Positions 1 through 64,000 of a stretch of 64,000 nucleotides of DNA are shown here, piece after piece. The translations under genes and the position numbers were made by a program. Position 1 is the stretch's first letter. Each line of letters starts with the position of its first letter. The notes under the pieces were generated by a model. That model ran no database searches, was not told the DNA's origin, and saw nothing but the letters and a program-made list of their open reading frames with translations. Origin of the DNA: Bacillus sp. 7884-1. GTDB taxonomy: Bacteria > Bacillota > Bacilli > Bacillales > Cytobacillaceae. The DNA lies in the NCBI RefSeq assembly GCF_002272245.1, contig NZ_NPDD01000063.1, positions 62,001 to 126,000 on the forward strand, in the 5' to 3' direction.

Positions 1-994
1 CAAAACTGCAGGCTATGATGCCTGGATATCCATTATCATAACTGGATTAGCGATCCATATTATTATGTGGATGATACTAAAAATGCTAAGCATAACAAAT
101 GGTGACTTCATTACCATTCATACGTTTGTGCTTGGAAACAAACTAGGTAAAATGGTTAGTTCAATTTTTATACTTTATCTAAGTTTGTTCGCGGTTACAG
201 TCCTGAGAAGCTATATTGAGATTGTCCAAGTTTGGATGTTTCCAGACCTAGAAACGTTTTGGTTTGCGCTCGTATTTTTTTTACTGGTAATTTATATTGT
301 GAATGGTGGTTTTAAAACCATAGCAGGGATTGCATTTTTTTCAATCGTATTACCATTCTATATTGCCGTAATGTTTGTCGTCACGATTCCATATTCTGAC
401 TTTACCAACCTGCTTCCCATTTTTGATCATTCTGTCAAGGAGTTATTGCTTGCAAGTCGTGATATGTCTTTTACGGTATTAGGATTTGAAACTATATTGT
501 TTTATTATCCGTTTATACAAGAACAAGAAAAGTCTAAGAAATGGGTTCATCTTGGTCTTTTATTTACGACGGTGGTCTGCCTATATTTAGCAGTCTTAAC
601 TTTTGCCTATTTTTCGGAGGCCCAATTACAAAAAAATGTATGGCCGACTCTAACCATGTGGAAAATCATTAAGCTTCCCTTCGTTGAACGCTTTGAATAC
701 ATTGGAATCGCAAACTGGTTTTTAATTATTTTACCGAATGTTTGTATCTGCCTATGGTGTGCAAGTCGATTAGCGAAGCAGCTTTTCTCTATTCGCCAAA
801 AGGCAACGATTCCTACTATCTCTATTCTTTGTTTTATCGCTACCTGTTTCATGACTACAAGAGAACAAATCAATATGGTGACTGATATAACAGCAAAGGT
901 AGGTTTTTATTTCAATATGATTTACATTCCGATATTATTTGCAGGCACCTTAATAGCAAAGAAGGTGAGAAATCGTGAAAAAAACACTACTTAA
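1..994 (+). CDS. Spore germination protein, GerB (GerAB/GerKB) family, 5' truncated by window edge
   Basis: The reading frame is open from base 2, so the gene begins upstream of the window; the first in-frame ATG at 65 is internal. The visible part is a multi-spanning membrane protein with long hydrophobic segments and the 'GYDAWIS' region usual near the start of GerB proteins. GerB subunits belong to the amino-acid permease superfamily and sit in the spore inner membrane, where with GerA and GerC they form a nutrient germinant receptor. The 3' end overlaps the GerC-type gene by 20 bases, as in ger operons. The germinant cannot be told from sequence, so no gene letter is assigned. Confidence 0.9.
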   Translation, partial: KTAGYDAWISIIITGLAIHIIMWMILKMLSITNGDFITIHTFVLGNKLGKMVSSIFILYLSLFAVTVLRSYIEIVQVWMFPDLETFWFALVFFLLVIYIVNGGFKTIAGIAFFSIVLPFYIAVMFVVTIPYSDFTNLLPIFDHSVKELLLASRDMSFTVLGFETILFYYPFIQEQEKSKKWVHLGLLFTTVVCLYLAVLTFAYFSEAQLQKNVWPTLTMWKIIKLPFVERFEYIGIANWFLIILPNVCICLWCASRLAKQLFSIRQKATIPTISILCFIATCFMTTREQINMVTDITAKVGFYFNMIYIPILFAGTLIAKKVRNREKNTT

Positions 995-2054
995 ATCTAT
1001 AGGATACATTTGTCTTTCTCTCTGCCTAAGTGGATGTGTTGAAAAAGAAGTACTCGATGACATTAGCTTAATAGAAGGTATAGGCTTTGACTATATTGAT
1101 CAAAAAAACATTCTCGGGACAGTCCTTATCCCCGTCTACCTGCGCGACCAGGCACCTAAAAACAACACCTTCTCGGCTAAAGCCGAGTTACAAAAGTCAA
1201 TCCTCCAGGATATTCAACGGCAGGCGGCTGACCCGATTGTAACCGGAAGTCTTGAGGTTGTGTTATTTAGTAAGGAATTAGCAAATAAAGTAGGAATACT
1301 CCCATTGGTTGATGCTTTCCAAAGGGATCCTGGAGTGGGATCTGGCCTCTATTTAGCTGTGGTAGATGGAGAAGTAAAGGAATTGGTTAAAGGACAATAC
1401 GGGATAAGGGGTACTTCAACCTATATTTCTAATTTAATAGAGCATAACAGTAAAAATGAAGATCTGCCGAAAACAAATTTACAACGATTCCTTTCAGATT
1501 TTTATCAAGAGGGACAAACTCCCTACATCCCTCAATTAAAGCATCTATCTAATAAAAAAATGATAATTAACGGCATTTCTCTCTTTGCACACGGAAAAAC
1601 GGTCGATTTTATTACACCGAAGGAAATGTTCTTTTTTAAGCTTCTTGTAGACAAATACAGCGAAGGTATGCGCCGAGTCAAAATAGACAGTGGCGAAGCC
1701 GCCATAAGGAGCATTCGTTCCTCTCATAATTTCGAACTGACAAAAAGAGAGCCGTATGAGGTTACTATTCATATTAAAGTTAATGGAAACATCAATGAAT
1801 TTACTGGTCAGGACCTAACACCCAAAACGATGGGAAAATTACAAGTACAGTTTGAAAAGGAAATTGAAAAGGAATGTCTTAAGTTAATACAACGATTTCA
1901 AGAGAAAAAAATAGACCCAGTAGGAATCGGACATTTTGTAAAGACGCAGACCAGAAATTTTGATTTTAATAATTGGAGAGAAAAACAATATAAAGACCTT
2001 GTTGTAAAAATAAAACCGGAGGTAAAGATTAGTGAATCCGGTGTAATAGAATAA
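975..2054 (+). CDS. Spore germination lipoprotein, Ger(x)C family
   Basis: 359 aa, usual length for GerC. GTG start at 975 with an AAGGTGAG ribosome site 6 bases upstream. The N-terminus is a lipoprotein signal ending in the lipobox LSGC (Cys near residue 21), so the protein should be diacylglycerol-anchored on the outer face of the spore inner membrane. The rest matches the Ger(x)C layout, including the 'LIEGIGFDYI' opening and the C-terminal region ending in 'NNWREKQYKDL..KIKPEVKI'. It is translationally coupled to the GerB gene (20-base overlap). Role known for the family: the lipoprotein subunit of the GerA-type germinant receptor. Confidence 0.93.
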   Translation: MKKTLLKSIGYICLSLCLSGCVEKEVLDDISLIEGIGFDYIDQKNILGTVLIPVYLRDQAPKNNTFSAKAELQKSILQDIQRQAADPIVTGSLEVVLFSKELANKVGILPLVDAFQRDPGVGSGLYLAVVDGEVKELVKGQYGIRGTSTYISNLIEHNSKNEDLPKTNLQRFLSDFYQEGQTPYIPQLKHLSNKKMIINGISLFAHGKTVDFITPKEMFFFKLLVDKYSEGMRRVKIDSGEAAIRSIRSSHNFELTKREPYEVTIHIKVNGNINEFTGQDLTPKTMGKLQVQFEKEIEKECLKLIQRFQEKKIDPVGIGHFVKTQTRNFDFNNWREKQYKDLVVKIKPEVKISESGVIE

Positions 2055-2083
2055 CGAACCAAGTTAGAATCTTTCAACAAAAA

Positions 2084-2126
2084 AAGCAAGTAGACTTGTC
2101 CAAATTGAGATCCTGTCTACTTGCTT
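2084..2126 (-). terminator. Hairpin terminator of the aldolase operon
   Basis: A 12-bp perfect inverted repeat (AAGCAAGTAGAC at 2084-2095 and its complement at 2115-2126) with a 19-base loop. On the minus strand it is followed by a T-run, so it best serves the leftward aldolase operon. A second, weaker repeat (AGTGAAG/CTTCACT, 2138-2169) lies between it and the aldolase stop. Confidence 0.7.
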
Positions 2127-2224
2127 GCGCCAATCAAAGTGAAGCAAGAAAGCGAGTTCTCACTTCACTAAACTTTTAATTGTATTTTTGTCCCCTAATT
2201 AAATCTACTAATCTATTTTTTTAA

Positions 2225-3241
2225 TTAACGATTCTTACTTTTTGCAATTTCTGCAGCTACTTCAACGATCATATCCTCTTGACCGCCTACCACTTTACGT
2301 TTTCCTAGTTCAATTAAAATATCACGAGAATCTACGCCATATCTCTCAGCAGCACGTTTTGAATGCAGTGCAAAGCTTGAGTAAACACCCGCATAACCAA
2401 GAGTTAAACTGTCTTTTGTAATTTCTTGCGGCACTGGTAAAAGTGGTGCAATGATGTCTTCAGCTAAATCCATCATTTTATATAAATCTACCCCAGTTTT
2501 GATTCCCATCCTTTCACAAACTGCAACAAGTACTTCTGTTTGTGTATTACCGGCACCAGCTCCTAAGCAGCGAACACTGCCATCAATACGAGTAGCACCT
2601 TCTTCAATCGCTACAAGCGTATTCGCCATTGCTAATGATAAATTGTTATGACCATGGAAACCAATGTTAATGCCTACTGATTGTTTAAGGGCACGAATTC
2701 GTTCGCGAACTTGACCTGGAAGCAGGTAACCTGCTGAGTCTACTACGTAGACCGAATCTGCTCCATAGCTTTCCATTAATTTAGCTTGCTCAACTAGTTT
2801 ATTAACTGGAGCCATATGGTTCATCATTAAAAAGCCAACCGTTTCCATGCCTAGTTCTTTTGCATAGGCAATATGTTGTGGAGCCACATCCGCTTCTGTA
2901 ACATGTGTTGCGATACGAGCCATCTTAGCTCCTAAATTTGCTGCTTCTTTCAATTCATGCAAAGTACCGATACCCGGCAATAATAGGACTGCAATTTTGG
3001 ATTTATCTACAACGGAAACCGCAGCTTCGATTAATTCCATTTCATTTGTACGTGAAAGTCCATATTGTAATGATGATCCCGCTAAACCATCTCCATGAGA
3101 TACTTCGATGTATGGAACATTGGCATCATTCAATGCTTTTGCGACTTTTAGTACTTGATCTACTGTATATTGGTGAGAGACTGCATGACTTCCATCTCGT
3201 AAGGCAACCTCAGTGATAAGAATATCTCTTTCGTTTGTCAT
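2225..3241 (-). CDS. mhpE: 4-hydroxy-2-oxovalerate aldolase (DmpG/MhpE family)
   Basis: 338 aa. An HMGL-like TIM barrel plus C-terminal communication domain, as in DmpG. Visible motifs: 'EVALRDGSHAV' near residue 11 (Arg/Asp/His of the active site and metal site), 'GFHGHNNLSLA' (metal-binding His pair) and 'RCLGAGAGNTQTE'. Family reaction: cleavage of 4-hydroxy-2-oxovalerate to pyruvate and acetaldehyde, with acetaldehyde channelled to the partner dehydrogenase. That partner is the next gene upstream (23-base gap), which supports the assignment. No 2-oxopent-4-enoate hydratase or ring-cleavage dioxygenase is adjacent, so the physiological source of the substrate is unclear. Confidence 0.93.
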   Translation of the reverse strand: MTNERDILITEVALRDGSHAVSHQYTVDQVLKVAKALNDANVPYIEVSHGDGLAGSSLQYGLSRTNEMELIEAAVSVVDKSKIAVLLLPGIGTLHELKEAANLGAKMARIATHVTEADVAPQHIAYAKELGMETVGFLMMNHMAPVNKLVEQAKLMESYGADSVYVVDSAGYLLPGQVRERIRALKQSVGINIGFHGHNNLSLAMANTLVAIEEGATRIDGSVRCLGAGAGNTQTEVLVAVCERMGIKTGVDLYKMMDLAEDIIAPLLPVPQEITKDSLTLGYAGVYSSFALHSKRAAERYGVDSRDILIELGKRKVVGGQEDMIVEVAAEIAKSKNR

Positions 3242-3263
3242 TTTATTTTCCCCTTTCTACAGC

Positions 3264-4151
3264 TTAAACTGTTTCTTTCTTTAATAGATTTTTAGCAAAC
3301 TCTTCGGCAATTTTTACACCTGCAGCTGTCATAATATCTAGGTTTCCTGAATATTTTGGCAGGTAATCACCGGCACCTTCTACTTGAATAAAGATCGTTA
3401 CTTGATTTCCTTCGAAAATAGGTTCCGTACGAAGCTGATAGCCTGGAACATAGGATTGAACTACTTCTGTCATAACAGCAATGGATTTTCTGATACCTTC
3501 TTCGTCCATTTTCCCCTCTTCTACAAGGGTATACACTGTATCGCGCATCATGATTGGAGGTTCAGCAGGGTTTAAAATCATAATTGCCTTCCCTTTTTTT
3601 GCCCCACCAACTACTTCAATTGCACGAGATGTCGTTTCGGTAAATTCATCGATATTAGCACGAGTTCCTGGACCAGCACTTTTACTTGAAATGGTAGCAA
3701 CGATTTCAGCATACTCTACAGGGCTTATCCGGTTTACAGCGTGAACCATTGGGATTGTTGCCTGTCCGCCACATGTAATCAAATTGATATTATCTTTTTC
3801 TAAATGCTCGTTAATGTTAACAGCCGCGCAAACATATGGACCAACAGCAGCCGGAGTCATATCAATGACTTTAATACCTGCTTCTTTTAAAACCTTTGCA
3901 TTATAGAGATGCGCTTTTGCTGAGGTGGCATCAAAAACGATATCCGCTTTTAATTCAGGATCTGCTAGAAAACCATCAATTCCAGTAGCAACCCCTGCAT
4001 AGCCTAATTCTCTTGCACGACGCAGTCCGTCTGATTGCGGGTCAATCCCAATCACAGCAGTTAACTCTAAAATTTGCGAGCGACCAAGTTTAATCATTAA
4101 ATCCGTACCAATGTTCCCTGAGCCAAGAACGGCAACTTTAACTTTTGACAA
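3264..4151 (-). CDS. mhpF: Acetaldehyde dehydrogenase (acetylating), DmpF/MhpF family
   Basis: 295 aa. N-terminal Rossmann motif '[12 protein letters not shown]' (residues 7-18) and the catalytic Cys127 in '[15 protein letters not shown]'. Family reaction: acetaldehyde + NAD+ + CoA to acetyl-CoA, in a tight complex with the aldolase that receives its acetaldehyde. It is the first enzyme of the two-gene operon, and the IclR-type regulator lies 58 bases upstream on the same strand. It is somewhat shorter than the about 310 aa proteobacterial enzymes, but all core motifs are present. Confidence 0.94.
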
Positions 4152-4209
4152 AATATTCTCCTCCTAGAAATTACTTTATTTTTGTATGTTTTCTTACTCT
4201 AGCTTCTTT

Positions 4210-4983
4210 TTAAAAGACATTACCTTTATAACCTAAAGATTTCGAAATCTCAGATGCAGCTTTCTTAATCCCTTCTATTACTTTAGGAAGTTTTTCTCCA
4301 TCAAGTCTCATTTTAGGAGCTGCACAGCTAATTGAAGCGATTACATTTCCTTTATGATTGAAAATCGGGGCGGCTATACATTTAAGTCCCAACTCGATTT
4401 CTTCATCATCGACAGCATACCCAGTCTCACGAACAGAAACTAAATGTTTTTTTATTTCATTAATATCAGTCATCGTGTACTCCGTAAATGCCTCTAAACT
4501 TGCTTCTGATAATAGCCTATCAACCTCTTTTTCACTTAAATGAGCAAGTATTGCCTTCCCCACACCCGTACAATGAACGGGTGCTCTTTTTCCAATATGA
4601 GAGTAAATAGTAAGAGCTCTTGGACCTTCTACTTTTTCAATATAAACAACTTCATCCCGTTGTAATGTAACTAAGTGAACGGTTTCATTTAATTCATCGG
4701 CTAAATCTCTAATAATGGGTCTTGCTATGTTCCCAATATCGAGATGTTTACCAACAAAGTTACCTAATGTGAAAAGTTTAATCCCCAGCTTATACTTCAA
4801 GTCCTCAGGATTTTGCTCGAGATACCCTCTATGTTCCAAGGTTTTAATAATTCCATGAACGGTACTTTTTGATAATTGAAGCTTTTCACTTATTTCTTTA
4901 ACACTTAGTTCTGGACTTGTGGTTAAAAACAATTCAAGGACATCAGCTGCCCTTTCAATCGATTGAATTAAACGTTCAGACAT
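4210..4983 (-). CDS. IclR family transcriptional regulator
   Basis: 257 aa from the ATG at 4983, chosen because AAGAAGGAAGAG lies just upstream; the longer frame to 5007 has no ribosome site. N-terminal winged helix-turn-helix (about residues 1-70, 'LSVKEISEKLQLSKSTVHGIIKTL') and C-terminal IclR effector domain (about 80-250, with 'GVGKAILA' and 'GLKCIAAPIFNHKGNVIASIS'). It precedes the acetaldehyde dehydrogenase and aldolase genes in the same direction and probably controls them. A perfect inverted repeat CGAACGgCGTTCG lies 28 bases upstream of the start, so autoregulation is likely. The effector is unknown. Confidence 0.9.
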   Translation of the reverse strand: MSERLIQSIERAADVLELFLTTSPELSVKEISEKLQLSKSTVHGIIKTLEHRGYLEQNPEDLKYKLGIKLFTLGNFVGKHLDIGNIARPIIRDLADELNETVHLVTLQRDEVVYIEKVEGPRALTIYSHIGKRAPVHCTGVGKAILAHLSEKEVDRLLSEASLEAFTEYTMTDINEIKKHLVSVRETGYAVDDEEIELGLKCIAAPIFNHKGNVIASISCAAPKMRLDGEKLPKVIEGIKKAASEISKSLGYKGNVF

Positions 4984-5010
4984 TCTCTTCCTTCTTTCGT
5001 TCACCATTAT

Positions 5011-5023
5011 CGAACGGCGTTCG
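5011..5023. promoter_or_regulatory. Candidate IclR operator
   Basis: CGAACGGCGTTCG is a perfect 6+1+6 inverted repeat, GC-rich in an AT-rich region, directly upstream of the IclR-type gene. Its role as the regulator's own operator is inferred from position and symmetry. Confidence 0.5.
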
Positions 5024-5124
5024 TAAATTTTTTAATCGATGCATTTATACTAACTCGCTTCTAATAGTATGTCAATACTATTCAATTCATTATTCTGAAA
5101 TACATGATTATTCCTTTTCTACAA

Positions 5125-5158
5125 AAATAAAAAAGAGCTCATCTTTTATTATGAGCTC
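5125..5158 (-). terminator. Terminator of the small HesB-like gene
   Basis: Perfect 8-bp stem GAGCTCAT (5135-5142) / ATGAGCTC (5151-5158), followed on the minus strand by TTTTTTATTTTTG. Confidence 0.88.
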
Positions 5159-5176
5159 CCATAAATCCATCGAATA

Positions 5177-5446
5177 TTAAATTACTTCAAACTGTTTAAA
5201 ACCTGTTTGATCCGGTATAAAATCTAGTTTTTTATTTCGAAAATAATGACATTCACCTTTGTCTATAATGAAATGCAGGTCCTCTTTTACTATTTCACTA
5301 TCATTATCTTGAATAGAGTCTTCTAAAGTTAATTTCACCTTCATAAAACAACTTTTACGCATTTGTAATCGAATATACTTACCTGAAACTGATAATTCCA
5401 ACCTATTTTGTACTTCTGCTTTTGCAGGATCTGTTAGAACAAACAA
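5177..5446 (-). CDS. Small HesB/IscA-like protein (tentative)
   Basis: 89 aa, good ribosome site (AGGAGG region upstream on the minus strand). The order of strands and the C-terminal 'FIIDKGECHYFRNKKLDFIP' recall the A-type Fe-S/HesB-like fold in the degenerate Bacillus members. It lacks the three conserved cysteines of true IscA; only Cys in 'KSCFMKV' and 'GECHY' is seen. It lies 20 bases downstream of the TetR gene and may share its transcript. Family assignment is from the overall pattern and is uncertain; the function is unknown. Confidence 0.45.
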   Translation of the reverse strand: MFVLTDPAKAEVQNRLELSVSGKYIRLQMRKSCFMKVKLTLEDSIQDNDSEIVKEDLHFIIDKGECHYFRNKKLDFIPDQTGFKQFEVI

Positions 5447-5466
5447 GTCAGAGCCTCCTTTTTATT

Positions 5467-6303
5467 CTACATCTTAAAAAAAATGCGCAGTAAATAAGAA
5501 ATCGATTTCATTTGTGGATGATTTCGAATATTTTCTAATAATCCCTTCACAATCGCTCTTGGTAAAGTTGGTTCAAGCAGCTCTTGTTTTAACAGTATTA
5601 ATGATTCTTGTTCAATTGACTCTTCCATTTCTACTAGTCCTTGTTGAATCATTTCAAGAATCTGTTCCTTCGTAACATCTTCATCCAGGGGTTCGCCAAA
5701 CATTTGGATAAGCTCTTTTGTAATAAAGGGGACTGTAGAATTTCTTGCAATTAGATTTGTTTTCTCCACTAACGATTGTGACAATAAGTCCAAATCTAAT
5801 GGTACGTTATAGAATAAAAATAGCTGAGAATACATGCTTATAAAGCCTTTGATACAAAATACTAAATCATATTTTATCTCTTTTACCTCATTTTCTCTAT
5901 ACAAACGCTCCACCATCGATAGAATCGTTTTGTCCATTAATCTGTCGTAGTAACGCATTTTCAAAATGAAATCTTGATTAAATGATCTAGATTGCTCTTT
6001 GATGAGAATTTTTCCAAAATCAGAATGCTTTTGAAAAGAGTTAAATATTGCATAAAAAAAATCATAAAGGAGATTTTGTCCATTATTTGCATTTCTGACT
6101 AGACAGTCAATATCAGAGGTGAATTGAATCATAAAGTGATCGATTATCGCAAAAATTAATTCATCCTTTGATTTAAAAGATAAATAGAAAGCACCTTTAG
6201 AAATACCGCAATGTTCTGTTATTTGTTGGACAGATGTAGCTTCAAACCCCTGTTTAGCAAAAAGCTCTATTGCTTTTTCCATAATTAATTGTTTTTTCAT
6301 CAT
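5467..6303 (-). CDS. TetR/AcrR family repressor, YerO-like
   Basis: 278 aa. N-terminal TetR helix-turn-helix (about residues 5-50, 'FAKQGFEATSVQQITEHCGISKGAFYLSFKSKDEL'), then a helical ligand domain. Two adjacent ATG codons follow an AGGAG site. It is divergent from the RND pump gene, and a TGAC-N6-GTCA inverted repeat lies between the pump promoter's -35 and -10 boxes, so it very likely represses the pump. In B. subtilis the RND gene swrC (yerP) has a TetR-type neighbour, YerO, of similar size; orthology is inferred from that pairing. Confidence 0.88.
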   Translation of the reverse strand: MMKKQLIMEKAIELFAKQGFEATSVQQITEHCGISKGAFYLSFKSKDELIFAIIDHFMIQFTSDIDCLVRNANNGQNLLYDFFYAIFNSFQKHSDFGKILIKEQSRSFNQDFILKMRYYDRLMDKTILSMVERLYRENEVKEIKYDLVFCIKGFISMYSQLFLFYNVPLDLDLLSQSLVEKTNLIARNSTVPFITKELIQMFGEPLDEDVTKEQILEMIQQGLVEMEESIEQESLILLKQELLEPTLPRAIVKGLLENIRNHPQMKSISYLLRIFFKM

Positions 6304-6329
6304 TTATACTACGCTCCTAGGTTCAATCA

Positions 6330-6358
6330 TTGACAGATGACCGGTTAGTCAGTATTAT
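6330..6358 (+). promoter_or_regulatory. Promoter of the RND pump with an embedded TetR-type operator
   Basis: TTGACA (6330-6335), 17-base spacer, TATTAT (6353-6358). Inside the spacer is TGACCGGTTAGTCA (6338-6351), an inverted repeat of TGAC/GTCA. Binding there would block RNA polymerase. The divergent TetR gene starts 27 bases away, so the site could also control the repressor itself. Confidence 0.72.
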
Positions 6359-6400
6359 AAGTAAATGAGCTAGATATGTCAATTAAGGGTAGGTGTAATT

Positions 6401-9400
6401 ATGAAAGGTTTAGTCAACTTTGTTCTAGGAAATAAACTAGCAGTATGGTTACTTACAATAATCATTACGGTATCTGGTATTTATTCAGGTACAAAAATGA
6501 ATATGGAGACAATACCAGATATTTCAATTCCATACTTAATGGTAATGGATGTTTATCCTGGGGCAACTCCAGAACAAGTAATGGAAGATGTCTCCAAACC
6601 TTTAGAAAAAGCGATAGAAAACTTAAAAGGTGTAAAATCCGTTTATTCCAATTCAAATGCTAACATGGCTAGTATGCAGGTGGAATATGAATACGGTGAA
6701 GATATGGATGAAGCAAATCGTGCATTAAAATCTGCTTTAGAGGCCGTGAAGCTGCCAGAAAATGCACAGGAACCAATTATTACAGCCATTAGCATGAATA
6801 TGATGCCGGTTGTCGCACTTAGTATAAGCAGTACAACAGAGGACATAGTTGAATTAACGTCAACCGTTGAGGATATTATTCTTCCAAAAATCGAGAAAAT
6901 TGATGGTGTTGCCTCTGCAACCATTACAGGTCAACATATTGAAGAAGTTCAACTTACGTATGACGAAGCAAAAATGGCTCAATATGGCTTAAAAGAAGAT
7001 ACTGTCAAACAAATGATACAAGCAAGTGACCTAGCGGTTTCATTAGGTCTTTACGAATTTGAAGAAGGCGAACAAGCTGTAGCAATAGATGGAAAGTTCA
7101 TGACCGCAGATGAATTAAAGGAAATGCTTATTCCTGTAACACCATCAGCAACACAACCTTTACCATTTGTGAAGCTTAGCGACATCGCTGAAATCGAGGT
7201 AGTTGGTAAAGTACAATCGATTTCACGTACGAATGGTGAAAATGCAATTGCCATTCAAATTGTAAAAGGTCAAGAAGCAAACACTGTAGATGTTGTAAAC
7301 AGTGTGAAGGATTTAATCGAGGAACAAAAGGAAAAAATTGATGGTCTTGTCATCGATGTATCACTCGACCAAGGTGCACCAATCGTAGAATCGGTTAAAA
7401 CGATGGTTGAAAAAGCACTATTTGGTGGTTTAATTGCCGTTTTAATTATCCTTTTATTCCTACGTGATATTAAATCAACCATTATTTCCATTGTGTCGAT
7501 TCCAGTTTCCATTTTCATGGCATTCCTGCTTCTTAACTGGATGGAGATTACTCTCAATATTATGACGCTCGGTGCCGTTACGGTTGCCATCGGCCGTGTA
7601 ATCGATGATTCAATCGTAGTAGTTGAAAATATATATCGACGTCTTCATTTAAAAGAAGAAAAATTATCAGGTCGTGCGCTTGTCCGTGAAGCGACAATCG
7701 AAATGTTCAAACCCATCCTGTCATCAACATTAGTAACGGTTGCAGTATTTGCACCTCTTATCTTTGTTGGCGGTATGGTCGGTGAGCTATTCATGCCGTT
7801 TGCATTAACGATGACATTTGCTCTTGGCGCTTCATTAATTGTTGCGATTACAATCGTTCCTGCGTTGTCTCACTTCTTATTTAAGAAAAAGTTATATAGT
7901 GAAAAAACAGAAAGCAGCCATAAAGAAGCTGGTAAATTAGCGAACTGGTACAAAGGCATCCTTGGATGGACACTTAACCATAAAGTGATTACCTCCGTTA
8001 TTGCGGTTGTGTTGTTAGCAGGAAGTTTGGCGTTAACACCATTAATCGGCTTTAGCTTCATGGGCAGTGAAGAAGAAAAGGTAATGTACTTAACGTACAC
8101 CCCAAAAGCTGGCGAGCTAAAGGATGAATCATTAGCAAACGTTGAAGCAGTAGAAGAAGAAATGCTAAAACGCGATGATATCGACATCGTTCAGATATCT
8201 ATAACCGAAAGTGGAGATCCGATGGCCGCAATGATGGGAGGCGGCGGAGATGGTGCGCTAATGTACTTAATCTTTGACCCAGAAATGGATAACTTCCCTG
8301 AAGTCCGCGAAGAAATTGAAGAGTATGTGTTTAATATTGGTCAAACAGGCGAATGGAAGAGTCAAAACTTCGCTGCTATGTCGATGTCTACAAATGAAGT
8401 TAGCTACACATTCTACAGTGAAGATTTAGATAAACTAAATGATGCTGTAAAAATGGTAGAAGGCGTTCTGAGTAAAAATGACGGCCTAGAAGATGTTTCT
8501 TCAAGTGCTGAGGAAGCATACGTTGAGTATACATTCAAAGTAGAACAAGATGAATTACTTCAGTATGGCTTAACGACCGGTCAAATCGTCATGATGTTAA
8601 ACCCGACAAAAACACAAGATGTATTAACAACGGTTGAAAAGGATGGTAATGAATTAGAAGTTATCGTTCAGCAGGAACAAGCTGCACAGCCAAAATCAAT
8701 TGACGATATTTTAGCAACACAAGTACCGACAGCACTTGGTACGACAATGCCGCTTTCAGAACTAGTAACAGTTGAAAAAGGTACAACATTAAATACCCTT
8801 GCACGCAGCAAAGGTGAATACTATGCAACGGTTTCAGGAACCATACTTGATAAGGATATTTCAAAAGCAACAGCTGAAATAGATAAAGAAATTGATAAAT
8901 TAGATTTACCGAAAGGTGTTACGATCGGAGTTGCCGGAGTTCAGGCAGATATGACCGAGACATTTACACAGCTTGGTATGGCCATGCTTGCAGCGATTGC
9001 GATTGTATACTTTATCCTAGTTGTAACCTTCCGTGAAGGTGTCGCACCGTTTGCCATCCTATTCTCATTACCATTTGCAGTAATTGGATCATTTGTTGGT
9101 TTATTAATCGCAGGCGAAACCATTTCTGTTTCTGTCATGATGGGTCTATTGATGTTAATCGGTATCGTTGTTACGAATGCCATTGTACTCGTTGATAGGA
9201 TTATTCATATGGAACGTGATGGTATGACTATGCGTGAAGCAGTACTAGAAGCTGGTGCAACTCGTCTGCGTCCAATCCTAATGACCGCTATTGCAACCAT
9301 TGGAGCATTAATCCCATTAGCCATTGGCTCAGGCGGCGGTGGTTTAATCTCGAAAGGTCTTGGTATTACCGTAATAGGCGGTTTAGCAAGTTCAACGTTA

Positions 9401-9484
9401 TTAACACTAATTGTTGTCCCAATCGTTTATGAAGTTTTATCTAAGATATTCAAGAAAAATCGTAAAGATATTGTAGAAGACTAA
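6401..9484 (+). CDS. swrC: RND efflux transporter permease, SwrC-like
   Basis: 1027 aa, usual length for Gram-positive RND (HAE1-like) transporters. Twelve membrane segments in two halves, each with a large extracytoplasmic domain; the proton-relay Asp pair is in 'VIDDSIVVVENIYRR' near residues 401-402. ATG start with AAGGGTAGG upstream. B. subtilis SwrC (YerP, 1065 aa) exports surfactin and is needed for swarming; the substrate here is not known. Expression is probably repressed by the divergent TetR protein. A stretch of Met and Gly residues ('MAAMMGGGGDG', near residue 609) lies in the second periplasmic-type loop. No membrane-fusion protein gene is adjacent, as is normal in Firmicutes. 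Confidence 0.93.
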   Translation: MKGLVNFVLGNKLAVWLLTIIITVSGIYSGTKMNMETIPDISIPYLMVMDVYPGATPEQVMEDVSKPLEKAIENLKGVKSVYSNSNANMASMQVEYEYGEDMDEANRALKSALEAVKLPENAQEPIITAISMNMMPVVALSISSTTEDIVELTSTVEDIILPKIEKIDGVASATITGQHIEEVQLTYDEAKMAQYGLKEDTVKQMIQASDLAVSLGLYEFEEGEQAVAIDGKFMTADELKEMLIPVTPSATQPLPFVKLSDIAEIEVVGKVQSISRTNGENAIAIQIVKGQEANTVDVVNSVKDLIEEQKEKIDGLVIDVSLDQGAPIVESVKTMVEKALFGGLIAVLIILLFLRDIKSTIISIVSIPVSIFMAFLLLNWMEITLNIMTLGAVTVAIGRVIDDSIVVVENIYRRLHLKEEKLSGRALVREATIEMFKPILSSTLVTVAVFAPLIFVGGMVGELFMPFALTMTFALGASLIVAITIVPALSHFLFKKKLYSEKTESSHKEAGKLANWYKGILGWTLNHKVITSVIAVVLLAGSLALTPLIGFSFMGSEEEKVMYLTYTPKAGELKDESLANVEAVEEEMLKRDDIDIVQISITESGDPMAAMMGGGGDGALMYLIFDPEMDNFPEVREEIEEYVFNIGQTGEWKSQNFAAMSMSTNEVSYTFYSEDLDKLNDAVKMVEGVLSKNDGLEDVSSSAEEAYVEYTFKVEQDELLQYGLTTGQIVMMLNPTKTQDVLTTVEKDGNELEVIVQQEQAAQPKSIDDILATQVPTALGTTMPLSELVTVEKGTTLNTLARSKGEYYATVSGTILDKDISKATAEIDKEIDKLDLPKGVTIGVAGVQADMTETFTQLGMAMLAAIAIVYFILVVTFREGVAPFAILFSLPFAVIGSFVGLLIAGETISVSVMMGLLMLIGIVVTNAIVLVDRIIHMERDGMTMREAVLEAGATRLRPILMTAIATIGALIPLAIGSGGGGLISKGLGITVIGGLASSTLLTLIVVPIVYEVLSKIFKKNRKDIVED

Positions 9485-9530
9485 TAAAAATATCCCTACA
9501 AGATGACGTCATCTTGTAGGGATTTTTGTT
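9485..9530. terminator. Bidirectional terminator between the RND pump and HrtA genes
   Basis: A 32-base perfect palindrome (ATCCCTACAAGATGAC at 9492-9507 and its exact complement at 9508-9523), with A-run before and T-run after, placed between convergent genes. Confidence 0.93.
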
Positions 9531-10217
9531 CTAAATGTCTTTTTGCAAAACCTGTCCATCGATCATTTTAATTACATGATCAGCAAATGCAAGCATTTCT
9601 TCGTCATGTGTAACCATTAGGGTAGTAATGTTCAGCGTTTTAGTTAAATCTTGGATTAACAACATAACATCCTTAGACCTTTTTGAATCTAAACTTGCCG
9701 TTGGTTCATCTGCGAAGAGAACTTTAGGTTTATGGATGATTGCACGAGCAATTGCAACCCGTTGTTTTTCCCCGCCCGACAAGGAAGACGGATAAGCATT
9801 TTTCCGATGTTCCATTCCAACTAATTTTAGAATTTTATCAATTTCTTTTTTATATTCTAGTTTCTTTAATTTCGATTCAGAAACATCCAGCATTAACAAC
9901 AGTTGTTCTTCTACGGTGAGAAAAGGAACAAGATGTGCAAATTGAAAGACGAAACCGAATTTACTTGCTCGTATTTTCCGAACTTGCTCTGAACCCATGG
10001 TAATCATATTTTCACCTTCAAATATTACTTGTCCTTCTGATGCAGGTTGAAGTCCTGCTGCTATTGTAAGGAGTGTACTTTTACCTGAACCTGATGCACC
10101 CACTAATGCTGTTATCTCCCCTTCTCTAAGTGACAGATTAATTCCTTTTAGTATTTCTTCCTTTACTTCACCATTCGTAAATGTTTTTCTAACTTCATCA
10201 ATCGTAAATAATGACAT
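9531..10217 (-). CDS. hrtA: Heme exporter ABC ATP-binding protein, HrtA-like
   Basis: 228 aa, MacB/LolD-type ATPase. Walker A 'GASGSGKST' (residues 40-48), signature 'LSGGEKQR', Walker B 'VLFADEPTASLD', H-loop 'MVTHD'. It lies 1 base after the HrtB-type permease stop, so the two are one operon. The pairing with an HssRS-type two-component system and a permease closely resembling staphylococcal HrtB argues for heme or porphyrin efflux rather than a generic MacB-type pump. Without that context the ATPase alone would be called only 'ABC transporter'. Confidence 0.85.
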   Translation of the reverse strand: MSLFTIDEVRKTFTNGEVKEEILKGINLSLREGEITALVGASGSGKSTLLTIAAGLQPASEGQVIFEGENMITMGSEQVRKIRASKFGFVFQFAHLVPFLTVEEQLLLMLDVSESKLKKLEYKKEIDKILKLVGMEHRKNAYPSSLSGGEKQRVAIARAIIHKPKVLFADEPTASLDSKRSKDVMLLIQDLTKTLNITTLMVTHDEEMLAFADHVIKMIDGQVLQKDI

Positions 10218-10218
10218 A

Positions 10219-11253
10219 TTAAACCTCTCCTTGTTGAATCGCTTGTAATGGCTCTACTTTTCTTATTTGTACACCTGATAGCGTAGCTCCAATAAATCCG
10301 ATCATGAGGAAGACTACCGACAATTGAAGTGTTGTTTCAGGGGTTAAACTAAAAGGCATTTCCTTAGGTGCAATCATAGTAAAAACTTGGCTGAATGTAA
10401 TAGATATGGCAAGTGCGATGACTGTAATAAAAACCATTTGCGTCCACATCATTTTGAACAACGTACTTGTTTTTACACCGATTGCCTTTAAAATACCGTA
10501 TAAACCCATTTTTTGAACATTCATCATGTAGAAAAAAATAGCAAACAACATTCCGCTAATGATTACTAAAAACCAAACTATCATATTTAAAGACATCTGT
10601 TCAGCGCTATAACTCGGAATGGTACTGAGAAAATCTTTCTTTGTGAAAGATTGTAATCCAGCGATTTCTTGTGAGGAATCCCCTCCCGGAACGAAAACCA
10701 ATTGCATTTCTTCGACTCGGTAAATTTCTCTGTAGTCCTCCATACTGATATAAGCGACAGGGGCATGGCTGTATTTCTTTTGGTCGACAAAACCTTTTAC
10801 AACAAACTTTCCACTATATTGATTATTCGTTAAGGTGTCTCCAACCTTTATACCCTCATTCTCCAATGAGCGATCTAATACGATTTCTCCATTTTTAACA
10901 TTTTTAAATAACTTTGAATCTGTCGATGTAACAAAGGCGATACTTCGCTGCTTACCCTTCTCATCATTTAAAAAGCCCATTTGAATGGATAATGCTACAG
11001 CATCCTTCTGTTTATCTAACATTTCATCTTGTATACCGCTATCTATTCTTGACAGATTATAGGTTTCGTCTGCATCTTCATTCATATAAAATTGTCCACT
11101 TGGTAAATCTTTAATTAATGCAGCATTGTCTTGTGATAATCCATTTGCTAAACCAGATATAATAAACGTTAATAAACTAACGAGAAAAACGATTGAACCT
11201 AAAATCAAAAACCTTACTTTATTTTTTTTAATTTCTTTCCAAGCAATGTTCAT
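10219..11253 (-). CDS. hrtB: Heme exporter ABC permease, HrtB-like (FtsX domain)
   Basis: 344 aa from the ATG at 11253, chosen because GGGAGGAATTAAAG directly precedes it; the longer frame to 11388 runs through the promoter. Layout: one N-terminal membrane segment ('FLILGSIVFLVSLLTFIISGLANGL'), a large extracytoplasmic domain, then three membrane segments carrying the FtsX domain ('YGILKAIGVKTSTLF'). I recognise strong resemblance to S. aureus HrtB, e.g. 'MNIAWKEIK' start, 'YSHAPVAYIS' and 'YSAEQMSLNM'. HrtBA removes heme from the membrane. A 9-2-9 direct repeat of HssR-box type lies 48 bases upstream of the start. Confidence 0.87.
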   Translation of the reverse strand: MNIAWKEIKKNKVRFLILGSIVFLVSLLTFIISGLANGLSQDNAALIKDLPSGQFYMNEDADETYNLSRIDSGIQDEMLDKQKDAVALSIQMGFLNDEKGKQRSIAFVTSTDSKLFKNVKNGEIVLDRSLENEGIKVGDTLTNNQYSGKFVVKGFVDQKKYSHAPVAYISMEDYREIYRVEEMQLVFVPGGDSSQEIAGLQSFTKKDFLSTIPSYSAEQMSLNMIVWFLVIISGMLFAIFFYMMNVQKMGLYGILKAIGVKTSTLFKMMWTQMVFITVIALAISITFSQVFTMIAPKEMPFSLTPETTLQLSVVFLMIGFIGATLSGVQIRKVEPLQAIQQGEV

Positions 11254-11300
11254 CTTTAATTCCTCCCGATCTCTTTTTGACATCCTTAGTATATAATCGC

Positions 11301-11320
11301 CATGTGAACTGACGATGAAC
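11301..11320 (-). promoter_or_regulatory. HssR-type direct-repeat box upstream of hrtBA
   Basis: On the minus strand GTTCATCGT-CA-GTTCACATG, a 9-2-9 direct repeat. The S. aureus HssR box is, as I recall it, GTTCATATT-N2-GTTCATATT, so the GTTCA cores and the spacing match. Seven bases downstream is TATACT, a good -10 box. The same layout is found at 11915-11934. Confidence 0.72.
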
Positions 11321-11454
11321 AGGAAGTTACATTTGAGCTGTTTGCAAACTTTATCTAAAATCCTTTCTGTTCTACGCAAAAAGACCATTCGCGAGGAATG
11401 GCCTAAATACTAGTTACATAGAATAGTTGCTAAGATTATAGTTCTATCTAAATA

Positions 11455-11841
11455 CTATTTGTTTGTTTTTTGAGTAAATACTAATAAGCAAAATAAGCTG
11501 AAACTAAGCAGCAGTGTTGCTCCTCCACCAATATAAACGATTAAGTTGACCGCTCTAGGCAGGACTTGGAGAATATTTAGTGCCATCCCAGCAGTTAATC
11601 CGACCACTCCAATTATCGCTGTATACACATGTAAAGCTGATAATACTTTCGCCGCTGGTTGAAATACTCGATAGTAAACAGCCCATGAAAAAATCGAAAG
11701 CCAGCCGACAACTAGTATATGGGCATGGACAGGTTTATAAGCATAATCATACGACCCTGCCATATGTCCTCCCATCGCGGCTCCAATTAAGCCGAAAATT
11801 GCTGATAACCTTAAAAGCAAATTACTATATTTCATATTCAT
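11455..11841 (-). CDS. Small four-helix membrane protein resembling a heme-copper oxidase subunit I fragment
   Basis: 128 aa from the ATG at 11841 (GAGGGG site 9 bases upstream); the longer frame to 11946 crosses the regulatory box. Four predicted membrane helices. The motif 'HAHILVVGWLSIFSWAVYYR' (from about residue 35) is like the His-rich helix of heme-copper oxidase/nitric oxide reductase subunit I and of small stand-alone relatives, where it could ligate heme. It sits between hssS and hrtB on the same strand and has its own HssR-type box and -10 element, so it is probably heme-induced. Heme binding, sensing or transport is inferred only. Confidence 0.75.
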   Translation of the reverse strand: MNMKYSNLLLRLSAIFGLIGAAMGGHMAGSYDYAYKPVHAHILVVGWLSIFSWAVYYRVFQPAAKVLSALHVYTAIIGVVGLTAGMALNILQVLPRAVNLIVYIGGGATLLLSFSLFCLLVFTQKTNK

Positions 11842-11914
11842 TATACGTTTCCCCTCATTCCTTTCTATAAAAAAATTCACCTTTTTCATGATTGCATAAA
11901 GAGTGTACCTTATG

Positions 11915-11934
11915 AATATGAACGGAAGATGAAT
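11915..11934 (-). promoter_or_regulatory. HssR-type direct-repeat box upstream of the small oxidase-like gene
   Basis: On the minus strand ATTCATCTT-CC-GTTCATATT, a 9-2-9 direct repeat whose second half equals the S. aureus HssR half-site as I recall it. Seven bases downstream is TACACT, the same spacing as at the hrtB promoter. Confidence 0.7.
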
Positions 11935-11948
11935 TTTAAATGACAATT

Positions 11949-13349
11949 CTATAGTTTACTTGTGTCTGGGACATTATATGGAAGAATAACTGTAAAAGTT
12001 GTGCCCACATCTTTACCACTTTCCACTACTATTTTTCCTTGATGCAATTGTACAATACTTTGAACGATTGAAAGACCCAATCCCGTTCCTTCCACAGCTT
12101 TAGACCTCGAAGGGTCTGCACGGTAAAAACGGTCATAGATTCGCTCTATTTGCTCAACTGCCAATCCGATTCCTGAATCCTTAAATTGGACTTCAACGGA
12201 GTCAGAAGTGTTCGTTAATTTAATGTCGATACTGCCATTCTCCACATTAAATTTTATTGCATTGGTTAATAGATTTTCCCACACCGAATATAACAAAAAA
12301 GGATCCCCACTCATTTTTGTCTCTGGAAGGGAGTAGCTTAGCATAAGTTCCTTTTCATTTATTCTCCAGCGATATTGCTGAATAACACTTTTAATTTGTT
12401 CAGCCACATTGAATTCTTTTACGTCCATTAAATCCTTCTTACTTTCAATCGAAGAGAGAAGAAGCAGCTGTTTTGATAGAGTAGATAAACGATTGAGTTC
12501 CGAATGGATGACTTTTATGTGATTTTGCTTTTTCTCATAGGAAATTTCCTCATCATCTAATAAGTTCATATACCCTTTTATGTTCGTGATTGGTGATTGG
12601 ATATCATGGGAGACATTTGATATAAACTCTTTTCTTAACTGATCTACTTTAGCCAACTTTCTCGACATATTCATAAAGCTTCCGGCTAAGTCACCTATTT
12701 CATCTTTTCGATTAATATCCAAATGAATCGTGAAATTTCCCTCAGCAAGTGTTTTGGTAGCCTGATTTAATTTGACAATCGGTTTTACTAAGAATTTCGA
12801 GCTTATTAAAACAAATAAAATACTTAATAAAATCGAAGTAAGCAAAAGCCAGGCAAACAATAAATGCATCTCATTAAACATCATTTTAATATCCGGACGG
12901 ATAAATAGGGCAAATTTTCGTTGTTGGTATGTAAAAGGAACTCCAACACTATTCTTTAATTCATTGGCAAAGAATCCTGTAACAAATGTCTTATGTGGAA
13001 AATGCTCAATACCATGATAGATTTCACCAGCATGAACAGCGGCAATTGCCTTCTTTGAAAGGTTTCTTTCCCGATAAGGAGTCCCATAAAACTGTTCCCT
13101 TCCAAGATCATTCACGATATATAGTTGATAACCAATGGACCCAATATGATCCAAGTAATCATTAAAATCAATGTTTGGATCCTTCTGAATATATTCCGAA
13201 ATCTCCAATGCAAAATTTGTGATTTTAAGATCATTTTGGGATTTAAGCGAATGTTGATAATACACATTTGAAATAACAAAGGACAAATCTCCACTAAGCA
13301 CCATAATGAATATGGTCGTAAGAGCAAACTTTCCATAAAGAGATTTCAT
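11949..13349 (-). CDS. hssS: Heme-sensing sensor histidine kinase, HssS-like
   Basis: 466 aa. Membrane segment at about residues 7-30, extracytoplasmic sensor domain (about 31-160, with 'FYGTPYRERNLS' and 'FVTGFFANEL' as in S. aureus HssS), second membrane segment (about 165-190), HAMP, HisKA with 'NVSHDIQSPITNIKGY' (His near 247) and HATPase with 'DSGIGLAVEQIERIYDRFYR'. ATG directly follows the stop of the response-regulator gene (TAA then ATG on the minus strand) with GGAGG in its last codons. Role in the family: senses excess heme at the membrane and phosphorylates HssR to induce hrtBA, which lie downstream here. Confidence 0.87.
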   Translation of the reverse strand: MKSLYGKFALTTIFIMVLSGDLSFVISNVYYQHSLKSQNDLKITNFALEISEYIQKDPNIDFNDYLDHIGSIGYQLYIVNDLGREQFYGTPYRERNLSKKAIAAVHAGEIYHGIEHFPHKTFVTGFFANELKNSVGVPFTYQQRKFALFIRPDIKMMFNEMHLLFAWLLLTSILLSILFVLISSKFLVKPIVKLNQATKTLAEGNFTIHLDINRKDEIGDLAGSFMNMSRKLAKVDQLRKEFISNVSHDIQSPITNIKGYMNLLDDEEISYEKKQNHIKVIHSELNRLSTLSKQLLLLSSIESKKDLMDVKEFNVAEQIKSVIQQYRWRINEKELMLSYSLPETKMSGDPFLLYSVWENLLTNAIKFNVENGSIDIKLTNTSDSVEVQFKDSGIGLAVEQIERIYDRFYRADPSRSKAVEGTGLGLSIVQSIVQLHQGKIVVESGKDVGTTFTVILPYNVPDTSKL

Positions 13350-14021
13350 TTAATGAACCTCCAAGGAGTAGCCTACACCTCTTATGGTCTTGATGGAAAA
13401 CTCTTCAGATACATGCTTAAACCTTTCTCTTAAACGTTTAATATGGACATCCACTGTCCTTTCGTCACCTTCATATTCCAATCCCCATACTTGCTCAATC
13501 AATTGATTTCGATTGAAAACCTGATTAGGGTGCGAGGCCAGGAAATACAGTAGATCGAATTCCTTTAAAGGTAACATATACGTTTTCTGAGCGATTTCCA
13601 CTTCATAGCTCTTTTTATTAATAAAAAGATTTCCTATTTTTATATCCGATTCATTTAATCTTCCGTACCTTCTTAGCAGCGCATTTACTCTAAAAAGCAA
13701 TTCCTTCGGCTCAAAAGGTTTTACTAAATAGTCATCTGTGCCTGATTGATATCCTTTTTCCTTATCTTCAATTTGGCTTTTGGCAGTAAGCAAAATAATA
13801 GGGATATCATTGAATTTACGGAGTTCTTCGGTCATGCTGTACCCATCCATTTTCGGCATCATGATATCTATGATAGCCAAGTCGCACAATTCCTTCTCAA
13901 CAAGCTTTAGTCCCTCTACTCCATCTGCTGCCTCTAAAACCTTGTAACCTTCTTTCATTAATAAATCCTTAACTAAATAACGGATATGCTGATCATCATC
14001 AACAACTAGAATACTCTTCAT
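13350..14021 (-). CDS. hssR: Heme response regulator, HssR-like (OmpR family)
   Basis: 223 aa from ATG 14021 (AGGTGA site); a GTG nine bases further upstream is possible. Receiver domain about 1-115 with phosphoacceptor Asp52 ('IIDIMMPKMDG') and Lys in 'VKPFEPKEL'; C-terminal winged helix about 125-222 with 'EGDERTVDVHIKRLRERF', as in staphylococcal HssR. It is coupled to hssS downstream. Predicted targets are the two 9-2-9 direct repeats at 11301 and 11915. Upstream, the DUF1456 gene ends five bases before this start, so the three may be one transcript. Confidence 0.87.
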   Translation of the reverse strand: MKSILVVDDDQHIRYLVKDLLMKEGYKVLEAADGVEGLKLVEKELCDLAIIDIMMPKMDGYSMTEELRKFNDIPIILLTAKSQIEDKEKGYQSGTDDYLVKPFEPKELLFRVNALLRRYGRLNESDIKIGNLFINKKSYEVEIAQKTYMLPLKEFDLLYFLASHPNQVFNRNQLIEQVWGLEYEGDERTVDVHIKRLRERFKHVSEEFSIKTIRGVGYSLEVH

Positions 14022-14026
14022 GGAAC

Positions 14027-14548
14027 TCACCTATATACAATGGCTAAGCCTTTCAAGAAATTTCTGGCGTATTTATCAAGGCACTGCTTATAATTCTTAT
14101 GGCCTTCTTTTCTTAATATCGCGCCTAATTCGCCTTTTGTCACTGTAATTCCTGCTTTTTCAAATATATCGAGCATATCCTCACTTGTTAATGCCAGAGC
14201 AATCTTCAACTTCTTTACTAGCATATTATTAACACTTTCTTTACTCTTTGTAGGTACCGGTAAATCAGGTTGTCCTGGCCTTGTTTCTTGTTTACCTCTT
14301 TTAAAAGTAATAAAACCATTTAAAAATGACTCTAACATACTATTCGTACATTTAATGTACTCTTCATCCTCCGTTATATCATCATAATAATCATCTTCGT
14401 CATCGTAACTGTCTTTTGGTTTTGTTAGTATTTTGAGGACGTCATCTTTTGTTACATCAATGCCGCCAAGTTTAAATATTTCTACCATATCTGTATTTTT
14501 AATATCCAGTGCATACCGTAATCGAATCAATATATCATTATTCTCCAT
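14027..14548 (-). CDS. DUF1456 family protein (YehS-like)
   Basis: 173 aa. Two copies of the DUF1456 repeat are visible: about residues 5-50 ('ILIRLRYALDIKNTDMVEIFKLGGIDVTKDDVLKIL') and about 108-150 ('LVKKLKIALALTSEDMLDIFEKAGITVTKGELGAIL'). Between them is a very acidic stretch (residues about 46-65, mostly D, E and Y). The family has no known function. Ribosome site AGGAATATAAAA. The stop lies five bases before the hssR ATG, so transcription and possibly translation are linked to the heme-sensing genes. Confidence 0.85.
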   Translation of the reverse strand: MENNDILIRLRYALDIKNTDMVEIFKLGGIDVTKDDVLKILTKPKDSYDDEDDYYDDITEDEEYIKCTNSMLESFLNGFITFKRGKQETRPGQPDLPVPTKSKESVNNMLVKKLKIALALTSEDMLDIFEKAGITVTKGELGAILRKEGHKNYKQCLDKYARNFLKGLAIVYR

Positions 14549-14607
14549 TTTTATATTCCTCCAATATGATTGCTATTTGCATAGCACAAGTATATCCGTT
14601 TCAAATG

Positions 14608-15315
14608 TTAGACAGTCATTTTCCAACTTGATAAAGCTAACCAGTTTTCTTGCTGCTCATAATCAGGGATTATTTTACCTACAAGGCGCCAAAAGGAGCG
14701 ATCATGATTCAGATGGACCATATGGCACATTTCGTGAACGACTACATAGTCAATCACCTTCTGTGGTGCCATCGCCAGCTTCCAATTAAAGGTCAACTGC
14801 AGCTTGGAATCACAGGTTCCCCAGTTCGTCTTATTATCTGTAATTCGGATTGACCGTGGTTTTACTTTAAAGTTACTTTGAAAGGAACGAATACTCTTTT
14901 CTACTAACATTTTGCACTGCTGATAGTAAAATCGTTTCAAAGCTTGTTTTACTTTTTCATCTTCAAGTTGTTTCACAAATATATGTAAATTCTCCTCTTC
15001 AAAAACTGCAAAGTCTTGTTGTATTTCCGTATCTTGAGTAATCTGAATGGGATATTCATTTCCTAAATAAAGAAAGCTCTCGCCATGTTCATAGGCCTTC
15101 GCCGTTGGTCCAAGGGATCTAGCCTTCATTTCTTTTAGCTTTAGCTGAATCCAATCCCATTTTTCCTCTAATGCTAGAATCACTCGTTCATCGGATATCC
15201 CCTTAGGAACGTGTACTTCAACATATCCATTACTATCTATATGAATGCTCATCGATGTACGCTTTTTATACTTTACCTCAAATCTAATTGTCTGACCTAA
15301 ATAGGTATGAATCAT
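14608..15315 (-). CDS. YgjP-like zinc metalloprotease (DUF45, SprT-related)
   Basis: 235 aa. C-terminal zinc site 'VVHEMCHMVHLNHDRSFW' (HExxH at about residues 189-193, third His a few residues on), preceded by 'NWGTCDSKLQLTFNWKLAMAP', both hallmarks of DUF45/YgjP. Start ATG 15315 with AGGTGATAAG upstream. Cytoplasmic; the family is believed to be a metallopeptidase of unknown substrate. A separate gene with no clear operon partner. Confidence 0.9.
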   Translation of the reverse strand: MIHTYLGQTIRFEVKYKKRTSMSIHIDSNGYVEVHVPKGISDERVILALEEKWDWIQLKLKEMKARSLGPTAKAYEHGESFLYLGNEYPIQITQDTEIQQDFAVFEEENLHIFVKQLEDEKVKQALKRFYYQQCKMLVEKSIRSFQSNFKVKPRSIRITDNKTNWGTCDSKLQLTFNWKLAMAPQKVIDYVVVHEMCHMVHLNHDRSFWRLVGKIIPDYEQQENWLALSSWKMTV

Positions 15316-15326
15316 CTTATCACCTC

Positions 15327-15360
15327 AAGACCAAGGGAAGACCAAGGGGACGGTTCTCCT
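15327..15360 (+). repeat. Half copy of the GGGGACGGTTCT repeat element
   Basis: GGGGACGGTTCTC at 15346-15358 without the opposite arm. It is preceded by AAGACCAAGG twice (15327-15336 and 15338-15347), the same kind of tandem duplication seen before two full copies in this window. Confidence 0.6.
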
Positions 15361-15539
15361 GGCCAAAAATTTCAAAAAAAATTAGAGTAGAAGTAATAAT
15401 TCTACTCTAACTCAATAATGATTGTAAACAAGCGTACTCTTCTACTATTATATATAGACTGTTTCTTTGTTAGCAATTTCCACTGATTATACTTTTATTA
15501 AAACCTATATATCAACAAAATTCATTGCGTTTGTTTGTT

Positions 15540-15975
15540 AATTAAACGTTTGATTGAAACTGCCTCTAATCGCTTCATAACTTGATATAACTCATTTAAA
15601 CAGAAATAAAATTGTCGATTACATCCCAGTTAAGCGTTCATCACTTTTATAAAAACATTAAATTCTACATTAATTCCTATAAATCTACTTATCTGCAAAT
15701 GAAATTCATTAATCAAACGTTTGATTGAAAACAGGTGGAAGCTCTTCTTTAAAGCAGTTCCTGGCTAATTTCCCATGCAATAATTGTCGAGGAAATAATT
15801 ACTTTTTTATTAAACAACTGATTATTCTCTCTGTAAAAACTAAAAAGCAACAAAATATATTAATTTCCTCATATTTCGATATCAATCAAACGTTTGATTA
15901 GATTCATTATAAATCCCTTTATATCAACTGTTCTAGCGAAAAAGTGTGTAGGAATTTTAGCGAAATTCCACAAGA
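15540..15975. repeat. Cluster of three AATCAAACGTTTGATT palindromes in an intergenic repeat
   Basis: Most of the gene-free stretch 15316-15979. Palindrome copies at 15540-15555 (one base changed), 15711-15726 and 15884-15900, spaced 171-173 bases. Sequence after each shows shared pieces: AATTGTCGA ends the first two units (15611, 15783), and the third unit shares 'AAATCCCTnTATAT' with a unit at 63588 near the other end of the window. No reading frame is supported. The cluster is one of two in the window (see 63328). Confidence 0.75.
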
Positions 15976-15979
15976 AATC

Positions 15980-17242
15980 TCAGCTTCCTTTTGGTTTTTC
16001 TGCTTCCCTGCGCTTTTCCTTAATACAGCTTACCCCAATCAGGCCAATCATAGAAAAGATGACTGGAGTAATGAAACCGTAGAAGTATCCATCACCCATA
16101 CTACCTGAAGCAAGCTGAAAATGATCTAATACCATTCCAAAAATACTTGGCAGCAGGACCGCACTTAAGAAACCACCCGTATTTGCAAACCCAGAGACAA
16201 CGCCAGAATCAATTATAGGAAATGATTGACGGACGACAGCAAAGGTTAATGCACTTGCTCCATACCCAAAGCCAATGATAAAAAACAGCATAATGAGCAT
16301 GAATAATGGGGGATTTCCTTTATATAAAAGAAATGTAGCCCAACACGATAAAATAGTGATATGAACAACAATATATGGCCGTTTAATTGTTTCCAAACGG
16401 CTTGAAATCCAACTTGTCAGCGGAGCACCCATAAGTGCCCCAATCATACCAATCATAATGAGTTCACTGGCATCTGAACGTGTCATTCCATACACATTCA
16501 TCCCATAAGGCACCGCCCACGAACCGATAAATCCCACATACGCACCGACAATTCCAAAGTGACAAAAGAATAAAGCCCATGCCTGTCGGTTCGAAAAGAT
16601 TCTACGAATTAAAACCAAGGTTTTTTCACGATGAATTTCATTTTTTACTACTGTCGGTTCAGTAAGTTGTTTTGGTTTTTTTATGAGGACAAAATAAAGA
16701 AGAATCCCGCATAAACATAATAATAGTCCCACGAAAAAAAATGCTGGCCTCCAGCCTAGTAAACCAATCCATGCCGTAAATGGGACGGTTGCCAAGAGGA
16801 ATCCAAGACTTCCGGCCATCCCCGCGAAACCAATTAAGCGAACAAATTCCTTCACTTTAAACCACTGTCCCAAAATTAGTACCATATTAACCCAAATAGT
16901 CGCATCCCCTGTCCCCGTCAGTATTCTGGCAAAAAATAGAACATATTCATGCGTGCCGACACTATAAATGATTGTACCTAATCCCGTTAGGATTGCGCCG
17001 ATAATAAGAAAAAAGTTGGGTCCATACCGATCTGCCAGAATACCCATCGGAATTTGTAAACCGGTGTATACAAAAAATTGAATACTTGTCAGTAATCCAA
17101 TTGTTGATGCTGTTACATTAAAATCCCTCATCACTTGGTCGGTAATCAATCCCGGAGCGGTTCGCTGGCTCGCCATTAATAAATACGTAAACAAAACAGA
17201 AGCAAATACAACCCATCTAAACCTGCTATTTTGTTTATCCAT
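15980..17242 (-). CDS. MFS transporter
   Basis: 420 aa, twelve predicted membrane helices, start ATG 17242 with AGGAG upstream. MFS signature loop 'GILADRYGPNFF' after helix 2 and 'GWRPAFFFVGLLL' in the middle, resembling organic-acid or hexuronate-type carriers. It stands downstream of the LacI gene on the same strand but is separated by a strong terminator (17309-17354), so it is probably its own unit. Substrate unknown; a link with the neighbouring sugar regulon is possible but unsupported by an operator. Confidence 0.85.
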   Translation of the reverse strand: MDKQNSRFRWVVFASVLFTYLLMASQRTAPGLITDQVMRDFNVTASTIGLLTSIQFFVYTGLQIPMGILADRYGPNFFLIIGAILTGLGTIIYSVGTHEYVLFFARILTGTGDATIWVNMVLILGQWFKVKEFVRLIGFAGMAGSLGFLLATVPFTAWIGLLGWRPAFFFVGLLLCLCGILLYFVLIKKPKQLTEPTVVKNEIHREKTLVLIRRIFSNRQAWALFFCHFGIVGAYVGFIGSWAVPYGMNVYGMTRSDASELIMIGMIGALMGAPLTSWISSRLETIKRPYIVVHITILSCWATFLLYKGNPPLFMLIMLFFIIGFGYGASALTFAVVRQSFPIIDSGVVSGFANTGGFLSAVLLPSIFGMVLDHFQLASGSMGDGYFYGFITPVIFSMIGLIGVSCIKEKRREAEKPKGS

Positions 17243-17308
17243 GATTTCTACTCCTGTTAGCTTTTACTCTTATATATATGGATTTCCTGTAAGGGTAGAA
17301 ACACAGTT

Positions 17309-17354
17309 TTAAAAAAAGCCAAAAAGGCAACACCCTTCGGAGGGAAGTTACCTT
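17309..17354 (-). terminator. Terminator of the LacI-type gene
   Basis: Long imperfect stem AAGGCAACACCC / GGGAAGTTACCTT with a CTTCGGAG loop region; on the minus strand it is followed by TTTTTGGCTTTTTTT. Confidence 0.85.
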
Positions 17355-17409
17355 ATTCTGAAGTGATATTTGAATGATTTCTAAAAAATCAAGCTAGAAA
17401 CATCAAAAG

Positions 17410-18462
17410 CTATTTCCCAAACCCAAGCGTAGATTGCCTTTTAACAAGACGGACGTCAAGTAAAGGTTCTTCAAGGTAGGATTTATCATCCTCTAAACCC
17501 TCAATTTTACGAATAAGTTTGTTGGTGGCAGCTACCCCGATATCATAGATGGGCTGTTCTACCGTACTAATTTCCGGTTCTACCATTTCGGTTAGCTTGA
17601 TTCCGTCAAAGCCTATGATAGCAATGTCTTTTGGAACATGGTAGCCTAATAACTTTAGTGCTTTAAGACTTCCAATCGCCATTAAATCATTTGCTAAAAA
17701 GATTCCATCGACATCCTTATGTTCGTTCATAAGGATTTGGGTTTGAACCTTTCCGCTTTCTAGGGTAAAGTCTCCTTCATATATCCTATCTTTATCCCCT
17801 GCTCCAGTTGGCGATACCTCTTCACCTATTCCAGACCAGGCAGCAACCGTCTCCAGATATCCTCGTTTCCGTTCTGTGGAAGATGGGAATGATTCGGGTC
17901 CACTGATATGAGCAATTTTCTTACAGCCAACTTCAATCAAATGTTCAACTGCTAACCTGGCACCCTTATAATTATCCAGTCCAATCGAGTCAAATGTATT
18001 ATTTTCAGCAGCTCTATCAATTCTCACAAACGGTATTTGTAATTTTTCAATTGCCTTTAAGACTTTTTCATCAATTTGAAACGAGGCAAGTATAAAACCA
18101 TCTACATACCGGTTTTGGAGTTGCTTCCAAAAATGATTGTCTTTCATGTCGTCAGACTGGTTATTTATTAAGATGATGCTATATCCCTTTGATTTTGCCA
18201 CTTCTTCAATGGCAACTACAAGTTCTGGGAAAAAGGGGTTCGTGATATCAGGGATAATCAGAGCAATCGTACGAGTTTTCTTCTTCGCTAATCCTCTCGC
18301 GATTTCATTCGGATGGTAGTTCAAGCGCTCCATCACTTCACGAACTTTTTTCTCGGCCGTTTGACTAATATATCCATTACTATTCAAATATCTAGACACT
18401 GTCGCTACGGAAACACCTGACTCCCTTGCAACATCTCGAATTGTTACTTGCTTCTCTCTCAC
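17410..18462 (-). CDS. LacI family transcriptional regulator of the ADP-ribosylglycohydrolase regulon
   Basis: 350 aa. N-terminal LacI helix-turn-helix 'VTIRDVARESGVSVATVSRYLN' (residues 6-27) with the hinge helix 'NEIARGLAKKKT', then a periplasmic-binding-protein-like effector domain of the RbsR/CcpA type ('ALIIPDITNPFFPELV', 'IGFDGIKLTEMVEPEISTV'). It closes the cluster 17.4-30.2 kb. The likely operators are the TGTAACCGGTTACA-type palindromes at 26387, 26434, 30313 and 30355; none is seen before its own start. The effector is probably a sugar or the imported compound (inference). Confidence 0.9.
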   Translation of the reverse strand: MREKQVTIRDVARESGVSVATVSRYLNSNGYISQTAEKKVREVMERLNYHPNEIARGLAKKKTRTIALIIPDITNPFFPELVVAIEEVAKSKGYSIILINNQSDDMKDNHFWKQLQNRYVDGFILASFQIDEKVLKAIEKLQIPFVRIDRAAENNTFDSIGLDNYKGARLAVEHLIEVGCKKIAHISGPESFPSSTERKRGYLETVAAWSGIGEEVSPTGAGDKDRIYEGDFTLESGKVQTQILMNEHKDVDGIFLANDLMAIGSLKALKLLGYHVPKDIAIIGFDGIKLTEMVEPEISTVEQPIYDIGVAATNKLIRKIEGLEDDKSYLEEPLLDVRLVKRQSTLGFGK

Positions 18463-18572
18463 GAAAATTCTCCTTTAGAAGGATATTTCTATATTTGAAC
18501 TACTATTGATCATTAAAAAAGCCCAAGGAGCATGTTTTGCCAATATCATTTACTCCTCAAGCCACTTCAATT

Positions 18573-20705
18573 CTATTCTTTTGTTTCTTTTACATGGAAA
18601 CGATGGAATTTTGTTTCCCCTTTTTCAAGAAGTCCTAAACCAATCATACCATAATTATTTTCTATCCCATCGAAATCCAAAACTAGATCGTCATTGATTT
18701 CGACCTGGACGGCAGATCCCTTTATGAAAACCTTAAAATCATGTATGGTTTCAAGATTCCATTCATACGGAACTGTCTTTATCCTTTTAAAGCCAAAGTT
18801 ATTTTCAATGAGCGTAACCTGATTAGGACCATCGAATCCTACCCAATAATAGCGTTCTGTACCCATTGCTCGAAAAATAACTCCGTGGCTTACACCAGTA
18901 ACAGGCTGCAAGCTTACTTCTAATTCAAGGTCACTTCCATAATAGTTCCCAGTAAAGGAAGATGTATCTTCCTCACCTGCTGCAGCCTTCATGTTATCAC
19001 CTTCAAGTGTCCATTCACCACGGTGATGAGCAAAAGGCGTTACACATTTGAACTCAATGGCTTGTTTAGCAAAATCTATGGTATAGTTTGCATTTCCAAA
19101 GATACGAAACTCACCGATATAAAACTTGCCAAATGACCGATTGTCTGTAGGGGAGGGACTCTCTACAATAAAACCAACCTCGTCAATCAATGCGCCGTCT
19201 GTTTCTGGAATCATAAACTCAATATCCAGCCACTCTTGATGGCGTAACACGACACGATCTAGTTTCATGTCTTCCTTTGTAAAACTGTTGCGGATATAGG
19301 GAGTCAAATAAACATCTGCTCCACCTTGCCATTTATCCATAAAAATCTTTGCAGTTACCGTTTGCCCACTGTATGCTGTTGGGGCAAAGGTAGGCTTATA
19401 TTTTTCATCATTGAACTCTTCACGACGATAAAAAGGCTTGTAATATACTTTACTGGAATCGCCTTCTATGAATCTGTCGAAAAGAACAGACAATGATCCA
19501 TACGCTGCCTCTAAGCCCACATCGTCACATGAATGCAGCAAAGTCTTAAAGCTATTATTCGTCCTAAATCCGTGAGTTGATCCTGGCAATGCAAAATCAA
19601 AGTAAACCTCACCATTTCGAATACTTTCTACTAACCACTGTGGAGATTTCACACCATTCACTTCATAGCCAAGAACAGCAAGCTCCTTACAGAAGGTTGG
19701 GATATCCAACACGTTCAGATAACCAGACACGCTGGATGTAGCAATCATATCATTGATAGGTTTGCGATAGTGGCTTGGAATTCCATCAATCCCAACGAAA
19801 ACACCTAGGATGGTTCCAACATTCCCTGCATTACAATCTGTATCCCAGCTGCACATGGTAGCAATCTCAACCGTTCGGGCCAAGTCACCGTTTCCATACA
19901 ATAGTGCCAAAGCACATACCCCAGCATTCGGGATGATATGGCAAACACCCGTGTACTTATCGTAGCCCCATTCTTCTTCTAAATACTGACGGCACTTACG
20001 GAAATCCTCTTCCTCACGGTGCTTCTTGTAAAAATCAATTACCGCTTCAACCACGGCAAAATAGGTGGAATTCTTAGGAATTACAGATAATCCTGCTTCG
20101 ATAATATCATCAATACTATCAGCTGAAAAGGCTTTCGAAATACACGCTGCCATAAAGCGGGCTCCGTATAACCCATTCTTATCATGAGAAACACTTGCTG
20201 CTATTTCTGCATAATCGGCAGCCTTATTTATATCATCAGGGAACAGAAGACCCCATGTATCAATGAAAATTTGTCCGCCAATTTGCTCAGCCATAATAAT
20301 GCCATTGACCTCAGCCGAACCAGACTGTGGGGCTGGAATTCCTTTTTTCAGATTTAGATACGCCGTATGCTCTGTACTTATCTGATCTCCGCCCCACCAA
20401 AACATACCGATTCCTTCACGCGAATAGTTTAACCACGCTCTTGCAACATCCTGCGGTGTTAACTCCCGACCGCGTGCATCATCAATTAAAGCACGGATAA
20501 AATAGACAGGACCATTTGCATCATCATCAGCGGAGAAGGTTTTATAATCCTTTACATACCCCCGAATATCACCATGAATTTCTTTTATTTTTTCATATGA
20601 CCATTCATTGGGCTCTAATGGTGCACCCAGTCTGATTCCAACATTCATTCCTAAGAAACCTGCATACATTTTTTCCAAATAGTTTTCAGGTATCAATCGA
20701 CTCAA
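18573..20705 (-). CDS. ADP-ribosylglycohydrolase family protein with C-terminal LamG-like domain
   Basis: 710 aa, TTG start at 20705 with GGGGAG six bases upstream. N-terminal ADP-ribosylglycohydrolase (ARH/DraG) fold, about residues 10-350, with 'GMNVGIRLGAPLEP', first metal motif 'DDDANGP' and second metal motif 'SWDTDCNAGNVG'. A middle beta-rich region is followed by a C-terminal concanavalin/LamG-like domain (about 550-705, 'GVIFRAMGTERYYWVGFDGPN', 'YGMIGLGLLEKGE') of the type seen in glycosidases. No signal peptide, so cytoplasmic. Last gene of the AtuA-ribokinase-permease operon. It likely hydrolyses a glycosidic bond; the substrate is unknown. Confidence 0.85.
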   Translation of the reverse strand: MSRLIPENYLEKMYAGFLGMNVGIRLGAPLEPNEWSYEKIKEIHGDIRGYVKDYKTFSADDDANGPVYFIRALIDDARGRELTPQDVARAWLNYSREGIGMFWWGGDQISTEHTAYLNLKKGIPAPQSGSAEVNGIIMAEQIGGQIFIDTWGLLFPDDINKAADYAEIAASVSHDKNGLYGARFMAACISKAFSADSIDDIIEAGLSVIPKNSTYFAVVEAVIDFYKKHREEEDFRKCRQYLEEEWGYDKYTGVCHIIPNAGVCALALLYGNGDLARTVEIATMCSWDTDCNAGNVGTILGVFVGIDGIPSHYRKPINDMIATSSVSGYLNVLDIPTFCKELAVLGYEVNGVKSPQWLVESIRNGEVYFDFALPGSTHGFRTNNSFKTLLHSCDDVGLEAAYGSLSVLFDRFIEGDSSKVYYKPFYRREEFNDEKYKPTFAPTAYSGQTVTAKIFMDKWQGGADVYLTPYIRNSFTKEDMKLDRVVLRHQEWLDIEFMIPETDGALIDEVGFIVESPSPTDNRSFGKFYIGEFRIFGNANYTIDFAKQAIEFKCVTPFAHHRGEWTLEGDNMKAAAGEEDTSSFTGNYYGSDLELEVSLQPVTGVSHGVIFRAMGTERYYWVGFDGPNQVTLIENNFGFKRIKTVPYEWNLETIHDFKVFIKGSAVQVEINDDLVLDFDGIENNYGMIGLGLLEKGETKFHRFHVKETKE

Positions 20706-20725
20706 CTCCTGCTCCCCACTATCTT

Positions 20726-21874
20726 TTAAAGTAGGCTTTTTCTTTTTTCATTTAATTCTATGTCTTGCTGAATAATCAATTTAGCAGTATCTGCAAATTG
20801 GTCAGCTACCTGGGTTAAATTCATTTTGTTCGTTTCTTGCAGGAGCTCTACGTCCTCAGGAAGAATTATGCTATCTCCGTACATGGCACCTAAAATAACA
20901 CCGGCCATTACTCCGATGGAATCTGTATCACGACCAGAGTTGATACCATCTAATATTGTTCTGTAATAATCTCCATCGTTCAAGACGATAAACGCTAACG
21001 CCATCGGGAGCTCCTCAATCGAGAAGAGACGGCTTGGTGTATAATGATTTGAAGGAATTCCAACCTTCTCAATGTTCCGGTGTACATCGTCTTTCATTGG
21101 AGAATACTTTTCAATCACATTTTGGAAAGTGGCAATTACAGTATCCATTTCTGCCTTTTCAGAACGTAATTTGCGAGCGGCTGCGGTTAAATCACGGATT
21201 GCGTTCTTCGTTCCATCTTTTGCAAAATAAATGGCGGTCTCCACAATATCATCAACCGTCACATTTTCTTCAAATGCTTTAGCCACACAAGCTGCCAACA
21301 CACCTGCTGCCTCTAAACCGTAACTGCTTTGATGCCCCATCGCAAACAATATTGCTTCATCATAAGCCGCCTTTGGGTTTCCAGCATTGACAATTCCTAC
21401 AGGTGCAATATACATCGCAGCACCACAGTTAATCATATTGCCAATCCCGCCTTCGCGCGGTTCACAATTTGCTAATACATGACGCATAAATATATATTTT
21501 TCAGGGTAGAAGAGACGGTCGATTATGAGCGCCTCTTTGCCGAACTCAGGGATATACGTTTTTCTGAAAGCAATTTCTTTCACAAATTCATTTCCCATAT
21601 CGTAAGCGTCTATATGTCTTTTTTCTTGGTTATAGACGTTGATGAGAGCAACGGTCATAAGAGTATCGTCTGTAACAGTACCATTGCCTCTTTTTCTGCC
21701 TAAATTCATATCAGCTGGGTAATCTTCCTTGTACCATTTTGTACGGAGAGTTTCGACCCTCTTATACATTTTTTTAATCTCTTTATAGCTCAGTTTTTCA
21801 ACAGGCGCCCCCATTGCATCGCCCAGTGCAGTGGATAATACTACACCTCTAACTCGTTCTTTAAAAGAAACCAT
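20726..21874 (-). CDS. ADP-ribosylglycohydrolase family protein
   Basis: 382 aa, ATG 21874 with AGGGAG upstream. ARH fold: 'LSTALGDAMGAPVEKL' at the start, first metal motif 'TVTDDTLMT' and C-terminal second metal motif 'SGRDTDSIGVMAGVILGAMYG'. All Asp ligands expected for the binuclear Mg site are present, so it should be active. Twenty bases separate it from the larger ARH gene downstream; the permease gene lies 73 bases upstream. Members of the family remove ADP-ribose or related ribosyl groups from proteins or small molecules; in this sugar-uptake operon a small-molecule glycoside is more likely (inference). Confidence 0.88.
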   Translation of the reverse strand: MVSFKERVRGVVLSTALGDAMGAPVEKLSYKEIKKMYKRVETLRTKWYKEDYPADMNLGRKRGNGTVTDDTLMTVALINVYNQEKRHIDAYDMGNEFVKEIAFRKTYIPEFGKEALIIDRLFYPEKYIFMRHVLANCEPREGGIGNMINCGAAMYIAPVGIVNAGNPKAAYDEAILFAMGHQSSYGLEAAGVLAACVAKAFEENVTVDDIVETAIYFAKDGTKNAIRDLTAAARKLRSEKAEMDTVIATFQNVIEKYSPMKDDVHRNIEKVGIPSNHYTPSRLFSIEELPMALAFIVLNDGDYYRTILDGINSGRDTDSIGVMAGVILGAMYGDSIILPEDVELLQETNKMNLTQVADQFADTAKLIIQQDIELNEKRKSLL

Positions 21875-21947
21875 ACGAAGAACTCCCTTTTTTTATTTCT
21901 ACAAAATTTGTTTTTTTTCAAAACTAATTCCACTTTAATCTTAATGA

Positions 21948-22835
21948 TCAGTCCTTGACTCCACCCTCGAAGGCACCTTTTGTATAGTACTTCAGAATTA
22001 AAGGATAAAGTAAAAGCAAAGGTACAATCGAAATGATAATCGTTCCAGCCTGAAGGGAAGCAAAGTCAATTGTTGCTACTTGGTCATAGGATAGGAAGTT
22101 TTGTGCTCCTACCAAGGATGTGTTATCACGTTCCACAACAAATTGTCGAAGAACTACCTGCAGCGGCCATTTTCCAATATCGGTTAAATAGATGGTTGCA
22201 CGGAAGTATTCGTTCCAGTGATATACTCCATAAAAAAGTCCCATTGTTGCCAAAGCGGGTTTGGATAAAGGTAACATAATCTTTGTAAAAATGCGGAAGT
22301 GTCCAGCTCCATCCATACGTGCAGCTTCTAGAATGCTCTCTGGAACATCCTCAAAAAATCTCATCATAATAAACAAGTAAAAAATATTGACTGTTTTATA
22401 TAGAATCAAGGATGCATACGTATCTAACAATCCTAAATTTTTTACTAGTAAATACTCCGGAATTAATCCTGGTTCGAACACCATAATGACAATTAAAAAA
22501 ATCATAACGATATTTCGGCCAGGAAATTTCGTTCTTGCCAACACGTAGGCAGTCATTGATGTAAGTAATAGGTTCAAGGTCGTACCAATGATCGTAATTA
22601 AAAAGGTATTAAAAATACTTTTTACAATTAACGGGTTGGAAAATAGTATTTTATAGTTAATGAGTGAAAATCCTTCAGGTATTATTCCTAATCCACCTAG
22701 TTCGTGAACCTTGAGCGGATCTGATAAAGACATCGCTAGTAAGTGAAGAAGCGGAACTAATATTGCTAAAGAGATTACAAACAAAATACTGTAAATAACA
22801 ATGGATGAAATACTTAATTTTGTTAATTTTTTCAT
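21948..22835 (-). CDS. ABC sugar transporter permease, YtcP/LplC type (CUT1)
   Basis: 295 aa from ATG 22835, preceded by GGAGGTGG; the longer frame adds seven residues coded by the ribosome site. Six membrane helices, with the EAA loop 'EAARMDGAGHFRIFTKIMLPLSKPALATMGLF' near residue 180 that contacts the ATPase. C-terminus 'KYYTKGAFEGGVKD' is typical of the YtcP/LplC branch. Pairs with the permease upstream, which it overlaps in the longer frame. No ATP-binding gene is present; this branch usually borrows the shared ATPase MsmX. Confidence 0.93.
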   Translation of the reverse strand: MKKLTKLSISSIVIYSILFVISLAILVPLLHLLAMSLSDPLKVHELGGLGIIPEGFSLINYKILFSNPLIVKSIFNTFLITIIGTTLNLLLTSMTAYVLARTKFPGRNIVMIFLIVIMVFEPGLIPEYLLVKNLGLLDTYASLILYKTVNIFYLFIMMRFFEDVPESILEAARMDGAGHFRIFTKIMLPLSKPALATMGLFYGVYHWNEYFRATIYLTDIGKWPLQVVLRQFVVERDNTSLVGAQNFLSYDQVATIDFASLQAGTIIISIVPLLLLYPLILKYYTKGAFEGGVKD

Positions 22836-22849
22836 AATTGTTCCACCTC

Positions 22850-23749
22850 CTACCAAACTCCTTTACCTGTGATGCGTTTTGTAATAAAGTGTGTTCCCAA
22901 GATTAAGGTAACCCCAATCACACCCTTGAAAAGACTGGCTGCAGTCGCATATGCGTATTGGCCGTTAATTAGTCCAATTCGATACACATAAGTATCTAAA
23001 ATATCAATAACACTGATGACAGATGCGTTCATCATATTAAATACTTGGTCAAAACCAGCATTCATGAAGAATCCAAGGTTTAGAATAAAGACTGTCATGA
23101 TCGTACTAGTTAAAGATGGCAGCGTAATATATCTCATTTGCTGTAATTTGGATGCTCCGTCAATGGTAGCCGCTTCGTATAAAGAAGGACTAATTTTCAG
23201 AATAGCCGCCAAGTAAATAATAGAGTCCCAACCAGCACTGCGCCAAATTTCTTGGAACACCAATACCCAACGGATATGGTCCTTACTCGTCATGAAATCA
23301 AGAGATGGCATATTAAAAAAGTTACGGAGGACATTGACTCCACCATCTTCTGGGTTCAGCAATGCGATCCAAATCCCCGCAATAACGACCCATGATAAAA
23401 AGTGTGGGAGGTAAACAATTGACTGAACATATTTTCTAAACTTCCCAACCCTTACCTCATTGATTAGCAATGATAAAATAATCGGTATCGGAAAGAAAAA
23501 CACAATTTTCATCACGCTAATAATAATGGTATTTTGTAATACATCCATAAAGGCTGGGGAACTAAATAAAACTTTGAAATGCTTCCAACCGACCCAAACG
23601 TTTTCACCGATTATTCGATAATCCTGAAATGCCAGCTTCATCCCGATTATTGGAATGACGTGGAAAATCGAAAAATAAAGGAGGGCTGGAAAAAGCATAA
23701 GATAGAGAACCCAGCTTGATTTAATTTCCTTGAGTATGCCCTTTTTCAT
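22850..23749 (-). CDS. ABC sugar transporter permease, LplB/YteP type (CUT1)
   Basis: 299 aa, six membrane helices, EAA loop 'YEAATIDGASKLQQMRYITLPSL' in the second half. N-terminus 'LMLFPALLYFSIFHVIPIIGMKLAFQDY' is typical of the LplB/YteP branch that imports oligosaccharides or glycosides. The start overlaps the 3' end of the ribokinase gene by 29 bases, so it is translationally coupled. Together with the permease downstream and the lipoprotein at 28707 it should form one importer. Confidence 0.93.
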   Translation of the reverse strand: MKKGILKEIKSSWVLYLMLFPALLYFSIFHVIPIIGMKLAFQDYRIIGENVWVGWKHFKVLFSSPAFMDVLQNTIIISVMKIVFFFPIPIILSLLINEVRVGKFRKYVQSIVYLPHFLSWVVIAGIWIALLNPEDGGVNVLRNFFNMPSLDFMTSKDHIRWVLVFQEIWRSAGWDSIIYLAAILKISPSLYEAATIDGASKLQQMRYITLPSLTSTIMTVFILNLGFFMNAGFDQVFNMMNASVISVIDILDTYVYRIGLINGQYAYATAASLFKGVIGVTLILGTHFITKRITGKGVW

Positions 23750-24647
23750 CTTGATACTCCTTTTCCTTTACAAATTGAGTCACATCATTTCGTTTGGGCA
23801 TTCCAGTTTGAGCACCCTTTTTTGTGACTGATATTCCAGCAGCTATGTTACCAAACCAAATACTATCTTGCAGGCTGCTCCCTTCTGCAATTGCAACAGA
23901 GAATGCACCAGAAAATGTATCTCCGGCACCCGTTGTATCAACCGGAGTCACCTTAATGGCAGGAACTAATTTGATTTCGCTTCCATCAAAAAAACGAACA
24001 CCCTCTGACCCACATGTAACAATCAATTTATTCGGGTACTTTTTAAGTAACTCTTCCATTGATTCATTCGTGTTAAAAACCATGTTGTACTCGTGCTCAT
24101 TTGGTGTGATATAGGTTACTTTTTCAATCAGCTCTTGCTTTAGTGTTTTTGCTGGTGCAGGATTTAATATAATCGTTTTTCCATGTTCGTAAAGTCCCGG
24201 AACCAGATATTCAATCATTTCTATTGGTGTCTCGAGTTGAAATACGATAACATCGAATTTTTGCAGTTCTAATGCTATGCTTTGTACATAATCAATATTA
24301 GTATGTGCATTTGCACCTGGTACTACAATTATGCGATTTTCACTTTGACAAAGCTCAATAAATGCTGCCCCTGTAGGTGTTCCTTTTACAGATTGGAGAT
24401 TCACTAGATTGATATTTTCCTTTTCCAGCTTCTTGATAATGATTTCACTATTCTCATCGTCCCCAACAGATCCGAATAAGGATACGTTACCACCAAGGCG
24501 TGCAGCAGCTACAGCTTGATTCGCCCCCTTACCACCAATGGATAAAAAGAAATTCTCACCCAAGACGGTTTCTCCTATTTTAGGGAGTACCTCGGTTTCA
24601 ATAAAATAATCCATATTGATACTTCCAACAACGGCTATTCTCTGCAT
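23721..24647 (-). CDS. Ribokinase-like PfkB carbohydrate kinase
   Basis: 308 aa from ATG 24647 (AGGATGAT upstream); starts at 24665-24653 are also possible. PfkB signatures: 'GSINMDYFIETEVLPKIGETVLG' with 'GGKGANQAVAAARLGG' near residue 40, and C-terminal 'DTTGAGDTFSGAFSVA' with the catalytic Asp. The overall pattern is that of RbsK, which makes ribose-5-phosphate from ribose and ATP. The gene lies between DUF4387 and the permeases. A ribokinase next to ribosyl-bond hydrolases suggests ribose is the released sugar, although PfkB kinases for other sugars or nucleosides cannot be ruled out. Confidence 0.88.
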   Translation of the reverse strand: MQRIAVVGSINMDYFIETEVLPKIGETVLGENFFLSIGGKGANQAVAAARLGGNVSLFGSVGDDENSEIIIKKLEKENINLVNLQSVKGTPTGAAFIELCQSENRIIVVPGANAHTNIDYVQSIALELQKFDVIVFQLETPIEMIEYLVPGLYEHGKTIILNPAPAKTLKQELIEKVTYITPNEHEYNMVFNTNESMEELLKKYPNKLIVTCGSEGVRFFDGSEIKLVPAIKVTPVDTTGAGDTFSGAFSVAIAEGSSLQDSIWFGNIAAGISVTKKGAQTGMPKRNDVTQFVKEKEYQDEKGHTQGN

Positions 24648-24657
24648 GTTCATCATC

Positions 24658-24969
24658 CTAATCAATCAGTATATTCATTAACGGTGCATGCTGTTGTGCC
24701 CCATATACATCTCGGTCTCCAACAGTTCCAGAAGAAATATCTCTAAATATCGTAATCTTAATTCCAAGAGCTTGATCGTAGAAAACAAGATGGTCAATCT
24801 CATCTTCTGTCAGGTTATATAGTTCACAAATGATTTGTTTATTGATTTTCCCTGAATTCTTTACTCGCTCATAGACTGCCTTTGAATCAAATAAAATATC
24901 GAATGTCAGCTCAAAAGGTCCTGCATTTTTACTTCGTAGTACTTTAGCTAGTTCAAATAGAGTCGCCAT
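24658..24969 (-). CDS. DUF4387 family protein
   Basis: 103 aa, ATG 24969 with GAGGGG overlapping the end of the AtuA-like gene (12-base gap). Small acidic alpha/beta protein that recurs as a partner of AtuA-like DUF1446 proteins ('LRSKNAGPFELTFDILFDS' near the start, 'FRDISSGTVGDRDVYGAQQHAPL' at the end). In longer homologs the two domains can be fused, so the pair probably forms one enzyme or complex. Function unknown. Confidence 0.87.
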   Translation of the reverse strand: MATLFELAKVLRSKNAGPFELTFDILFDSKAVYERVKNSGKINKQIICELYNLTEDEIDHLVFYDQALGIKITIFRDISSGTVGDRDVYGAQQHAPLMNILID

Positions 24970-24981
24970 ATTTTCATCCCC

Positions 24982-26340
24982 TCACAAATACTCAATAACA
25001 AATGGATTTTCAGTAATTTCCATTAGATGATAGAGAGAAAATTCAAAAACGGGTCCAAACTCTACATCACTTGGTGCAAATGGAAAAGCTAAATTTCCAG
25101 CTGTTGATTTCCGGTTTTCATATCCGTAATGGAGAAATGTCGACCTAACGCTAGAGCAAATACTGCTTGCAAGCTCTTGTGTTTTCGCAACAACTTCGAA
25201 CATCACACCAATCTCGTGCCCATGGAATGATGCTGACTCTCTTGCTCCAAGCACCCCATTTTTCCCATAGTTATAGAAGTTTATAGAATAATCTTCTTCT
25301 GGAATGTCATCGTAGTAGTTCTTCACCTGATTGATCACGAGCTCCTCAACTTCTTCGATATTTTCCACTAGAATCGGGTCACGAACACCGGCAATTACAA
25401 AAGTTCTATAGGCAACCTTTCGTGCGCCTTCTAACTTGATAAAGTATTGATTATTTTTTAGTAGTTTACTATTCTTAACCTCGACAACACCTTCACTCAC
25501 TTGAGTAAATTCACATTGACTAAGATCCAATATAATGCCTGGTCCATGTAAAATGTATGGATGTTCTTTTTCGTAAAAAGTATGAGCACTAACACTTATT
25601 GGCGAACATTTACGAATTGGATTAAGGGATTGAACAGTGAAAGATTCTTCCTTTAATGTTCCTACGATACAATCCTTCGTTGTGCCTGGTTCTGCACACA
25701 AAGCGCCACATTCCAATATTTTACCTAGGTGGTAAGCCAGACCTGGATCCTTGCCGTAGTAAATTCCGACTGCAGCAAATGGTGAAGGATCATACGCTCT
25801 TCCACACACAACAATGTCTGCTCCGTTTTGAAGTGCTTCCAAAATAGGTTCGTGTCCCATTTGCGCTACAATGCTGTTCGTTTCTTGAATCACTTCATTC
25901 GTTAGGTCCGGAATGTTTGGCGTTAGCGATTTAACTCGCTCCTCATTGTTTGCTTTCATAATTTCTTCCTGTGTAAAGTCTGCCCAAATCACCGCGATTT
26001 TCGCTGTTAAGCCACGCTCAGCCATGATTTCCTTAATTATATCGAGCGTCCACTCAACATGTGGCTTCGCACCCGCTCCGCCAGCTGATCCTATCACGAT
26101 CGGAATGTTGCGTGGAACTCCATTTTTTATTATGATATCCAAATCCTTTTTTGTTGCACGGCGGCTCACAATCGCTACTCCCGCACCGAGTTTATGCGGT
26201 CCTGCATCAGTCGATCCTGCATCCACCACGATACCGTGGACCTGTTGATCGTTGTCAAACGCTCGATTAAAAGATTCTTCCGGAAATCCATAGCCTAATA
26301 TCCCACATGGGGAAACGATTCTTACGTCACTGTTAGTCAT
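24982..26340 (-). CDS. AtuA-like (DUF1446) family protein
   Basis: 452 aa from ATG 26340 with AGAGG upstream; the longer frame to 26406 would be coded by the operator. Glycine-rich 'VIGSAGGAGAKPH' and 'VVCGRAYDPSPFAAVG' plus 'VDAGSTDAGPHKLG' near residue 40 fit the acyclic-terpene-utilisation AtuA N-terminal family. AtuA itself acts in citronellol/geraniol breakdown, but its chemistry is not settled. First gene of the operon running through DUF4387, ribokinase, two permeases and two ARH genes. Two LacI-type operators lie in its leader (26387, 26434). Confidence 0.85.
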   Translation of the reverse strand: MTNSDVRIVSPCGILGYGFPEESFNRAFDNDQQVHGIVVDAGSTDAGPHKLGAGVAIVSRRATKKDLDIIIKNGVPRNIPIVIGSAGGAGAKPHVEWTLDIIKEIMAERGLTAKIAVIWADFTQEEIMKANNEERVKSLTPNIPDLTNEVIQETNSIVAQMGHEPILEALQNGADIVVCGRAYDPSPFAAVGIYYGKDPGLAYHLGKILECGALCAEPGTTKDCIVGTLKEESFTVQSLNPIRKCSPISVSAHTFYEKEHPYILHGPGIILDLSQCEFTQVSEGVVEVKNSKLLKNNQYFIKLEGARKVAYRTFVIAGVRDPILVENIEEVEELVINQVKNYYDDIPEEDYSINFYNYGKNGVLGARESASFHGHEIGVMFEVVAKTQELASSICSSVRSTFLHYGYENRKSTAGNLAFPFAPSDVEFGPVFEFSLYHLMEITENPFVIEYL

Positions 26341-26386
26341 GCTAAAACCTCTTTTAACTGGAATTTGTATCTCGCTTTGACTATCG

Positions 26387-26406
26387 ATGTGTAACCGGTT
26401 ACACAT
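26387..26406. promoter_or_regulatory. LacI-type operator, downstream site of the AtuA promoter
   Basis: ATGTGTAACCGGTTACACAT is a 20-base perfect palindrome with a central CG/GC step typical of LacI-family operators. It lies downstream of the -10 box. Confidence 0.85.
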
Positions 26407-26433
26407 TTGTTTAAAAAAAAGCTTTTTTTAAAT

Positions 26434-26451
26434 ATGTAACCGGTTACACAT
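26434..26451. promoter_or_regulatory. LacI-type operator, upstream site of the AtuA promoter
   Basis: TGTAACCGGTTACA core (26435-26448), centre 45 bases from the other operator. An A/T-tract palindrome (about 26409-26432) lies between the two and could bend the DNA. The core also fits a CcpA cre site, so CcpA could bind too. Confidence 0.85.
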
Positions 26452-26461
26452 TGTTACTCTT

Positions 26462-26491
26462 ATGTTACCGCTTACCTATAGTCCTTGTCAA
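26462..26491 (-). promoter_or_regulatory. Predicted promoter of the AtuA-ribokinase-permease-ARH operon
   Basis: On the minus strand TTGACA (26491-26486), 18-base spacer, TAACAT (26467-26462). Both operators lie downstream, so a bound regulator would block early transcription. Confidence 0.65.
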
Positions 26492-26545
26492 CCACTTTTA
26501 ACACCTATAATTAGTTACAGTACCAAATCATTTTTTCTAATATTG

Positions 26546-26585
26546 AAAGAAGAGGTGCACTTTTTGAGTCGTGCACCCTTTCTTT
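26546..26585 (-). terminator. Hairpin after the second ARH gene
   Basis: GGTGCAC (26554-26560) / GTGCACC (26571-26577), stem extended by AAAG/CTTT pairs. It ends the binding-protein-ARH-ARH unit before the next promoter; the T-run is weak. Confidence 0.6.
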
Positions 26586-26602
26586 ATACTATTTCTCAGA
26601 CT

Positions 26603-27643
26603 CTAGGCATTTTCAAAGTTAGCTAATCTCGCAGCAACTTCTTTCAGTGATGTCCCTTGTAAACTTGGGATACAAATTCCTTTAATTTCATCCAATGTTT
26701 CTTTCCAAGTCTCCGGAACTGCGCCTGCCCCCTGTAAGGCCCCAGAAAGAGCACCAACCATTGCAGGCATACTATCGGACTGTTTCGGCAATAAGGCTGC
26801 CAGCTGAATTCCTTTTTGCAGGTCTCCTTGCGTGCTTAAAAAGATAGCATAAGCAACTGCAAGTGTTTCTGGAGCGACATTTGCATAGTTATATACCGCA
26901 TTAACAACCCGTTTATGCCATAATGGAATAGCCGCAAGTCCATCCCCATTGGTTTCTTCTAATACTTTTAGGGCAATATCTATTTTCCTTCGAATCCAGG
27001 TATTTTCAGGTATGAATTTCAATCCTTCCTCCACCACTTCTTGTGGAGTAACTCCTGATAATGCTGCAGCAATGCTGGCAGCCATTGCCTTGGCTGCATA
27101 GACACCATCTTCTGCATTCGTGATGGAAGCCATTTTTTGTGCAGCATTGGCAGCTTTTTCTGGTTGATTTTTATAGATTAGGCCGATTGGAACAGCACGT
27201 GAAACGGATCCATCATCATAGTGATGCGGATTGTCATTACCTGACGCTGGAGGAAGGATTCCTTTTTTGATATTTTCAATAGAAGCTCTCTCACTTACTC
27301 CACTCCATATTTCCTGTTCAGCTTCTACTATATATTTCATCCAGCCATGAAGTAATTTTTCTTCTGTAATTTCATTCCCGCAATCCAAAATCATTTGAGC
27401 GGCAACGATTGCAAATTCCGTATCATCCGTACCGCAAAAATCTAATAATTCCTCACTCATAGCATGTGTGAAGGGTAATGATATTTTATTAATTCGGTGA
27501 GAATCGGTAATTTGGCTGAAGGTCCATAATCGGTTTCTTCGCTTGGGAGGAAGTACGAGCGATCTATGATACATGGCAGCAAAGCCCACTGAATCCCCCA
27601 TTGCCATACCTAGAAGGGAACCGTAAATATTATCAAATGACAT
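26603..27643 (-). CDS. ADP-ribosylglycohydrolase family protein with altered second metal motif
   Basis: 346 aa from ATG 27643, which overlaps the stop of the upstream gene by one base (TAATG) and follows GGAGGAAAAG. ARH fold: 'GSLLGMAMGDSVGFAAM', first metal motif 'GTDDTEFAIV'. The C-terminal motif that should read about R-D-x-D-T is 'PKQSDSMPAM', so one Asp ligand is replaced by Gln and Thr by Ser. It may be a non-catalytic partner, or bind a single metal. Its neighbour upstream is a close paralog with the full motif, suggesting local duplication and divergence. Confidence 0.85.
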   Translation of the reverse strand: MSFDNIYGSLLGMAMGDSVGFAAMYHRSLVLPPKRRNRLWTFSQITDSHRINKISLPFTHAMSEELLDFCGTDDTEFAIVAAQMILDCGNEITEEKLLHGWMKYIVEAEQEIWSGVSERASIENIKKGILPPASGNDNPHHYDDGSVSRAVPIGLIYKNQPEKAANAAQKMASITNAEDGVYAAKAMAASIAAALSGVTPQEVVEEGLKFIPENTWIRRKIDIALKVLEETNGDGLAAIPLWHKRVVNAVYNYANVAPETLAVAYAIFLSTQGDLQKGIQLAALLPKQSDSMPAMVGALSGALQGAGAVPETWKETLDEIKGICIPSLQGTSLKEVAARLANFENA

Positions 27644-28635
27644 TACTCTTTTCCTCCTATCAAAACATTTGTTAAATCTGTTGCAACATCTCGAACGTCT
27701 ATCCCTGCCATTGCCAATACACAACGCCCGCGAATAATGTTGATTCGATCCTGCCAGGCCTTCGGCACAGCATCAGCACCATGTAATGCCCCTGCCATAG
27801 CGCCATTCATCGCAGCAATCGTATCAGAATCTCTTCCAATATTAACCCCCCCTAGTACAGCCGGGATATACTCACCCTTCGCTGCTGCAAAAACGCCATA
27901 TGCCAGCGGGATCGCTTCCGGACCCATATCTGCCCAAGGATAGTAGAAAATTGAGATTTTATTGTAGAGCTCTTCCATTGCATCTTGCACATTCGTATAC
28001 TTCGAGCCGATTTCTACTGCCTCGTTGATTTTTCGATATGTCCACGAATCTTTAGGTATGTGGCTAATCCCTGTTTCAATCACTTTTTTCCAGTCATTTC
28101 CTGTCATGGCATATGCAACACTTGCTGCTAAAGCTTGTCCACAGTATACTCCATCACGGTCGTGACTAACTCTTGCTTCAATCTCAGCTAATCTAGCAGC
28201 CTCTTCAGGATTCCCAGCACAATAAATACCAATTGGAGAGATTCTCATGGCTACTCCATCACTCCACATTTGGTGATTGTCCACCCCTGTGTTGGGTGCA
28301 GTCAATCCTTTTCGTAGATTAAAAATAGCCTCTACTTCACTAAAGCCGCCGCCTTTAAAGCCACCTTCTTGAGAGACAAGGTATTTTGTCCACTCTCTTG
28401 TCATATCCCCATAGCTTAATTTATTCCCATATTTTAAAATAATTTTTGCTGTTAACATTGTGTATTCAGTATCATCTGTACCCACAGGATCGTCATTGAC
28501 AAAATCAGTGATCCAACCATACTTGTCTCTTATCTCTTCCAAAGCCAAACCTTCTGTTGGAGCTCCTAATGCGTCGCCCACAGATAAACCTATTAAACAA
28601 CCATATACCCGTTTGTACCATTGTTCGAAATTCAA
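27643..28635 (-). CDS. ADP-ribosylglycohydrolase family protein
   Basis: 330 aa, TTG start at 28635 with AGGGGG seven bases upstream. ARH fold with 'GCLIGLSVGDALGAPTEGL', first metal motif 'VGTDDTEYTML' and intact second motif 'IGRDSDTIAAMNGAMAGALHG'. Conserved blocks 'SHDRDGVYCGQALAASVAYAM' and 'KGGGFSEVEAIFNLRKGLTAP' are shared with the other paralogs. Downstream of the binding-protein gene, separated by a hairpin (28667) that may lower its expression relative to the binding protein. It overlaps the next ARH gene by one base. Confidence 0.88.
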   Translation of the reverse strand: MNFEQWYKRVYGCLIGLSVGDALGAPTEGLALEEIRDKYGWITDFVNDDPVGTDDTEYTMLTAKIILKYGNKLSYGDMTREWTKYLVSQEGGFKGGGFSEVEAIFNLRKGLTAPNTGVDNHQMWSDGVAMRISPIGIYCAGNPEEAARLAEIEARVSHDRDGVYCGQALAASVAYAMTGNDWKKVIETGISHIPKDSWTYRKINEAVEIGSKYTNVQDAMEELYNKISIFYYPWADMGPEAIPLAYGVFAAAKGEYIPAVLGGVNIGRDSDTIAAMNGAMAGALHGADAVPKAWQDRINIIRGRCVLAMAGIDVRDVATDLTNVLIGGKE

Positions 28636-28666
28636 ATGAGAACCCCCTACTATACTAGTTTTTAAA

Positions 28667-28695
28667 AATAGTGGAGAACTTTGTCTCCACTATTT
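28667..28695 (-). terminator. Hairpin between binding protein and ARH genes
   Basis: Perfect AAATAGTGGAGA (28667-28678) / TCTCCACTATTT (28684-28695). The U-run is interrupted, so it may act as an attenuator or as a 3' stabiliser of the binding-protein mRNA. Confidence 0.7.
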
Positions 28696-28706
28696 CTTTA
28701 GATATC

Positions 28707-30194
28707 TTATTTTAATGTTTTATTTGCCTGTTCAGTAATCTGTTTTCCACCAGCTTCGTTCCACTCTTTAACAAATTTATCAAAGTCAGAGATTGGACGC
28801 TTGCCTGTAATGATGTCTGTTGTAAACTCTTTATACAAATTCTGCATGGCATCCCAGTTTGCAACAAATTCTTCTGAAATAATGAAGCTATTATCATCTT
28901 CATAGAACACTTCTGCAGATTCAAGTGACTTTGCAGCAGTTTCACTTAATAAAGGTGTAGTTTCATCTATTGGAGTCACAGGAGTGAATTCAACTGGCTC
29001 CCAGAATCTCGCAAACCATTCACTGTAATATTTATCCGTAAGCTGAATCTTTCCATCAACCGTGCTATAATGTTCGCCTTCGAATCCGAAACGGTCAATC
29101 ATTTGTCCTTCAGGGCTTGCCATATAATCTAGAACCTTGAATACAAGTTCCTTGTTCTTAGAGTTTGCAGAAATGGCAATACCTCTAGATTCTTTCGTAA
29201 CATCTGTAGAACCAAAGCCTTGGAATTCACCTTTTGCTGGTGGCAACATTACTAATGAAGCTTCTTCCCCACTCACTTGAGCCATTTTACCATCATAAAT
29301 ATCAATTACTTTACCAGCTGTACCTGGAATGATTGCTGCTTCTCCATCAAAGAATGCTTTTTCTTTTGTATCCCATTGTTTAGTTAAATATTGAGGATCT
29401 AAAAGTCCCTCTTTATATAACTTGGTATAGAATTCAAGCTTTTCTTTTTGCTGCTCAGAAACTCTTGCGTATTCGTATGAACCATCTTCTTTTTGTAACC
29501 AAGTCTTATTGATTCCAAAAGCCATATCAAACATATAATCGATTTCAGCAATGTCACCAGCAACAGTAATTGCATAATTTGGTTTATCGCTGCCTGGTTT
29601 TTTTTCAACTAACTCTTTAAAAAATGCATAGTAATTATCCACAGTTGGATTTTCTAATAGTGCTTTAGAAGTTTCCATTTGGTTAAACCAATCTCCTCTA
29701 ATAACAGGGACTTTAGGAGCAAGAGGTTTAATCCATAATAAGTAAGGATAGTTTTCAAGTCTTTTTTCGTTATAAGGTTGGATAATATCCTTTAGATATT
29801 TTGAATCCTTGATGTGAGGACGTAAATCCTCTAATAAACCTTGCTCTGCCATTGCTTGGTCTCCACCTTGGAAATAAATCATATCCGGAATTTCGCCGCT
29901 ATTAAGCAGTAAGTTCAGCTTTTCAGCATAGTTACCTTGTGGAAGATCTACTAATTCAAAATTCACTTTAATATTTTCATCTTCAAGAAGCCCTTTTTCA
30001 ATTGCATCATAATATTTTTCTGATACAGGGTTAGTGCTATTATCATCCTTCATGACAATACGAATCGTAGTTGCTCCTCCATTTTTACCGCTGTCTTTAC
30101 TATCTCCCTGGTTTGTTTCCTCTTTGTTAGAACAAGCTGCTAGGAAACCAAAAACCATAATTAAGCTTAAAATTGCTAAAAAAGATTTTCTCAT
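28707..30194 (-). CDS. Extracellular solute-binding lipoprotein of an LplA-type sugar ABC transporter
   Basis: 495 aa. Lipoprotein signal with lipobox 'FLAAC' (Cys at residue 21). Family-1/LplA-type binding fold with 'YAEKLNLLLNSGEIPDMIYFQGGDQAMAEQGLLEDL' early on and 'GIAISANSKNKELVFKVLDYMASPEGQ' later. Start ATG with GGGGGAAAAG upstream. Own promoter with two LacI-type operators (30313, 30355). It is separated from the permeases by about 5 kb, but shares their operator type, so they should form one importer. LplA/YtcQ-type proteins usually bind oligosaccharides or glycosides rather than free ribose. Confidence 0.92.
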   Translation of the reverse strand: MRKSFLAILSLIMVFGFLAACSNKEETNQGDSKDSGKNGGATTIRIVMKDDNSTNPVSEKYYDAIEKGLLEDENIKVNFELVDLPQGNYAEKLNLLLNSGEIPDMIYFQGGDQAMAEQGLLEDLRPHIKDSKYLKDIIQPYNEKRLENYPYLLWIKPLAPKVPVIRGDWFNQMETSKALLENPTVDNYYAFFKELVEKKPGSDKPNYAITVAGDIAEIDYMFDMAFGINKTWLQKEDGSYEYARVSEQQKEKLEFYTKLYKEGLLDPQYLTKQWDTKEKAFFDGEAAIIPGTAGKVIDIYDGKMAQVSGEEASLVMLPPAKGEFQGFGSTDVTKESRGIAISANSKNKELVFKVLDYMASPEGQMIDRFGFEGEHYSTVDGKIQLTDKYYSEWFARFWEPVEFTPVTPIDETTPLLSETAAKSLESAEVFYEDDNSFIISEEFVANWDAMQNLYKEFTTDIITGKRPISDFDKFVKEWNEAGGKQITEQANKTLK

Positions 30195-30312
30195 TACTTT
30201 TCCCCCTGGAATTTATTTAAAATATTAATTTAAAATCGATGAATGAATGCTCCCCCCTTGCCATTCATCATAATCTGAGATTAATAGAATTAACCTTCAT
30301 ATAACAAAAATA

Positions 30313-30328
30313 TGGTACCGGTTACACA
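30313..30328. promoter_or_regulatory. LacI-type operator (imperfect), binding-protein promoter
   Basis: TGGTACCGGTTACACA: right half perfect, left half with two changes. Centre 43 bases from the perfect site at 30355, similar to the 45-base spacing at the AtuA promoter. Confidence 0.65.
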
Positions 30329-30354
30329 ATTAGCTAAAAAAACATGACTCCAAC

Positions 30355-30370
30355 ATGTAACCGGTTACAT
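30355..30370. promoter_or_regulatory. LacI-type operator, binding-protein promoter
   Basis: ATGTAACCGGTTACAT, a 16-base perfect palindrome, 16 bases downstream of the predicted -10 box. Confidence 0.85.
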
Positions 30371-30385
30371 ATTCTTTTCCCTTTT

Positions 30386-30414
30386 AGGATAATTGAAAGT
30401 GATTTTAAAGTCAA
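30386..30414 (-). promoter_or_regulatory. Predicted promoter of the binding-protein operon
   Basis: On the minus strand TTGACT (30414-30409), 17-base spacer, TATCCT (30391-30386). The rest of the gap 30195-30665 holds a long leader, the two operators and a hairpin after cysK. Confidence 0.6.
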
Positions 30415-30554
30415 CTACTGTTTTGTATAAAAATTAAAATACATTGGTAGGTTCTTGTACATAAAAACTTTTTTCGCTTTAAAATACTAGAGTTTTGGAA
30501 TATGAAGAGAAGTAAAAATTAGAAAAAAATTGATTTAACATGGGATTTAACATG

Positions 30555-30599
30555 AAAAGACCCTAAAATCGTAAAATATCTTTTAACGAAATCAGGGTC
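30555..30599 (-). terminator. Probable terminator of cysK
   Basis: Long, imperfect hairpin from GACCCT (30559-30564) to AGGGTC (30594-30599), with CTTTTC following on the minus strand. Confidence 0.5.
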
Positions 30600-30665
30600 G
30601 GTTTAGGAAATACATATTTCCCCTAGCAGGAGTTTTTTATTAACATTTATAATGAGTTTTAAAAA

Positions 30666-31589
30666 TCAAGCCAAAAATAAGTCAGAGGACAGATAACGTT
30701 CTCCTGTGTCTGGAGCTAAACAAAGGACTCTAGTGGAAGATGGCAGTTTTTTTGCTACCTCGACAGCAAAATATGTGGAAGATGCTCCTGATGCACCTAC
30801 AAAGATCCCTTCTTCTGCGGCAAGCCGGCGTGCCGTCACTTGGGCATCTTCATCCTTAATGAGCAATATTTCATCATAAATAGCACGATTTAAAATGTTA
30901 GGAATGAAACCAGGACCAGTTCCCGGGATTTTATGGGGCCCAGGCTCACCACCTGATAACACAGGGGATCCAAACGGTTCTACTACATAAATTTTCAAGT
31001 TTGGAATATGCTTTTTCAGCTCTTCCCCTACCCCTGTTACCGTTCCACCTGTTCCTGCTGTCAACACTAGGGCGTCCAATTTTCCTTCAAAAGCTTCTAG
31101 AATCTCAACTGCTGTCGTTTCACGATGTGCATCGGCATTTGCAGGATTCTCAAATTGCATCGGAATAAAACTATCATTTATGGATTCAGCCAATCGGTTT
31201 GCTTCATCAATCGCTCCTTGCATTCGCAAACTTCCTGGAGTTAAATGAACTTCCGCCCCATACGCTTTTAAAATTTTCACACGCTCAAGCGTCGCATTAT
31301 CAGGCATCGTAATAATACAATGATATCCCTTTACCGCACATACCATAGCAATTCCAATACCAGTATTACCAGAAGTCGGCTCGATAACGGTACTCTTTCC
31401 TGGAATTAATTGACCCTCTTTTTCTGCACGTTCAATCATATTAATGGACGCACGATCTTTTACACTTCCTCCAGGGTTAAATGATTCCAATTTTATGTAT
31501 ACTTTCCCGCCAGTTGGATCAGGTAATTTATTCAATTTTACAATCGGAGTTTTTCCAATTAAATCAAGAATTGAGCTGTAAAGTTTCAA
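30666..31589 (-). CDS. cysK: Cysteine synthase (O-acetylserine sulfhydrylase)
   Basis: 307 aa, the usual CysK length. PLP-binding Lys44 in 'NPGGSVKDRAS', substrate loop 'EPTSGNTGIGIAMV', PLP-phosphate loop 'TAGTGGTVTGVGEEL' and C-terminal 'GASGASSTYFAVEVAKKL'. Reaction: O-acetylserine + sulfide to cysteine + acetate, cytoplasmic. A hairpin of GC-rich arms lies between its start and the upstream gene remnant. B. subtilis-type genomes often have two paralogs, so this could be the secondary one; no regulator or S-box leader is seen. Confidence 0.93.
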   Translation of the reverse strand: MKLYSSILDLIGKTPIVKLNKLPDPTGGKVYIKLESFNPGGSVKDRASINMIERAEKEGQLIPGKSTVIEPTSGNTGIGIAMVCAVKGYHCIITMPDNATLERVKILKAYGAEVHLTPGSLRMQGAIDEANRLAESINDSFIPMQFENPANADAHRETTAVEILEAFEGKLDALVLTAGTGGTVTGVGEELKKHIPNLKIYVVEPFGSPVLSGGEPGPHKIPGTGPGFIPNILNRAIYDEILLIKDEDAQVTARRLAAEEGIFVGASGASSTYFAVEVAKKLPSSTRVLCLAPDTGERYLSSDLFLA

Positions 31590-31624
31590 TGCCCTTCCGC
31601 CTTTCGAAATAAATTAATAAAAAT

Positions 31625-31649
31625 CCCCCATGGTAAATCCTTATGGGGG
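31625..31649 (-). terminator. Hairpin upstream of cysK
   Basis: CCCCCAT (31625-31631) / ATGGGGG (31643-31649), followed on the minus strand by ATTTTTATT. It lies in the cysK leader, so it is either a second terminator for the upstream remnant or a leader attenuator. Confidence 0.5.
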
Positions 31650-31680
31650 AATACAAATATATTATACCCCTAATCATAAA

Positions 31681-31721
31681 AAAAGGATTAGACACTACTC
31701 ATAGTAGGCTCTAACCCTTTT
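31681..31721 (-). terminator. Terminator after the Gfo/Idh/MocA remnant
   Basis: Stem AAAGG-TTAGA...TCTAA-CCTTT with inner CTACTA/TAGTAG pairs; T7 run on the minus strand. Confidence 0.75.
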
Positions 31722-31728
31722 ACCATTT

Positions 31729-32388
31729 TTATATAGTAACAACAGTATTCGTTTCCGCTGCCTCGATAATACCTACTATCACTTTTAAAGAAGACAGAGC
31801 ATCAGTCCCTGATACTAATGGTTCTCGGTTGAGGCGGACACAGTTAATAAATTCATTGATGACACCACTATTTGTCTGATTATCATTAGTTTGGATGCTT
31901 TCGATTTGATAACGGACCTTCTCACCATTATCGTGAATCACTTCCAATTGGTATTCATGATTGTAATAGATTTTTAGAATCCCTTTTTCAAAGTAGATGA
32001 TGGTGCTATTATCTTCCTCTCCATAATAGGTCCAGGAAAAAGAAGCATTGCCTAAACGTCCTTTTTTCGTTTTTAAACTGCAAACGATGTTGTCGGATAC
32101 TTCAATCGGATGACCTTTTTCATCTACTTTATCTAAAGCCCCTTGAAATGCACTGACTTGCTCAATTTCGTCATCTAGTAAGAAATGAATTAAATCGATT
32201 TTGTGGATCCCTAAATCTCCGGCTACACCCAGACCTGAACGCTCTTTTTTAAAAAACCATGTAGTGTTTGATTTATTGACACCCCATTGTTCTGGTCCAG
32301 AGTGTCCGAAATTTGTTTTAAAGGTAAGGACTTTTCCAAGCTCTTCATTTTTAATAATTTCTTTTGCCTTGGTATAGAAGCGATTGAA
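31729..32388 (-). pseudogene. Gfo/Idh/MocA oxidoreductase, C-terminal remnant (N-terminus deleted)
   Basis: On the minus strand the frame is open from 32388 down to the stop at 31729 and encodes the C-terminal dehydrogenase domain: 'RFYTKAKEIIKNEELGKVLT', 'KERSGLGVAGDLGIHKIDLI', and at the end 'NREPLVSGTDALSSLKVIVGIIEAA'. A TAA closes the frame at 32389-32391, and there is no start codon until 31947. The N-terminal NAD-binding Rossmann domain (about 120 residues in the family) is absent. The break falls where a second gene, on the other strand, also begins abruptly. This fits a deletion that removed both 5' ends and the shared promoter. Confidence 0.87.
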
Positions 32389-33264
32389 TTAGGTACTGGG
32401 GGATACCCTGGTGATGCTCACTGTAAAATGGATGAACTTATATTTGATGATATGAAACTGGAGAGCTTTAAGCAAAAGATTAAAGATCCTGGATTAATTA
32501 TAAGCGCATTAAGCTGCCATGCCAATCCACTTCATCCGCAAAAGAAAATTGCTGAGCCTGCTGACAAGGTGCTTACAAAAACCATTGTTTTAGCCTCTAA
32601 GCTGGATGTTCCGGTAGTTAATACATTTTCCGGGTGTCCAGGTGATCACGAAAATGCCCTTTACCCAAACTGGCCTGTAACTCCGTGGCCTCATGACTTT
32701 CAAGAGGTGTTAAAATGGCAATGGGAAGAAAAACTGATTCCATATTGGAAAGAAAAGAATGATTTTGCAATAGCCCACAATGTAAAAATTGGTTTAGAGC
32801 TTCATGGTGGATTCTCCGTCCATACACCTGCGACCATGTTGAAATTAAGAGAAGCGTGTGGACCTGCTATCGGTGCAAACCTTGACCCTAGTCATATGTG
32901 GTGGCAAGGGATTGATCCCATTGAGGCAATTAAAATTCTTGGACGTGAAAATGCCATTCACCATTTCCATGCAAAGGATACGATTATTGACCAGCAAAAT
33001 ATGAATCGAAATGGCCTAACAGATATGACAGATTACAGCCAAATACGTGACCGAGCATGGTATTTTAGATCAGTTGGATTTGGTCACGATCAAAAAACAT
33101 GGGCTGATATCATTAGTACACTTCGACTTTACGGATACGACTATGTCGTAAGCATTGAACATGAAGATGGCTTAATGTCGATTGAAGAAGGGTTTACAAA
33201 GGCCGTTGAAAACCTAAAACCAATTATGGTAAGTGAATCGATTGGTCAGATGTGGTGGACATAA
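32371..33264 (+). pseudogene. Sugar phosphate isomerase/epimerase (TIM barrel, AP endonuclease family 2), 5' deleted
   Basis: Homology starts at 'GIEAIELGTGGYPGDAHC' and runs to the stop at 33264, about 297 residues: 'ISALSCHANPLHP', 'VNTFSGCPGDHENALYPNWPVTPWP', 'GLELHGGFSVHTPATM', 'IGANLDPSHMWWQGIDP', 'HFHAKDT', 'SIEHEDGLMS'. The metal-binding His, Glu and Asp residues are present. The first strand (about 25-30 residues) and the start codon are missing. The frame does extend upstream to an ATG at 32287, but that part is antisense to the Gfo remnant and has no ribosome site, so it is unlikely to be functional. In intact clusters such genes are often divergent from Gfo/Idh/MocA partners. Confidence 0.85.
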
Positions 33265-33271
33265 AATAACA

Positions 33272-33355
33272 AATAACATGGAATAACATGGGGACGGTTC
33301 TCATGGTCATTTTATAACCACTAGAACCGTCCCCATGGTCACCATGGTCACCCAT
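33272..33355. repeat. GGGGACGGTTCT inverted-repeat element, copy A
   Basis: Arms CATGGGGACGGTTCT (33287-33301) and AGAACCGTCCCCATG (33323-33337), 21-base loop. Before the left arm AATAACATGG stands twice in tandem (33272-33291); after the right arm ATGGTCACC stands twice. It also separates the epimerase remnant from the convergent reductase gene. Confidence 0.85.
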
Positions 33356-33364
33356 AGTTACATT

Positions 33365-34537
33365 TTAATACACGTCACGCTGATAGCGTCCTTGCTTTTG
33401 CATATCTTTTAGATATACTTCGGCTGCTTCTCGAGACATGGCACCTTCTTTTTCTATCACGTTAATGAGTGCTTCGTTAACGTCTTTTGCCATACGTTCT
33501 TTATCCCCGCAAACGTAGAAGTAAGCTCCATTTTCAAACCACTCAAATAATTCCTTGCTGTATTCAAGCATTTTGTGCTGTACATATACTTTTTGATCTG
33601 TATCACGGGAGAATGCTGTTTCAATCCTTGTCAATATCCCATCCTGCAGATAGTTTTCCAACTCTTTCTGATAAAGGAAATCTACTTTTGCATGCTGCTC
33701 TCCAAAAAACAGCCATGAACGGCCTTCCCCTTTATTCACTGCACGTTCCTGGATAAATGAACGGAATGGTGCAATGCCTGTCCCTGGACCAACCATGATA
33801 ATATCTTTATCTTGGGTCTCCGGTAAATGGAAATGTTTATTTGCTTGAACAAAGACTGGAAGCATCTCCCCTTCCTGAACTCGTTCGGCACATAAAATAG
33901 AGGCAACACCTTTTCGCTCGCGGTCGTGCGCCGTGTAGCGTACAGCACCGATCGTGAGATGAACTTCATCAGGATTAGCGGCATTGCTGCTTGCAATTGA
34001 ATAGAGACGAGGCGTCATTTTTCTTAATAATGTAACGATATCCTGTGCGGATGCGTTCCAAGGGCCAAAATCGCGCAGCATATCAAGCAAATCACGTCCA
34101 TAACAATATTCCTTAAGATGGCCTGCATTTTCAGCCAATACAAGCTCTTGTATCTCACTGTTTTCTGTCAGCGCAGCCGCCTGCTGCAAAATCTTCCTAG
34201 TCAGCAATGTAATTTCAAAATGGTCTGTTAGTGCTTTCCCGAGCGGTAGTGTTTCACCTTGCTTACCGACAGTCACAACCGATTCTTCATCCCACTGCAT
34301 TTCTTCAAGAATGGCAGCCACTAGTTCAGGGTCATTTGAAGGGACAATGCCAAGTGCGTCACCTGGGTTATAAGAAAGACCTGAACCTTTTAATGATAAT
34401 TCAATATGTCTTGTTTCCTTAGTAGAACCTGTCCCGTTTAAATTAATATTTTTTAGGACCTTCGCTTGAAATGGATTAGTCCTTGAAAATGGAAGTTTAT
34501 CACTTTTGGTATTTGTGTTTTCCAAAGTTAGTTGCAT
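33365..34537 (-). CDS. CysJ-like sulfite reductase flavoprotein without flavodoxin domain
   Basis: 390 aa, ATG 34537 with AGGTTGAG upstream. FAD-binding domain with the connecting helical insert (about 15-230: 'TRHIELSLKGSGLSYNPGDALGIVPSN', 'TPRLYSIASSNAANPDEVHLTIG') and NADPH domain (about 240-390: 'MVGPGTGIAPFRSFIQER', 'YFYVCGDKERMAKDV', C-terminal 'RYQRDVY'). Full CysJ is about 600 aa with an N-terminal FMN flavodoxin domain, which is missing here; upstream there is no frame for it. No cysI lies next to it. It may use a separate flavodoxin, or reduce something else. Confidence 0.86.
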   Translation of the reverse strand: MQLTLENTNTKSDKLPFSRTNPFQAKVLKNINLNGTGSTKETRHIELSLKGSGLSYNPGDALGIVPSNDPELVAAILEEMQWDEESVVTVGKQGETLPLGKALTDHFEITLLTRKILQQAAALTENSEIQELVLAENAGHLKEYCYGRDLLDMLRDFGPWNASAQDIVTLLRKMTPRLYSIASSNAANPDEVHLTIGAVRYTAHDRERKGVASILCAERVQEGEMLPVFVQANKHFHLPETQDKDIIMVGPGTGIAPFRSFIQERAVNKGEGRSWLFFGEQHAKVDFLYQKELENYLQDGILTRIETAFSRDTDQKVYVQHKMLEYSKELFEWFENGAYFYVCGDKERMAKDVNEALINVIEKEGAMSREAAEVYLKDMQKQGRYQRDVY

Positions 34538-34659
34538 AATTTTTTCTCAACCTCCAAAAGTATTATATAAAGAAAATAACACAGTATTAGCATATCAGAA
34601 GTGTGTTTCAACACACAATAACAAATAATTGTAATCATTAACAACCAGGACCTAAAAAA

Positions 34660-34684
34660 TCCCTCAAACTTTTAGTTTGAGGGA
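34660..34684 (-). terminator. Terminator of the neutral protease gene
   Basis: TCCCTCAAAC / GTTTGAGGGA with a 5-base loop, followed by TTTTTTAGG on the minus strand. Confidence 0.9.
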
Positions 34685-34750
34685 ATCTGGAACTCACTTC
34701 AATATTCCAAATAATATACACTAAAATGCGATAGGTAAATTTATATAACC

Positions 34751-36430
34751 TTAGTAAATTCCCACCGCATCAAATCCAGAATTCGCTGCAGCCACTTCCT
34801 CGCTGCCTTCACCATAAAGGTCAGTTGCAGACTGAACGATTGCCTGACGTGCGTCGCTAAAATTGGAATTCGGAGTTAAATAAACCGTTAAGGCACGATA
34901 GTAGATTTGTCCCAATTTCTCCCTTCCAATTTCTTGACCTATCAAGTATGCAGCATGGTTTGTAATCGAGGAGTTAACATGGACTCCACCGCCATCAACA
35001 GATGTTGGCATGTTATAAAATTCATCCATATGATCCGGATAGACGCCGCCATTTGTACTATATGATCTTCTTTCCACGTTGCTGACTACAACACTATTTG
35101 GATTACTTAAGCTGCGCAATACGTTAACACCGTCAGCTTTAGCAGCTGGTGCCATAATATCCTCGCCCATTTCCCAATCACTGTCGTCTACAAGCGCACC
35201 AAAGACGTCTGCAAACGATTCGTTTAATGCTCCAGATTGATTGCGGTATACTAAATTAGCAGAATTAGTGATGACACCATGCGTCATTTCGTGGGCAGCA
35301 ACGTCAAGACCAGCTGATAGAGAAGTCATGAACACACCGTCACCATCACCATAGGTCATCCAACGTCCATTCCAGGAAGCATTGTTATAGTTTGTACCAT
35401 AGTGAACTTTAGAAATGATTGCCATTCCTTCCCCATCAAGGGAATTACGCCCATGCTCATTTAGATAATACTCATATACCTTTTCAGAATTATAGTGTGC
35501 ATCGACTAACGCTCGATCATAGTCACCGATAAATGCAGCTGAATTTCCCACATAGAGAGTGTCGTTACTAGAAGTATTATCATTTTTAGCATCATACGTT
35601 ACGATTCCTTCAAGATTTGCATGAGAGTAATCTGCTAACGCAAACTTCGTTCTAGCATCCGGTTCCTTTACTTGCGTAATATGTAATTCCCTGTGCTCAC
35701 CATGTACCCCTTTTCCAGCGCCTTTTTGTGTTTTCATTTCATCAGCATGCATTAAGCCATTATACTTGTCGATGACTTTTCCTGAGTTTGCATCCACAAA
35801 CACAAACCAGTTTCCGGGTTCATCCCCCATGAAGTTGACATTCACTTTATAAGCTGTGTGATTTTCCCCTTCAAATGGAAGAATAACAAGCTCAGAAGTT
35901 GGCTCATAGGTTAACTCTTCAGGAGCATTGACAGAGGATAATGCCGTCTTTAATGCAGCGTCACTACTTAAAGAAGCAGTCGTATCCACTGCATTATCAT
36001 CAATACTTTGATTTATTCTTCCATTAACAGATACCACTTCATTATCCTTATTAAAATGGACAACAACCTCGGACCCTTCCACGTTCACTCCATTTATTGC
36101 CTGATTAAAGCGAACATGAGTCATACCAAGTTTATCTTTTTGGATATTCTTCACTTTTAAATTCTTATCTGGATTATTAATTCCGGTTTTACCCTCGTTA
36201 TTCTTCAAATAATTTAATGCATTGGTAGAAGTACTTGAAGAGAATTTCTCTGCAAATCTCTCTTTCACAAATAAAGGTACGCTTGCTTTCTCATTCCACA
36301 CCTTAGAAGCTTGTACACTGCTTGCGACCTTCGAATCAGCCAGCTGTGCAAATACACTACTAACAGGAATAGAACCTACCAACATGGCAGAAGACAGTGC
36401 TACTGGTAAAATAAACTTTTTCTTCAACAT
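34751..36430 (-). CDS. npr: Neutral protease, bacillolysin (thermolysin family M4)
   Basis: 559 aa secreted preproenzyme. Signal peptide about 1-28 ('VALSSAMLVGSIPVSSVFA'), FTP and PepSY propeptide (about 60-225), M4 catalytic domain with zinc motif 'HEMTH' near residue 380, third ligand in 'GALNESFADVFGALVD' and C-terminal helical domain with the His in 'DGGGVHVNSSITNHAAYLIG'. Length and order match bacillolysin. It cleaves proteins outside the cell and matures by self-cleavage. Promoter TATAAT is visible upstream; regulation by growth-phase regulators is usual in the family but no site was identified. Confidence 0.94.
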   Translation of the reverse strand: MLKKKFILPVALSSAMLVGSIPVSSVFAQLADSKVASSVQASKVWNEKASVPLFVKERFAEKFSSSTSTNALNYLKNNEGKTGINNPDKNLKVKNIQKDKLGMTHVRFNQAINGVNVEGSEVVVHFNKDNEVVSVNGRINQSIDDNAVDTTASLSSDAALKTALSSVNAPEELTYEPTSELVILPFEGENHTAYKVNVNFMGDEPGNWFVFVDANSGKVIDKYNGLMHADEMKTQKGAGKGVHGEHRELHITQVKEPDARTKFALADYSHANLEGIVTYDAKNDNTSSNDTLYVGNSAAFIGDYDRALVDAHYNSEKVYEYYLNEHGRNSLDGEGMAIISKVHYGTNYNNASWNGRWMTYGDGDGVFMTSLSAGLDVAAHEMTHGVITNSANLVYRNQSGALNESFADVFGALVDDSDWEMGEDIMAPAAKADGVNVLRSLSNPNSVVVSNVERRSYSTNGGVYPDHMDEFYNMPTSVDGGGVHVNSSITNHAAYLIGQEIGREKLGQIYYRALTVYLTPNSNFSDARQAIVQSATDLYGEGSEEVAAANSGFDAVGIY

Positions 36431-36611
36431 TTAAAAACCTCCCATTAATTTCCATGGGATTAATTATAGTTTAGTAAAAGTCAAATAACATGAATAATTG
36501 GAATTATTTTAATATTTAAATAAAATAACAGAATAAGCACAATTAACCCACTGTAATAGGTATAATTTACCAATTTAGAGATTAATAGATGCTTTCCCGA
36601 CACAAGAAAGA

Positions 36612-36635
36612 ACCCCCAAACTCTTAGTCTGAGGG
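36612..36635 (-). terminator. Terminator of the potABCD operon
   Basis: CCCCCAAAC / GTCTGAGGG arms with loop TCTTA; TTCTTTCTTG follows on the minus strand. It resembles the terminator of the protease gene at 34660. The rest of 36431-36730 is AT-rich; I see the protease promoter region but no gene. Confidence 0.7.
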
Positions 36636-36730
36636 AACATAAATCACATTCAATTTTCATCTGAATCGTTAGCAATAAGGAAGTTAAGTTCTTATAATCT
36701 CACTATAGTTAACATTCATTATCTAAAGAA

Positions 36731-37807
36731 TTACTTTAGTGACATTTTAAATTCTAAAAAGTATTCGTTATATTTTCCCAGCAGCTCTAGACCTAAGTTT
36801 TCATATACTTCTAAGTTTGTGCGACTTTCTTCGCGCGGGTAAAAACGTTCATCGTTTACCACTTCATCATCCAATAGTTCCCACGCTGCTTTATTTGGAA
36901 TAGCATATCCTACATAATCCGTATTTTGTGCAGCCACTTGCGCATCTAGCATAAAATTAATAAACTGATGGGCACCTTCCACATTTAATGAAGTTTTAGG
37001 AATAACCATGTTATCGAACCATAAGTTTGAGCCTTCTGAAGGTACTGCGTAATTCAACTCTTCATTTTCGAACATCATGTCTGCTGCCTGTCCAGAAAAT
37101 GTTACGGCTACTGTAGCTTCATTATTAATCATTAGTGGTGTAATCTCATCTCCAATTATCGCTTTAACATTGCCGTTTAGTTGTTTTAATTTTTCTAATG
37201 CTTCACTTAATTCGTTTTCGTCACGTGAATTTAACGAATAGCCTAAACTGTTTAAACCCATACCCATGATTTCACGTGCACCATCAACTAAAAATACTTT
37301 ATTTTTTAGTGCTGGGTCCCATAAATCGTCCCAAGAATCAAAAGTGATATCTTTTGGAAGTTCATTAGGATTATAAACTACCCCAACCGTTCCCCAAAAG
37401 TACGGAATGGAATATTTGTTTTTCGGGTCAAACGGTAAATCTAAAAAGTAAGGATCAATATTTTGTAAGTTTGGAAGTTTCGAATGATCGATTTCTATTA
37501 ACAAATCTTCTTTAATCATTGTTTCAATAGTATATTCTGAAGGGACAACTACATCATAGGATGAGCCGCCTTGTCTAATTTTCGTTAACATCGCTTCATT
37601 TGAATCGTACGTTTCATAAATAACAGAAATGCCTGTTTCTTCTTCAAACTGGTCGATGAGTGCAGGGTCAATATATTCTCCCCAATTGTATACGACTAAA
37701 GTGTCCTTTCCACCCGTTGAGCTTGCTGCTTCAAGCTTTGAAGCAGCAAACGAAAGTAGACCGCATGCTATAACGATTGCCAACATTGTATGAATTAAAG
37801 ATTTCAT
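36731..37807 (-). CDS. potD: Spermidine/putrescine ABC transporter substrate-binding protein
   Basis: 358 aa. N-terminal signal, possibly of lipoprotein type ('IVIAC', Cys15), then the PotD fold: 'LVVYNWGEYIDPALIDQFEEETGI', 'YDVVVPSEYTIETMI', 'IPYFWGTVGVVYNP'. Its ATG overlaps the stop of potC (ATGA). Binds polyamines at the outer face of the membrane and delivers them to PotBC. Last gene of potABCD. Confidence 0.94.
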   Translation of the reverse strand: MKSLIHTMLAIVIACGLLSFAASKLEAASSTGGKDTLVVYNWGEYIDPALIDQFEEETGISVIYETYDSNEAMLTKIRQGGSSYDVVVPSEYTIETMIKEDLLIEIDHSKLPNLQNIDPYFLDLPFDPKNKYSIPYFWGTVGVVYNPNELPKDITFDSWDDLWDPALKNKVFLVDGAREIMGMGLNSLGYSLNSRDENELSEALEKLKQLNGNVKAIIGDEITPLMINNEATVAVTFSGQAADMMFENEELNYAVPSEGSNLWFDNMVIPKTSLNVEGAHQFINFMLDAQVAAQNTDYVGYAIPNKAAWELLDDEVVNDERFYPREESRTNLEVYENLGLELLGKYNEYFLEFKMSLK

Positions 37808-38604
37808 TGAGTAGAGCCCTCCGTTTTTTTCGACCGCATCGTAATGAAGTAATACATAACGACAATACCGACTGTCACGATAAACACTAGCCCCGAGATT
37901 GCATTAACAGTTAACGAAATACCTGCACGTGCCATAGAATAGATTTCAACGGACAATGTGCTAAATCCGTTACCTGTAACAAAAAATGTAACTGCAAAGT
38001 CATCTAATGAATAGGTTACGGCCATAAAAAAACCAGCTAAAATCCCAGGTTTAATATAGGGAATCATAACACGCGTTAATACATCGCGACGATTCGCTCC
38101 TAAATCAAGTGCTGCATCAATTAAGTTCGTATTCATTTCCAATATTTTAGGCAAGACCATTAACACAACAATCGGGATACTGAAGGCAATATGTGAAATT
38201 AATACGGATGTAAAGCCAAGCTTAACTCCAATCATTGTGAATAAAATTAAGAAGCTTGCCCCAATCACAACATCTGGGCTAACAATTAAAATATTATTTA
38301 TTGATAATACGAGGTTACGTATTTTGTAATCTTTTAATGAAACAATACCAATTGCCCCAAGTGTTCCGATAATGGTCGCTATTAACGCAGATAGCAGTGC
38401 AACAATCACGGTATTGATTAAGATAACGAGTAAACGATTATCATCAAATACCGCTTGATAATGTTCTAGTGTAAAACCTTCAAATGAACCCATTGAACCG
38501 CCGCTATTAAATGAATAAAAAATCAAGTAGAAGATCGGTGCATATAAAATAACAAACACGATTGCTAAAAATACTTTAGCTCTAGTCGTTAACTGTGATC
38601 GCAT
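37804..38604 (-). CDS. potC: Spermidine/putrescine ABC transporter permease PotC
   Basis: 266 aa, six membrane helices, EAA loop 'AALDLGANRRDVLTRVMIPYIKPGILAGF'. N-terminus 'YAPIFYLIFYSFN' is typical of PotC. ATG directly follows the potB stop (TAAATG), and the stop overlaps the potD ATG, so all three are translationally coupled. Confidence 0.94.
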   Translation of the reverse strand: MRSQLTTRAKVFLAIVFVILYAPIFYLIFYSFNSGGSMGSFEGFTLEHYQAVFDDNRLLVILINTVIVALLSALIATIIGTLGAIGIVSLKDYKIRNLVLSINNILIVSPDVVIGASFLILFTMIGVKLGFTSVLISHIAFSIPIVVLMVLPKILEMNTNLIDAALDLGANRRDVLTRVMIPYIKPGILAGFFMAVTYSLDDFAVTFFVTGNGFSTLSVEIYSMARAGISLTVNAISGLVFIVTVGIVVMYYFITMRSKKTEGSTQ

Positions 38605-39408
38605 TTATGCTCGACCTCCTTTTTTCTTTGTGCGCGTAAACAACATGATTGCAAACATAATTAAAATTAAAAACACGGCAATCGTTGAACCCATTCCCCA
38701 GTTTTGCGCGACTAAAAATTGCTGTTCTATCGCTGTACCAAGTGTAATCACTTTGTTCCCAGCAATTAAGCGCGTAATCATGAAGAGTGAAAGAGCAGGG
38801 ATGAACGTTACTTGAATCCCTGATTTTACACCTTCAATGGTTAAGGGAAAAATGACGCGTCGGAACGTTGTAAGCGGTGAAGCACCTAAGTCACGTGATG
38901 CGTAAATTAATGACGGATTCATTTTGTCTAACGCATTGAAAATGGGGATAATCATAAACGGTATAAAAATGTACACCGCAACAAACACGAAACTAAAGTC
39001 GGTAAATAAAATTTGCGTTGGGTCGAATCCCAAAAATTTCATTATTGCATTGACCGGTCCGTATAAACCGAAAATCCCAATAAATGCATACGTTTTTAAT
39101 AATAAATTAATCCATGAAGGAATGATAATGAGCATTAGCCATAAATGCTTATGCTTAGTTTTTGTTAAAAGATACGCAGTTGGATAAGAGATTATTAGTG
39201 TAAAAAACGTAATGATTAATGCATACCAAAAGCTTGTCAGTGTCATCGTTAAGTATGCTGATGTAAAGAAGTTTTTATAGTTTACTAGCGTAAATTCTCC
39301 GTTTAAATCGAGCATCGAATAATACAAAATGAGCCCAATCGGTGCAATAACGAAGAGCGCAATCCATAGTAAATATGGGACGAACGCTGGTTTTGACTTA
39401 AACTTCAT
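38605..39408 (-). CDS. potB: Spermidine/putrescine ABC transporter permease PotB
   Basis: 267 aa, six membrane helices, EAA loop '[28 protein letters not shown]'. N-terminus '[20 protein letters not shown]' is typical of PotB. It overlaps the end of potA by 11 bases. Forms the membrane channel with PotC. Confidence 0.94.
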
Positions 39409-40495
39409 TCGTATATGCCTCTATACGTGCGTCAAATTCTTCTTCTGTTTCATTTAGACGCATAATATGAATCGCTTCTGGGTCGAAATCTAGACCTACT
39501 TGTGCACCTACTTCAGCCTTTTTCAGCGAGTGTACAAGCCACTCATTTCCATCCTTGTCATATGTTGATAGCTCGTAATGTACACCGCGGAATAACTGCG
39601 TATCGACGCGAACACCAATTTTACCTGCTTCTGGCGATGTGATGTGCAGGTCTTCTGGACGAATGACAACATCGATTTTTTCATTGTGCTTCATACCGCC
39701 GTCGACACAGTCAAATACATTTCCAGCGAATTTGACTTTATAGTCTTCAAGCATGACGCCGTCAACGATGTTTGATTCCCCGATAAAGTCTGCAACGAAG
39801 CGGTTAATTGGCTCATCGTATATATCAACGGGTGTACCAGATTGCTGGATAATCCCTTCGTTTAAAACGAAAATTTCATCACTCATCGCTAAAGCTTCCT
39901 CTTGGTCGTGCGTTACGAAAATAAACGTTTTGCCAAGGCGTTGCTGTAGCTCACGCAGCTCGTATTGCATTTCTGTCCGCAGCTTTAAATCAAGTGCTGA
40001 TAATGGTTCATCGAGTAAAATCACTTCTGGGTCATTAATAATAGCACGTGCGATCGCAACCCGTTGACGCTGACCGCCTGACATTTCTGTAATTTCACGG
40101 TTTTCATAACCTGCTAAGTTTACGAACTTTAACGCTTCTGCTACGCGTACTTTAATTTCAGATTCTTTTACTTTTTTAATGCGTAAACCGAATGCCACGT
40201 TTTCAAATACGTTTAAGTGCGGGAATAGGGCGTAGTCTTGGAATACAGTGTTTACTTGACGCTCGTTTGCTGGAATGTCGTTTACACACTTGCCGTTAAT
40301 GTAAATATCCCCTTTTGTCGGTTTTTCAAAGCCTGCAATGATACGTAAAATCGTCGTTTTTCCACAACCTGAAGGACCAAGTAATGTGTAAAATTTTCCA
40401 CGTTCAAGTTCAAAGCTCACATCTTGTAATACTTTACTGTGACTGTTGTAAGATTTTGTTACGTTATCAAAACGGATAATAATATCGTTTGCCAT
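39398..40495 (-). CDS. potA: Spermidine/putrescine ABC transporter ATP-binding protein
   Basis: 365 aa, ATG 40495 with GGAGG upstream. Walker A 'GPSGCGKTT' (residues 40-48), signature '[15 protein letters not shown]', Walker B '[12 protein letters not shown]', H-loop 'FVTHDQEEA', and a C-terminal TOBE regulatory domain (about 275-355, '[10 protein letters not shown]'). First gene of potABCD. A GGGGACGGTTCT element lies 40 bases upstream of its start, in the presumed leader or promoter region. Confidence 0.94.
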
Positions 40496-40520
40496 GGAAG
40501 CCTCCTATGAATAAGTAAAA

Positions 40521-40610
40521 AGTGTCATGGAGTGTCATGGGGACGGTTCTCATGGTCATACTTTAACTAGGAATCTTATGAATTAAATCCATAAGAACCG
40601 TCCCCATGGT
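40521..40610. repeat. GGGGACGGTTCT inverted-repeat element, copy B
   Basis: Arms CATGGGGACGGTTCT (40536-40550) and AGAACCGTCCCCATG (40594-40608). AGTGTCATGG stands twice in tandem just before (40521-40540). The interior 'ACTTTAACTAG..ATCTTATG.ATTAAATCCATA' is almost identical to copy C at 45480. Confidence 0.88.
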
Positions 40611-40658
40611 CCAACTACTATATTATACTTAATGAAAGAGCTAAGGGAGCGAAAATCG

Positions 40659-40934
40659 ATGATTGTTGAATTAGATAATGAATCAAAACAGTGGATTAAG
40701 TCAAAGGGCAATCAATTGACTGTAAAAACGCTTGAGGTAAAGGCTTGCTGTGCTCCTGGTGTACAAGAGCTGGTTGCTATACCAGGAAAACCTAAATCGT
40801 TAAACCAATTTAATGAGGTTATAATCGATGATTTATCTGTCTATGTACAAAAAAGTATTAGAGGCAAGGAGAAACTTATACTTAAATTATCTGGTTTCGG
40901 TTTCTTTAAATCTATTTCCGCAAAGCTTCAATGA
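40659..40934 (+). CDS. Small CC-motif protein (CC/Se family, HesB-like)
   Basis: 91 aa from ATG 40659, preceded by AAGGGAGCG; an ATG at 40632 has no ribosome site. N-terminal 'IVELDNESKQWIKSKGNQLTVKTLEVKACCAPGVQEL' places two adjacent cysteines (residues 29-30 or so) after the first beta strands, the arrangement in the 'CC/Se motif' group where the second residue can be selenocysteine; here both are Cys. Function unknown, perhaps metal or thiol chemistry. A single gene, convergent with cstA and sharing a bidirectional terminator. Confidence 0.6.
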   Translation: MIVELDNESKQWIKSKGNQLTVKTLEVKACCAPGVQELVAIPGKPKSLNQFNEVIIDDLSVYVQKSIRGKEKLILKLSGFGFFKSISAKLQ

Positions 40935-40947
40935 GGAACCCCTATAA

Positions 40948-40990
40948 AAAACAGCACCCATTCATTAAGTCGAATGGGTGCTTGTTATTT
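40948..40990. terminator. Bidirectional terminator between the CC-motif gene and cstA
   Basis: Perfect 10-bp stem GCACCCATTC (40954-40963) / GAATGGGTGC (40972-40981) with A-run before and TTGTTATTT after. Confidence 0.9.
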
Positions 40991-42794
40991 ATGCTACTTC
41001 TTTTTCCGATTGTTCTACTAATAGATTTTGTGGAATTTTCCAAAGCTTAATCCATTTGTTTATTGAAGCAACCATAATTACTATACCAAGGATGAGCATG
41101 GTAATGGATAGAATACCGTTTAATACGCTGAAACCAGCATTATCTGAATTGAAGTAGACGTTTTTAATCATCCAGTAGCCTGCAGTCATTACAGTTACAA
41201 ATAGGTAAGCAAGCGGGATTAGACAAGTCAGCATGTACCAGCGCTTTTCGGCAATCTTTAGGACTACTGTCGCTCCGACAATGAGTCCGATAGAAGCCAT
41301 TAATTGGTTTGATACACCAAATAGTGCCCAGACGGAACTGATGTCCCCTGAGAAAAGAAGATATCCCCAGACGAAGCAGGCTAATGCACTGGCAAAGATA
41401 TTTGCTCCAATTGAATCTGTACGTTTTAATGGTTTAATAAAGTCTCCAAGGAAATCTTGAATAAGATAACGAGCAACCCTCGTTCCTGAATCTATCGCAG
41501 TTAAGATAAAGACAGCCTCAAATAGAATCACAAATTGATAGAAATAAGATGCTAATTTTGCGAAGAATGGAACTGCAGTGAAGATGTATGTCATCCCTAC
41601 AGCGAGGGTAACGGCCCCACCTGTTCTTCCTTCAAGGTCCATTCCCACCTTTTCCTCCAGTTGATCAAGTTCAACTGTTTCCATTCCAAGTGTTGCGAAT
41701 TTCTCAGGTGATGAATTGATAGCAAAATAATCTCCTGGTTGAAGAGAGATGGCAGCAATTAAAGCCATAATTGCCACTAAGCATTCAACAAGCATTGCTC
41801 CAAAAGCTACACCTTTAATGTCACCCCAGCGGCTGATCATCTTCGGTGTTGTACCAGACCCAACGAATGCGTGGAATCCTGAAATTGCTCCGCAAGCAAT
41901 TGTAATCGAGATAAATGGCCAAACTGGACCAGCAACAACAGGACCCCCGCCATTAATAAATTCTGTAAATGCAGGGAATTGAACTTCTGGGTTTACAATG
42001 AATACCCCAACGATCAATGCTGCGAATACGCCAATCTTCATAAATGTACTTAAATAATCACGTGGCGCCAGCAATAACCAGACAGGTAATGCTGCCGCAA
42101 AAAATGCATAGATTGGTAAAATAAGAGCAAGCGTACTTTTTTCAAGTGTTAACAAATCTCCAAACCATGTACCTTGAATGTTTGGTCCCCAAACGATTGC
42201 TGCCATGATTAGAATGAAACCCACAGTTGTAGCTAGTTTTAAATTGCCTGTCTTTTTATGGTATAATCCAACCGCCATTGCAATCGGAATGGTGATGCCA
42301 ACTGCGAATGTTCCCCATGGGTTTCTTTCAAGTGCACCCAACACAACCATTGACAAACCTGCCATAGTAATCGTGATAATGAATAACATCGCTAATCCTG
42401 TACAGAATCCTGCTACAGGACCGAGTTCTTCCTTTGCAACCTCTGATAAAGATTTTCCTTCTCTGCGCATTGATGCAAAGAGAACGACCATATCGTGGAC
42501 AGCTCCACCAATTACTGCACCAATTAACAGCCAAAGTAGTCCTGGTAAATAACCGAATTGTGCTGCCAGGATTGGACCAACTAAAGGTCCTGCTGCAGCA
42601 ATCGCAGCAAAATGGTGACCAAATACAACCCATTTATTTGTAGGTACATAATCCTGTCCATCTTCTAATTTCTGAGCAGGTGTCGGCTTTGAATCATTAA
42701 GCTTCAAAACCTTTGCCGCCATAAAAGTGCCATATAAACGATAAACGATTAAGAGGATACATATTGAACCTACTACGATTGAAATCGCATTCAT
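40989..42794 (-). CDS. cstA: Carbon starvation protein CstA / pyruvate-type transporter
   Basis: 601 aa with about 16 membrane helices. CstA hallmarks: 'VVFGHHFAAIAAAGPLVGPILAAQFGYLPGLLWLLIG', 'RREGKSLSEVAKEELG', 'HAFVGSGTTPKMI', 'AIDSGTRVARYLIQ'. ATG 42794 after GGAGGGAGAG. E. coli relatives CstA and BtsT take up peptides and pyruvate; BtsT is controlled by the LytS/LytT-type BtsSR pair. Here a LytST pair lies directly upstream, so induction by pyruvate or a related acid is likely. A cre-like site (42844) suggests CcpA repression. Confidence 0.92.
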   Translation of the reverse strand: MNAISIVVGSICILLIVYRLYGTFMAAKVLKLNDSKPTPAQKLEDGQDYVPTNKWVVFGHHFAAIAAAGPLVGPILAAQFGYLPGLLWLLIGAVIGGAVHDMVVLFASMRREGKSLSEVAKEELGPVAGFCTGLAMLFIITITMAGLSMVVLGALERNPWGTFAVGITIPIAMAVGLYHKKTGNLKLATTVGFILIMAAIVWGPNIQGTWFGDLLTLEKSTLALILPIYAFFAAALPVWLLLAPRDYLSTFMKIGVFAALIVGVFIVNPEVQFPAFTEFINGGGPVVAGPVWPFISITIACGAISGFHAFVGSGTTPKMISRWGDIKGVAFGAMLVECLVAIMALIAAISLQPGDYFAINSSPEKFATLGMETVELDQLEEKVGMDLEGRTGGAVTLAVGMTYIFTAVPFFAKLASYFYQFVILFEAVFILTAIDSGTRVARYLIQDFLGDFIKPLKRTDSIGANIFASALACFVWGYLLFSGDISSVWALFGVSNQLMASIGLIVGATVVLKIAEKRWYMLTCLIPLAYLFVTVMTAGYWMIKNVYFNSDNAGFSVLNGILSITMLILGIVIMVASINKWIKLWKIPQNLLVEQSEKEVA

Positions 42795-42843
42795 TATTTA
42801 CTCTCCCTCCATTTCTTCTTATATACAATCATTATCTTACAAA

Positions 42844-42859
42844 ATGAAAACGTTTTTAT
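42844..42859. promoter_or_regulatory. cre-like site upstream of cstA
   Basis: ATGAAAACGTTTTTAT matches the CcpA consensus WTGNAANCGNWNNCW except one C. It lies 50 bases before the cstA start. Confidence 0.5.
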
Positions 42860-42950
42860 TTCATTTTCAAGATAACTTGCACAAATGGGAAGGTGAATTG
42901 CAAAAACCGACAGATGAAATACAACAATTGACAAATGAAAAACAGAAAAT

Positions 42951-43688
42951 TTAAAACCCTAACATCTGCTTTAATTCTTTTACATAGGTCCGGCTGACCG
43001 GAACTTTTGAGCCGTTCTTCATGATTAAATTATAGGTAGCGTTAAACCAAGGCTCTATTTCTACGATATGATCGATGTTTACAATGAAACTGCGGTGGAC
43101 GCGAAGAAATTTGGTGTTAGTTAACTTTTTCTCTAATACAACGAGCGCCTCACTTACTTTGTACTTTTGGTCCATTGTTTCGATCGTGCACTTACCCTCA
43201 CTGGATTCTAAATAAACAATGTCAGCATAGGTTAACAAAATAATTCTTTCATCGACAAGGACGGCAATTTTTCCATTGTAGCTGTTTTTCAAAGGGGAAT
43301 TAATGGGAAGATCCTGATCCCCAATTTTTTGCATCTTTTTAATTTTTTCCAGTGTTTTTCCGATACGTTCTTCATCAAAGGGTTTTAAAATATAATCCAC
43401 CGCATTTAATTCAAAGGCCTGATACGCAAACTCATCGTAAGCTGTAGCAAAAATAATCGCTGGAGCTGAATTAAGATTTTCTAATTGCTTTGCTAAGTCC
43501 AATCCGCTATCTTCAGCTAGTTCAATATCTAAAAAAACAAGATCTGGTTTTAGATCATGAATATCTGCAATGGCATCCTCCATACAATCACTTTCACCTA
43601 AGACGTCCACCTGCTTGCTGCGAATAAGCAAGTATTTTAATTCATCTCTTGCTAATGGTTCATCATCCACTATGTAAGCTTTCAGCAT
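42951..43688 (-). CDS. lytT: LytT-type response regulator (LytTR)
   Basis: 245 aa from ATG 43688 (AAGGAG 12 bases upstream), overlapping the kinase gene by 26 bases. Receiver domain with phosphoacceptor Asp54 ('PDLVFLDIEL') and Lys in 'YILKPFDEERI'; C-terminal LytTR DNA-binding domain (about 140-245: 'IVYLESSEGKCTIET', 'FLRVHRSFIVNIDHI', 'VPVSRTYVKELKQML'). It is the partner of the LytS-type kinase, and probably activates the downstream cstA gene, whose start is about 150 bases away. Confidence 0.9.
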   Translation of the reverse strand: MLKAYIVDDEPLARDELKYLLIRSKQVDVLGESDCMEDAIADIHDLKPDLVFLDIELAEDSGLDLAKQLENLNSAPAIIFATAYDEFAYQAFELNAVDYILKPFDEERIGKTLEKIKKMQKIGDQDLPINSPLKNSYNGKIAVLVDERIILLTYADIVYLESSEGKCTIETMDQKYKVSEALVVLEKKLTNTKFLRVHRSFIVNIDHIVEIEPWFNATYNLIMKNGSKVPVSRTYVKELKQMLGF

Positions 43689-45447
43689 TTTGATCAAAAA
43701 CTCCTTTATAGTCGAACGGAATGGAAATCGTGACTGTTGTTCCATGCTCCACTTGACTTTTTATAGTTAAACTGGCATGACCATTATAAATTCCTTTAAG
43801 ACGTTCACTTATATTAAAAATTGCTGTGCCATTTCCTTTTTTAGAATTTACAATTTGCTTACCAAGCACTTCTATCCTCTCTTCAGGAATGCCTTTTCCA
43901 TTATCCGCGACAATAATGTGCAATTGATTATTTTCGGAAAAAATCCGGATGGTGATTTTCCCTTCAGATTTACTTCGAGGAAAGCCATAATGAATCGCAT
44001 TTTCTACTAATGGCTGCAGGGTAAACGGCGGAATCAGCACCTTTTCGAGACCTAGTTCAATTTGAAAATCGATGAAGTACTTATTTGGAAAACGGGTCTG
44101 TTCCAAAGATAGATAAGCCCTGACATTCGCCAATTCATTCTCCAGCGGGAGGAGCATCTGCCTGGCTCCTTGGAGATTTCCGCGAAAAAATGAACTGAGC
44201 TCCAACAGTAATTTACGAGCCTTATCTGCATCTGTTCGACAAAGTGCTGAGATGGTATTGATACTATTAAATAAAAAGTGCGGATGGATTTGTGCCTGTA
44301 AGGCTTTGATTTCTGCATCTTTCAATAGCTTCGTCTGTTTTTCTGCTTCTGCAAGCTCCAGCTGTGTAGAAAAGAGATTAGCAAGTCCTTCCGCTAATTC
44401 CTGCTGCACCTTATCCAATTTTTCAGGCTCGGTATAGTACATTTTTAATGTACCGACGATTTTATTTTTAACCTTTAACGGCAGCACAATTGCGGCTTCT
44501 AAAGGACAATCATTATGAATACAAAGAATTTCTTTCTTCGATCTTGCTATTGAAATCTTGCCGCTTTCGAGCACTTTTTTTGTCAAACCGGTCTCTGGTT
44601 TTGCCTTAGGGATATGGTGGTCTGTCGCTGCGCCGACATGAGCTAGGACTTGATGTTCATCTGTAATGGATACAGCATCAGCATCGGTTAGTTTCAGCAT
44701 AATTTCCGCTATTCCCCTGCAGGAATGGATAGTTAATCCTTGTCGAAAATATGGCAGAGTTTGATCGGCAATAAGAAATGCCTGGTTGGTTTGATTTGCA
44801 CGGGTAAGTTCTTTATCACGTTTAATTGCTGTTATAATGAACATAAACAGCAATGTACCTAATCCATTGCCGAATATCATCGGTAAGCTAATGAACTGTA
44901 CAAGACTCCACGCTTGTTCAAACGGTTTAGCCATAACAAGAATGAGTAACATCTGTACGGATTCCATTATCATTCCTATCATGACAGCAAATCCAGCAGT
45001 GATTTGTTTCCCCATCTGTTTTCTTTTTTTTCCAAAGTAACCTGCGATAATTCCAGCTAAGATAGTAGAAATTGCGCAAGAAAATGCGGTGAAACCGCCA
45101 AGCGTGGAACGATGGACTCCAGCAACCAGTCCTGCACCAACACCAACTATCGGGCCTCCAAGCAAACCTCCAATGACAACTCCCATCACTCTTGTATTTG
45201 CCAGCGCACTCTCTTGTTCTAAATCAGAAAGCCACGCCACTCTGTTAATGGAATTATAATGAACTTCAATCCCTGTATAATTACTAATGATCCCGAAGGC
45301 ACCAAAAAGTAAAATAAGCAGGATTCTCTCATTTATCTTGTGGTCGGTTTGAATAATATGACGAAATGATTTCATTTGTGAAAGTAAAAAAGCAACAATG
45401 ACAATAATTCCGACCTTCTCAAGCATTAATGCCGCTAAATTAAACAT
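43663..45447 (-). CDS. lytS: LytS-type sensor histidine kinase
   Basis: 594 aa from ATG 45447. Domain order: 5TM-5TMR_LYT membrane region (about 1-200, 'GGLLGGPIVGVGAGLVAGVHRSTLGGFTA'), GAF domain (about 230-360), His_kinase with 'QIHPHFLFNSINTISALCR' (His near 387), HATPase with 'LQPLVENAIHYG' and 'DNGKGIPEERI'. Family members sense pyruvate or membrane state; next to cstA a pyruvate role is favoured. Overlaps lytT by 26 bases. Confidence 0.91.
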   Translation of the reverse strand: MFNLAALMLEKVGIIVIVAFLLSQMKSFRHIIQTDHKINERILLILLFGAFGIISNYTGIEVHYNSINRVAWLSDLEQESALANTRVMGVVIGGLLGGPIVGVGAGLVAGVHRSTLGGFTAFSCAISTILAGIIAGYFGKKRKQMGKQITAGFAVMIGMIMESVQMLLILVMAKPFEQAWSLVQFISLPMIFGNGLGTLLFMFIITAIKRDKELTRANQTNQAFLIADQTLPYFRQGLTIHSCRGIAEIMLKLTDADAVSITDEHQVLAHVGAATDHHIPKAKPETGLTKKVLESGKISIARSKKEILCIHNDCPLEAAIVLPLKVKNKIVGTLKMYYTEPEKLDKVQQELAEGLANLFSTQLELAEAEKQTKLLKDAEIKALQAQIHPHFLFNSINTISALCRTDADKARKLLLELSSFFRGNLQGARQMLLPLENELANVRAYLSLEQTRFPNKYFIDFQIELGLEKVLIPPFTLQPLVENAIHYGFPRSKSEGKITIRIFSENNQLHIIVADNGKGIPEERIEVLGKQIVNSKKGNGTAIFNISERLKGIYNGHASLTIKSQVEHGTTVTISIPFDYKGVFDQNAESLHSG

Positions 45448-45477
45448 TTTCACCTATCCTTTATCTAACCCATTTCA

Positions 45478-45550
45478 TAGGGACGGTTCTCATGGTCATA
45501 CTTTAACTAGAAATCTTATGTATTAAATCCATAAGAACCGTCCCCATGGT
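45478..45550. repeat. GGGGACGGTTCT inverted-repeat element, copy C
   Basis: Left arm AGGGACGGTTCT (45479-45490, outer bases changed), right arm AGAACCGTCCCCATG (45534-45548). Interior matches copy B almost base for base. Lies in the gap 45448-45878, together with copy D. Confidence 0.85.
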
Positions 45551-45620
45551 CTTTGTGAAAGGTATCGAATTGAGTTTAGTCATAGAAACACTAAAAATCA
45601 ACCATTTTTTTCTTGCTTTA

Positions 45621-45854
45621 CATGGGGACGGTTCTTATGGTCATTCTATAACTAGGAATCTTATGTAGTAAAGTTATTAACGGAGGTTTCCAAAGACAGA
45701 ATAGTATTTTAGGGCCCAAATTGGCTTTTTCTCTGTCTTACATACTTTAGATCTTACCCCTAAATTACACAAAAGCCCGACTAGCTCCTATCCGCTAGTC
45801 GGGCTTTTTCACGCACAAAAACTTCCGAATGTCCACAAGAACCGTCCCCATGGT
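45621..45854. repeat. GGGGACGGTTCT inverted-repeat element, copy D, with about 160-base insert
   Basis: Arms CATGGGGACGGTTCT (45621-45635) and AGAACCGTCCCCATG (45838-45852). The left interior matches copies B and C up to about 45672; then come about 160 bases not found in the other copies, including AAGACAG/CTGTCTT pairing and a strong hairpin (45771-45809). No protein is coded here. Confidence 0.78.
45771..45809. terminator. Strong bidirectional hairpin inside repeat copy D
   Basis: AAAAGCCCGACTAGC (45771-45785) / GCTAGTCGGGCTTTTT (45794-45809), 15-bp perfect stem with A and T runs. It could terminate the leftward gene at 45879 and any rightward transcript of the element. Confidence 0.9.
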
Positions 45855-45878
45855 ATCCTATTATCTTTGGGCTAACGT

Positions 45879-46733
45879 CTAAATACGCATTAATGTGCCA
45901 TTAGGCTTCGGTAACTCTTGATCTGTTATCTGATTCATTTTACAAAAATGTTCAAAAAATTGTTGTGCCAGCTCTCGTTCCTTTGGGTCACTTTTCAACG
46001 AAACTATATCAAGTAAAATTTGAGCCATCCATAAATTCTCAAAATAACGGTATTTACCAGTATTCCATGTCATTTTTTGGGGGGATTTTTCATTCACATA
46101 ATACTCCCAGAAAAGCATCTGATCCGATTCCTGTTCTGTAAGTTGGAGTCTGTATTTTGAATGAGCAGGAATATATCCATCTTCACAAAGTTTACCGATA
46201 AAATCTTCATTTACCATATAGACACCTAAGATACGTCTGTCTTTTTCAGGCATGCTGGGATCTATTGCTGTTAACAGGACAGCACTATTTTGGTGCAAGC
46301 GGATGGGTTTGTTAGGCTTCCCCTTGTTATTACCACTTTTTATTACGCCTGAAAAAACCTTCCATTCTGAAAAAGAACTATGCTGTTCCTCTGTGTCACA
46401 CCAAAAAACCATTTGTGATTCGAGATGAAGTTTATGATTTTTCATTAGTTTTTCATGTTCCAAGCGAAGTTCCTGATTTTTTCGTTGTAGGTTTTTTTCC
46501 TCTTCCTTCTTCCATTCTTCCTCCTTTCGTTCCATCTCCTTTTTTTGCATAATTTTTTCAAGTGAATTAGCATCACTTTTATCATGCAGTTTTAGGTGCT
46601 TTCCAAATACATCGGGGAAAACAAACTTTTTATTTTCCGATGCGAAATGTATTTCAATACTAGTATCATTATGGTTAACTATACTACCCATGCCAAAAAG
46701 CTTGTGTGTAACTTTCTTATTGATTAGATTCAA
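45879..46733 (-). CDS. Hypothetical coiled-coil protein of a Bacillaceae family
   Basis: 284 aa from TTG 46733, chosen because AAGGAGG lies nine bases upstream; the ATG at 46802 lacks one. N-terminal small beta domain ('KVTHKLFGMGSIVNHNDTSIEIHFASENKKFVFPDVF'), a charged Lys/Glu/Gln-rich coiled coil (about residues 68-115), then a C-terminal globular domain ('FSGVIKSGNNKGKPNKPIRLHQNSAVLLTA', 'RRILGVYMVNEDFIGK'). Similar proteins exist in Bacillaceae, sometimes labelled malate synthase by mistake; none of the malate synthase motifs is seen. Function unknown. Has its own good promoter (46943) and a leader of about 200 bases. Confidence 0.75.
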   Translation of the reverse strand: MNLINKKVTHKLFGMGSIVNHNDTSIEIHFASENKKFVFPDVFGKHLKLHDKSDANSLEKIMQKKEMERKEEEWKKEEEKNLQRKNQELRLEHEKLMKNHKLHLESQMVFWCDTEEQHSSFSEWKVFSGVIKSGNNKGKPNKPIRLHQNSAVLLTAIDPSMPEKDRRILGVYMVNEDFIGKLCEDGYIPAHSKYRLQLTEQESDQMLFWEYYVNEKSPQKMTWNTGKYRYFENLWMAQILLDIVSLKSDPKERELAQQFFEHFCKMNQITDQELPKPNGTLMRI

Positions 46734-46942
46734 TATTCTAGGCCTCCTTGTAGAATAAAAAATGGTTACTTTTAGAGATAGTAAATTGCAAATTTTAGTC
46801 AACTAACTTACCTTTAAAGCTCACACAACTGTTTGAATTTTTCATCTATTTAAAAAGGATATTAAAAAAACGTATCCATAATTCTAGCTGCAAAAAAATA
46901 CAGCGGAATTCGGAATACGATTGAAAAAACAATTGTAAGACT

Positions 46943-46971
46943 ATTATAACATTTTTTGTGAAATATTGCAA
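46943..46971 (-). promoter_or_regulatory. SigA-type promoter of the coiled-coil protein gene
   Basis: On the minus strand TTGCAA (46971-46966), 17-base spacer, TATAAT (46948-46943). The leader between it and the TTG start is about 200 bases; no known riboswitch was recognised in the gap 46734-47044. Confidence 0.7.
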
Positions 46972-47044
46972 ATTTCTTGTTGACAACATATTTTGTCGTG
47001 AGGTAAAATAAAGTTTTATTCTCTGTACATACGTGAAATTACTA

Positions 47045-48007
47045 TCAAGATTCTTTTCCAAAGTTATCAAGCAATGCACGCACTTCATCTGTTGATTTCG
47101 TGTTCATCAAACGATTCCTTAATTCAGCAGCTCCAGGGAATCCTTTGACATAAATTTTGAAAAAGCGATGAAGCCCTGTGATTGAACGTGGCAGTAATTC
47201 TGCATATTGATCCTGAAGATCAAGCTGTAGTCTTAAAAGATCAAGGTATTCTTTACTGCTATGCTCTTTTGGCTCTTTTTCAAAAGCAAAAGGATTTTTA
47301 AAAATACCTCGCCCAATCATAACGCCATCAATACCATATTGTTCCGCAAGCTGCAGCCCAGTTTGACGGTCAGGAATGTCTCCATTGATTGTTAGCAGCG
47401 TATTTGGTGCAATACGGTCACGTAATTTTTTAATCTCTGGAATTAGCTCCCAATGCGCATCTACTTGGCTCATTTCCTTTCTTGTACGTAAATGAATAGA
47501 AAGGTTCGCAATATCCTGTTTAAAAATATGCGTTAGCCACTCCTCCCACTCCTGAACCTCCTTATTGCCAAGTCGCGTTTTCACGCTGACAGGCAGTCCG
47601 CCCGCTTTTGCTGCTTGAATAAGCTCTGCCGCAACGTCTGGACGCAGAATAAGGCCGCTGCCCTTCCCTCTCGATGCCACATTCGGTACAGGGCAGCCCA
47701 TATTAATATCGATGCCTTTAAATCCTAGCTCTGCCATGCCAATACTCATTTGACGGAAATATTCGGGATTATCCCCCCAAATATGTGCCACCATTGGCTG
47801 TTCATCTTCTGTAAAAGTCAAACGGCCACGCACACTTTTCATGCCCTCTGGATGACAATAGCTATCCGAGTTTGTAAACTCTGTGAAAAATACATCCGGT
47901 CGACCGGCTTCACTTACTACGTGACGAAAAACAACATCTGTCACATCTTCCATTGGTGCAAGTACGAAAAATGGCCGAGGTAAATCACGCCAAAAATTAT
48001 CTATCAT
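47045..48007 (-). CDS. tRNA-dihydrouridine synthase (DusC-like)
   Basis: 320 aa from ATG 48007; the longer frame begins at a GTG without a ribosome site. FMN TIM-barrel with '[16 protein letters not shown]' near the start, catalytic Cys in '[19 protein letters not shown]', 'SVKTRLG', and '[13 protein letters not shown]..' followed by '[13 protein letters not shown]', then a C-terminal helical tRNA-binding domain. Reduces uridine to dihydrouridine in tRNA. Lies 21 bases downstream of rlmCD, so both RNA-modifying genes probably share a transcript. Confidence 0.91.
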
Positions 48008-48027
48008 TTCAAACTCAAATCCTCTCA

Positions 48028-49401
48028 CTATCGATACAACTCTAACCGCGCGACCGCTTCACAATGTGTCGTCTGAGGAAACATGTCAACCGGCTGAACT
48101 TCCACTGTTTTATAGCCGCCATCTTCGAGAATCCGTAAATCACGTGCCAGTGTGGCTGGGTTACAGGATACATAGACAACCTTTTTAGGTTTCATTTCAA
48201 TAATTGTTCGCAAAAATGTTTCGTCACAGCCCTTGCGCGGCGGGTCCACAACAAGCACATCGGCAGAATTCCCCTCTTTGTACCACTTAGGAATCACAAC
48301 CTCTGCTTCCCCGGCTGCAAACTCTACATTCGTCATTCCGTTTAACTCTGCATTCCGTTTCGCATCTTCAATCGCCTCTGGTACAACTTCTACACCGAAA
48401 ACCTTCTTTGCCTTTTGGGCTAAAAACAAGGATATGGTGCCGATTCCGCAGTATGCATCGATAACAGACTCTTCTCCATTAAGCCCTGCATATTCCAGAG
48501 CCTTATCATAAAGCACTTTTGTTTGAACAGGGTTAACCTGATAAAAGGATAAGGCTGATATAGCAAACTTAACTTCACCTATTAGATCATAAATTACTTC
48601 ATTTCCCCATAGGAGTGTTGTTTTTTCGCCAAGTATCACATTCGTACGCTTTGAATTAACATTATGTACAATTGATTTTACTTTCGGAAGTCGTGAGATA
48701 ATCTCTTCGACCAACTGGTTTTTGTTTGGAATTTCAACCGTTCTCGTAATGAGGACAACCATCAGCTCACCTGTTTGTTTTCCATAACGGGCCATGATGT
48801 GGCGAAGGACACCTTTATGCGACTCTTCTTGATAAGCAGTAATCCCTAAATCGCTACATAATTCCTTAACCGTTTGAACGGCTTTATTAATCTCTGGCAG
48901 CTGTATCAAACTCTCATCGGTATCAACAATTTCATGACTTCTAGGTTTAAAAAATCCAGCAATCAGCTTGCCATCTTTTTCACCGACTGGGACTTGTGCT
49001 TTATTTCGATAATTCCATGGGTTGTCCATCCCTAAAATTGGGTGTACGATTACATCCTCAAGTTTACCGATACGGGTGAGCACTTGCTTAACTTGATTTT
49101 CCTTATATTTCAGCTGCCCTTCATAGCTAATGTGCTCGAGCTGGCAGCCGCCATACTTATGAATCTCACTGTTAGGAATTTCAACGCGATATGGGCTTTT
49201 TTCATAAATTTCAATTAAACGTCCGAAGCCGTAACCCTTATTCACTTTAATCACTTTAACCTGTGCTTTTTCGCCAGGCAGTCCATTTGGGACGAACAAA
49301 GGAAATCCATCCACCTTAGCGACCCCTGCCCCATCATGAGTTAAATCTTCAAATACCACATCTATAAAATCATTTTTATTAACCGGTATTGTTTTTTTCA
49401 T
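48028..49401 (-). CDS. rlmCD: 23S rRNA (uracil-5-)-methyltransferase RlmCD
   Basis: 457 aa, usual length of Bacillus RlmCD (YefA). TRAM RNA-binding domain (about 1-65, '[28 protein letters not shown]'), central RNA-binding part, SAM methyltransferase domain with '[19 protein letters not shown]', '[11 protein letters not shown]' and catalytic Cys in '[14 protein letters not shown]'. In Bacillus one enzyme makes m5U747 and m5U1939. In B. subtilis this gene follows dgkB near gatCAB; here the same order is kept but spread out. Confidence 0.93.
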
Positions 49402-49582
49402 TTTTTACTTCCTTTACTCCGAATTGACTAGCAAGATTGTATCATAAACCCAATCTAATTGCGAAATCAGCCATAAATTGATTATATCCCATTTACTTTC
49501 GCGTAAATTGTCGGAGCATATTGATTTACAACACAACAAAAGTGTTTATAATTAAAAACAATCCCGGAAGGAGGTGATTACG

Positions 49583-49912
49583 ATTAAGAAGGTAAAAATT
49601 CTTCCCATCGCATTACTCCTTGCCTTCATATCCTTTACAGTTCTTCTTCACCAGTCTAAGGTTATTACTCATCTACATCATGAACATAAAGCGGTTCTAA
49701 CCATTGATGATTGGAATACGCAATCAACATCCGACGATGAAGAAAAACATCTATACCATTTTAATTTTATTGGAGTACTTGTCTTAATTTCACAGATCGT
49801 AGTCACCCTTCACAGAATTACTCCTAGAATATACACTAAGATTCTTATCTTCCTTCTACCCATTTTTCATCAGTCGAATTACGTTATCTCCTCTCCTGAT
49901 TTGATAAGTTAA
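49583..49912 (+). CDS. Small membrane protein, probable ATT start
   Basis: 109 aa. The frame can be extended to GTG 49574, but that GTG lies inside the Shine-Dalgarno sequence AAGGAGGTG; the codon at the right distance (8 bases) is ATT 49583. N-terminal hydrophobic segment (about residues 5-22, 'ILPIALLLAFISFTVLLHQ'), a His-rich soluble part ('ITHLHHEHKA', then acidic 'TSDDEEKHLYHF'), and a second membrane segment. No known family recognised. The 37-aa gene follows after 26 bases. Confidence 0.55.
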   Translation: MKKVKILPIALLLAFISFTVLLHQSKVITHLHHEHKAVLTIDDWNTQSTSDDEEKHLYHFNFIGVLVLISQIVVTLHRITPRIYTKILIFLLPIFHQSNYVISSPDLIS

Positions 49913-49938
49913 AACTTACAAAAAGGGAGGAAAAATGA

Positions 49939-50052
49939 ATGTGGATTCGCTTTGTGATGATTGGTATTTTTTCAATAACAGCAGCCGGTATGCTAACCTT
50001 TCAAGGCATAGAAATCTACCATGCTTTTATGGATTTCTTTAAACAAAAATAA
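49939..50052 (+). CDS. 37-residue membrane microprotein
   Basis: ATG 49939 with GGGAGG eight bases upstream (49925-49930). The peptide begins MWIRFVMIGIFSIT and has one hydrophobic segment (about residues 4-20) and a charged C-terminus ending KQK. A strong terminator follows at once (50055). It is the second gene after the 109-aa membrane protein and probably co-transcribed. An overlapping frame from ATG 49935 would give an unrelated 34-residue peptide but has poorer ribosome spacing. Function unknown. Confidence 0.6.
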   Translation: MWIRFVMIGIFSITAAGMLTFQGIEIYHAFMDFFKQK

Positions 50053-50054
50053 AC

Positions 50055-50097
50055 AAGAATCCCGCGGGTTTTCAAAATAATTCCGCGGGATTTTTTG
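50055..50097 (+). terminator. Terminator of the two small membrane-protein genes
   Basis: ATCCCGCGG (50059-50067) / CCGCGGGAT (50083-50091) followed by TTTTTTGTTT. Confidence 0.9.
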
Positions 50098-50151
50098 TTT
50101 ATTCCGTGTGATATGGAAATAATTCCGCGAACCCACTTTTTTCAAACAAAA

Positions 50152-50172
50152 AGACACCCATTAATGGGTGCC
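50152..50172 (-). terminator. Terminator of pncB
   Basis: CACCCATTAATGGGTG (50155-50170), a 16-base palindrome, followed by TCTTTTTG on the minus strand. Confidence 0.75.
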
Positions 50173-50180
50173 ACACTTAC

Positions 50181-51647
50181 CTATTCTGCCTTCATTTCGG
50201 CTACTTTCTCTTTTACTTCTTCAATATTTCTCATTTTGTTATCCCAGCATTTTTGGCTAAGGTCAACAGGATATTCCTCAGGATTCATGGTCCGTCTATA
50301 CTCATCCCAGAGAGCACAAAGATTTTGCTTTAAATACTCACGAGACTCCTCAAGACATGGCATTTCATAAACAAGCTCACCGTTGGAATAGATTACTTCG
50401 TGAAGCTCTTTTGCCGTAAAGTTTGTAACCACCTTATTCATATACGTATGGGTTGGATGGAACATTTTCAGCTGCTTTTCAGGCAATTTTTCATTCTCGA
50501 GTGCAATATAGTCCCCTTCAGCATGGTTATTCTTATTATTAATGATACGGTATATTTTTTTAATACCTGGGGTTGTAACTTTTACTGGATTGGAAGAGAT
50601 TTTTATTGTATCCTCCATCTTGCCGTTCTCGCCTTCTATCGAAACAATTTTGTAGACAGCCCCAAGTGCTGCTTGTTCGTATGCCGTTATCAGCTTAGTA
50701 CCGATTCCCCAGCTATCAATTTTCGCACCCTGTGCTTTCAAGTTCAGAATCGTATACTCGTCGAGATCACTTGAAGCAAAGATTTTTGCATCCTTAAATC
50801 CCGCCTCATCGAGCATTTTACGCGCTTCCTTTGAAAGATAGGCAAGGTCACCGCTGTCTAAACGGATTCCTATGAAATTTATAGAATCGCCCATCTCCTT
50901 GGCGACTTTAATCGCATTTGGAACACCTAACCTTAGCGTATCATATGTATCAACTAAAAAGACACAATCCTTATGGGTTTCAGCATATTTACGAAAAGCT
51001 ATATATTCGTCCTTATAGGCTTGGACCATCGAGTGAGCATGCGTACCAGAAACGGGGATTTGAAATAATTTACCCGCTCGAACATTACTTGTTCCATCAA
51101 AACCGGCTAAGTATGCAGCTCGTGTACCCCAAATAGCTGCATCCATTTCCTGAGCTCGGCGAGTACCGAATTCCATTGCAATTTCATTTCCAAGAACCTG
51201 TTTAATCCGAGAAGCCTTTGTCGCGATTAATGTCTGATAATTAATGATGTTCAATAGTGCCGTTTCAATCAACTGAGCTTCACAAAGCGGGGCATCTACA
51301 CTTAAAATCGGCTCATTTCCAAATACCAGCTCGCCTTCTTTCATACAGCGAATAGTACCCGTAAAGCGCAAGCTCTTTAAATAGTCCAGAAAGTCATCCT
51401 GGTAGCCTACTTCATTTTTTAAATACTCCAAATCATCTTCTGAAAAGCGGAAGCCCTGGATAAACTGAATGACTTTTTCCAATCCAGCGAAAACAGCATA
51501 TCCATTCCCAAAAGGCAGCTTACGGAAAAACAATTCAAACACTGCGCGTTTATTAAATCTTCCGTCTCTCCAATACGTTTCTACCATATTGATCTGGTAT
51601 AGATCAGTATGCAGTGCTAAGCTATCATCCTGATAAATATTTTTCAT
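50181..51647 (-). CDS. pncB: Nicotinate phosphoribosyltransferase
   Basis: 488 aa from ATG 51647 (GGAGGG six bases upstream), matching the about 490 aa of Bacillus PncB. Motifs: 'LHTDLYQINMVETYW' at the start, 'EFGTRRAQEMDAA', 'GTSNVRAGKLFQIPVSGTHAHSMVQAY', 'DTYDTLRLGV', 'IRLDSGDLAYLS'. Reaction: nicotinate + PRPP + ATP to nicotinate mononucleotide, the entry step of NAD salvage. Single gene with its own terminator. Confidence 0.94.
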   Translation of the reverse strand: MKNIYQDDSLALHTDLYQINMVETYWRDGRFNKRAVFELFFRKLPFGNGYAVFAGLEKVIQFIQGFRFSEDDLEYLKNEVGYQDDFLDYLKSLRFTGTIRCMKEGELVFGNEPILSVDAPLCEAQLIETALLNIINYQTLIATKASRIKQVLGNEIAMEFGTRRAQEMDAAIWGTRAAYLAGFDGTSNVRAGKLFQIPVSGTHAHSMVQAYKDEYIAFRKYAETHKDCVFLVDTYDTLRLGVPNAIKVAKEMGDSINFIGIRLDSGDLAYLSKEARKMLDEAGFKDAKIFASSDLDEYTILNLKAQGAKIDSWGIGTKLITAYEQAALGAVYKIVSIEGENGKMEDTIKISSNPVKVTTPGIKKIYRIINNKNNHAEGDYIALENEKLPEKQLKMFHPTHTYMNKVVTNFTAKELHEVIYSNGELVYEMPCLEESREYLKQNLCALWDEYRRTMNPEEYPVDLSQKCWDNKMRNIEEVKEKVAEMKAE

Positions 51648-51773
51648 CATAACCCTCCGAACAACTACTTTTTCAAATAATTTTACCATTATAAAAACTA
51701 TTTAACCAGCGCTCTAAGTGATTGTTCAAAATGCCTTAATGCCCATTCATGCCCCTTGTGATTATATGAATAT

Positions 51774-51815
51774 TAAAAAAGGTAAACACATAACTAAATT
51801 GTGTTTACCTTTTTT
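51774..51815 (-). terminator. Terminator of the GH2 glycosidase gene
   Basis: AAAAAAGGTAAACACA / TGTGTTTACCTTTTTT around a 9-base loop (arms 51775-51790 and 51800-51815); works in both directions. Confidence 0.9.
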
Positions 51816-51863
51816 AAGGTATTGCCGGATTATTAATGATTAGGTTTTATAGTACAAAAACTC

Positions 51864-53894
51864 TTATTTAAATGGATTTGCTGCGTTTTTAAAGGTTTCA
51901 TATACCAAGCGTGGCTCTTCGTTGTCGAATCGCATTAATCCCATGGTAGAAATTCCGTTTATCTGTTGGTTATAGCCTAACCTTTGTTTATAATCTTTTA
52001 ACACCCAGAACGTATATCCGGCCATATAATCTAGACGGTTGGAATCTGTTACCTGGTTCCAGTGATTTAGGAATTTAGCGGATTGCCATTCTTCGGTCCC
52101 GGACGTTGTAGGTTCTCCATGTTTGAGTTCCTCTTCTGCATAGGCCCACGTTCCATTTTCCGTAATTAGTATCGGTTTATTAGGATGGTTTCTATGAACT
52201 GCTTCTAAAGTGGTCCCTAGGTCCTCATCCTTCATATAGAAATAACCGAAATATTCATTTAAACCGATGACATCTGCCAAGTCATAGGCTGGGTCCCAAC
52301 TGCTTCCAGATGCCCATGTGACAGGACGGTTTTGGATATCAACACTTTTGACAGCACTCTTCATATCCGAAAGCCAGTCACGGTAAACTTGCTGATCATC
52401 CCAAATTTGAGACTCATTTTGTAATGACCACATGATAACAGAAGGGCGATTAATTTGATTCCATGCCATACTTAATACTAATGCTCTTGAAAGTCCGTAT
52501 GAGTTTGTTTGTAACGCTTCTTGCTTCGTATCAAGCCACATATTATCAACATCATCTAATACCATTAATCCATGCTTATCAGCAAAATCATATACATAGG
52601 GGTGACGGTTGTAGTGACTGTTACGAATAAAGTTTGCATTTACATTCAGAACATGATTCAACTCGGTATCATACTCTTCAATTGTCATAGATTTTCCATT
52701 TGCAGCTGTTTCCTCATGCCAGTTAAGACCTTTTAAAAATACCTGTTCTCCATTTAATGTTAATTTACTACCCTCTGTAGCAATTGTTCGCATTCCATAA
52801 TTTGTTGAAAGACTGTCATCAACGGAGCCAATTCCACTCTGTGTAACTTGACCTTCACCTTTTCCCTTATAAAGAGTTGCGGTTACTTCATATAGAGTAG
52901 GGGAGTCCGGTGTCCAATAGCTTGCACTCTTAATATCAAAATCCATTGAGACCACTTTTACTTCGCCTGGATTTAATTCTATTTCCTTTGACTTAGGCTT
53001 TCCTCCAGTTTGTTCACCTGGATCTACAACTAGTTGACGTTCTACTTTTTTATCTCCATGATTATATACAACCACTTTTGTTGTTAAAGTATGATCACCT
53101 GTTGAAGTAAGGATTTTACTAACATTTACATTTGATGTTGCCTCCAAATACACGCTGCGTGTAATTCCTGCATATCGCCAGTAGTCTACAGGTTTGTATG
53201 GCAGTTCCACGTCATTGGTAACAGGCTTCGCATCCGGACTTGTATAAGAATCAAAGTCTGCTCTGCGATGTACTCGAACCGCAATCACATTATCTTTCCC
53301 TGGTTGTAAATATTCACTAACATTAAGCGCAAAAGGGGTATTTCCACCTTCATGTTCGCCTACAAAATGACCATTAATATAAACCCATGCACGATAGTTA
53401 ACGCCGAGAAAATTAAGTTTTACGAATTGATTTTTCCAACTGGCATCAGGTGAAAAGTGTGTCCGGAACCAGGCGTCACCATCGTAAAATGCCGTTCCTT
53501 CACCAAAATTCGAACCATCGTATGTACCAAACCCAGGTGTATCATAAAGATCCCAGCTGCCCGGCACCTTTTCTTGCTGCCAATTTGAATCATTATAATC
53601 TTTTTGGTACCATTTTTCAGTCATCCCTTGACTATTGGTATCCATGGCAAATTTCCATTTCCCATCAAGTGATAAGTAGCTTCTACTCCGCTCTTCTTGT
53701 GTCCAAGTATCAAACGATGGGACTGGTTCACCATATTGAAACAAAACGTTTGTTCCATCAATGGATTTCACCTCCGTGTTCATTGGCTCACGGTCTGCCA
53801 CGGTTGGATTAGTGTTTGCATATGCTCCTCCAGTAAAAAGGGTAGAACTGAGAAGAAGAATTCCTATCCCGAGTTTAGTAAATTTTCGAAACAT
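51864..53894 (-). CDS. Secreted glycoside hydrolase family 2 (beta-glucuronidase/beta-galactosidase type)
   Basis: 676 aa. Signal peptide about 1-26 ending 'GGAYA'. GH2 order: N-terminal sugar-binding jelly roll (about 65-260, 'RSYLSLDGKWKFAMD'), immunoglobulin-like domain (about 260-370), TIM barrel from about 375 with 'LKGLNWHEE', acid/base Glu in 'WSLQNESQIW' (near 493) and nucleophile Glu in 'LITENGTWA' (near 576). Export of a GH2 enzyme is less common in Bacillaceae. No transporter gene is next to it. Two TGAAAC-SG-GTTTCA palindromes lie upstream. Exact substrate not determined. Confidence 0.91.
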   Translation of the reverse strand: MFRKFTKLGIGILLLSSTLFTGGAYANTNPTVADREPMNTEVKSIDGTNVLFQYGEPVPSFDTWTQEERSRSYLSLDGKWKFAMDTNSQGMTEKWYQKDYNDSNWQQEKVPGSWDLYDTPGFGTYDGSNFGEGTAFYDGDAWFRTHFSPDASWKNQFVKLNFLGVNYRAWVYINGHFVGEHEGGNTPFALNVSEYLQPGKDNVIAVRVHRRADFDSYTSPDAKPVTNDVELPYKPVDYWRYAGITRSVYLEATSNVNVSKILTSTGDHTLTTKVVVYNHGDKKVERQLVVDPGEQTGGKPKSKEIELNPGEVKVVSMDFDIKSASYWTPDSPTLYEVTATLYKGKGEGQVTQSGIGSVDDSLSTNYGMRTIATEGSKLTLNGEQVFLKGLNWHEETAANGKSMTIEEYDTELNHVLNVNANFIRNSHYNRHPYVYDFADKHGLMVLDDVDNMWLDTKQEALQTNSYGLSRALVLSMAWNQINRPSVIMWSLQNESQIWDDQQVYRDWLSDMKSAVKSVDIQNRPVTWASGSSWDPAYDLADVIGLNEYFGYFYMKDEDLGTTLEAVHRNHPNKPILITENGTWAYAEEELKHGEPTTSGTEEWQSAKFLNHWNQVTDSNRLDYMAGYTFWVLKDYKQRLGYNQQINGISTMGLMRFDNEEPRLVYETFKNAANPFK

Positions 53895-53923
53895 AATAGA
53901 CCTCCAGTCTTAATGTTTTTCTT

Positions 53924-53937
53924 TGAAACCGGTTTCA
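53924..53937. promoter_or_regulatory. cre/LacI-type palindrome near the GH2 start
   Basis: TGAAACCGGTTTCA, perfect 14-base palindrome, also fits the CcpA consensus; 30 bases upstream of the GH2 ATG. Confidence 0.7.
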
Positions 53938-53966
53938 TAATACAAAATGAAGAAAACTAAACAAAA

Positions 53967-54008
53967 TGGCATACACTTATTTAGTGTAAATTATCTCTTG
54001 GCATACAC
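53967..54008. repeat. Direct repeat TGGCATACAC
   Basis: TGGCATACAC occurs at 53967-53976 and 53999-54008, 32 bases apart (three helical turns), between the two palindromes. Possible activator sites; an AAGGAGG followed by a 7-codon frame lies on the minus strand beside the second copy. Confidence 0.4.
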
Positions 54009-54080
54009 CTCCTTAAAAATACTTAGAAGTAATTTAACTTATCTAATCGCCAGCTAAAGTTCCAATTTGGCTTGTTTTAT

Positions 54081-54094
54081 GAAACGGGTTTCAT
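54081..54094. promoter_or_regulatory. LacI-type palindrome upstream of the GH2 gene
   Basis: TGAAACGGGTTTCA, a near-palindrome related to the site at 53924, about 157 bases away. The gap 53895-54339 holds these sites and the dagK terminator; no gene is seen in it. Confidence 0.6.
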
Positions 54095-54308
54095 TTTTAT
54101 AAACGCTTCCAAAATACAGAATATTTAATAATTACCATTAAATAGTAACAATCCTAAGCTTAATATGTAAAGTAACTTAAGTACTAGCTGATTATAGACG
54201 TAAAGTAGGATTTTGAATTCAGAATTACTTAATCGAAGTGTGCGAAAAGTAGGAAATCACTGAATAAAGATTGTAAGGATAAACAGAACTTCATTTCCTT
54301 TAAAATAG

Positions 54309-54340
54309 AAAAGTCCGTTCCACATTGGAACGAACTTTTT
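54309..54340 (-). terminator. Terminator of dagK
   Basis: AAGTCCGTTCC / GGAACGAACTTTTT with a 5-base loop, overlapping the dagK stop region. Confidence 0.85.
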
Positions 54341-55284
54341 CAGCTATATCTTTGACCCGGTACCCAATCCGTTGGTTTATCGAGTGGTCGAATGTCATCG
54401 AGTGGAACAAATACCTCTAAATGCCTGTATAGATTTGCGAACTCTGCCGGCAGTAACCCGCCAAATTCACCATCAAGATTTATTTGTACCTTTTCATTCG
54501 AATGTACTTTAATTCGGCTCGCTTTCGCATAAATGACATTTGGATCATTTACATGCTCTCCGCGAATCGCTAAAGTTGCGACCCGAACAAACTCCGCCAA
54601 ATTAATTTTTTTCAATATCAGCAATGAAAATAAACCATCGTTGATCGATGAATCTGGCGCAATCTTTTCGAAGCCGCCGATTGAATTCGTCAGCCCCACA
54701 AGGAATAGCATTGCTTCCCCTTCAAAAAGCTTTCCATCATACTCAATACTAACGTCCGAGGGCTTAATGGAAGGGAGCATTTCCATCCCTTTTAAATAGT
54801 AGGCAAGCTGTCCAAGCATTGTTTTTAATTTACTCGGAACTTCGTATGTAAGCTCCGTGATTCTGCCGCCGCCTGCAATATTAATAAAATATCGATCATT
54901 GATTCGGCCAATATCCACAGGAATCATTTCACCTTTTGTGATAATATCCACTGCAGCACCAATATCTCTTGGTATATGAAGGGCTCTTGCAAAATCGTTC
55001 GTTGTACCTGCTGGAATAATCCCCAACTTTGGTCTGTACTCCTGCTCTGCAAGGCCATTGACCACTTCATTTATGGTACCATCACCACCTGCAGCAATTA
55101 CAACATCATATTGTCGTTCAACTGCTATCCTAGCCGCAGCCGTTGCATCACCTGCACCCGTCGTCGCATGGCAAGAAGCTTCATACCCGGCAACTTCAAG
55201 CTTCTCCAGAATCTCTGCCAGATGGCGCTTTAGAATTTCCCGTCCTGAAGTGGGGTTATATATTAATCGTGCTCGTTTCATCAT
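54340..55284 (-). CDS. dagK: Diacylglycerol kinase (DagK/DgkB)
   Basis: 314 aa. Starts 'RARLIYNPTSGRE' and has the catalytic ATP motif 'GGDGTINEVVNGL' (residues 66-78) and 'GIIPAGTTNDFARAL'; C-terminal beta-sandwich with 'VQINLDGEFGGLLPAEF'. Phosphorylates diacylglycerol to phosphatidic acid for lipid recycling after lipoteichoic acid synthesis. In B. subtilis dgkB lies between the gatCAB region and rlmCD; the relative order is kept here. Confidence 0.93.
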   Translation of the reverse strand: MMKRARLIYNPTSGREILKRHLAEILEKLEVAGYEASCHATTGAGDATAAARIAVERQYDVVIAAGGDGTINEVVNGLAEQEYRPKLGIIPAGTTNDFARALHIPRDIGAAVDIITKGEMIPVDIGRINDRYFINIAGGGRITELTYEVPSKLKTMLGQLAYYLKGMEMLPSIKPSDVSIEYDGKLFEGEAMLFLVGLTNSIGGFEKIAPDSSINDGLFSLLILKKINLAEFVRVATLAIRGEHVNDPNVIYAKASRIKVHSNEKVQINLDGEFGGLLPAEFANLYRHLEVFVPLDDIRPLDKPTDWVPGQRYS

Positions 55285-55462
55285 TCATCATCCTATTTCT
55301 ATGAAATCAATAAATGGCATATGATGGGTCTTCCTATATTCTACCAATTTACCCTTTAGCTTACAATTATTAACCCAAGACACAATTATTATTCTATCCA
55401 TTTCACTGCCGTCTACTATCATACCTTTTTTTTATTTTTTTGCAAAAAATAAGATGTGATAA

Positions 55463-56374
55463 TTAATTCGAATTCAAACTGACATATTGAGTATTGGTGA
55501 TATTAATACGATACTTACCCTCACCAGACTGATATTCTGCGTTTCTTTCAATACCTTCATTTGGATCCCCTTTTTCCGTTACCTGCCATGCTCCATCTTT
55601 ACCATTTACTTCACTTACACCAACGGCTGCAATATTCAAATTGCTATTTTCAGCAACCTTGACATCTATTGATGATGCACCATTTATACTCCAGTCATTT
55701 TCAAGCGCACGCGGGTTTAACGTAAGGTCATTTCCGTTTCCAATAACCTCAAGTTTCACACCTTTTGGGATTAGAATGGTTGAGGCAATTTTTGGATGAC
55801 TATAAAATGGTCCCAATTTATTTGGAAGTGTCTTAACATTTATATAAAGTGTATCTCCCTTTTTATTGGCATATACATATTCATCCGCACTCTTAACAAG
55901 CTTTTCCTTTTTGGATGTCTGTGTCCGATACGTTCCAAACATTGAGACCTCTTGCTCATCGGTTGCTTCAATCGTTGTTTGGTAGCCTACTGTTCTTAGG
56001 ACAACCCGTTTAATACTATCATCCATTTGATAGGAAAAGTCAGGCAGTTCAAAAGATCGTTCTTCCCTCGCAACGACATCTTCTACTTTCTCCATGATTC
56101 CTGTTGCACTAAGCATTGCAAACACAATTCCCACTGTTCCTAACAGACCAACAAAGATAATACTTAAAAAATCATATTTTAAAACTGGCTTCTCCTGCCG
56201 CGAGAAAAATAAGTAGAGGAGAATTTCAATCCCAAGAACGATTAATAAAATTGGCCACCATGCTGTCATCACATGAACAAGATCAAATCCTAGAAAACGT
56301 GAAAGAAAAAGGAAGAGGCCAAGGAATACTAGCGAAGCCCCCATCGAAAACGTACCAACACGCCATGTTCTCAT
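55463..56374 (-). CDS. Membrane protein with LiaF-like/DUF-type C-terminal domain, last gene of the ECF sigma operon
   Basis: 303 aa. Three or four N-terminal membrane helices ('MGASLVFLGLFLFLSRFLGFD', 'WWPILLIVLGIEILLYLFF', 'IIFVGLLGTVGIVFAML'), then a beta-rich extracytoplasmic domain (about 105-300) like the beta-helix of LiaF/adhesin-type envelope-stress proteins. Its ATG overlaps the stop of the 30-residue gene (ATGA). By position it belongs to the sigma regulon and likely senses or reports envelope stress. Exact family uncertain. Confidence 0.7.
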   Translation of the reverse strand: MRTWRVGTFSMGASLVFLGLFLFLSRFLGFDLVHVMTAWWPILLIVLGIEILLYLFFSRQEKPVLKYDFLSIIFVGLLGTVGIVFAMLSATGIMEKVEDVVAREERSFELPDFSYQMDDSIKRVVLRTVGYQTTIEATDEQEVSMFGTYRTQTSKKEKLVKSADEYVYANKKGDTLYINVKTLPNKLGPFYSHPKIASTILIPKGVKLEVIGNGNDLTLNPRALENDWSINGASSIDVKVAENSNLNIAAVGVSEVNGKDGAWQVTEKGDPNEGIERNAEYQSGEGKYRINITNTQYVSLNSN

Positions 56375-56463
56375 ATCTGCCCTTCCTTTCTTTTTCTAAA
56401 AAGAAAACCAATTCCAGCCCCGATTAATAGAACTCCTGTTAGTGTATTCTTCCATTTTTTCAT
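56371..56463 (-). CDS. 30-residue membrane microprotein
   Basis: ATG 56463 preceded by GGGAGGAAGGG. The peptide is MKKWKN, a hydrophobic segment with GxGxG-like spacing ('GVLLIGAGIGFLF'), and a basic end 'RKRKEG'. Its start overlaps the stop of the 359-aa gene (ATGA) and its stop overlaps the next ATG (ATGA). The tight coupling argues strongly that it is a real gene. Function unknown; perhaps a small partner of the neighbouring membrane proteins. Confidence 0.75.
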   Translation of the reverse strand: MKKWKNTLTGVLLIGAGIGFLFRKRKEGQI

Positions 56464-57539
56464 GATTTCCCTTCCTCCCTTTTTTGCTTGCTTCCGGATA
56501 ATAGCTTTATACCCCCGCCAATTAACAGCACACAGACAAGGCCCGTTTGAAAATATCGTTGTATCCAAAACATTAAGTCAATTTGGATGATATTAGAGAT
56601 CATTGGAGAGAAGACTGGAATCACCACATTCATGAATAGGTAGTAAAGCCCCATAACAACTAATCCAATTCCAACCCACTTCTGATGATTAATTAAGTAA
56701 GAAATAATCGGAACATCCTCGATTTCTTCCTCACCATATTTTGATACCTTTTGCATGGCATCAAAAAAGCTGTAAAACCAGATAATTGGTATCAAGAACA
56801 GAAAAATCCCTAGACGTAAAACATCTAAAATATAGATAGAGAACAAGAAGGCTGCCATCAACTGAATTCCGCGTTGTTGTAAGCCTAAATACAAGTGTCC
56901 TGCACCAGGAAAAATCGAGAGGAAGGTTGCAATGGACTTGCTTTTCTTCCCATCATCTCTGCGTGTTTCAAAGTCTTCAAAGATCGTCCGGTCAATGAGC
57001 TCCTCACCGCGCTGTTTTTTATTCAACTGTTGTACCGAGTCAAAAAATCCATACACCCAGATTATCGGCAAACCCATTAAGAATACAAGAAACTCTGAAC
57101 GACTGCTTAGAGCCGTTATAAAAATCACCATAATACCAAGTCCTAAAAACGCTGCTAACAATGTGAGCCCCCGGTTCATCAGTCCTAGCTGGAAATGGCC
57201 TAAGCCTGGGACAAACGACAGCACAATCGTATAGAACCGTTCTGATTCCTGTGTAACCTGTGCTTGAGGTTCATCGGGATTTGTTGTCCTTATTGCTTTC
57301 TTTTGTTTGGAAATTTGAACACCCAAGTCAATAAAACTAACTAAATAAATAAAGATACCCACCATAAAGCACAATATAGCCACTTCACCATTGTTGGTGG
57401 GAAATAACGCAATGACTGTAATGAAAGCTAATCCCACCACAGACATTAAATAAAGCACTCCCCGTATCATGTTACCGAAATAGATATGACCGAGGCCTGG
57501 GAATAGCGATAGTGTTAACGCCTTCGTTGAACTTTTCAT
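56460..57539 (-). CDS. Polytopic membrane protein with three TM2-like repeats
   Basis: 359 aa, about nine to ten membrane helices. A repeat unit occurs three times: 'LFPGLGHIYFGNMIRGVLYL' (near residue 12), 'FVPGLGHFQLGLMNRGLTLL' (near 109) and 'IFPGAGHLYLGLQQRGIQLM' (near 209). Each is followed by two helices and an FxDxxxQ-type motif ('FIDLGVQISKQ', 'FFDSVQQLNKK', 'FFDAMQKVSK'). This pattern recalls TM2-domain proteins, here triplicated. ATG overlaps the anti-sigma stop (ATGA). Function unknown; probably works with the sigma/anti-sigma pair. Confidence 0.8.
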   Translation of the reverse strand: MKSSTKALTLSLFPGLGHIYFGNMIRGVLYLMSVVGLAFITVIALFPTNNGEVAILCFMVGIFIYLVSFIDLGVQISKQKKAIRTTNPDEPQAQVTQESERFYTIVLSFVPGLGHFQLGLMNRGLTLLAAFLGLGIMVIFITALSSRSEFLVFLMGLPIIWVYGFFDSVQQLNKKQRGEELIDRTIFEDFETRRDDGKKSKSIATFLSIFPGAGHLYLGLQQRGIQLMAAFLFSIYILDVLRLGIFLFLIPIIWFYSFFDAMQKVSKYGEEEIEDVPIISYLINHQKWVGIGLVVMGLYYLFMNVVIPVFSPMISNIIQIDLMFWIQRYFQTGLVCVLLIGGGIKLLSGSKQKREEGKS

Positions 57540-58018
57540 TTTTTATTTGCCTCCTTTTTCTCCAAAGAATCCATCCATGCAAAGGTTTTATCAATAACGC
57601 CTTCTGTCACCGAAGGTTTTTTTTCCTTCATATTCTGCGGTGCTTCTACAGCACTTGCATAAGTAGCAAGAGACTGAAACACGCCTGAAAAGGTAAGCAA
57701 TAAAGTAGCTGCTGCGGCTAATAAATAATGAAACGCAACCTGTTGATAAAATGGCTTTTTAGCCTTTACTGCTTGTTTTTGTACCTCAGGTTTTTTATTG
57801 CTTGCCTCTTGTTTCGATATATCTGCCATTACCAAGTCTGTAAAGCTGGACTCATTTGAAAGGATTGGAAGTGATGATTCATGGACAGATACTGCTTGTA
57901 AGTAAAGCTCCAGACATTGGTCGCATGTATATAAGTGACTTTCAAATTCCTCACGGGTCTTTTCATTTGTTTCATCTTTAACGTAATTCAACCACTCATC
58001 GTAACTAAAATGCTTCAT
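57536..58018 (-). CDS. Anti-sigma factor with zinc-finger (zf-HC2) domain
   Basis: 160 aa from ATG 58018 (GGAGG upstream), overlapping the sigma stop (ATGA). N-terminal zinc motif 'HLYTCDQC' (H-x3-C-x2-C, near residues 29-36), a linker, one membrane helix (about 98-115, 'FHYLLAAAATLLLTFSGVF') and a short outer part. This is the layout of RsiW/RsiX-type anti-sigma factors that hold their sigma at the membrane until regulated proteolysis frees it. Partner: the ECF sigma gene directly upstream. Confidence 0.88.
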   Translation of the reverse strand: MKHFSYDEWLNYVKDETNEKTREEFESHLYTCDQCLELYLQAVSVHESSLPILSNESSFTDLVMADISKQEASNKKPEVQKQAVKAKKPFYQQVAFHYLLAAAATLLLTFSGVFQSLATYASAVEAPQNMKEKKPSVTEGVIDKTFAWMDSLEKKEANKK

Positions 58019-58560
58019 GAAAAATCGTCCTCCTTCCAATTCTTTTTCATCCAAATACGCGCACGGTACAGCTTCGTTTCAATTGTTTTCACCTGTACAT
58101 TTTGTTCCTCGGCCAATTGCTGATAACTTTTTTCAGCTATATAAAAACCGTAAATGACTTCTCGATAATTCTCAGGAAGCTCATCAAGTCTTTTTCTTAC
58201 GAGCCTTTGCCTTTCATTAACGATAAGTTCTTTCTCAACACCATCCTTTGGAGTACCTAGTACCTGCTGCTCCAAAGCGGCCGCCACTTCTTCTTTTCTT
58301 CGTGCTTGCTTTCTCTTTATATCGATTGCATGATTTACAGCTATTCTGGTCATCCAAGTCTTAAAGCCTTGGCTTTCGTATTGGGAGAGAGAGTTATATA
58401 TTTTCATAAATACTTCTTGAGCGGCATCTTCCGCTTCCTTTTGATCACGAAGAACAGCAAAGACAGTCCGGAACACATCATTGCGGTACTTCTCAACCAA
58501 AAGGCGAAAGGCATGATCACTGCCGTCCATTACTTTTTGTATTAAAACTGAATCACTAAT
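58015..58560 (-). CDS. ECF RNA polymerase sigma factor, probable ATT start
   Basis: 181 aa counted from ATT 58560. Region 2 is 'LIQKVMDGSDHAFRLLVEKYRNDVFRT..AEDAAQEVFMKIYNSL', region 4 'LDELPENYREVIYGFYIAEKSYQQLAEEQNVQVKTIETKLYRARIWMKK'. Region 2 begins at once after ATT, and the next ATG (58530) would cut into it; the ATT has GGGGGAG eight bases upstream. The longer frame to 58698 runs through the preceding terminator. First gene of a five-gene operon. ECF factors of this type respond to envelope stress and usually autoregulate. Confidence 0.82.
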   Translation of the reverse strand: MSDSVLIQKVMDGSDHAFRLLVEKYRNDVFRTVFAVLRDQKEAEDAAQEVFMKIYNSLSQYESQGFKTWMTRIAVNHAIDIKRKQARRKEEVAAALEQQVLGTPKDGVEKELIVNERQRLVRKRLDELPENYREVIYGFYIAEKSYQQLAEEQNVQVKTIETKLYRARIWMKKNWKEDDFS

Positions 58561-58673
58561 CGCTCTCTCCCCCTTTCTTTTGCGACCTTCACCATAATAG
58601 ACGAGATGATTGTTACAAACCCCTACACTATTAAAAAAATTATTTTTCTTTTCTTTTAATAAAATAGTAGCAT

Positions 58674-58706
58674 AAAAAAACGTGCGAGGTATTCGCACGT
58701 TTTTGA
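58674..58706 (-). terminator. Terminator of the methyltransferase gene
   Basis: AAAAACGTGCGA / TCGCACGTTTTT with a 5-base loop; symmetrical, so also works rightward. Confidence 0.9.
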
Positions 58707-58723
58707 TTTATCGAGTCTTTCTT

Positions 58724-59506
58724 CTATTCTTGCAGCCTTAATATACAAACATTACATTCGTGTGGAATAATGTAAGGCTCGTGGTCTGTTAAGGATTCTT
58801 TTAAGTCTTGAAGTGCATTTCCTCTTACCTTCTCATCTAATCCTGCAAGCCAGGAGACAGATTCCATTCTCTCTATCCATTCTTCCTTTGAAAAGGTAAC
58901 TGAATAGTTTAATCTATAAAAATCACGTAACTCAAATCCATTGTTTTGCCATTCATCAAACCACTCAATAGGATATCCGTTTATTCTCTGCTTAGATTCC
59001 GCTTTAGCCCCAGCAGGTTTTAATCCGCCACTTACGTATTTAGTTAAGACCTTGAATGTCTTCTCAACCACTCCAGAACCAGTAAGGAAGCCAGAATCTA
59101 CTACTATTAATGTACCTTTTTCTTTTAATATTCGTTTAATTTCTCGAATTGCGCTATCACGGTCAAACCAATGCCAGGCACGCATTACGGTTACGATATC
59201 ATACTGAGAATCTTGTAAACCCGTACTCTCAGAACTTGCTTGCATATAAGGAATTTTATAGTTTTTTGACCTATTTAATTCATTTGCATATTTCAGTAAT
59301 TCTTTAGACGGATCTACGCCAATAACATCTGCTTTTCTCATTGCCATTTTCCTTGTAAAGGCACCTGTACCGCAGCCAATATCCGCTACTTTTCTCCCAT
59401 CAAAATAAACTCCTCGGATGTATAGGCTATCCATTAAACTTACAGGTATATCTTCTCTCGCTTTCGCATAACTTTTAGCAACTTGACCAAAATTTATATG
59501 CTCCAT
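58724..59506 (-). CDS. Class I SAM-dependent methyltransferase
   Basis: 260 aa, ATG 59506 with AAGGGGCGAC upstream. Motif I 'KVADIGCGTGAFTRKMA' (near residue 36), then 'VIGVDPSKELLKYAN' and 'YDIVTVMRAWHWFDRDSAIREIKRIL', the order of methyltransferase-11 type proteins acting on small molecules. Single gene with its own terminator. Substrate unknown. Confidence 0.87.
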   Translation of the reverse strand: MEHINFGQVAKSYAKAREDIPVSLMDSLYIRGVYFDGRKVADIGCGTGAFTRKMAMRKADVIGVDPSKELLKYANELNRSKNYKIPYMQASSESTGLQDSQYDIVTVMRAWHWFDRDSAIREIKRILKEKGTLIVVDSGFLTGSGVVEKTFKVLTKYVSGGLKPAGAKAESKQRINGYPIEWFDEWQNNGFELRDFYRLNYSVTFSKEEWIERMESVSWLAGLDEKVRGNALQDLKESLTDHEPYIIPHECNVCILRLQE

Positions 59507-59615
59507 GTCGGTCGCCCCTTTAATATTTCCTATTTCAGGAATTATTAAAATAATACCATTGATGTATGGTAAAATGCTATTGTTATAGAAGATACTCTGA
59601 CAAAGGAATGATGAT

Positions 59616-60242
59616 ATGCTTTGGTTGTTGCTCCTTTCCTCCTATTTGATTGGAAGCATTCCGACTGCGCTGATTGTGGGCAAGCTGGTCTTTGGGGTTG
59701 ATATTCGCGACCATGGAAGCAAAAATCCTGGTGCCACGAACACATTAAGGGTTCTTGGAAAAGGATCTGCCATTATCGTGGTACTCGTCGATATTGGTAA
59801 AGGGGCACTCGCTGCTTACCTTCCTTTATATTTCACCCTTGATGTCGAACCACTTTACTTTGGTCTGATGGCAGTAGTAGGACATTGCTATCCTATTTTT
59901 GCCGGTTTTCGCGGTGGAAAAGCAATCGCTACAACTGCTGGAACTTTAGCAGTAGCAAGTTTCCCATTAGCTTTACTTGCATATGCAACGTTCTTCTTGG
60001 TAATATTTTTAACAAAATACGTATTTTTCGGCTCAATTTCTGTAGGACTTAGCTTGCTGATTTATTCTTATTTTTCACCAGAAATTAAATTTGAACTTAT
60101 CTTTTTATTTTTTACTTTATTTTTGATTTATCTTCACCGTTCTAATATACGTAACCTAATTCTTGGAATCGAACCCAAAATTAACGACAAGAACCTAATT
60201 AACGACCGGATTCCACCTAAGAATAACGGATTAAAAATGTAA
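59616..60242 (+). CDS. plsY: Glycerol-3-phosphate acyltransferase PlsY
   Basis: 208 aa, five or more membrane helices. PlsY motifs: 'YLIGSIPTALIVGKL' (motif 1), 'HGSKNPGATNTLRVLGKGSA' (motif 2), 'GHCYPIFAGFRGGKAIATTAG' (motif 3). Transfers acyl groups from acyl-phosphate to glycerol-3-phosphate, the first step of phospholipid synthesis with PlsX. The C-terminal tail is a little longer than usual and hydrophilic. Bacillus genomes often carry a second PlsY-like gene, so this may be a paralog. Confidence 0.91.
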   Translation: MLWLLLLSSYLIGSIPTALIVGKLVFGVDIRDHGSKNPGATNTLRVLGKGSAIIVVLVDIGKGALAAYLPLYFTLDVEPLYFGLMAVVGHCYPIFAGFRGGKAIATTAGTLAVASFPLALLAYATFFLVIFLTKYVFFGSISVGLSLLIYSYFSPEIKFELIFLFFTLFLIYLHRSNIRNLILGIEPKINDKNLINDRIPPKNNGLKM

Positions 60243-60277
60243 AAATCCCTGGCTGAAAACGCCAGGGATTTATTTTT
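60241..60277. terminator. Bidirectional terminator between plsY and the thioredoxin-like gene
   Basis: ATCCCTGGC / GCCAGGGAT with a 7-base loop, A-run before and TTTATTTTT after. Confidence 0.9.
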
Positions 60278-60830
60278 ATAAAAAGGCTGTCATAATGCTG
60301 TTGGCAACAGTTTTCCAAATGGATGAATCAGTCTGATAGGATGTCCCAAGACGTTTATATAATGCCATTTGCTTCTCTTGGAAATCCGGTGCTTCCTTAT
60401 CAGGCAGTTCTGCACGTCCCTTTTCTACAAGAGCCTGCATTTCAGGTGCACGCGGCCCCCAAACTCCAACTTCATTTCCTTCTTGGTCAATGAAAATAAA
60501 AATTGGTATCGCTCTAGAAGTACCATTCGTTAAATATCGGTCCATTAACTCAAGGTTTTGATCCCTTAGTACAAAACGCACCTCTATATTGGCAGCTTCA
60601 GCCACTCTTAGCAATACCGGGTTATTAAGCATGGCGTCACCACACCAATCCTCTGTAAGAACAATGGCTCGCAGCTTTTTCGATTGCATTGCTTCAAGTT
60701 TTCTTTTGTCCTCTTCCTTTAACTCAAAGCGTTCATAAATGGAAACCATTTCTTCTTTATTCCGTGTCATTGCATCAATGTACTGATCTTTTGTTAATCC
60801 CTTTTGAAACCAAGAATTTAATTCCAACAT
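60276..60830 (-). CDS. Thioredoxin-fold protein (single-Cys active site)
   Basis: 184 aa from ATG 60830 (GGGAG upstream); the longer frame lacks a ribosome site. Thioredoxin fold with 'VLTEDWCGDAMLNNPVLLRVAE' near residue 60: only the first Cys of the CxxC pair is present (WCGDA). 'TSRAIPIFIFIDQEGNEVGVWGPRAPEMQAL' holds the cis-Pro strand. No signal peptide. Such proteins are annotated as thioredoxin family in Bacillus; the missing second Cys means it cannot act as a normal dithiol reductase. Function unknown. Confidence 0.85.
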   Translation of the reverse strand: MLELNSWFQKGLTKDQYIDAMTRNKEEMVSIYERFELKEEDKRKLEAMQSKKLRAIVLTEDWCGDAMLNNPVLLRVAEAANIEVRFVLRDQNLELMDRYLTNGTSRAIPIFIFIDQEGNEVGVWGPRAPEMQALVEKGRAELPDKEAPDFQEKQMALYKRLGTSYQTDSSIWKTVANSIMTAFL

Positions 60831-61043
60831 AAACACTCCCTTCAACTTACTATTATCATAATCCTTCCAATCCTTACTTACAAACATATGGATTATCCCT
60901 TTCCTACCATTATAGTACAAGCATTTTTTCCTATTTTAAGAAAGTAATAAATTAACAATAGAAAAAGTATTTTCAAATTGGTAGAATATTTTATATATAG
61001 ATAATATTATTTTAATTTATTTTCTACAATAGGGGGAAAATCT

Positions 61044-62522
61044 ATGTCCAATGAAACACTTCAGCTGGTATCAATTGGAATTTACCTTGCCATGATGCTT
61101 TTTATCGGTTGGTATTCCTATCGAAAAACCAGCAATCTAACGGATTATATGCTTGGGGGAAGGTCTTTAGGTCCAGCTGTAACTGCTTTAAGTGCTGGAG
61201 CTGCTGATATGAGCGGCTGGCTGTTAATGGGGTTACCTGGTGGAATTTATGTAACTGGTTTAGCTGATGCCTGGATTGCCATTGGTTTAACAATTGGCGC
61301 TTATCTTAACTGGTTATTGGTTGCACCTCGACTACGCTCTTATACACAGGTTGCCAATGATTCTATTACGATTCCAAGCTATCTTGAAAATCGATTTAAA
61401 GATAATACGAAACTGCTACGTATCGTTTCAGGTATCGTTATTCTTATTTTCTTTACTTTCTATGTTTCATCTGGTTTAGTTTCTGGCGCTGTCTTTTTTG
61501 AAAGCTCATTCGGTACAAGTTACCTTACAGGTCTTTTAATTGTTGGCGGTGTAACCATTGCCTACACATTATTTGGTGGTTTTCTGGCTGTAAGTTATAC
61601 AGACTTCATCCAAGGGTTAATGATGCTGATTGCCCTTCTCCTAGTTCCGGCTATTGGAATTTTCTCAGTAGGTGGTCCTGCGGAAACCTTTGATACGATT
61701 CGTGCTATTGATCCAACATATCTTGATTTCTTTAAAGGTACAACAACTTTAGGAATTATTTCTGCAATGGCTTGGGGACTTGGTTATTTTGGCCAGCCGC
61801 ATATTATTGTACGTTTTATGGCCATCACCACTGTAAAAGAAACAAAAAGTGCCCGCCGCATTGGAATGGGTTGGATGATTTTCTCACTTATTGGTACGAT
61901 CTTTACTGGATTCATCGGAATTGCCTTCTTCCATAACAATCCACAGCATGTATTGGAGAATCCTGAAGCCGTATTTATTGAATTAAGTCAGATTTTATTC
62001 CATCCTTTATTCGCTGGATTTGCTTTAGCAGCCATTCTTGCAGCGATTATGAGTACAATCTCATCACAATTAATCGTTACTTCCAGTGCATTAGTGGAAG
62101 ATCTATATAAAGTAGTCATGAACAAAAAAGCTTCAGACAAACATCTTGTCTTCTTAGGAAGAATGGCTGTTCTTTTGGTAGCAGTTGTTGCTGCCATCCT
62201 TGCACTTGACCAAAACAGCACCATACTAGACCTTGTTGCATATGCATGGGCAGGCTTCGGTGCAGCATTCGGACCAATCATTATTCTAAGTTTATTCTGG
62301 AGAAAGATGACCCATTGGGGAGCACTTTTTGGAATGATTGTTGGTGCTGTCACCGTTATTGTTTGGAAAAATGTTGGTCTTGGCGACACACTTTATGAGA
62401 TTGTTCCGGGCTTTGTCCTTAACCTAATCGTCGCTGTTATCGTAAGCTTTATCACTTACAAGAAAAATGAAGTAATCGAAAAAGAATTTGATGAAAGTGT
62501 CCGCTTATTAAAACAAGACTAG
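61044..62522 (+). CDS. putP: Sodium/proline symporter (PutP/OpuE)
   Basis: 492 aa, thirteen membrane helices of the SSS family. 'DYMLGGRSLGPAVTALSAGAADMSGWLLMGLPG' early on and 'GWMIFSLIGTIFTGFIG' later; sodium-site residues in 'SAGAADMSGW' are present. Start ATG with AGGGGGAAAA upstream and TAATAT in the promoter region. B. subtilis has two such proteins, PutP (nutrient) and OpuE (osmoprotection, also 492 aa and located beside gatCAB). The position near gatB favours the OpuE ortholog, but no SigB promoter was identified. Confidence 0.93.
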   Translation: MSNETLQLVSIGIYLAMMLFIGWYSYRKTSNLTDYMLGGRSLGPAVTALSAGAADMSGWLLMGLPGGIYVTGLADAWIAIGLTIGAYLNWLLVAPRLRSYTQVANDSITIPSYLENRFKDNTKLLRIVSGIVILIFFTFYVSSGLVSGAVFFESSFGTSYLTGLLIVGGVTIAYTLFGGFLAVSYTDFIQGLMMLIALLLVPAIGIFSVGGPAETFDTIRAIDPTYLDFFKGTTTLGIISAMAWGLGYFGQPHIIVRFMAITTVKETKSARRIGMGWMIFSLIGTIFTGFIGIAFFHNNPQHVLENPEAVFIELSQILFHPLFAGFALAAILAAIMSTISSQLIVTSSALVEDLYKVVMNKKASDKHLVFLGRMAVLLVAVVAAILALDQNSTILDLVAYAWAGFGAAFGPIIILSLFWRKMTHWGALFGMIVGAVTVIVWKNVGLGDTLYEIVPGFVLNLIVAVIVSFITYKKNEVIEKEFDESVRLLKQD

Positions 62523-62530
62523 ATCAGATA

Positions 62531-62558
62531 GAATGCCCATAATTTTTATGGGCATTTC
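62531..62558. terminator. Terminator between the proline symporter and the DUF421 remnant
   Basis: GAATGCCCAT / ATGGGCATTTC with a short T-rich loop; serves convergent genes. Confidence 0.85.
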
Positions 62559-63235
62559 TACTTGAAAGACTGTACAAAAAGACCGTCGCCATGTAGCCAT
62601 TCTGCAATAAATACATCTTTGTAATCAGTAATTTGTTGAGTAATTAATTGTGATTTTAGCCACGATTCATCAAAGCCCAAATCAAAAATTTCATCCCATA
62701 ATACTTCACCATCTCTTATTAAGGTGACAGGTACAGAAACTACTTTGGAAGGCATATTGAAATCTTCCTGAGTAGTTTTTTGATATTTTGACTTTTTTAA
62801 TATGCTAATCGATCCGTTCGCCTCTAAATAGCAAAAGGCTACTTCACGAATAGAAAAGGTTTCACTTTGCCTGCGTATACTTTGAAGTTGGTTAATATTC
62901 ATCCTATTTTTCCTTAAGGCTTCTCGATCTACAACTCCATTTTTAATTAGTGCTGAAGGTTTTCCTTCAACAACTCCCCTGAAGGAAAGGATTTTTTGAC
63001 TTAGGTATTCAACAAAAAATAGTAATCCTCCCCATACCGCCATTGATTAAACGATATAAAAAACTCCTATTTTATGATCATATAAAGCATTTCCTAATAA
63101 TTCACCTAATACAATTGCTGCGATAAAAGAAAAAGGAGTAAATTGACTAATGATTTTCTTTCCTACAATCTTCACAATAACAAAGAGGAAAAAAAATCCA
63201 ACCATAAGTTCAATTGTTAACTGCATGATTTTCAT
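62558..63235 (-). pseudogene. DUF421 (YetF family) membrane protein with an in-frame stop
   Basis: Read straight through, the frame would give about 225 aa, the usual YetF length: N-terminal membrane segments ('LTIELMVGFFFLFVIVKIVGKK', 'FIAAIVLGELLGNALYDHKIG') then the DUF421 soluble domain ('SFRGVVEGKPSALIKNGVVDREALRKNRMNINQL'). It is interrupted by TAA at 63047-63049 (minus strand), after which the same frame continues with Ser-Met-Ala-Val. A start at the internal ATG (63043) lacks a ribosome site. Likely start ATG 63235 with GGAG upstream. A sequencing error would also explain it. Confidence 0.82.
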
Positions 63236-63327
63236 TTCGTTACGAACTCCATTCAACAATCTTTGACTTCTTCACTAGTATTAGCAAAAGTTCTTTCAAA
63301 CCATCATTAAATGATCAAATTTTGTCG

Positions 63328-63743
63328 TTAATCAAACGTTTGATTAAATTGAGTCTAAACTATTATTAATAAAGGTTTTCTCACCTAAAAACAGTAGAAT
63401 TTTGTCTTTTAACCAAACGTTTGATTAGTTTTGCCTTACCACCTATAAATAAAGGTCTTATCTCTAATAAAGAGCAAAATAAATGTCGATTTATTTCCTA
63501 ATAATTATTTAACTGCGCTTCATACTTTAAATCAAGTTGGGTTTCGACAGGTCTCGTCAGCAGAACTATTAATCAAACGTTTGATTAAAATGATAACAAA
63601 TCCCTGTATATAAAGGGTTTTCTTCAAAAAAAGGGTAGAAAAAAGTCAACTAATCAATCGTTTGATTAGTTTTACCTCAAGCCCATATTTAAAAAGGTTT
63701 TTCCCGGGAAATCTAAAAAAAGAATGTCGAAGATCTATTCGAC
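63328..63743. repeat. Four-unit array of about 81-base repeats with a TTAATCAAACGTTTGATTAA palindrome
   Basis: Palindromes at 63328-63347 (perfect 20 bases), 63411-63427, 63569-63588 (perfect) and 63650-63669. Spacing is 81, 160 and 81 bases, i.e. multiples of about 80. The units share 'TATAAATAAAGGT.TT.TC' and end near 'TGTCGA'. The same family occurs at 15540-15900 with double spacing. The stretch 63236-63780 contains only this array and the gatB terminator; no gene is supported. Confidence 0.8.
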
Positions 63744-63771
63744 AAAAAAACTGGCAGAGAAATCTGCCAGC
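63744..63771 (-). terminator. Terminator of gatB
   Basis: CTGGCAGA (63751-63758) / TCTGCCAG (63763-63770), followed by TTTTTTTGTCG on the minus strand. Confidence 0.88.
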
Positions 63772-63780
63772 TTAGTGTTT

Positions 63781-64000
63781 TTATCGTTTCGTTAATTCCT
63801 GCTGTAATAATTGATTAACCATTTGTGGATTTGCCTGCCCCTTTGTTGCTTTCATTAGCTGGCCAACCAGGAATCCCACTGCCTTATTTTTACCGTTCTT
63901 AAAGTCTTCAACGGATTGTGGATTCGAGTCGAGAACTTCTGAAATGATTTTCAACAGTGTTCCTTCATCTGATATTTGTACGAGCCCTTTGTCCTTAACG
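63781..64000 (-). CDS. gatB: Aspartyl/glutamyl-tRNA amidotransferase subunit B, C-terminal part (cut by window edge)
   Basis: The minus-strand frame ending at TAA 63781 gives '[21 protein letters not shown]' and ends '[12 protein letters not shown]', the C-terminal GatB/YqeY tail domain. About 72 residues are visible; the rest lies beyond the window. GatCAB converts Glu-tRNA(Gln) and Asp-tRNA(Asn) to the amide forms. gatC and gatA are expected upstream on the same strand, outside the window. Confidence 0.95.

Follow-up and report, generated by a model that had tools for sequence, protein, structure and literature searches.

The locus examined here spans positions 17410..30414 of a 64,000-nucleotide stretch of DNA from Bacillus sp. 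7884-1, referred to below as the window. Using the open reading frame (ORF) list together with Pfam, all eleven genes named in a preliminary description of this DNA were found, all on the minus strand, and four of them score 146.8 to 194.7 bits against the Pfam family ADP_ribosyl_GH (PF03747, cut-off 26.2 bits) of the ADP-ribosylglycohydrolases (ARHs). The genes and the two operator pairs are as follows.

17410..18462, minus strand: LacI-family regulator; best NCBIfam match RbsR, below cut-off
18573..20705, minus strand: ARH4, module core; variant ARH domain, middle beta-rich region and C-terminal CBM66-like domain
20726..21874, minus strand: ARH3, module core; predicted canonical ARH-fold hydrolase
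21948..22856, minus strand: LplC-type CUT1 permease (Pfam BPD_transp_1)
22850..23749, minus strand: LplB-type CUT1 permease (Pfam BPD_transp_1)
23721..24665, minus strand: RbsK, ribokinase (TIGR02152 and sugar-site motifs)
24658..24969, minus strand: DUF4387, CmlB-like small subunit (PDB 9erq_B match; Pfam PF14330)
24982..26340, minus strand: AtuA, CmlA-like large subunit, putative citramalate-type lyase (PDB 9erq_A/9evf match, tree, conservation)
26390..26448, no strand: operator pair upstream of AtuA, two exact TGTAACCGGTTACA (motif search)
26603..27643, minus strand: ARH2, degenerate ARH paralog (Pfam 162.6 bits; alignment)
27643..28635, minus strand: ARH1, accessory canonical ARH-fold protein (Pfam PF03747, 194.7 bits; alignment)
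28707..30194, minus strand: SBP, LplA/AlgQ-like family-1 binding lipoprotein (ORF; nearest solved relatives)
30313..30369, no strand: operator pair preceding the binding-protein operon; exact at 30356-30369, two mismatches at 30313-30326

Operators and conservation of the locus

A search of the whole window located three exact copies of the palindrome TGTAACCGGTTACA, at 26390, 26435 and 30356, and a copy at 30313 that differs at two positions, which bears out the earlier proposal of two gene blocks with a common palindrome, exact or two-mismatch sites being present at both. Shuffled sequences gave a mean of 0.17 matches per window with at most two mismatches (maximum 1), and a fifth match, with two mismatches, lies at 53924, far outside the locus. 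The first 22 codons of AtuA from its listed start run through an operator, suggesting that this start is too early and that the true one is probably near 26340; the listed start of ARH2 is probably too early as well, with the true start near 27643. Since the flanks differ in relatives, an MFS gene at 15980-17242 and the genes lying upstream of position 30414 were rejected as parts of the module.

Among the best 80 of 174 AtuA relatives found, 75 loci encode ARH4 together with ARH3 or ARH1. These locus counts are low by a few, since the best-hit filter dropped overlapping ORFs; an unfiltered search found DUF4387 in all 80 loci and an ARH3 in locus L126. In a set of 200 genomes, an ARH-linked AtuA/DUF4387 pair occurs in 13, and the same 13, with no others, contain an ARH4 match scoring above 1100 bits; in genome G195, an ARH4 paralog (788 bits) and an AtuA/DUF4387 pair lie on separate contigs and are unlinked. 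The gene linkage is beyond chance, and the co-occurrence check on ARH, AtuA, DUF4387 and kinase genes suggested in the preliminary description found it conserved rather than broken in relatives. The module is spread over Bacillota, Chloroflexota and Spirochaetota MAGs, rhizobia and one actinomycete.

The LacI protein scores 260.4 bits against RbsR (NF047341), which is still its nearest model, with an equivalog cut-off of 382. An operator with at most two mismatches lies near the AtuA start in 22 of the 25 loci with LacI, and also in 14 of the 55 loci without LacI in the examined stretch, showing that operator and LacI are not perfectly tied across relatives. One locus without LacI in its stretch (L074) belongs to a genome that has LacI further on (L034).

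The AtuA/DUF4387 pair

Both proteins are clear members of their Pfam families (AtuA 94.1 bits, cut-off 22.8; DUF4387 132.7 bits, cut-off 27), and both are homologous over nearly their full length to the adjacently encoded subunits of the citramalate lyase CmlAB, which has a solved structure (PDB 9erq, 9evf). Residues 29-466 of the 474 of AtuA align with residues 6-438 of the 456 of CmlA (9erq_A/9evf; E 3.2e-134, 451 bits), and DUF4387, the gene of which adjoins AtuA, matches CmlB (9erq_B; E 1.9e-30, 108 bits). In a conservation set of 80 ARH-linked rows (the window and 79 loci) and six CmlA-like rows, 77 AtuA positions are at least 97% fixed in the former and identical in all six of the latter; three further positions are candidates for being specific to the ARH-linked group. 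In a tree, the ARH-linked AtuA proteins form their own clade with a support of 100/100, except for that of locus L201 (36%), which falls outside; this may be due to an association that arose a second time or to long-branch attraction.

The similarity to CmlAB suggests that AtuA/DUF4387 is a CoA-independent lyase of the same type, for which cleavage of citramalate is predicted. The earlier claim that these two proteins handle the non-sugar part of the substrate is thereby supported at the level of sequence, and the match to a citramalate lyase would make it specific. In contrast to the setting of CmlAB, the pair described here shares an operon for sugar import with ARHs and a ribokinase, while other AtuA/DUF4387 pairs neighbour TctA/TctC, a 2-hydroxycarboxylate transporter, PrpF and PrpD. 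An assignment of AtuA as an acyclic-terpene gene was rejected, as the solved relative is CmlA and the module holds no terpene-breakdown gene. Neither a paper on CmlAB nor a description of the present gene set was found in the literature searched, which lay mostly outside subscription journals.

ARH proteins, kinase and importer

The description of the four ARH proteins as paralogs holds in that all belong to the ARH family, but they are not equivalent. ARH1 keeps the GD, TDDT and RDSDT motifs in the alignment, and ARH1 and ARH3 both keep the metal-site Glu, Asp-Asp and DxD, at positions that we take in part from ARH3 mutants in PDB titles. ARH4 keeps E31, D60-D62, D288 and D290, with GIRLG in place of GDxxG, whereas ARH2 lacks the first Asp of the DxD motif (QSDS instead), a loss also seen in Nonomuraea (PLADS). 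ARH1-like genes and ARH2 occur in only 20 and 12 of the 80 loci, respectively. ARH4 has an ARH-fold domain and, at its C-terminus, a CBM66-like domain recognized by both fold and sequence profile; the middle region (about 355-537) was barely covered by the fold search.

The window ARHs have the fold and, fully in ARH1 and ARH3, the metal motifs of the ARH/DraG ADP-ribosyl hydrolases, which would fit a role in scavenging ADP-ribose, poly(ADP-ribose) or ADP-ribosylated peptides. However, the window ARHs miss the NCBIfam equivalog cut-offs for DraG and Tri1 (best 63 vs. 337 and 48.9 vs. 490), and ARH4, which unlike those hydrolases carries a CBM66-like domain in a catabolic setting, matches neither model at E 0.01. 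In addition, Pfam reveals no phosphodiesterase, NUDIX enzyme or phosphatase among the eleven genes, and a hydroxy-acid lyase does not fit such a role. Based on this gene content and the missed cut-offs, ADP-ribose scavenging is highly improbable.

The window RbsK passes the TIGR02152 ribokinase model (320.9 bits, cut-off 299.65) and falls below the PRK11142 ribokinase equivalog cut-off (261.7 vs. 341). Six of the eight kinases tested (the window and seven others) pass TIGR02152, the exceptions being those of locus L104 and of Agrobacterium (L213, 279.4). The ribokinase sugar site, which we take to comprise N, D, GGKGxNQ, E and the catalytic D, with the numbering assumed, is kept in 62 linked kinases with one Gly-to-Ser exception (L117), and the kinases of the Agrobacterium and Nonomuraea versions are annotated or matched as ribokinase; no kinase was found in the examined stretch of 16 of the 80 loci, the filtered counts having given 18, two of which show one in the unfiltered search. 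The earlier idea of a riboside with its kinase gains strength from the retained sugar site, the TIGR02152 scores and the neighbours of ARH4 paralogs. The sugar may instead be another furanose (deoxyribose, fructofuranose, apiose or arabinofuranose) with the kinase being the matching PfkB enzyme, given that the levanase of B. subtilis has a CBM66 that binds fructofuranose, that many linked kinases, grouped by identity, motif and gene position rather than by a tree, share only 31-38% identity with the window RbsK, that L104 and L213 lie below the ribokinase cut-off and that a DeoC-type aldolase adjoins one ARH4-kinase pair. The passing of that cut-off by most kinases tested and the nearly invariant sugar-site motifs argue against such a sugar, which we consider quite unlikely.

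The import genes resemble the Lpl/CUT1 sugar import operons of Bacillales, which likewise encode a binding lipoprotein, two permeases and a LacI regulator, whereas the enzymes here are ARHs and a hydroxy-acid lyase, with no known glycoside hydrolases. The binding lipoprotein, absent from the Pfam call, is classed by its nearest solved relatives in a sequence search (5xs8, 5gub, AlgQ1 and AlgQ2; E 4e-14 to 1e-8), and this family-1 binding protein and the two permeases together make up a CUT1 importer. Since no ATPase subunit gene was found among the eleven window genes by ORFs and Pfam, we assume a shared MsmX-type ATPase encoded outside the operon; a UgpC ATPase is present in the rhizobial versions.

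Proposed pathway and its rhizobial counterpart

We propose with moderate confidence that the locus is a self-contained operon that degrades a ribofuranosyl conjugate of a small 2-hydroxy dicarboxylic acid of the citramalate/malate type, in a scheme of which we infer every reaction, substrate, effector and the order of the steps. The SBP-LplB-LplC importer, powered by the shared ATPase, would take up the conjugate, the bond to ribose C1 of which would be cut in the cytoplasm by ARH3 and ARH4, assisted by ARH1 and ARH2 in some strains; the CBM66-like domain of ARH4 may hold the furanosyl end. RbsK would convert ribose to ribose-5-phosphate, and AtuA/DUF4387 would split the acid, yielding acetate and pyruvate from citramalate or acetate and glyoxylate from malate, with the LacI protein repressing both promoters at the common palindromes. 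Genomics and structure prediction support this outline as it was first put forward, i.e., import, cytoplasmic hydrolysis, entry of the sugar into the pentose phosphate pathway and transfer of the other part to AtuA/DUF4387. We know of no ribosyl-(citra)malate compound, and a literature search on citramalate with ribofuranosides, covering titles and the opening lines of abstracts, yielded none.

Esterase-like genes lie between the binding protein and the ARH in loci L114, L116 and L201 and after the kinase in L115, and L118 has an ORF of esterase-like size in the corresponding place. Their presence would be consistent with an ester bond between ribose and acid that dedicated esterases, where present, cut first. 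However, they concern five of the 81 module loci (80 and L201), with the neighbours of the other loci partly identified, and an ester is very unlikely. In the scheme with a bond to ribose C1, two ARHs for one bond and the esterase-like genes of a few loci are not accounted for.

ARH4 paralogs elsewhere adjoin a nucleoside hydrolase (IU_nuc_hydro), an adenine deaminase, a BMP-type binding protein, a DeoC-type aldolase and ribokinase-like PfkB kinases, suggesting that the locus may serve nucleoside or deoxynucleoside scavenging, with the ARHs acting as nucleosidases and AtuA/DUF4387 acting on an acid from the (modified) base. The E. coli yegTUV operon is a parallel case that, according to PMC10819704, combines a predicted nucleoside:H+ symporter, an ARH and a sugar kinase; the two loci are alike in placing a transporter, an ARH and a sugar kinase under a single repressor in one operon, whereas yegTUV differs in its transporter class, its single ARH and the lack of a lyase. 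Nucleoside scavenging is nevertheless unlikely, as Pfam finds no base-processing enzyme among the eleven genes, the importer belongs to the CUT1/AlgQ type, and the additional reaction is that of a hydroxy-acid lyase, which occurs in two unrelated forms.

The second of these forms is found on rhizobial plasmids, where an ABC–ARH3–ARH4 operon without AtuA/DUF4387 carries a CoA-transferase III and a CitE-type CoA-ester lyase. This HpcH/HpaI-type lyase has the mitochondrial CitE-like protein 5vxc as its nearest solved relative, and the rhizobial pair stays below the curated cut-offs of RipC_Ccl, of CitE and of all CoA-transferase models. The pair is an apparent non-homologous swap for AtuA/DUF4387, in whose place CoA-dependent citramalate/malate cleavage would be carried out by a family not homologous to CmlAB and in need of CoA activation. 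The nine intact CoA pairs all belong to Ensifer/Sinorhizobium and are therefore close to one evolutionary event. Kinase and CoA pair never occur together in 18 plasmid records.

More tentatively, ARH3 and ARH4 could found an undescribed class of ribofuranoside hydrolases, with the CBM66-like domain of ARH4 binding furanose, in a pathway for an environmentally common metabolite made of ribose joined to citramalate or malate, the acid step of which would have been gained twice, in a CoA-independent and a CoA-dependent form. If true, the ADP-ribosylglycohydrolase-like proteins of sugar operons would be small-molecule ribosidases, with a bearing on yegTUV in E. coli, and the AtuA/DUF4387 pair would gain a second setting beyond citramalate metabolism; the proposal also makes a sharp, testable prediction of an undescribed natural metabolite. 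Two further plasmid ARH4 records (L215 and L216; 31-33%) have no ARH3 match and represent another type.

Gene set and operators in the window

Reading of the open reading frames (ORFs) places all eleven minus-strand genes at the positions assigned to them in the preliminary description, and the LacI regulator, the two permeases (LplB and LplC), the PfkB kinase (RbsK), AtuA, DUF4387 and the four ADP_ribosyl_GH proteins (ARH1–ARH4) all lie above the Pfam gathering scores. The binding lipoprotein was assigned through a sequence match to family-1 binding proteins and AlgQ. The palindromes that the same description had noted are common to both minus-strand gene blocks, one pair ahead of each block:

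Operator sites of the module
26390: TGTAACCGGTTACA, exact, ahead of a minus-strand block
26435: TGTAACCGGTTACA, exact, ahead of a minus-strand block
30356: TGTAACCGGTTACA, exact, ahead of a minus-strand block
30313: TGTAACCGGTTACA with two mismatches

Shuffled sequence yields a mean of 0.17 TGTAACCGGTTACA sites per whole window. AtuA likely starts near 26340, because a longer ORF reads through an operator. A lone TGAAACCGGTTTCA palindrome (53924–53937), two mismatches away from the operator, lies far from the module.

Every protein family of the module has been described before, and for the AtuA/DUF4387 pair a related structure has been solved; searches of an open-access library showed no description of the gene set. 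A simpler parallel, of unknown function, is E. coli yegTUV, a predicted nucleoside symporter, ARH and sugar kinase (PMC10819704).

Linkage of the genes in other genomes

DUF4387 is present in 26 of the 200 genomes searched, the window's own included, at 27 places; in 20-kb stretches around the 26 places besides the window, the ARH-linked set is found in 12 and absent from 14, and the window also has it. An ARH4 profile matched 21 of these 200 relatives at E 1e-20 or better, and matches above 1100 bits fall in exactly 13 genomes, which are the 13 ARH-linked ones, the window's included.

The proposed co-occurrence of ARH genes with AtuA, DUF4387 and a kinase was borne out among AtuA relatives, of which the named genome collection yielded 174 out of 215 pattern matches. 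In the best 80 of these 174 loci, over which all gene numbers are filtered counts, an ARH gene occurs in 77, ARH4 together with ARH3 or ARH1 in 75, DUF4387, LplB and LplC in 77 each, the binding protein in 75, and a ribokinase-like gene in 62 (64 with L085 and L089, seen before filtering). These loci come from taxa including Bacillaceae, Paenibacillaceae, Clostridia, an Anaerolineaceae MAG and a Spirochaetia MAG. Three loci are without ARH: L073 and L087 are short contigs ending in the binding-protein gene, and in L102 ARH is really missing from the stretch examined. Regulators differ, with LacI in 25 of the 80 and a GntR/FCD gene in 32; six have an AraC-type gene, at least 4 of them together with a GntR gene. 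The flanking neighbours vary by lineage. The most reduced versions are AtuA-DUF4387-RbsK-ARH3-ARH4 without an importer (L092), AtuA-DUF4387-ARH3-ARH4 (L093) and AtuA-DUF4387-ARH1 (L110). Lipoprotein-like ORFs of ~480 aa adjoin ARH4 at L114:10874-12319 and L116:19816-21267; that of L114 has no Pfam match except DUF4969 at its start, and by appearance consists of two similar halves.

The putative acid-cleaving pair and its plasmid counterpart

AtuA matches chain A of PDB 9erq/9evf, named citramalate lyase subunit A (E 3.2e-134); DUF4387 finds its match in the other chain, B, which is subunit B of the same enzyme, CmlAB (E 1.9e-30). A maximum-likelihood tree with 46 rows puts the ARH-linked rows except L201, 30 in all, into a single clade (100/100) nested among CmlA-like rows; the L201 AtuA lies outside it. 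Across 80 ARH-linked rows (the window and 79 loci, leaving out L103 with its split ORF), 77 positions are conserved to at least 97% and are identical in 6/6 CmlA-like rows, and three positions look group-specific. In nine loci that are not ARH-linked, the genes tested around AtuA/DUF4387 proved to be TctA/TctC, a 2-hydroxycarboxylate transporter, PrpF, MmgE/PrpD, a PEP-mutase/ICL-type protein and an HMGL-like lyase. A DUF1446 gene was noted in 2015 in citramalate-making glutamate-fermentation clusters (PMC4682846).

Plasmid records gave ARH4 matches in 25 and ARH3 matches in 21, of which 18 were examined (H23, H24 and H38 left out); two further ARH4 records, L215 and L216, are of another type. 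Fifteen of the 18 are rhizobial and are arranged LacI-permease-permease-binding protein-ARH3-ARH4-UgpC, an array that is interrupted in L222; two Pseudochrobactrum records are without ARH4, and a Nonomuraea record has four ARHs. The ARH3 of rhizobial L212 is 56% identical to that of the window. Directly after UgpC, a CoA-transferase III and a CoA-ester lyase, both apparently intact, are encoded in 9 of the 18 (L212, L220, L221, L223, L226-L230); the pair is fragmented in L222, and L217 has the transferase alone. Adjoining reading frames in L212 share 4 bases at each of the two joints. Pfam assigns the L212 and L220 pairs to CoA_transf_3 and HpcH_HpaI, and neither protein of the L212 pair reaches an NCBIfam cut-off. 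The best solved relative of the L212 lyase is the mitochondrial CitE-like protein 5vxc, which we take to be the citramalyl-CoA lyase CLYBL. Such a pair is what one would expect as the CoA-dependent equivalent of CmlAB, and two unrelated 2-hydroxy-diacid-cleaving systems would therefore have become combined with the same importer and two ARHs. Since all nine intact pairs are from Ensifer/Sinorhizobium, they reflect something nearer to one event than to nine. In L222, from a Rhizobium plasmid, several genes of the module are broken, and on an Agrobacterium plasmid the operon adjoins acyl-homoserine-lactone synthase and LuxR genes (L213:13192-17179).

The sugar half and a proposed route

The window RbsK exceeds the ribokinase equivalog cut-off (320.9 vs 299.65), as do five of seven further kinases (L115, L063, L083, L121 and L119); L104 (229.9) and L213 (279.4) fall below it. 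The L119 protein is a 660-aa LacI-ribokinase fusion (L119:7987-9966) directly upstream of the AtuA operon. Sugar-site motifs are kept in the 62 linked kinases, except for a Gly-to-Ser change in L117; the L126 row (23% identity) was left out as spurious. The LacI regulator scores best against RbsR, below the RbsR cut-off. Among the plasmid records, L213 has a ribokinase-like gene downstream, L219 has one nearby on the other strand, and L225 has one as well. A furanose other than ribose is conceivable as the sugar, and we consider it improbable. The linked kinases are 31-88% identical to the window kinase, and their genes stand after DUF4387, after ARH4 or before AtuA; the kinase was therefore likely recruited more than once.

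Where ARH4 paralogs occur away from AtuA, their neighbours are ABC permeases and kinases that share 33-36% identity with RbsK (L193-L196); a nucleoside hydrolase, kinases and an adenine deaminase (L197); a BMP-type binding protein together with a nucleoside hydrolase and a kinase (L211); and a kinase and a DeoC-type aldolase (L206). The best rival account is that the operon scavenges nucleosides and includes an acid step; the count of base-processing genes, 0 of the 11 module genes, speaks against it. The most economical account is that the importer would take up a ribofuranoside of a citramalate- or malate-like acid, which the ARH pair would hydrolyse; ribose would then become ribose-5-phosphate, and the acid would be cleaved to acetate and pyruvate or glyoxylate, each reaction being one that we infer.

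In the actinomycete Nonomuraea (L225), ARH1-, ARH2-, ARH3- and ARH4-like genes are consecutive, and next comes a PfkB kinase bearing the ribokinase motifs; this stretch showed no AtuA. Downstream of the cluster, past a GntR-like gene, lies a 2-isopropylmalate-synthase-like gene (L225:13592-15286), perhaps by coincidence. In the ARH2-like proteins (window 26603-27643, L225:8027-9004) the DxD motif is without its first Asp, yet these proteins persist across phyla and may perhaps be non-catalytic partners of ARH1. Elsewhere in the window's own genome, a different sugar ABC operon contains a second gene resembling ARH4 (L198, contig C5, 4998-6374).

Esterase-like genes lie within the module or immediately behind it in lineages distant from one another:

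Esterase-like genes
L114:6568-7668: esterase-like gene
L116:15494-16621: esterase-like gene
L201:11111-12019: esterase-like gene
L115:19289-20992: esterase-like gene

Together with an L118 ORF that matches that of L115 in size and place, these genes suggest that the substrate is acylated or ester-linked in some forms.
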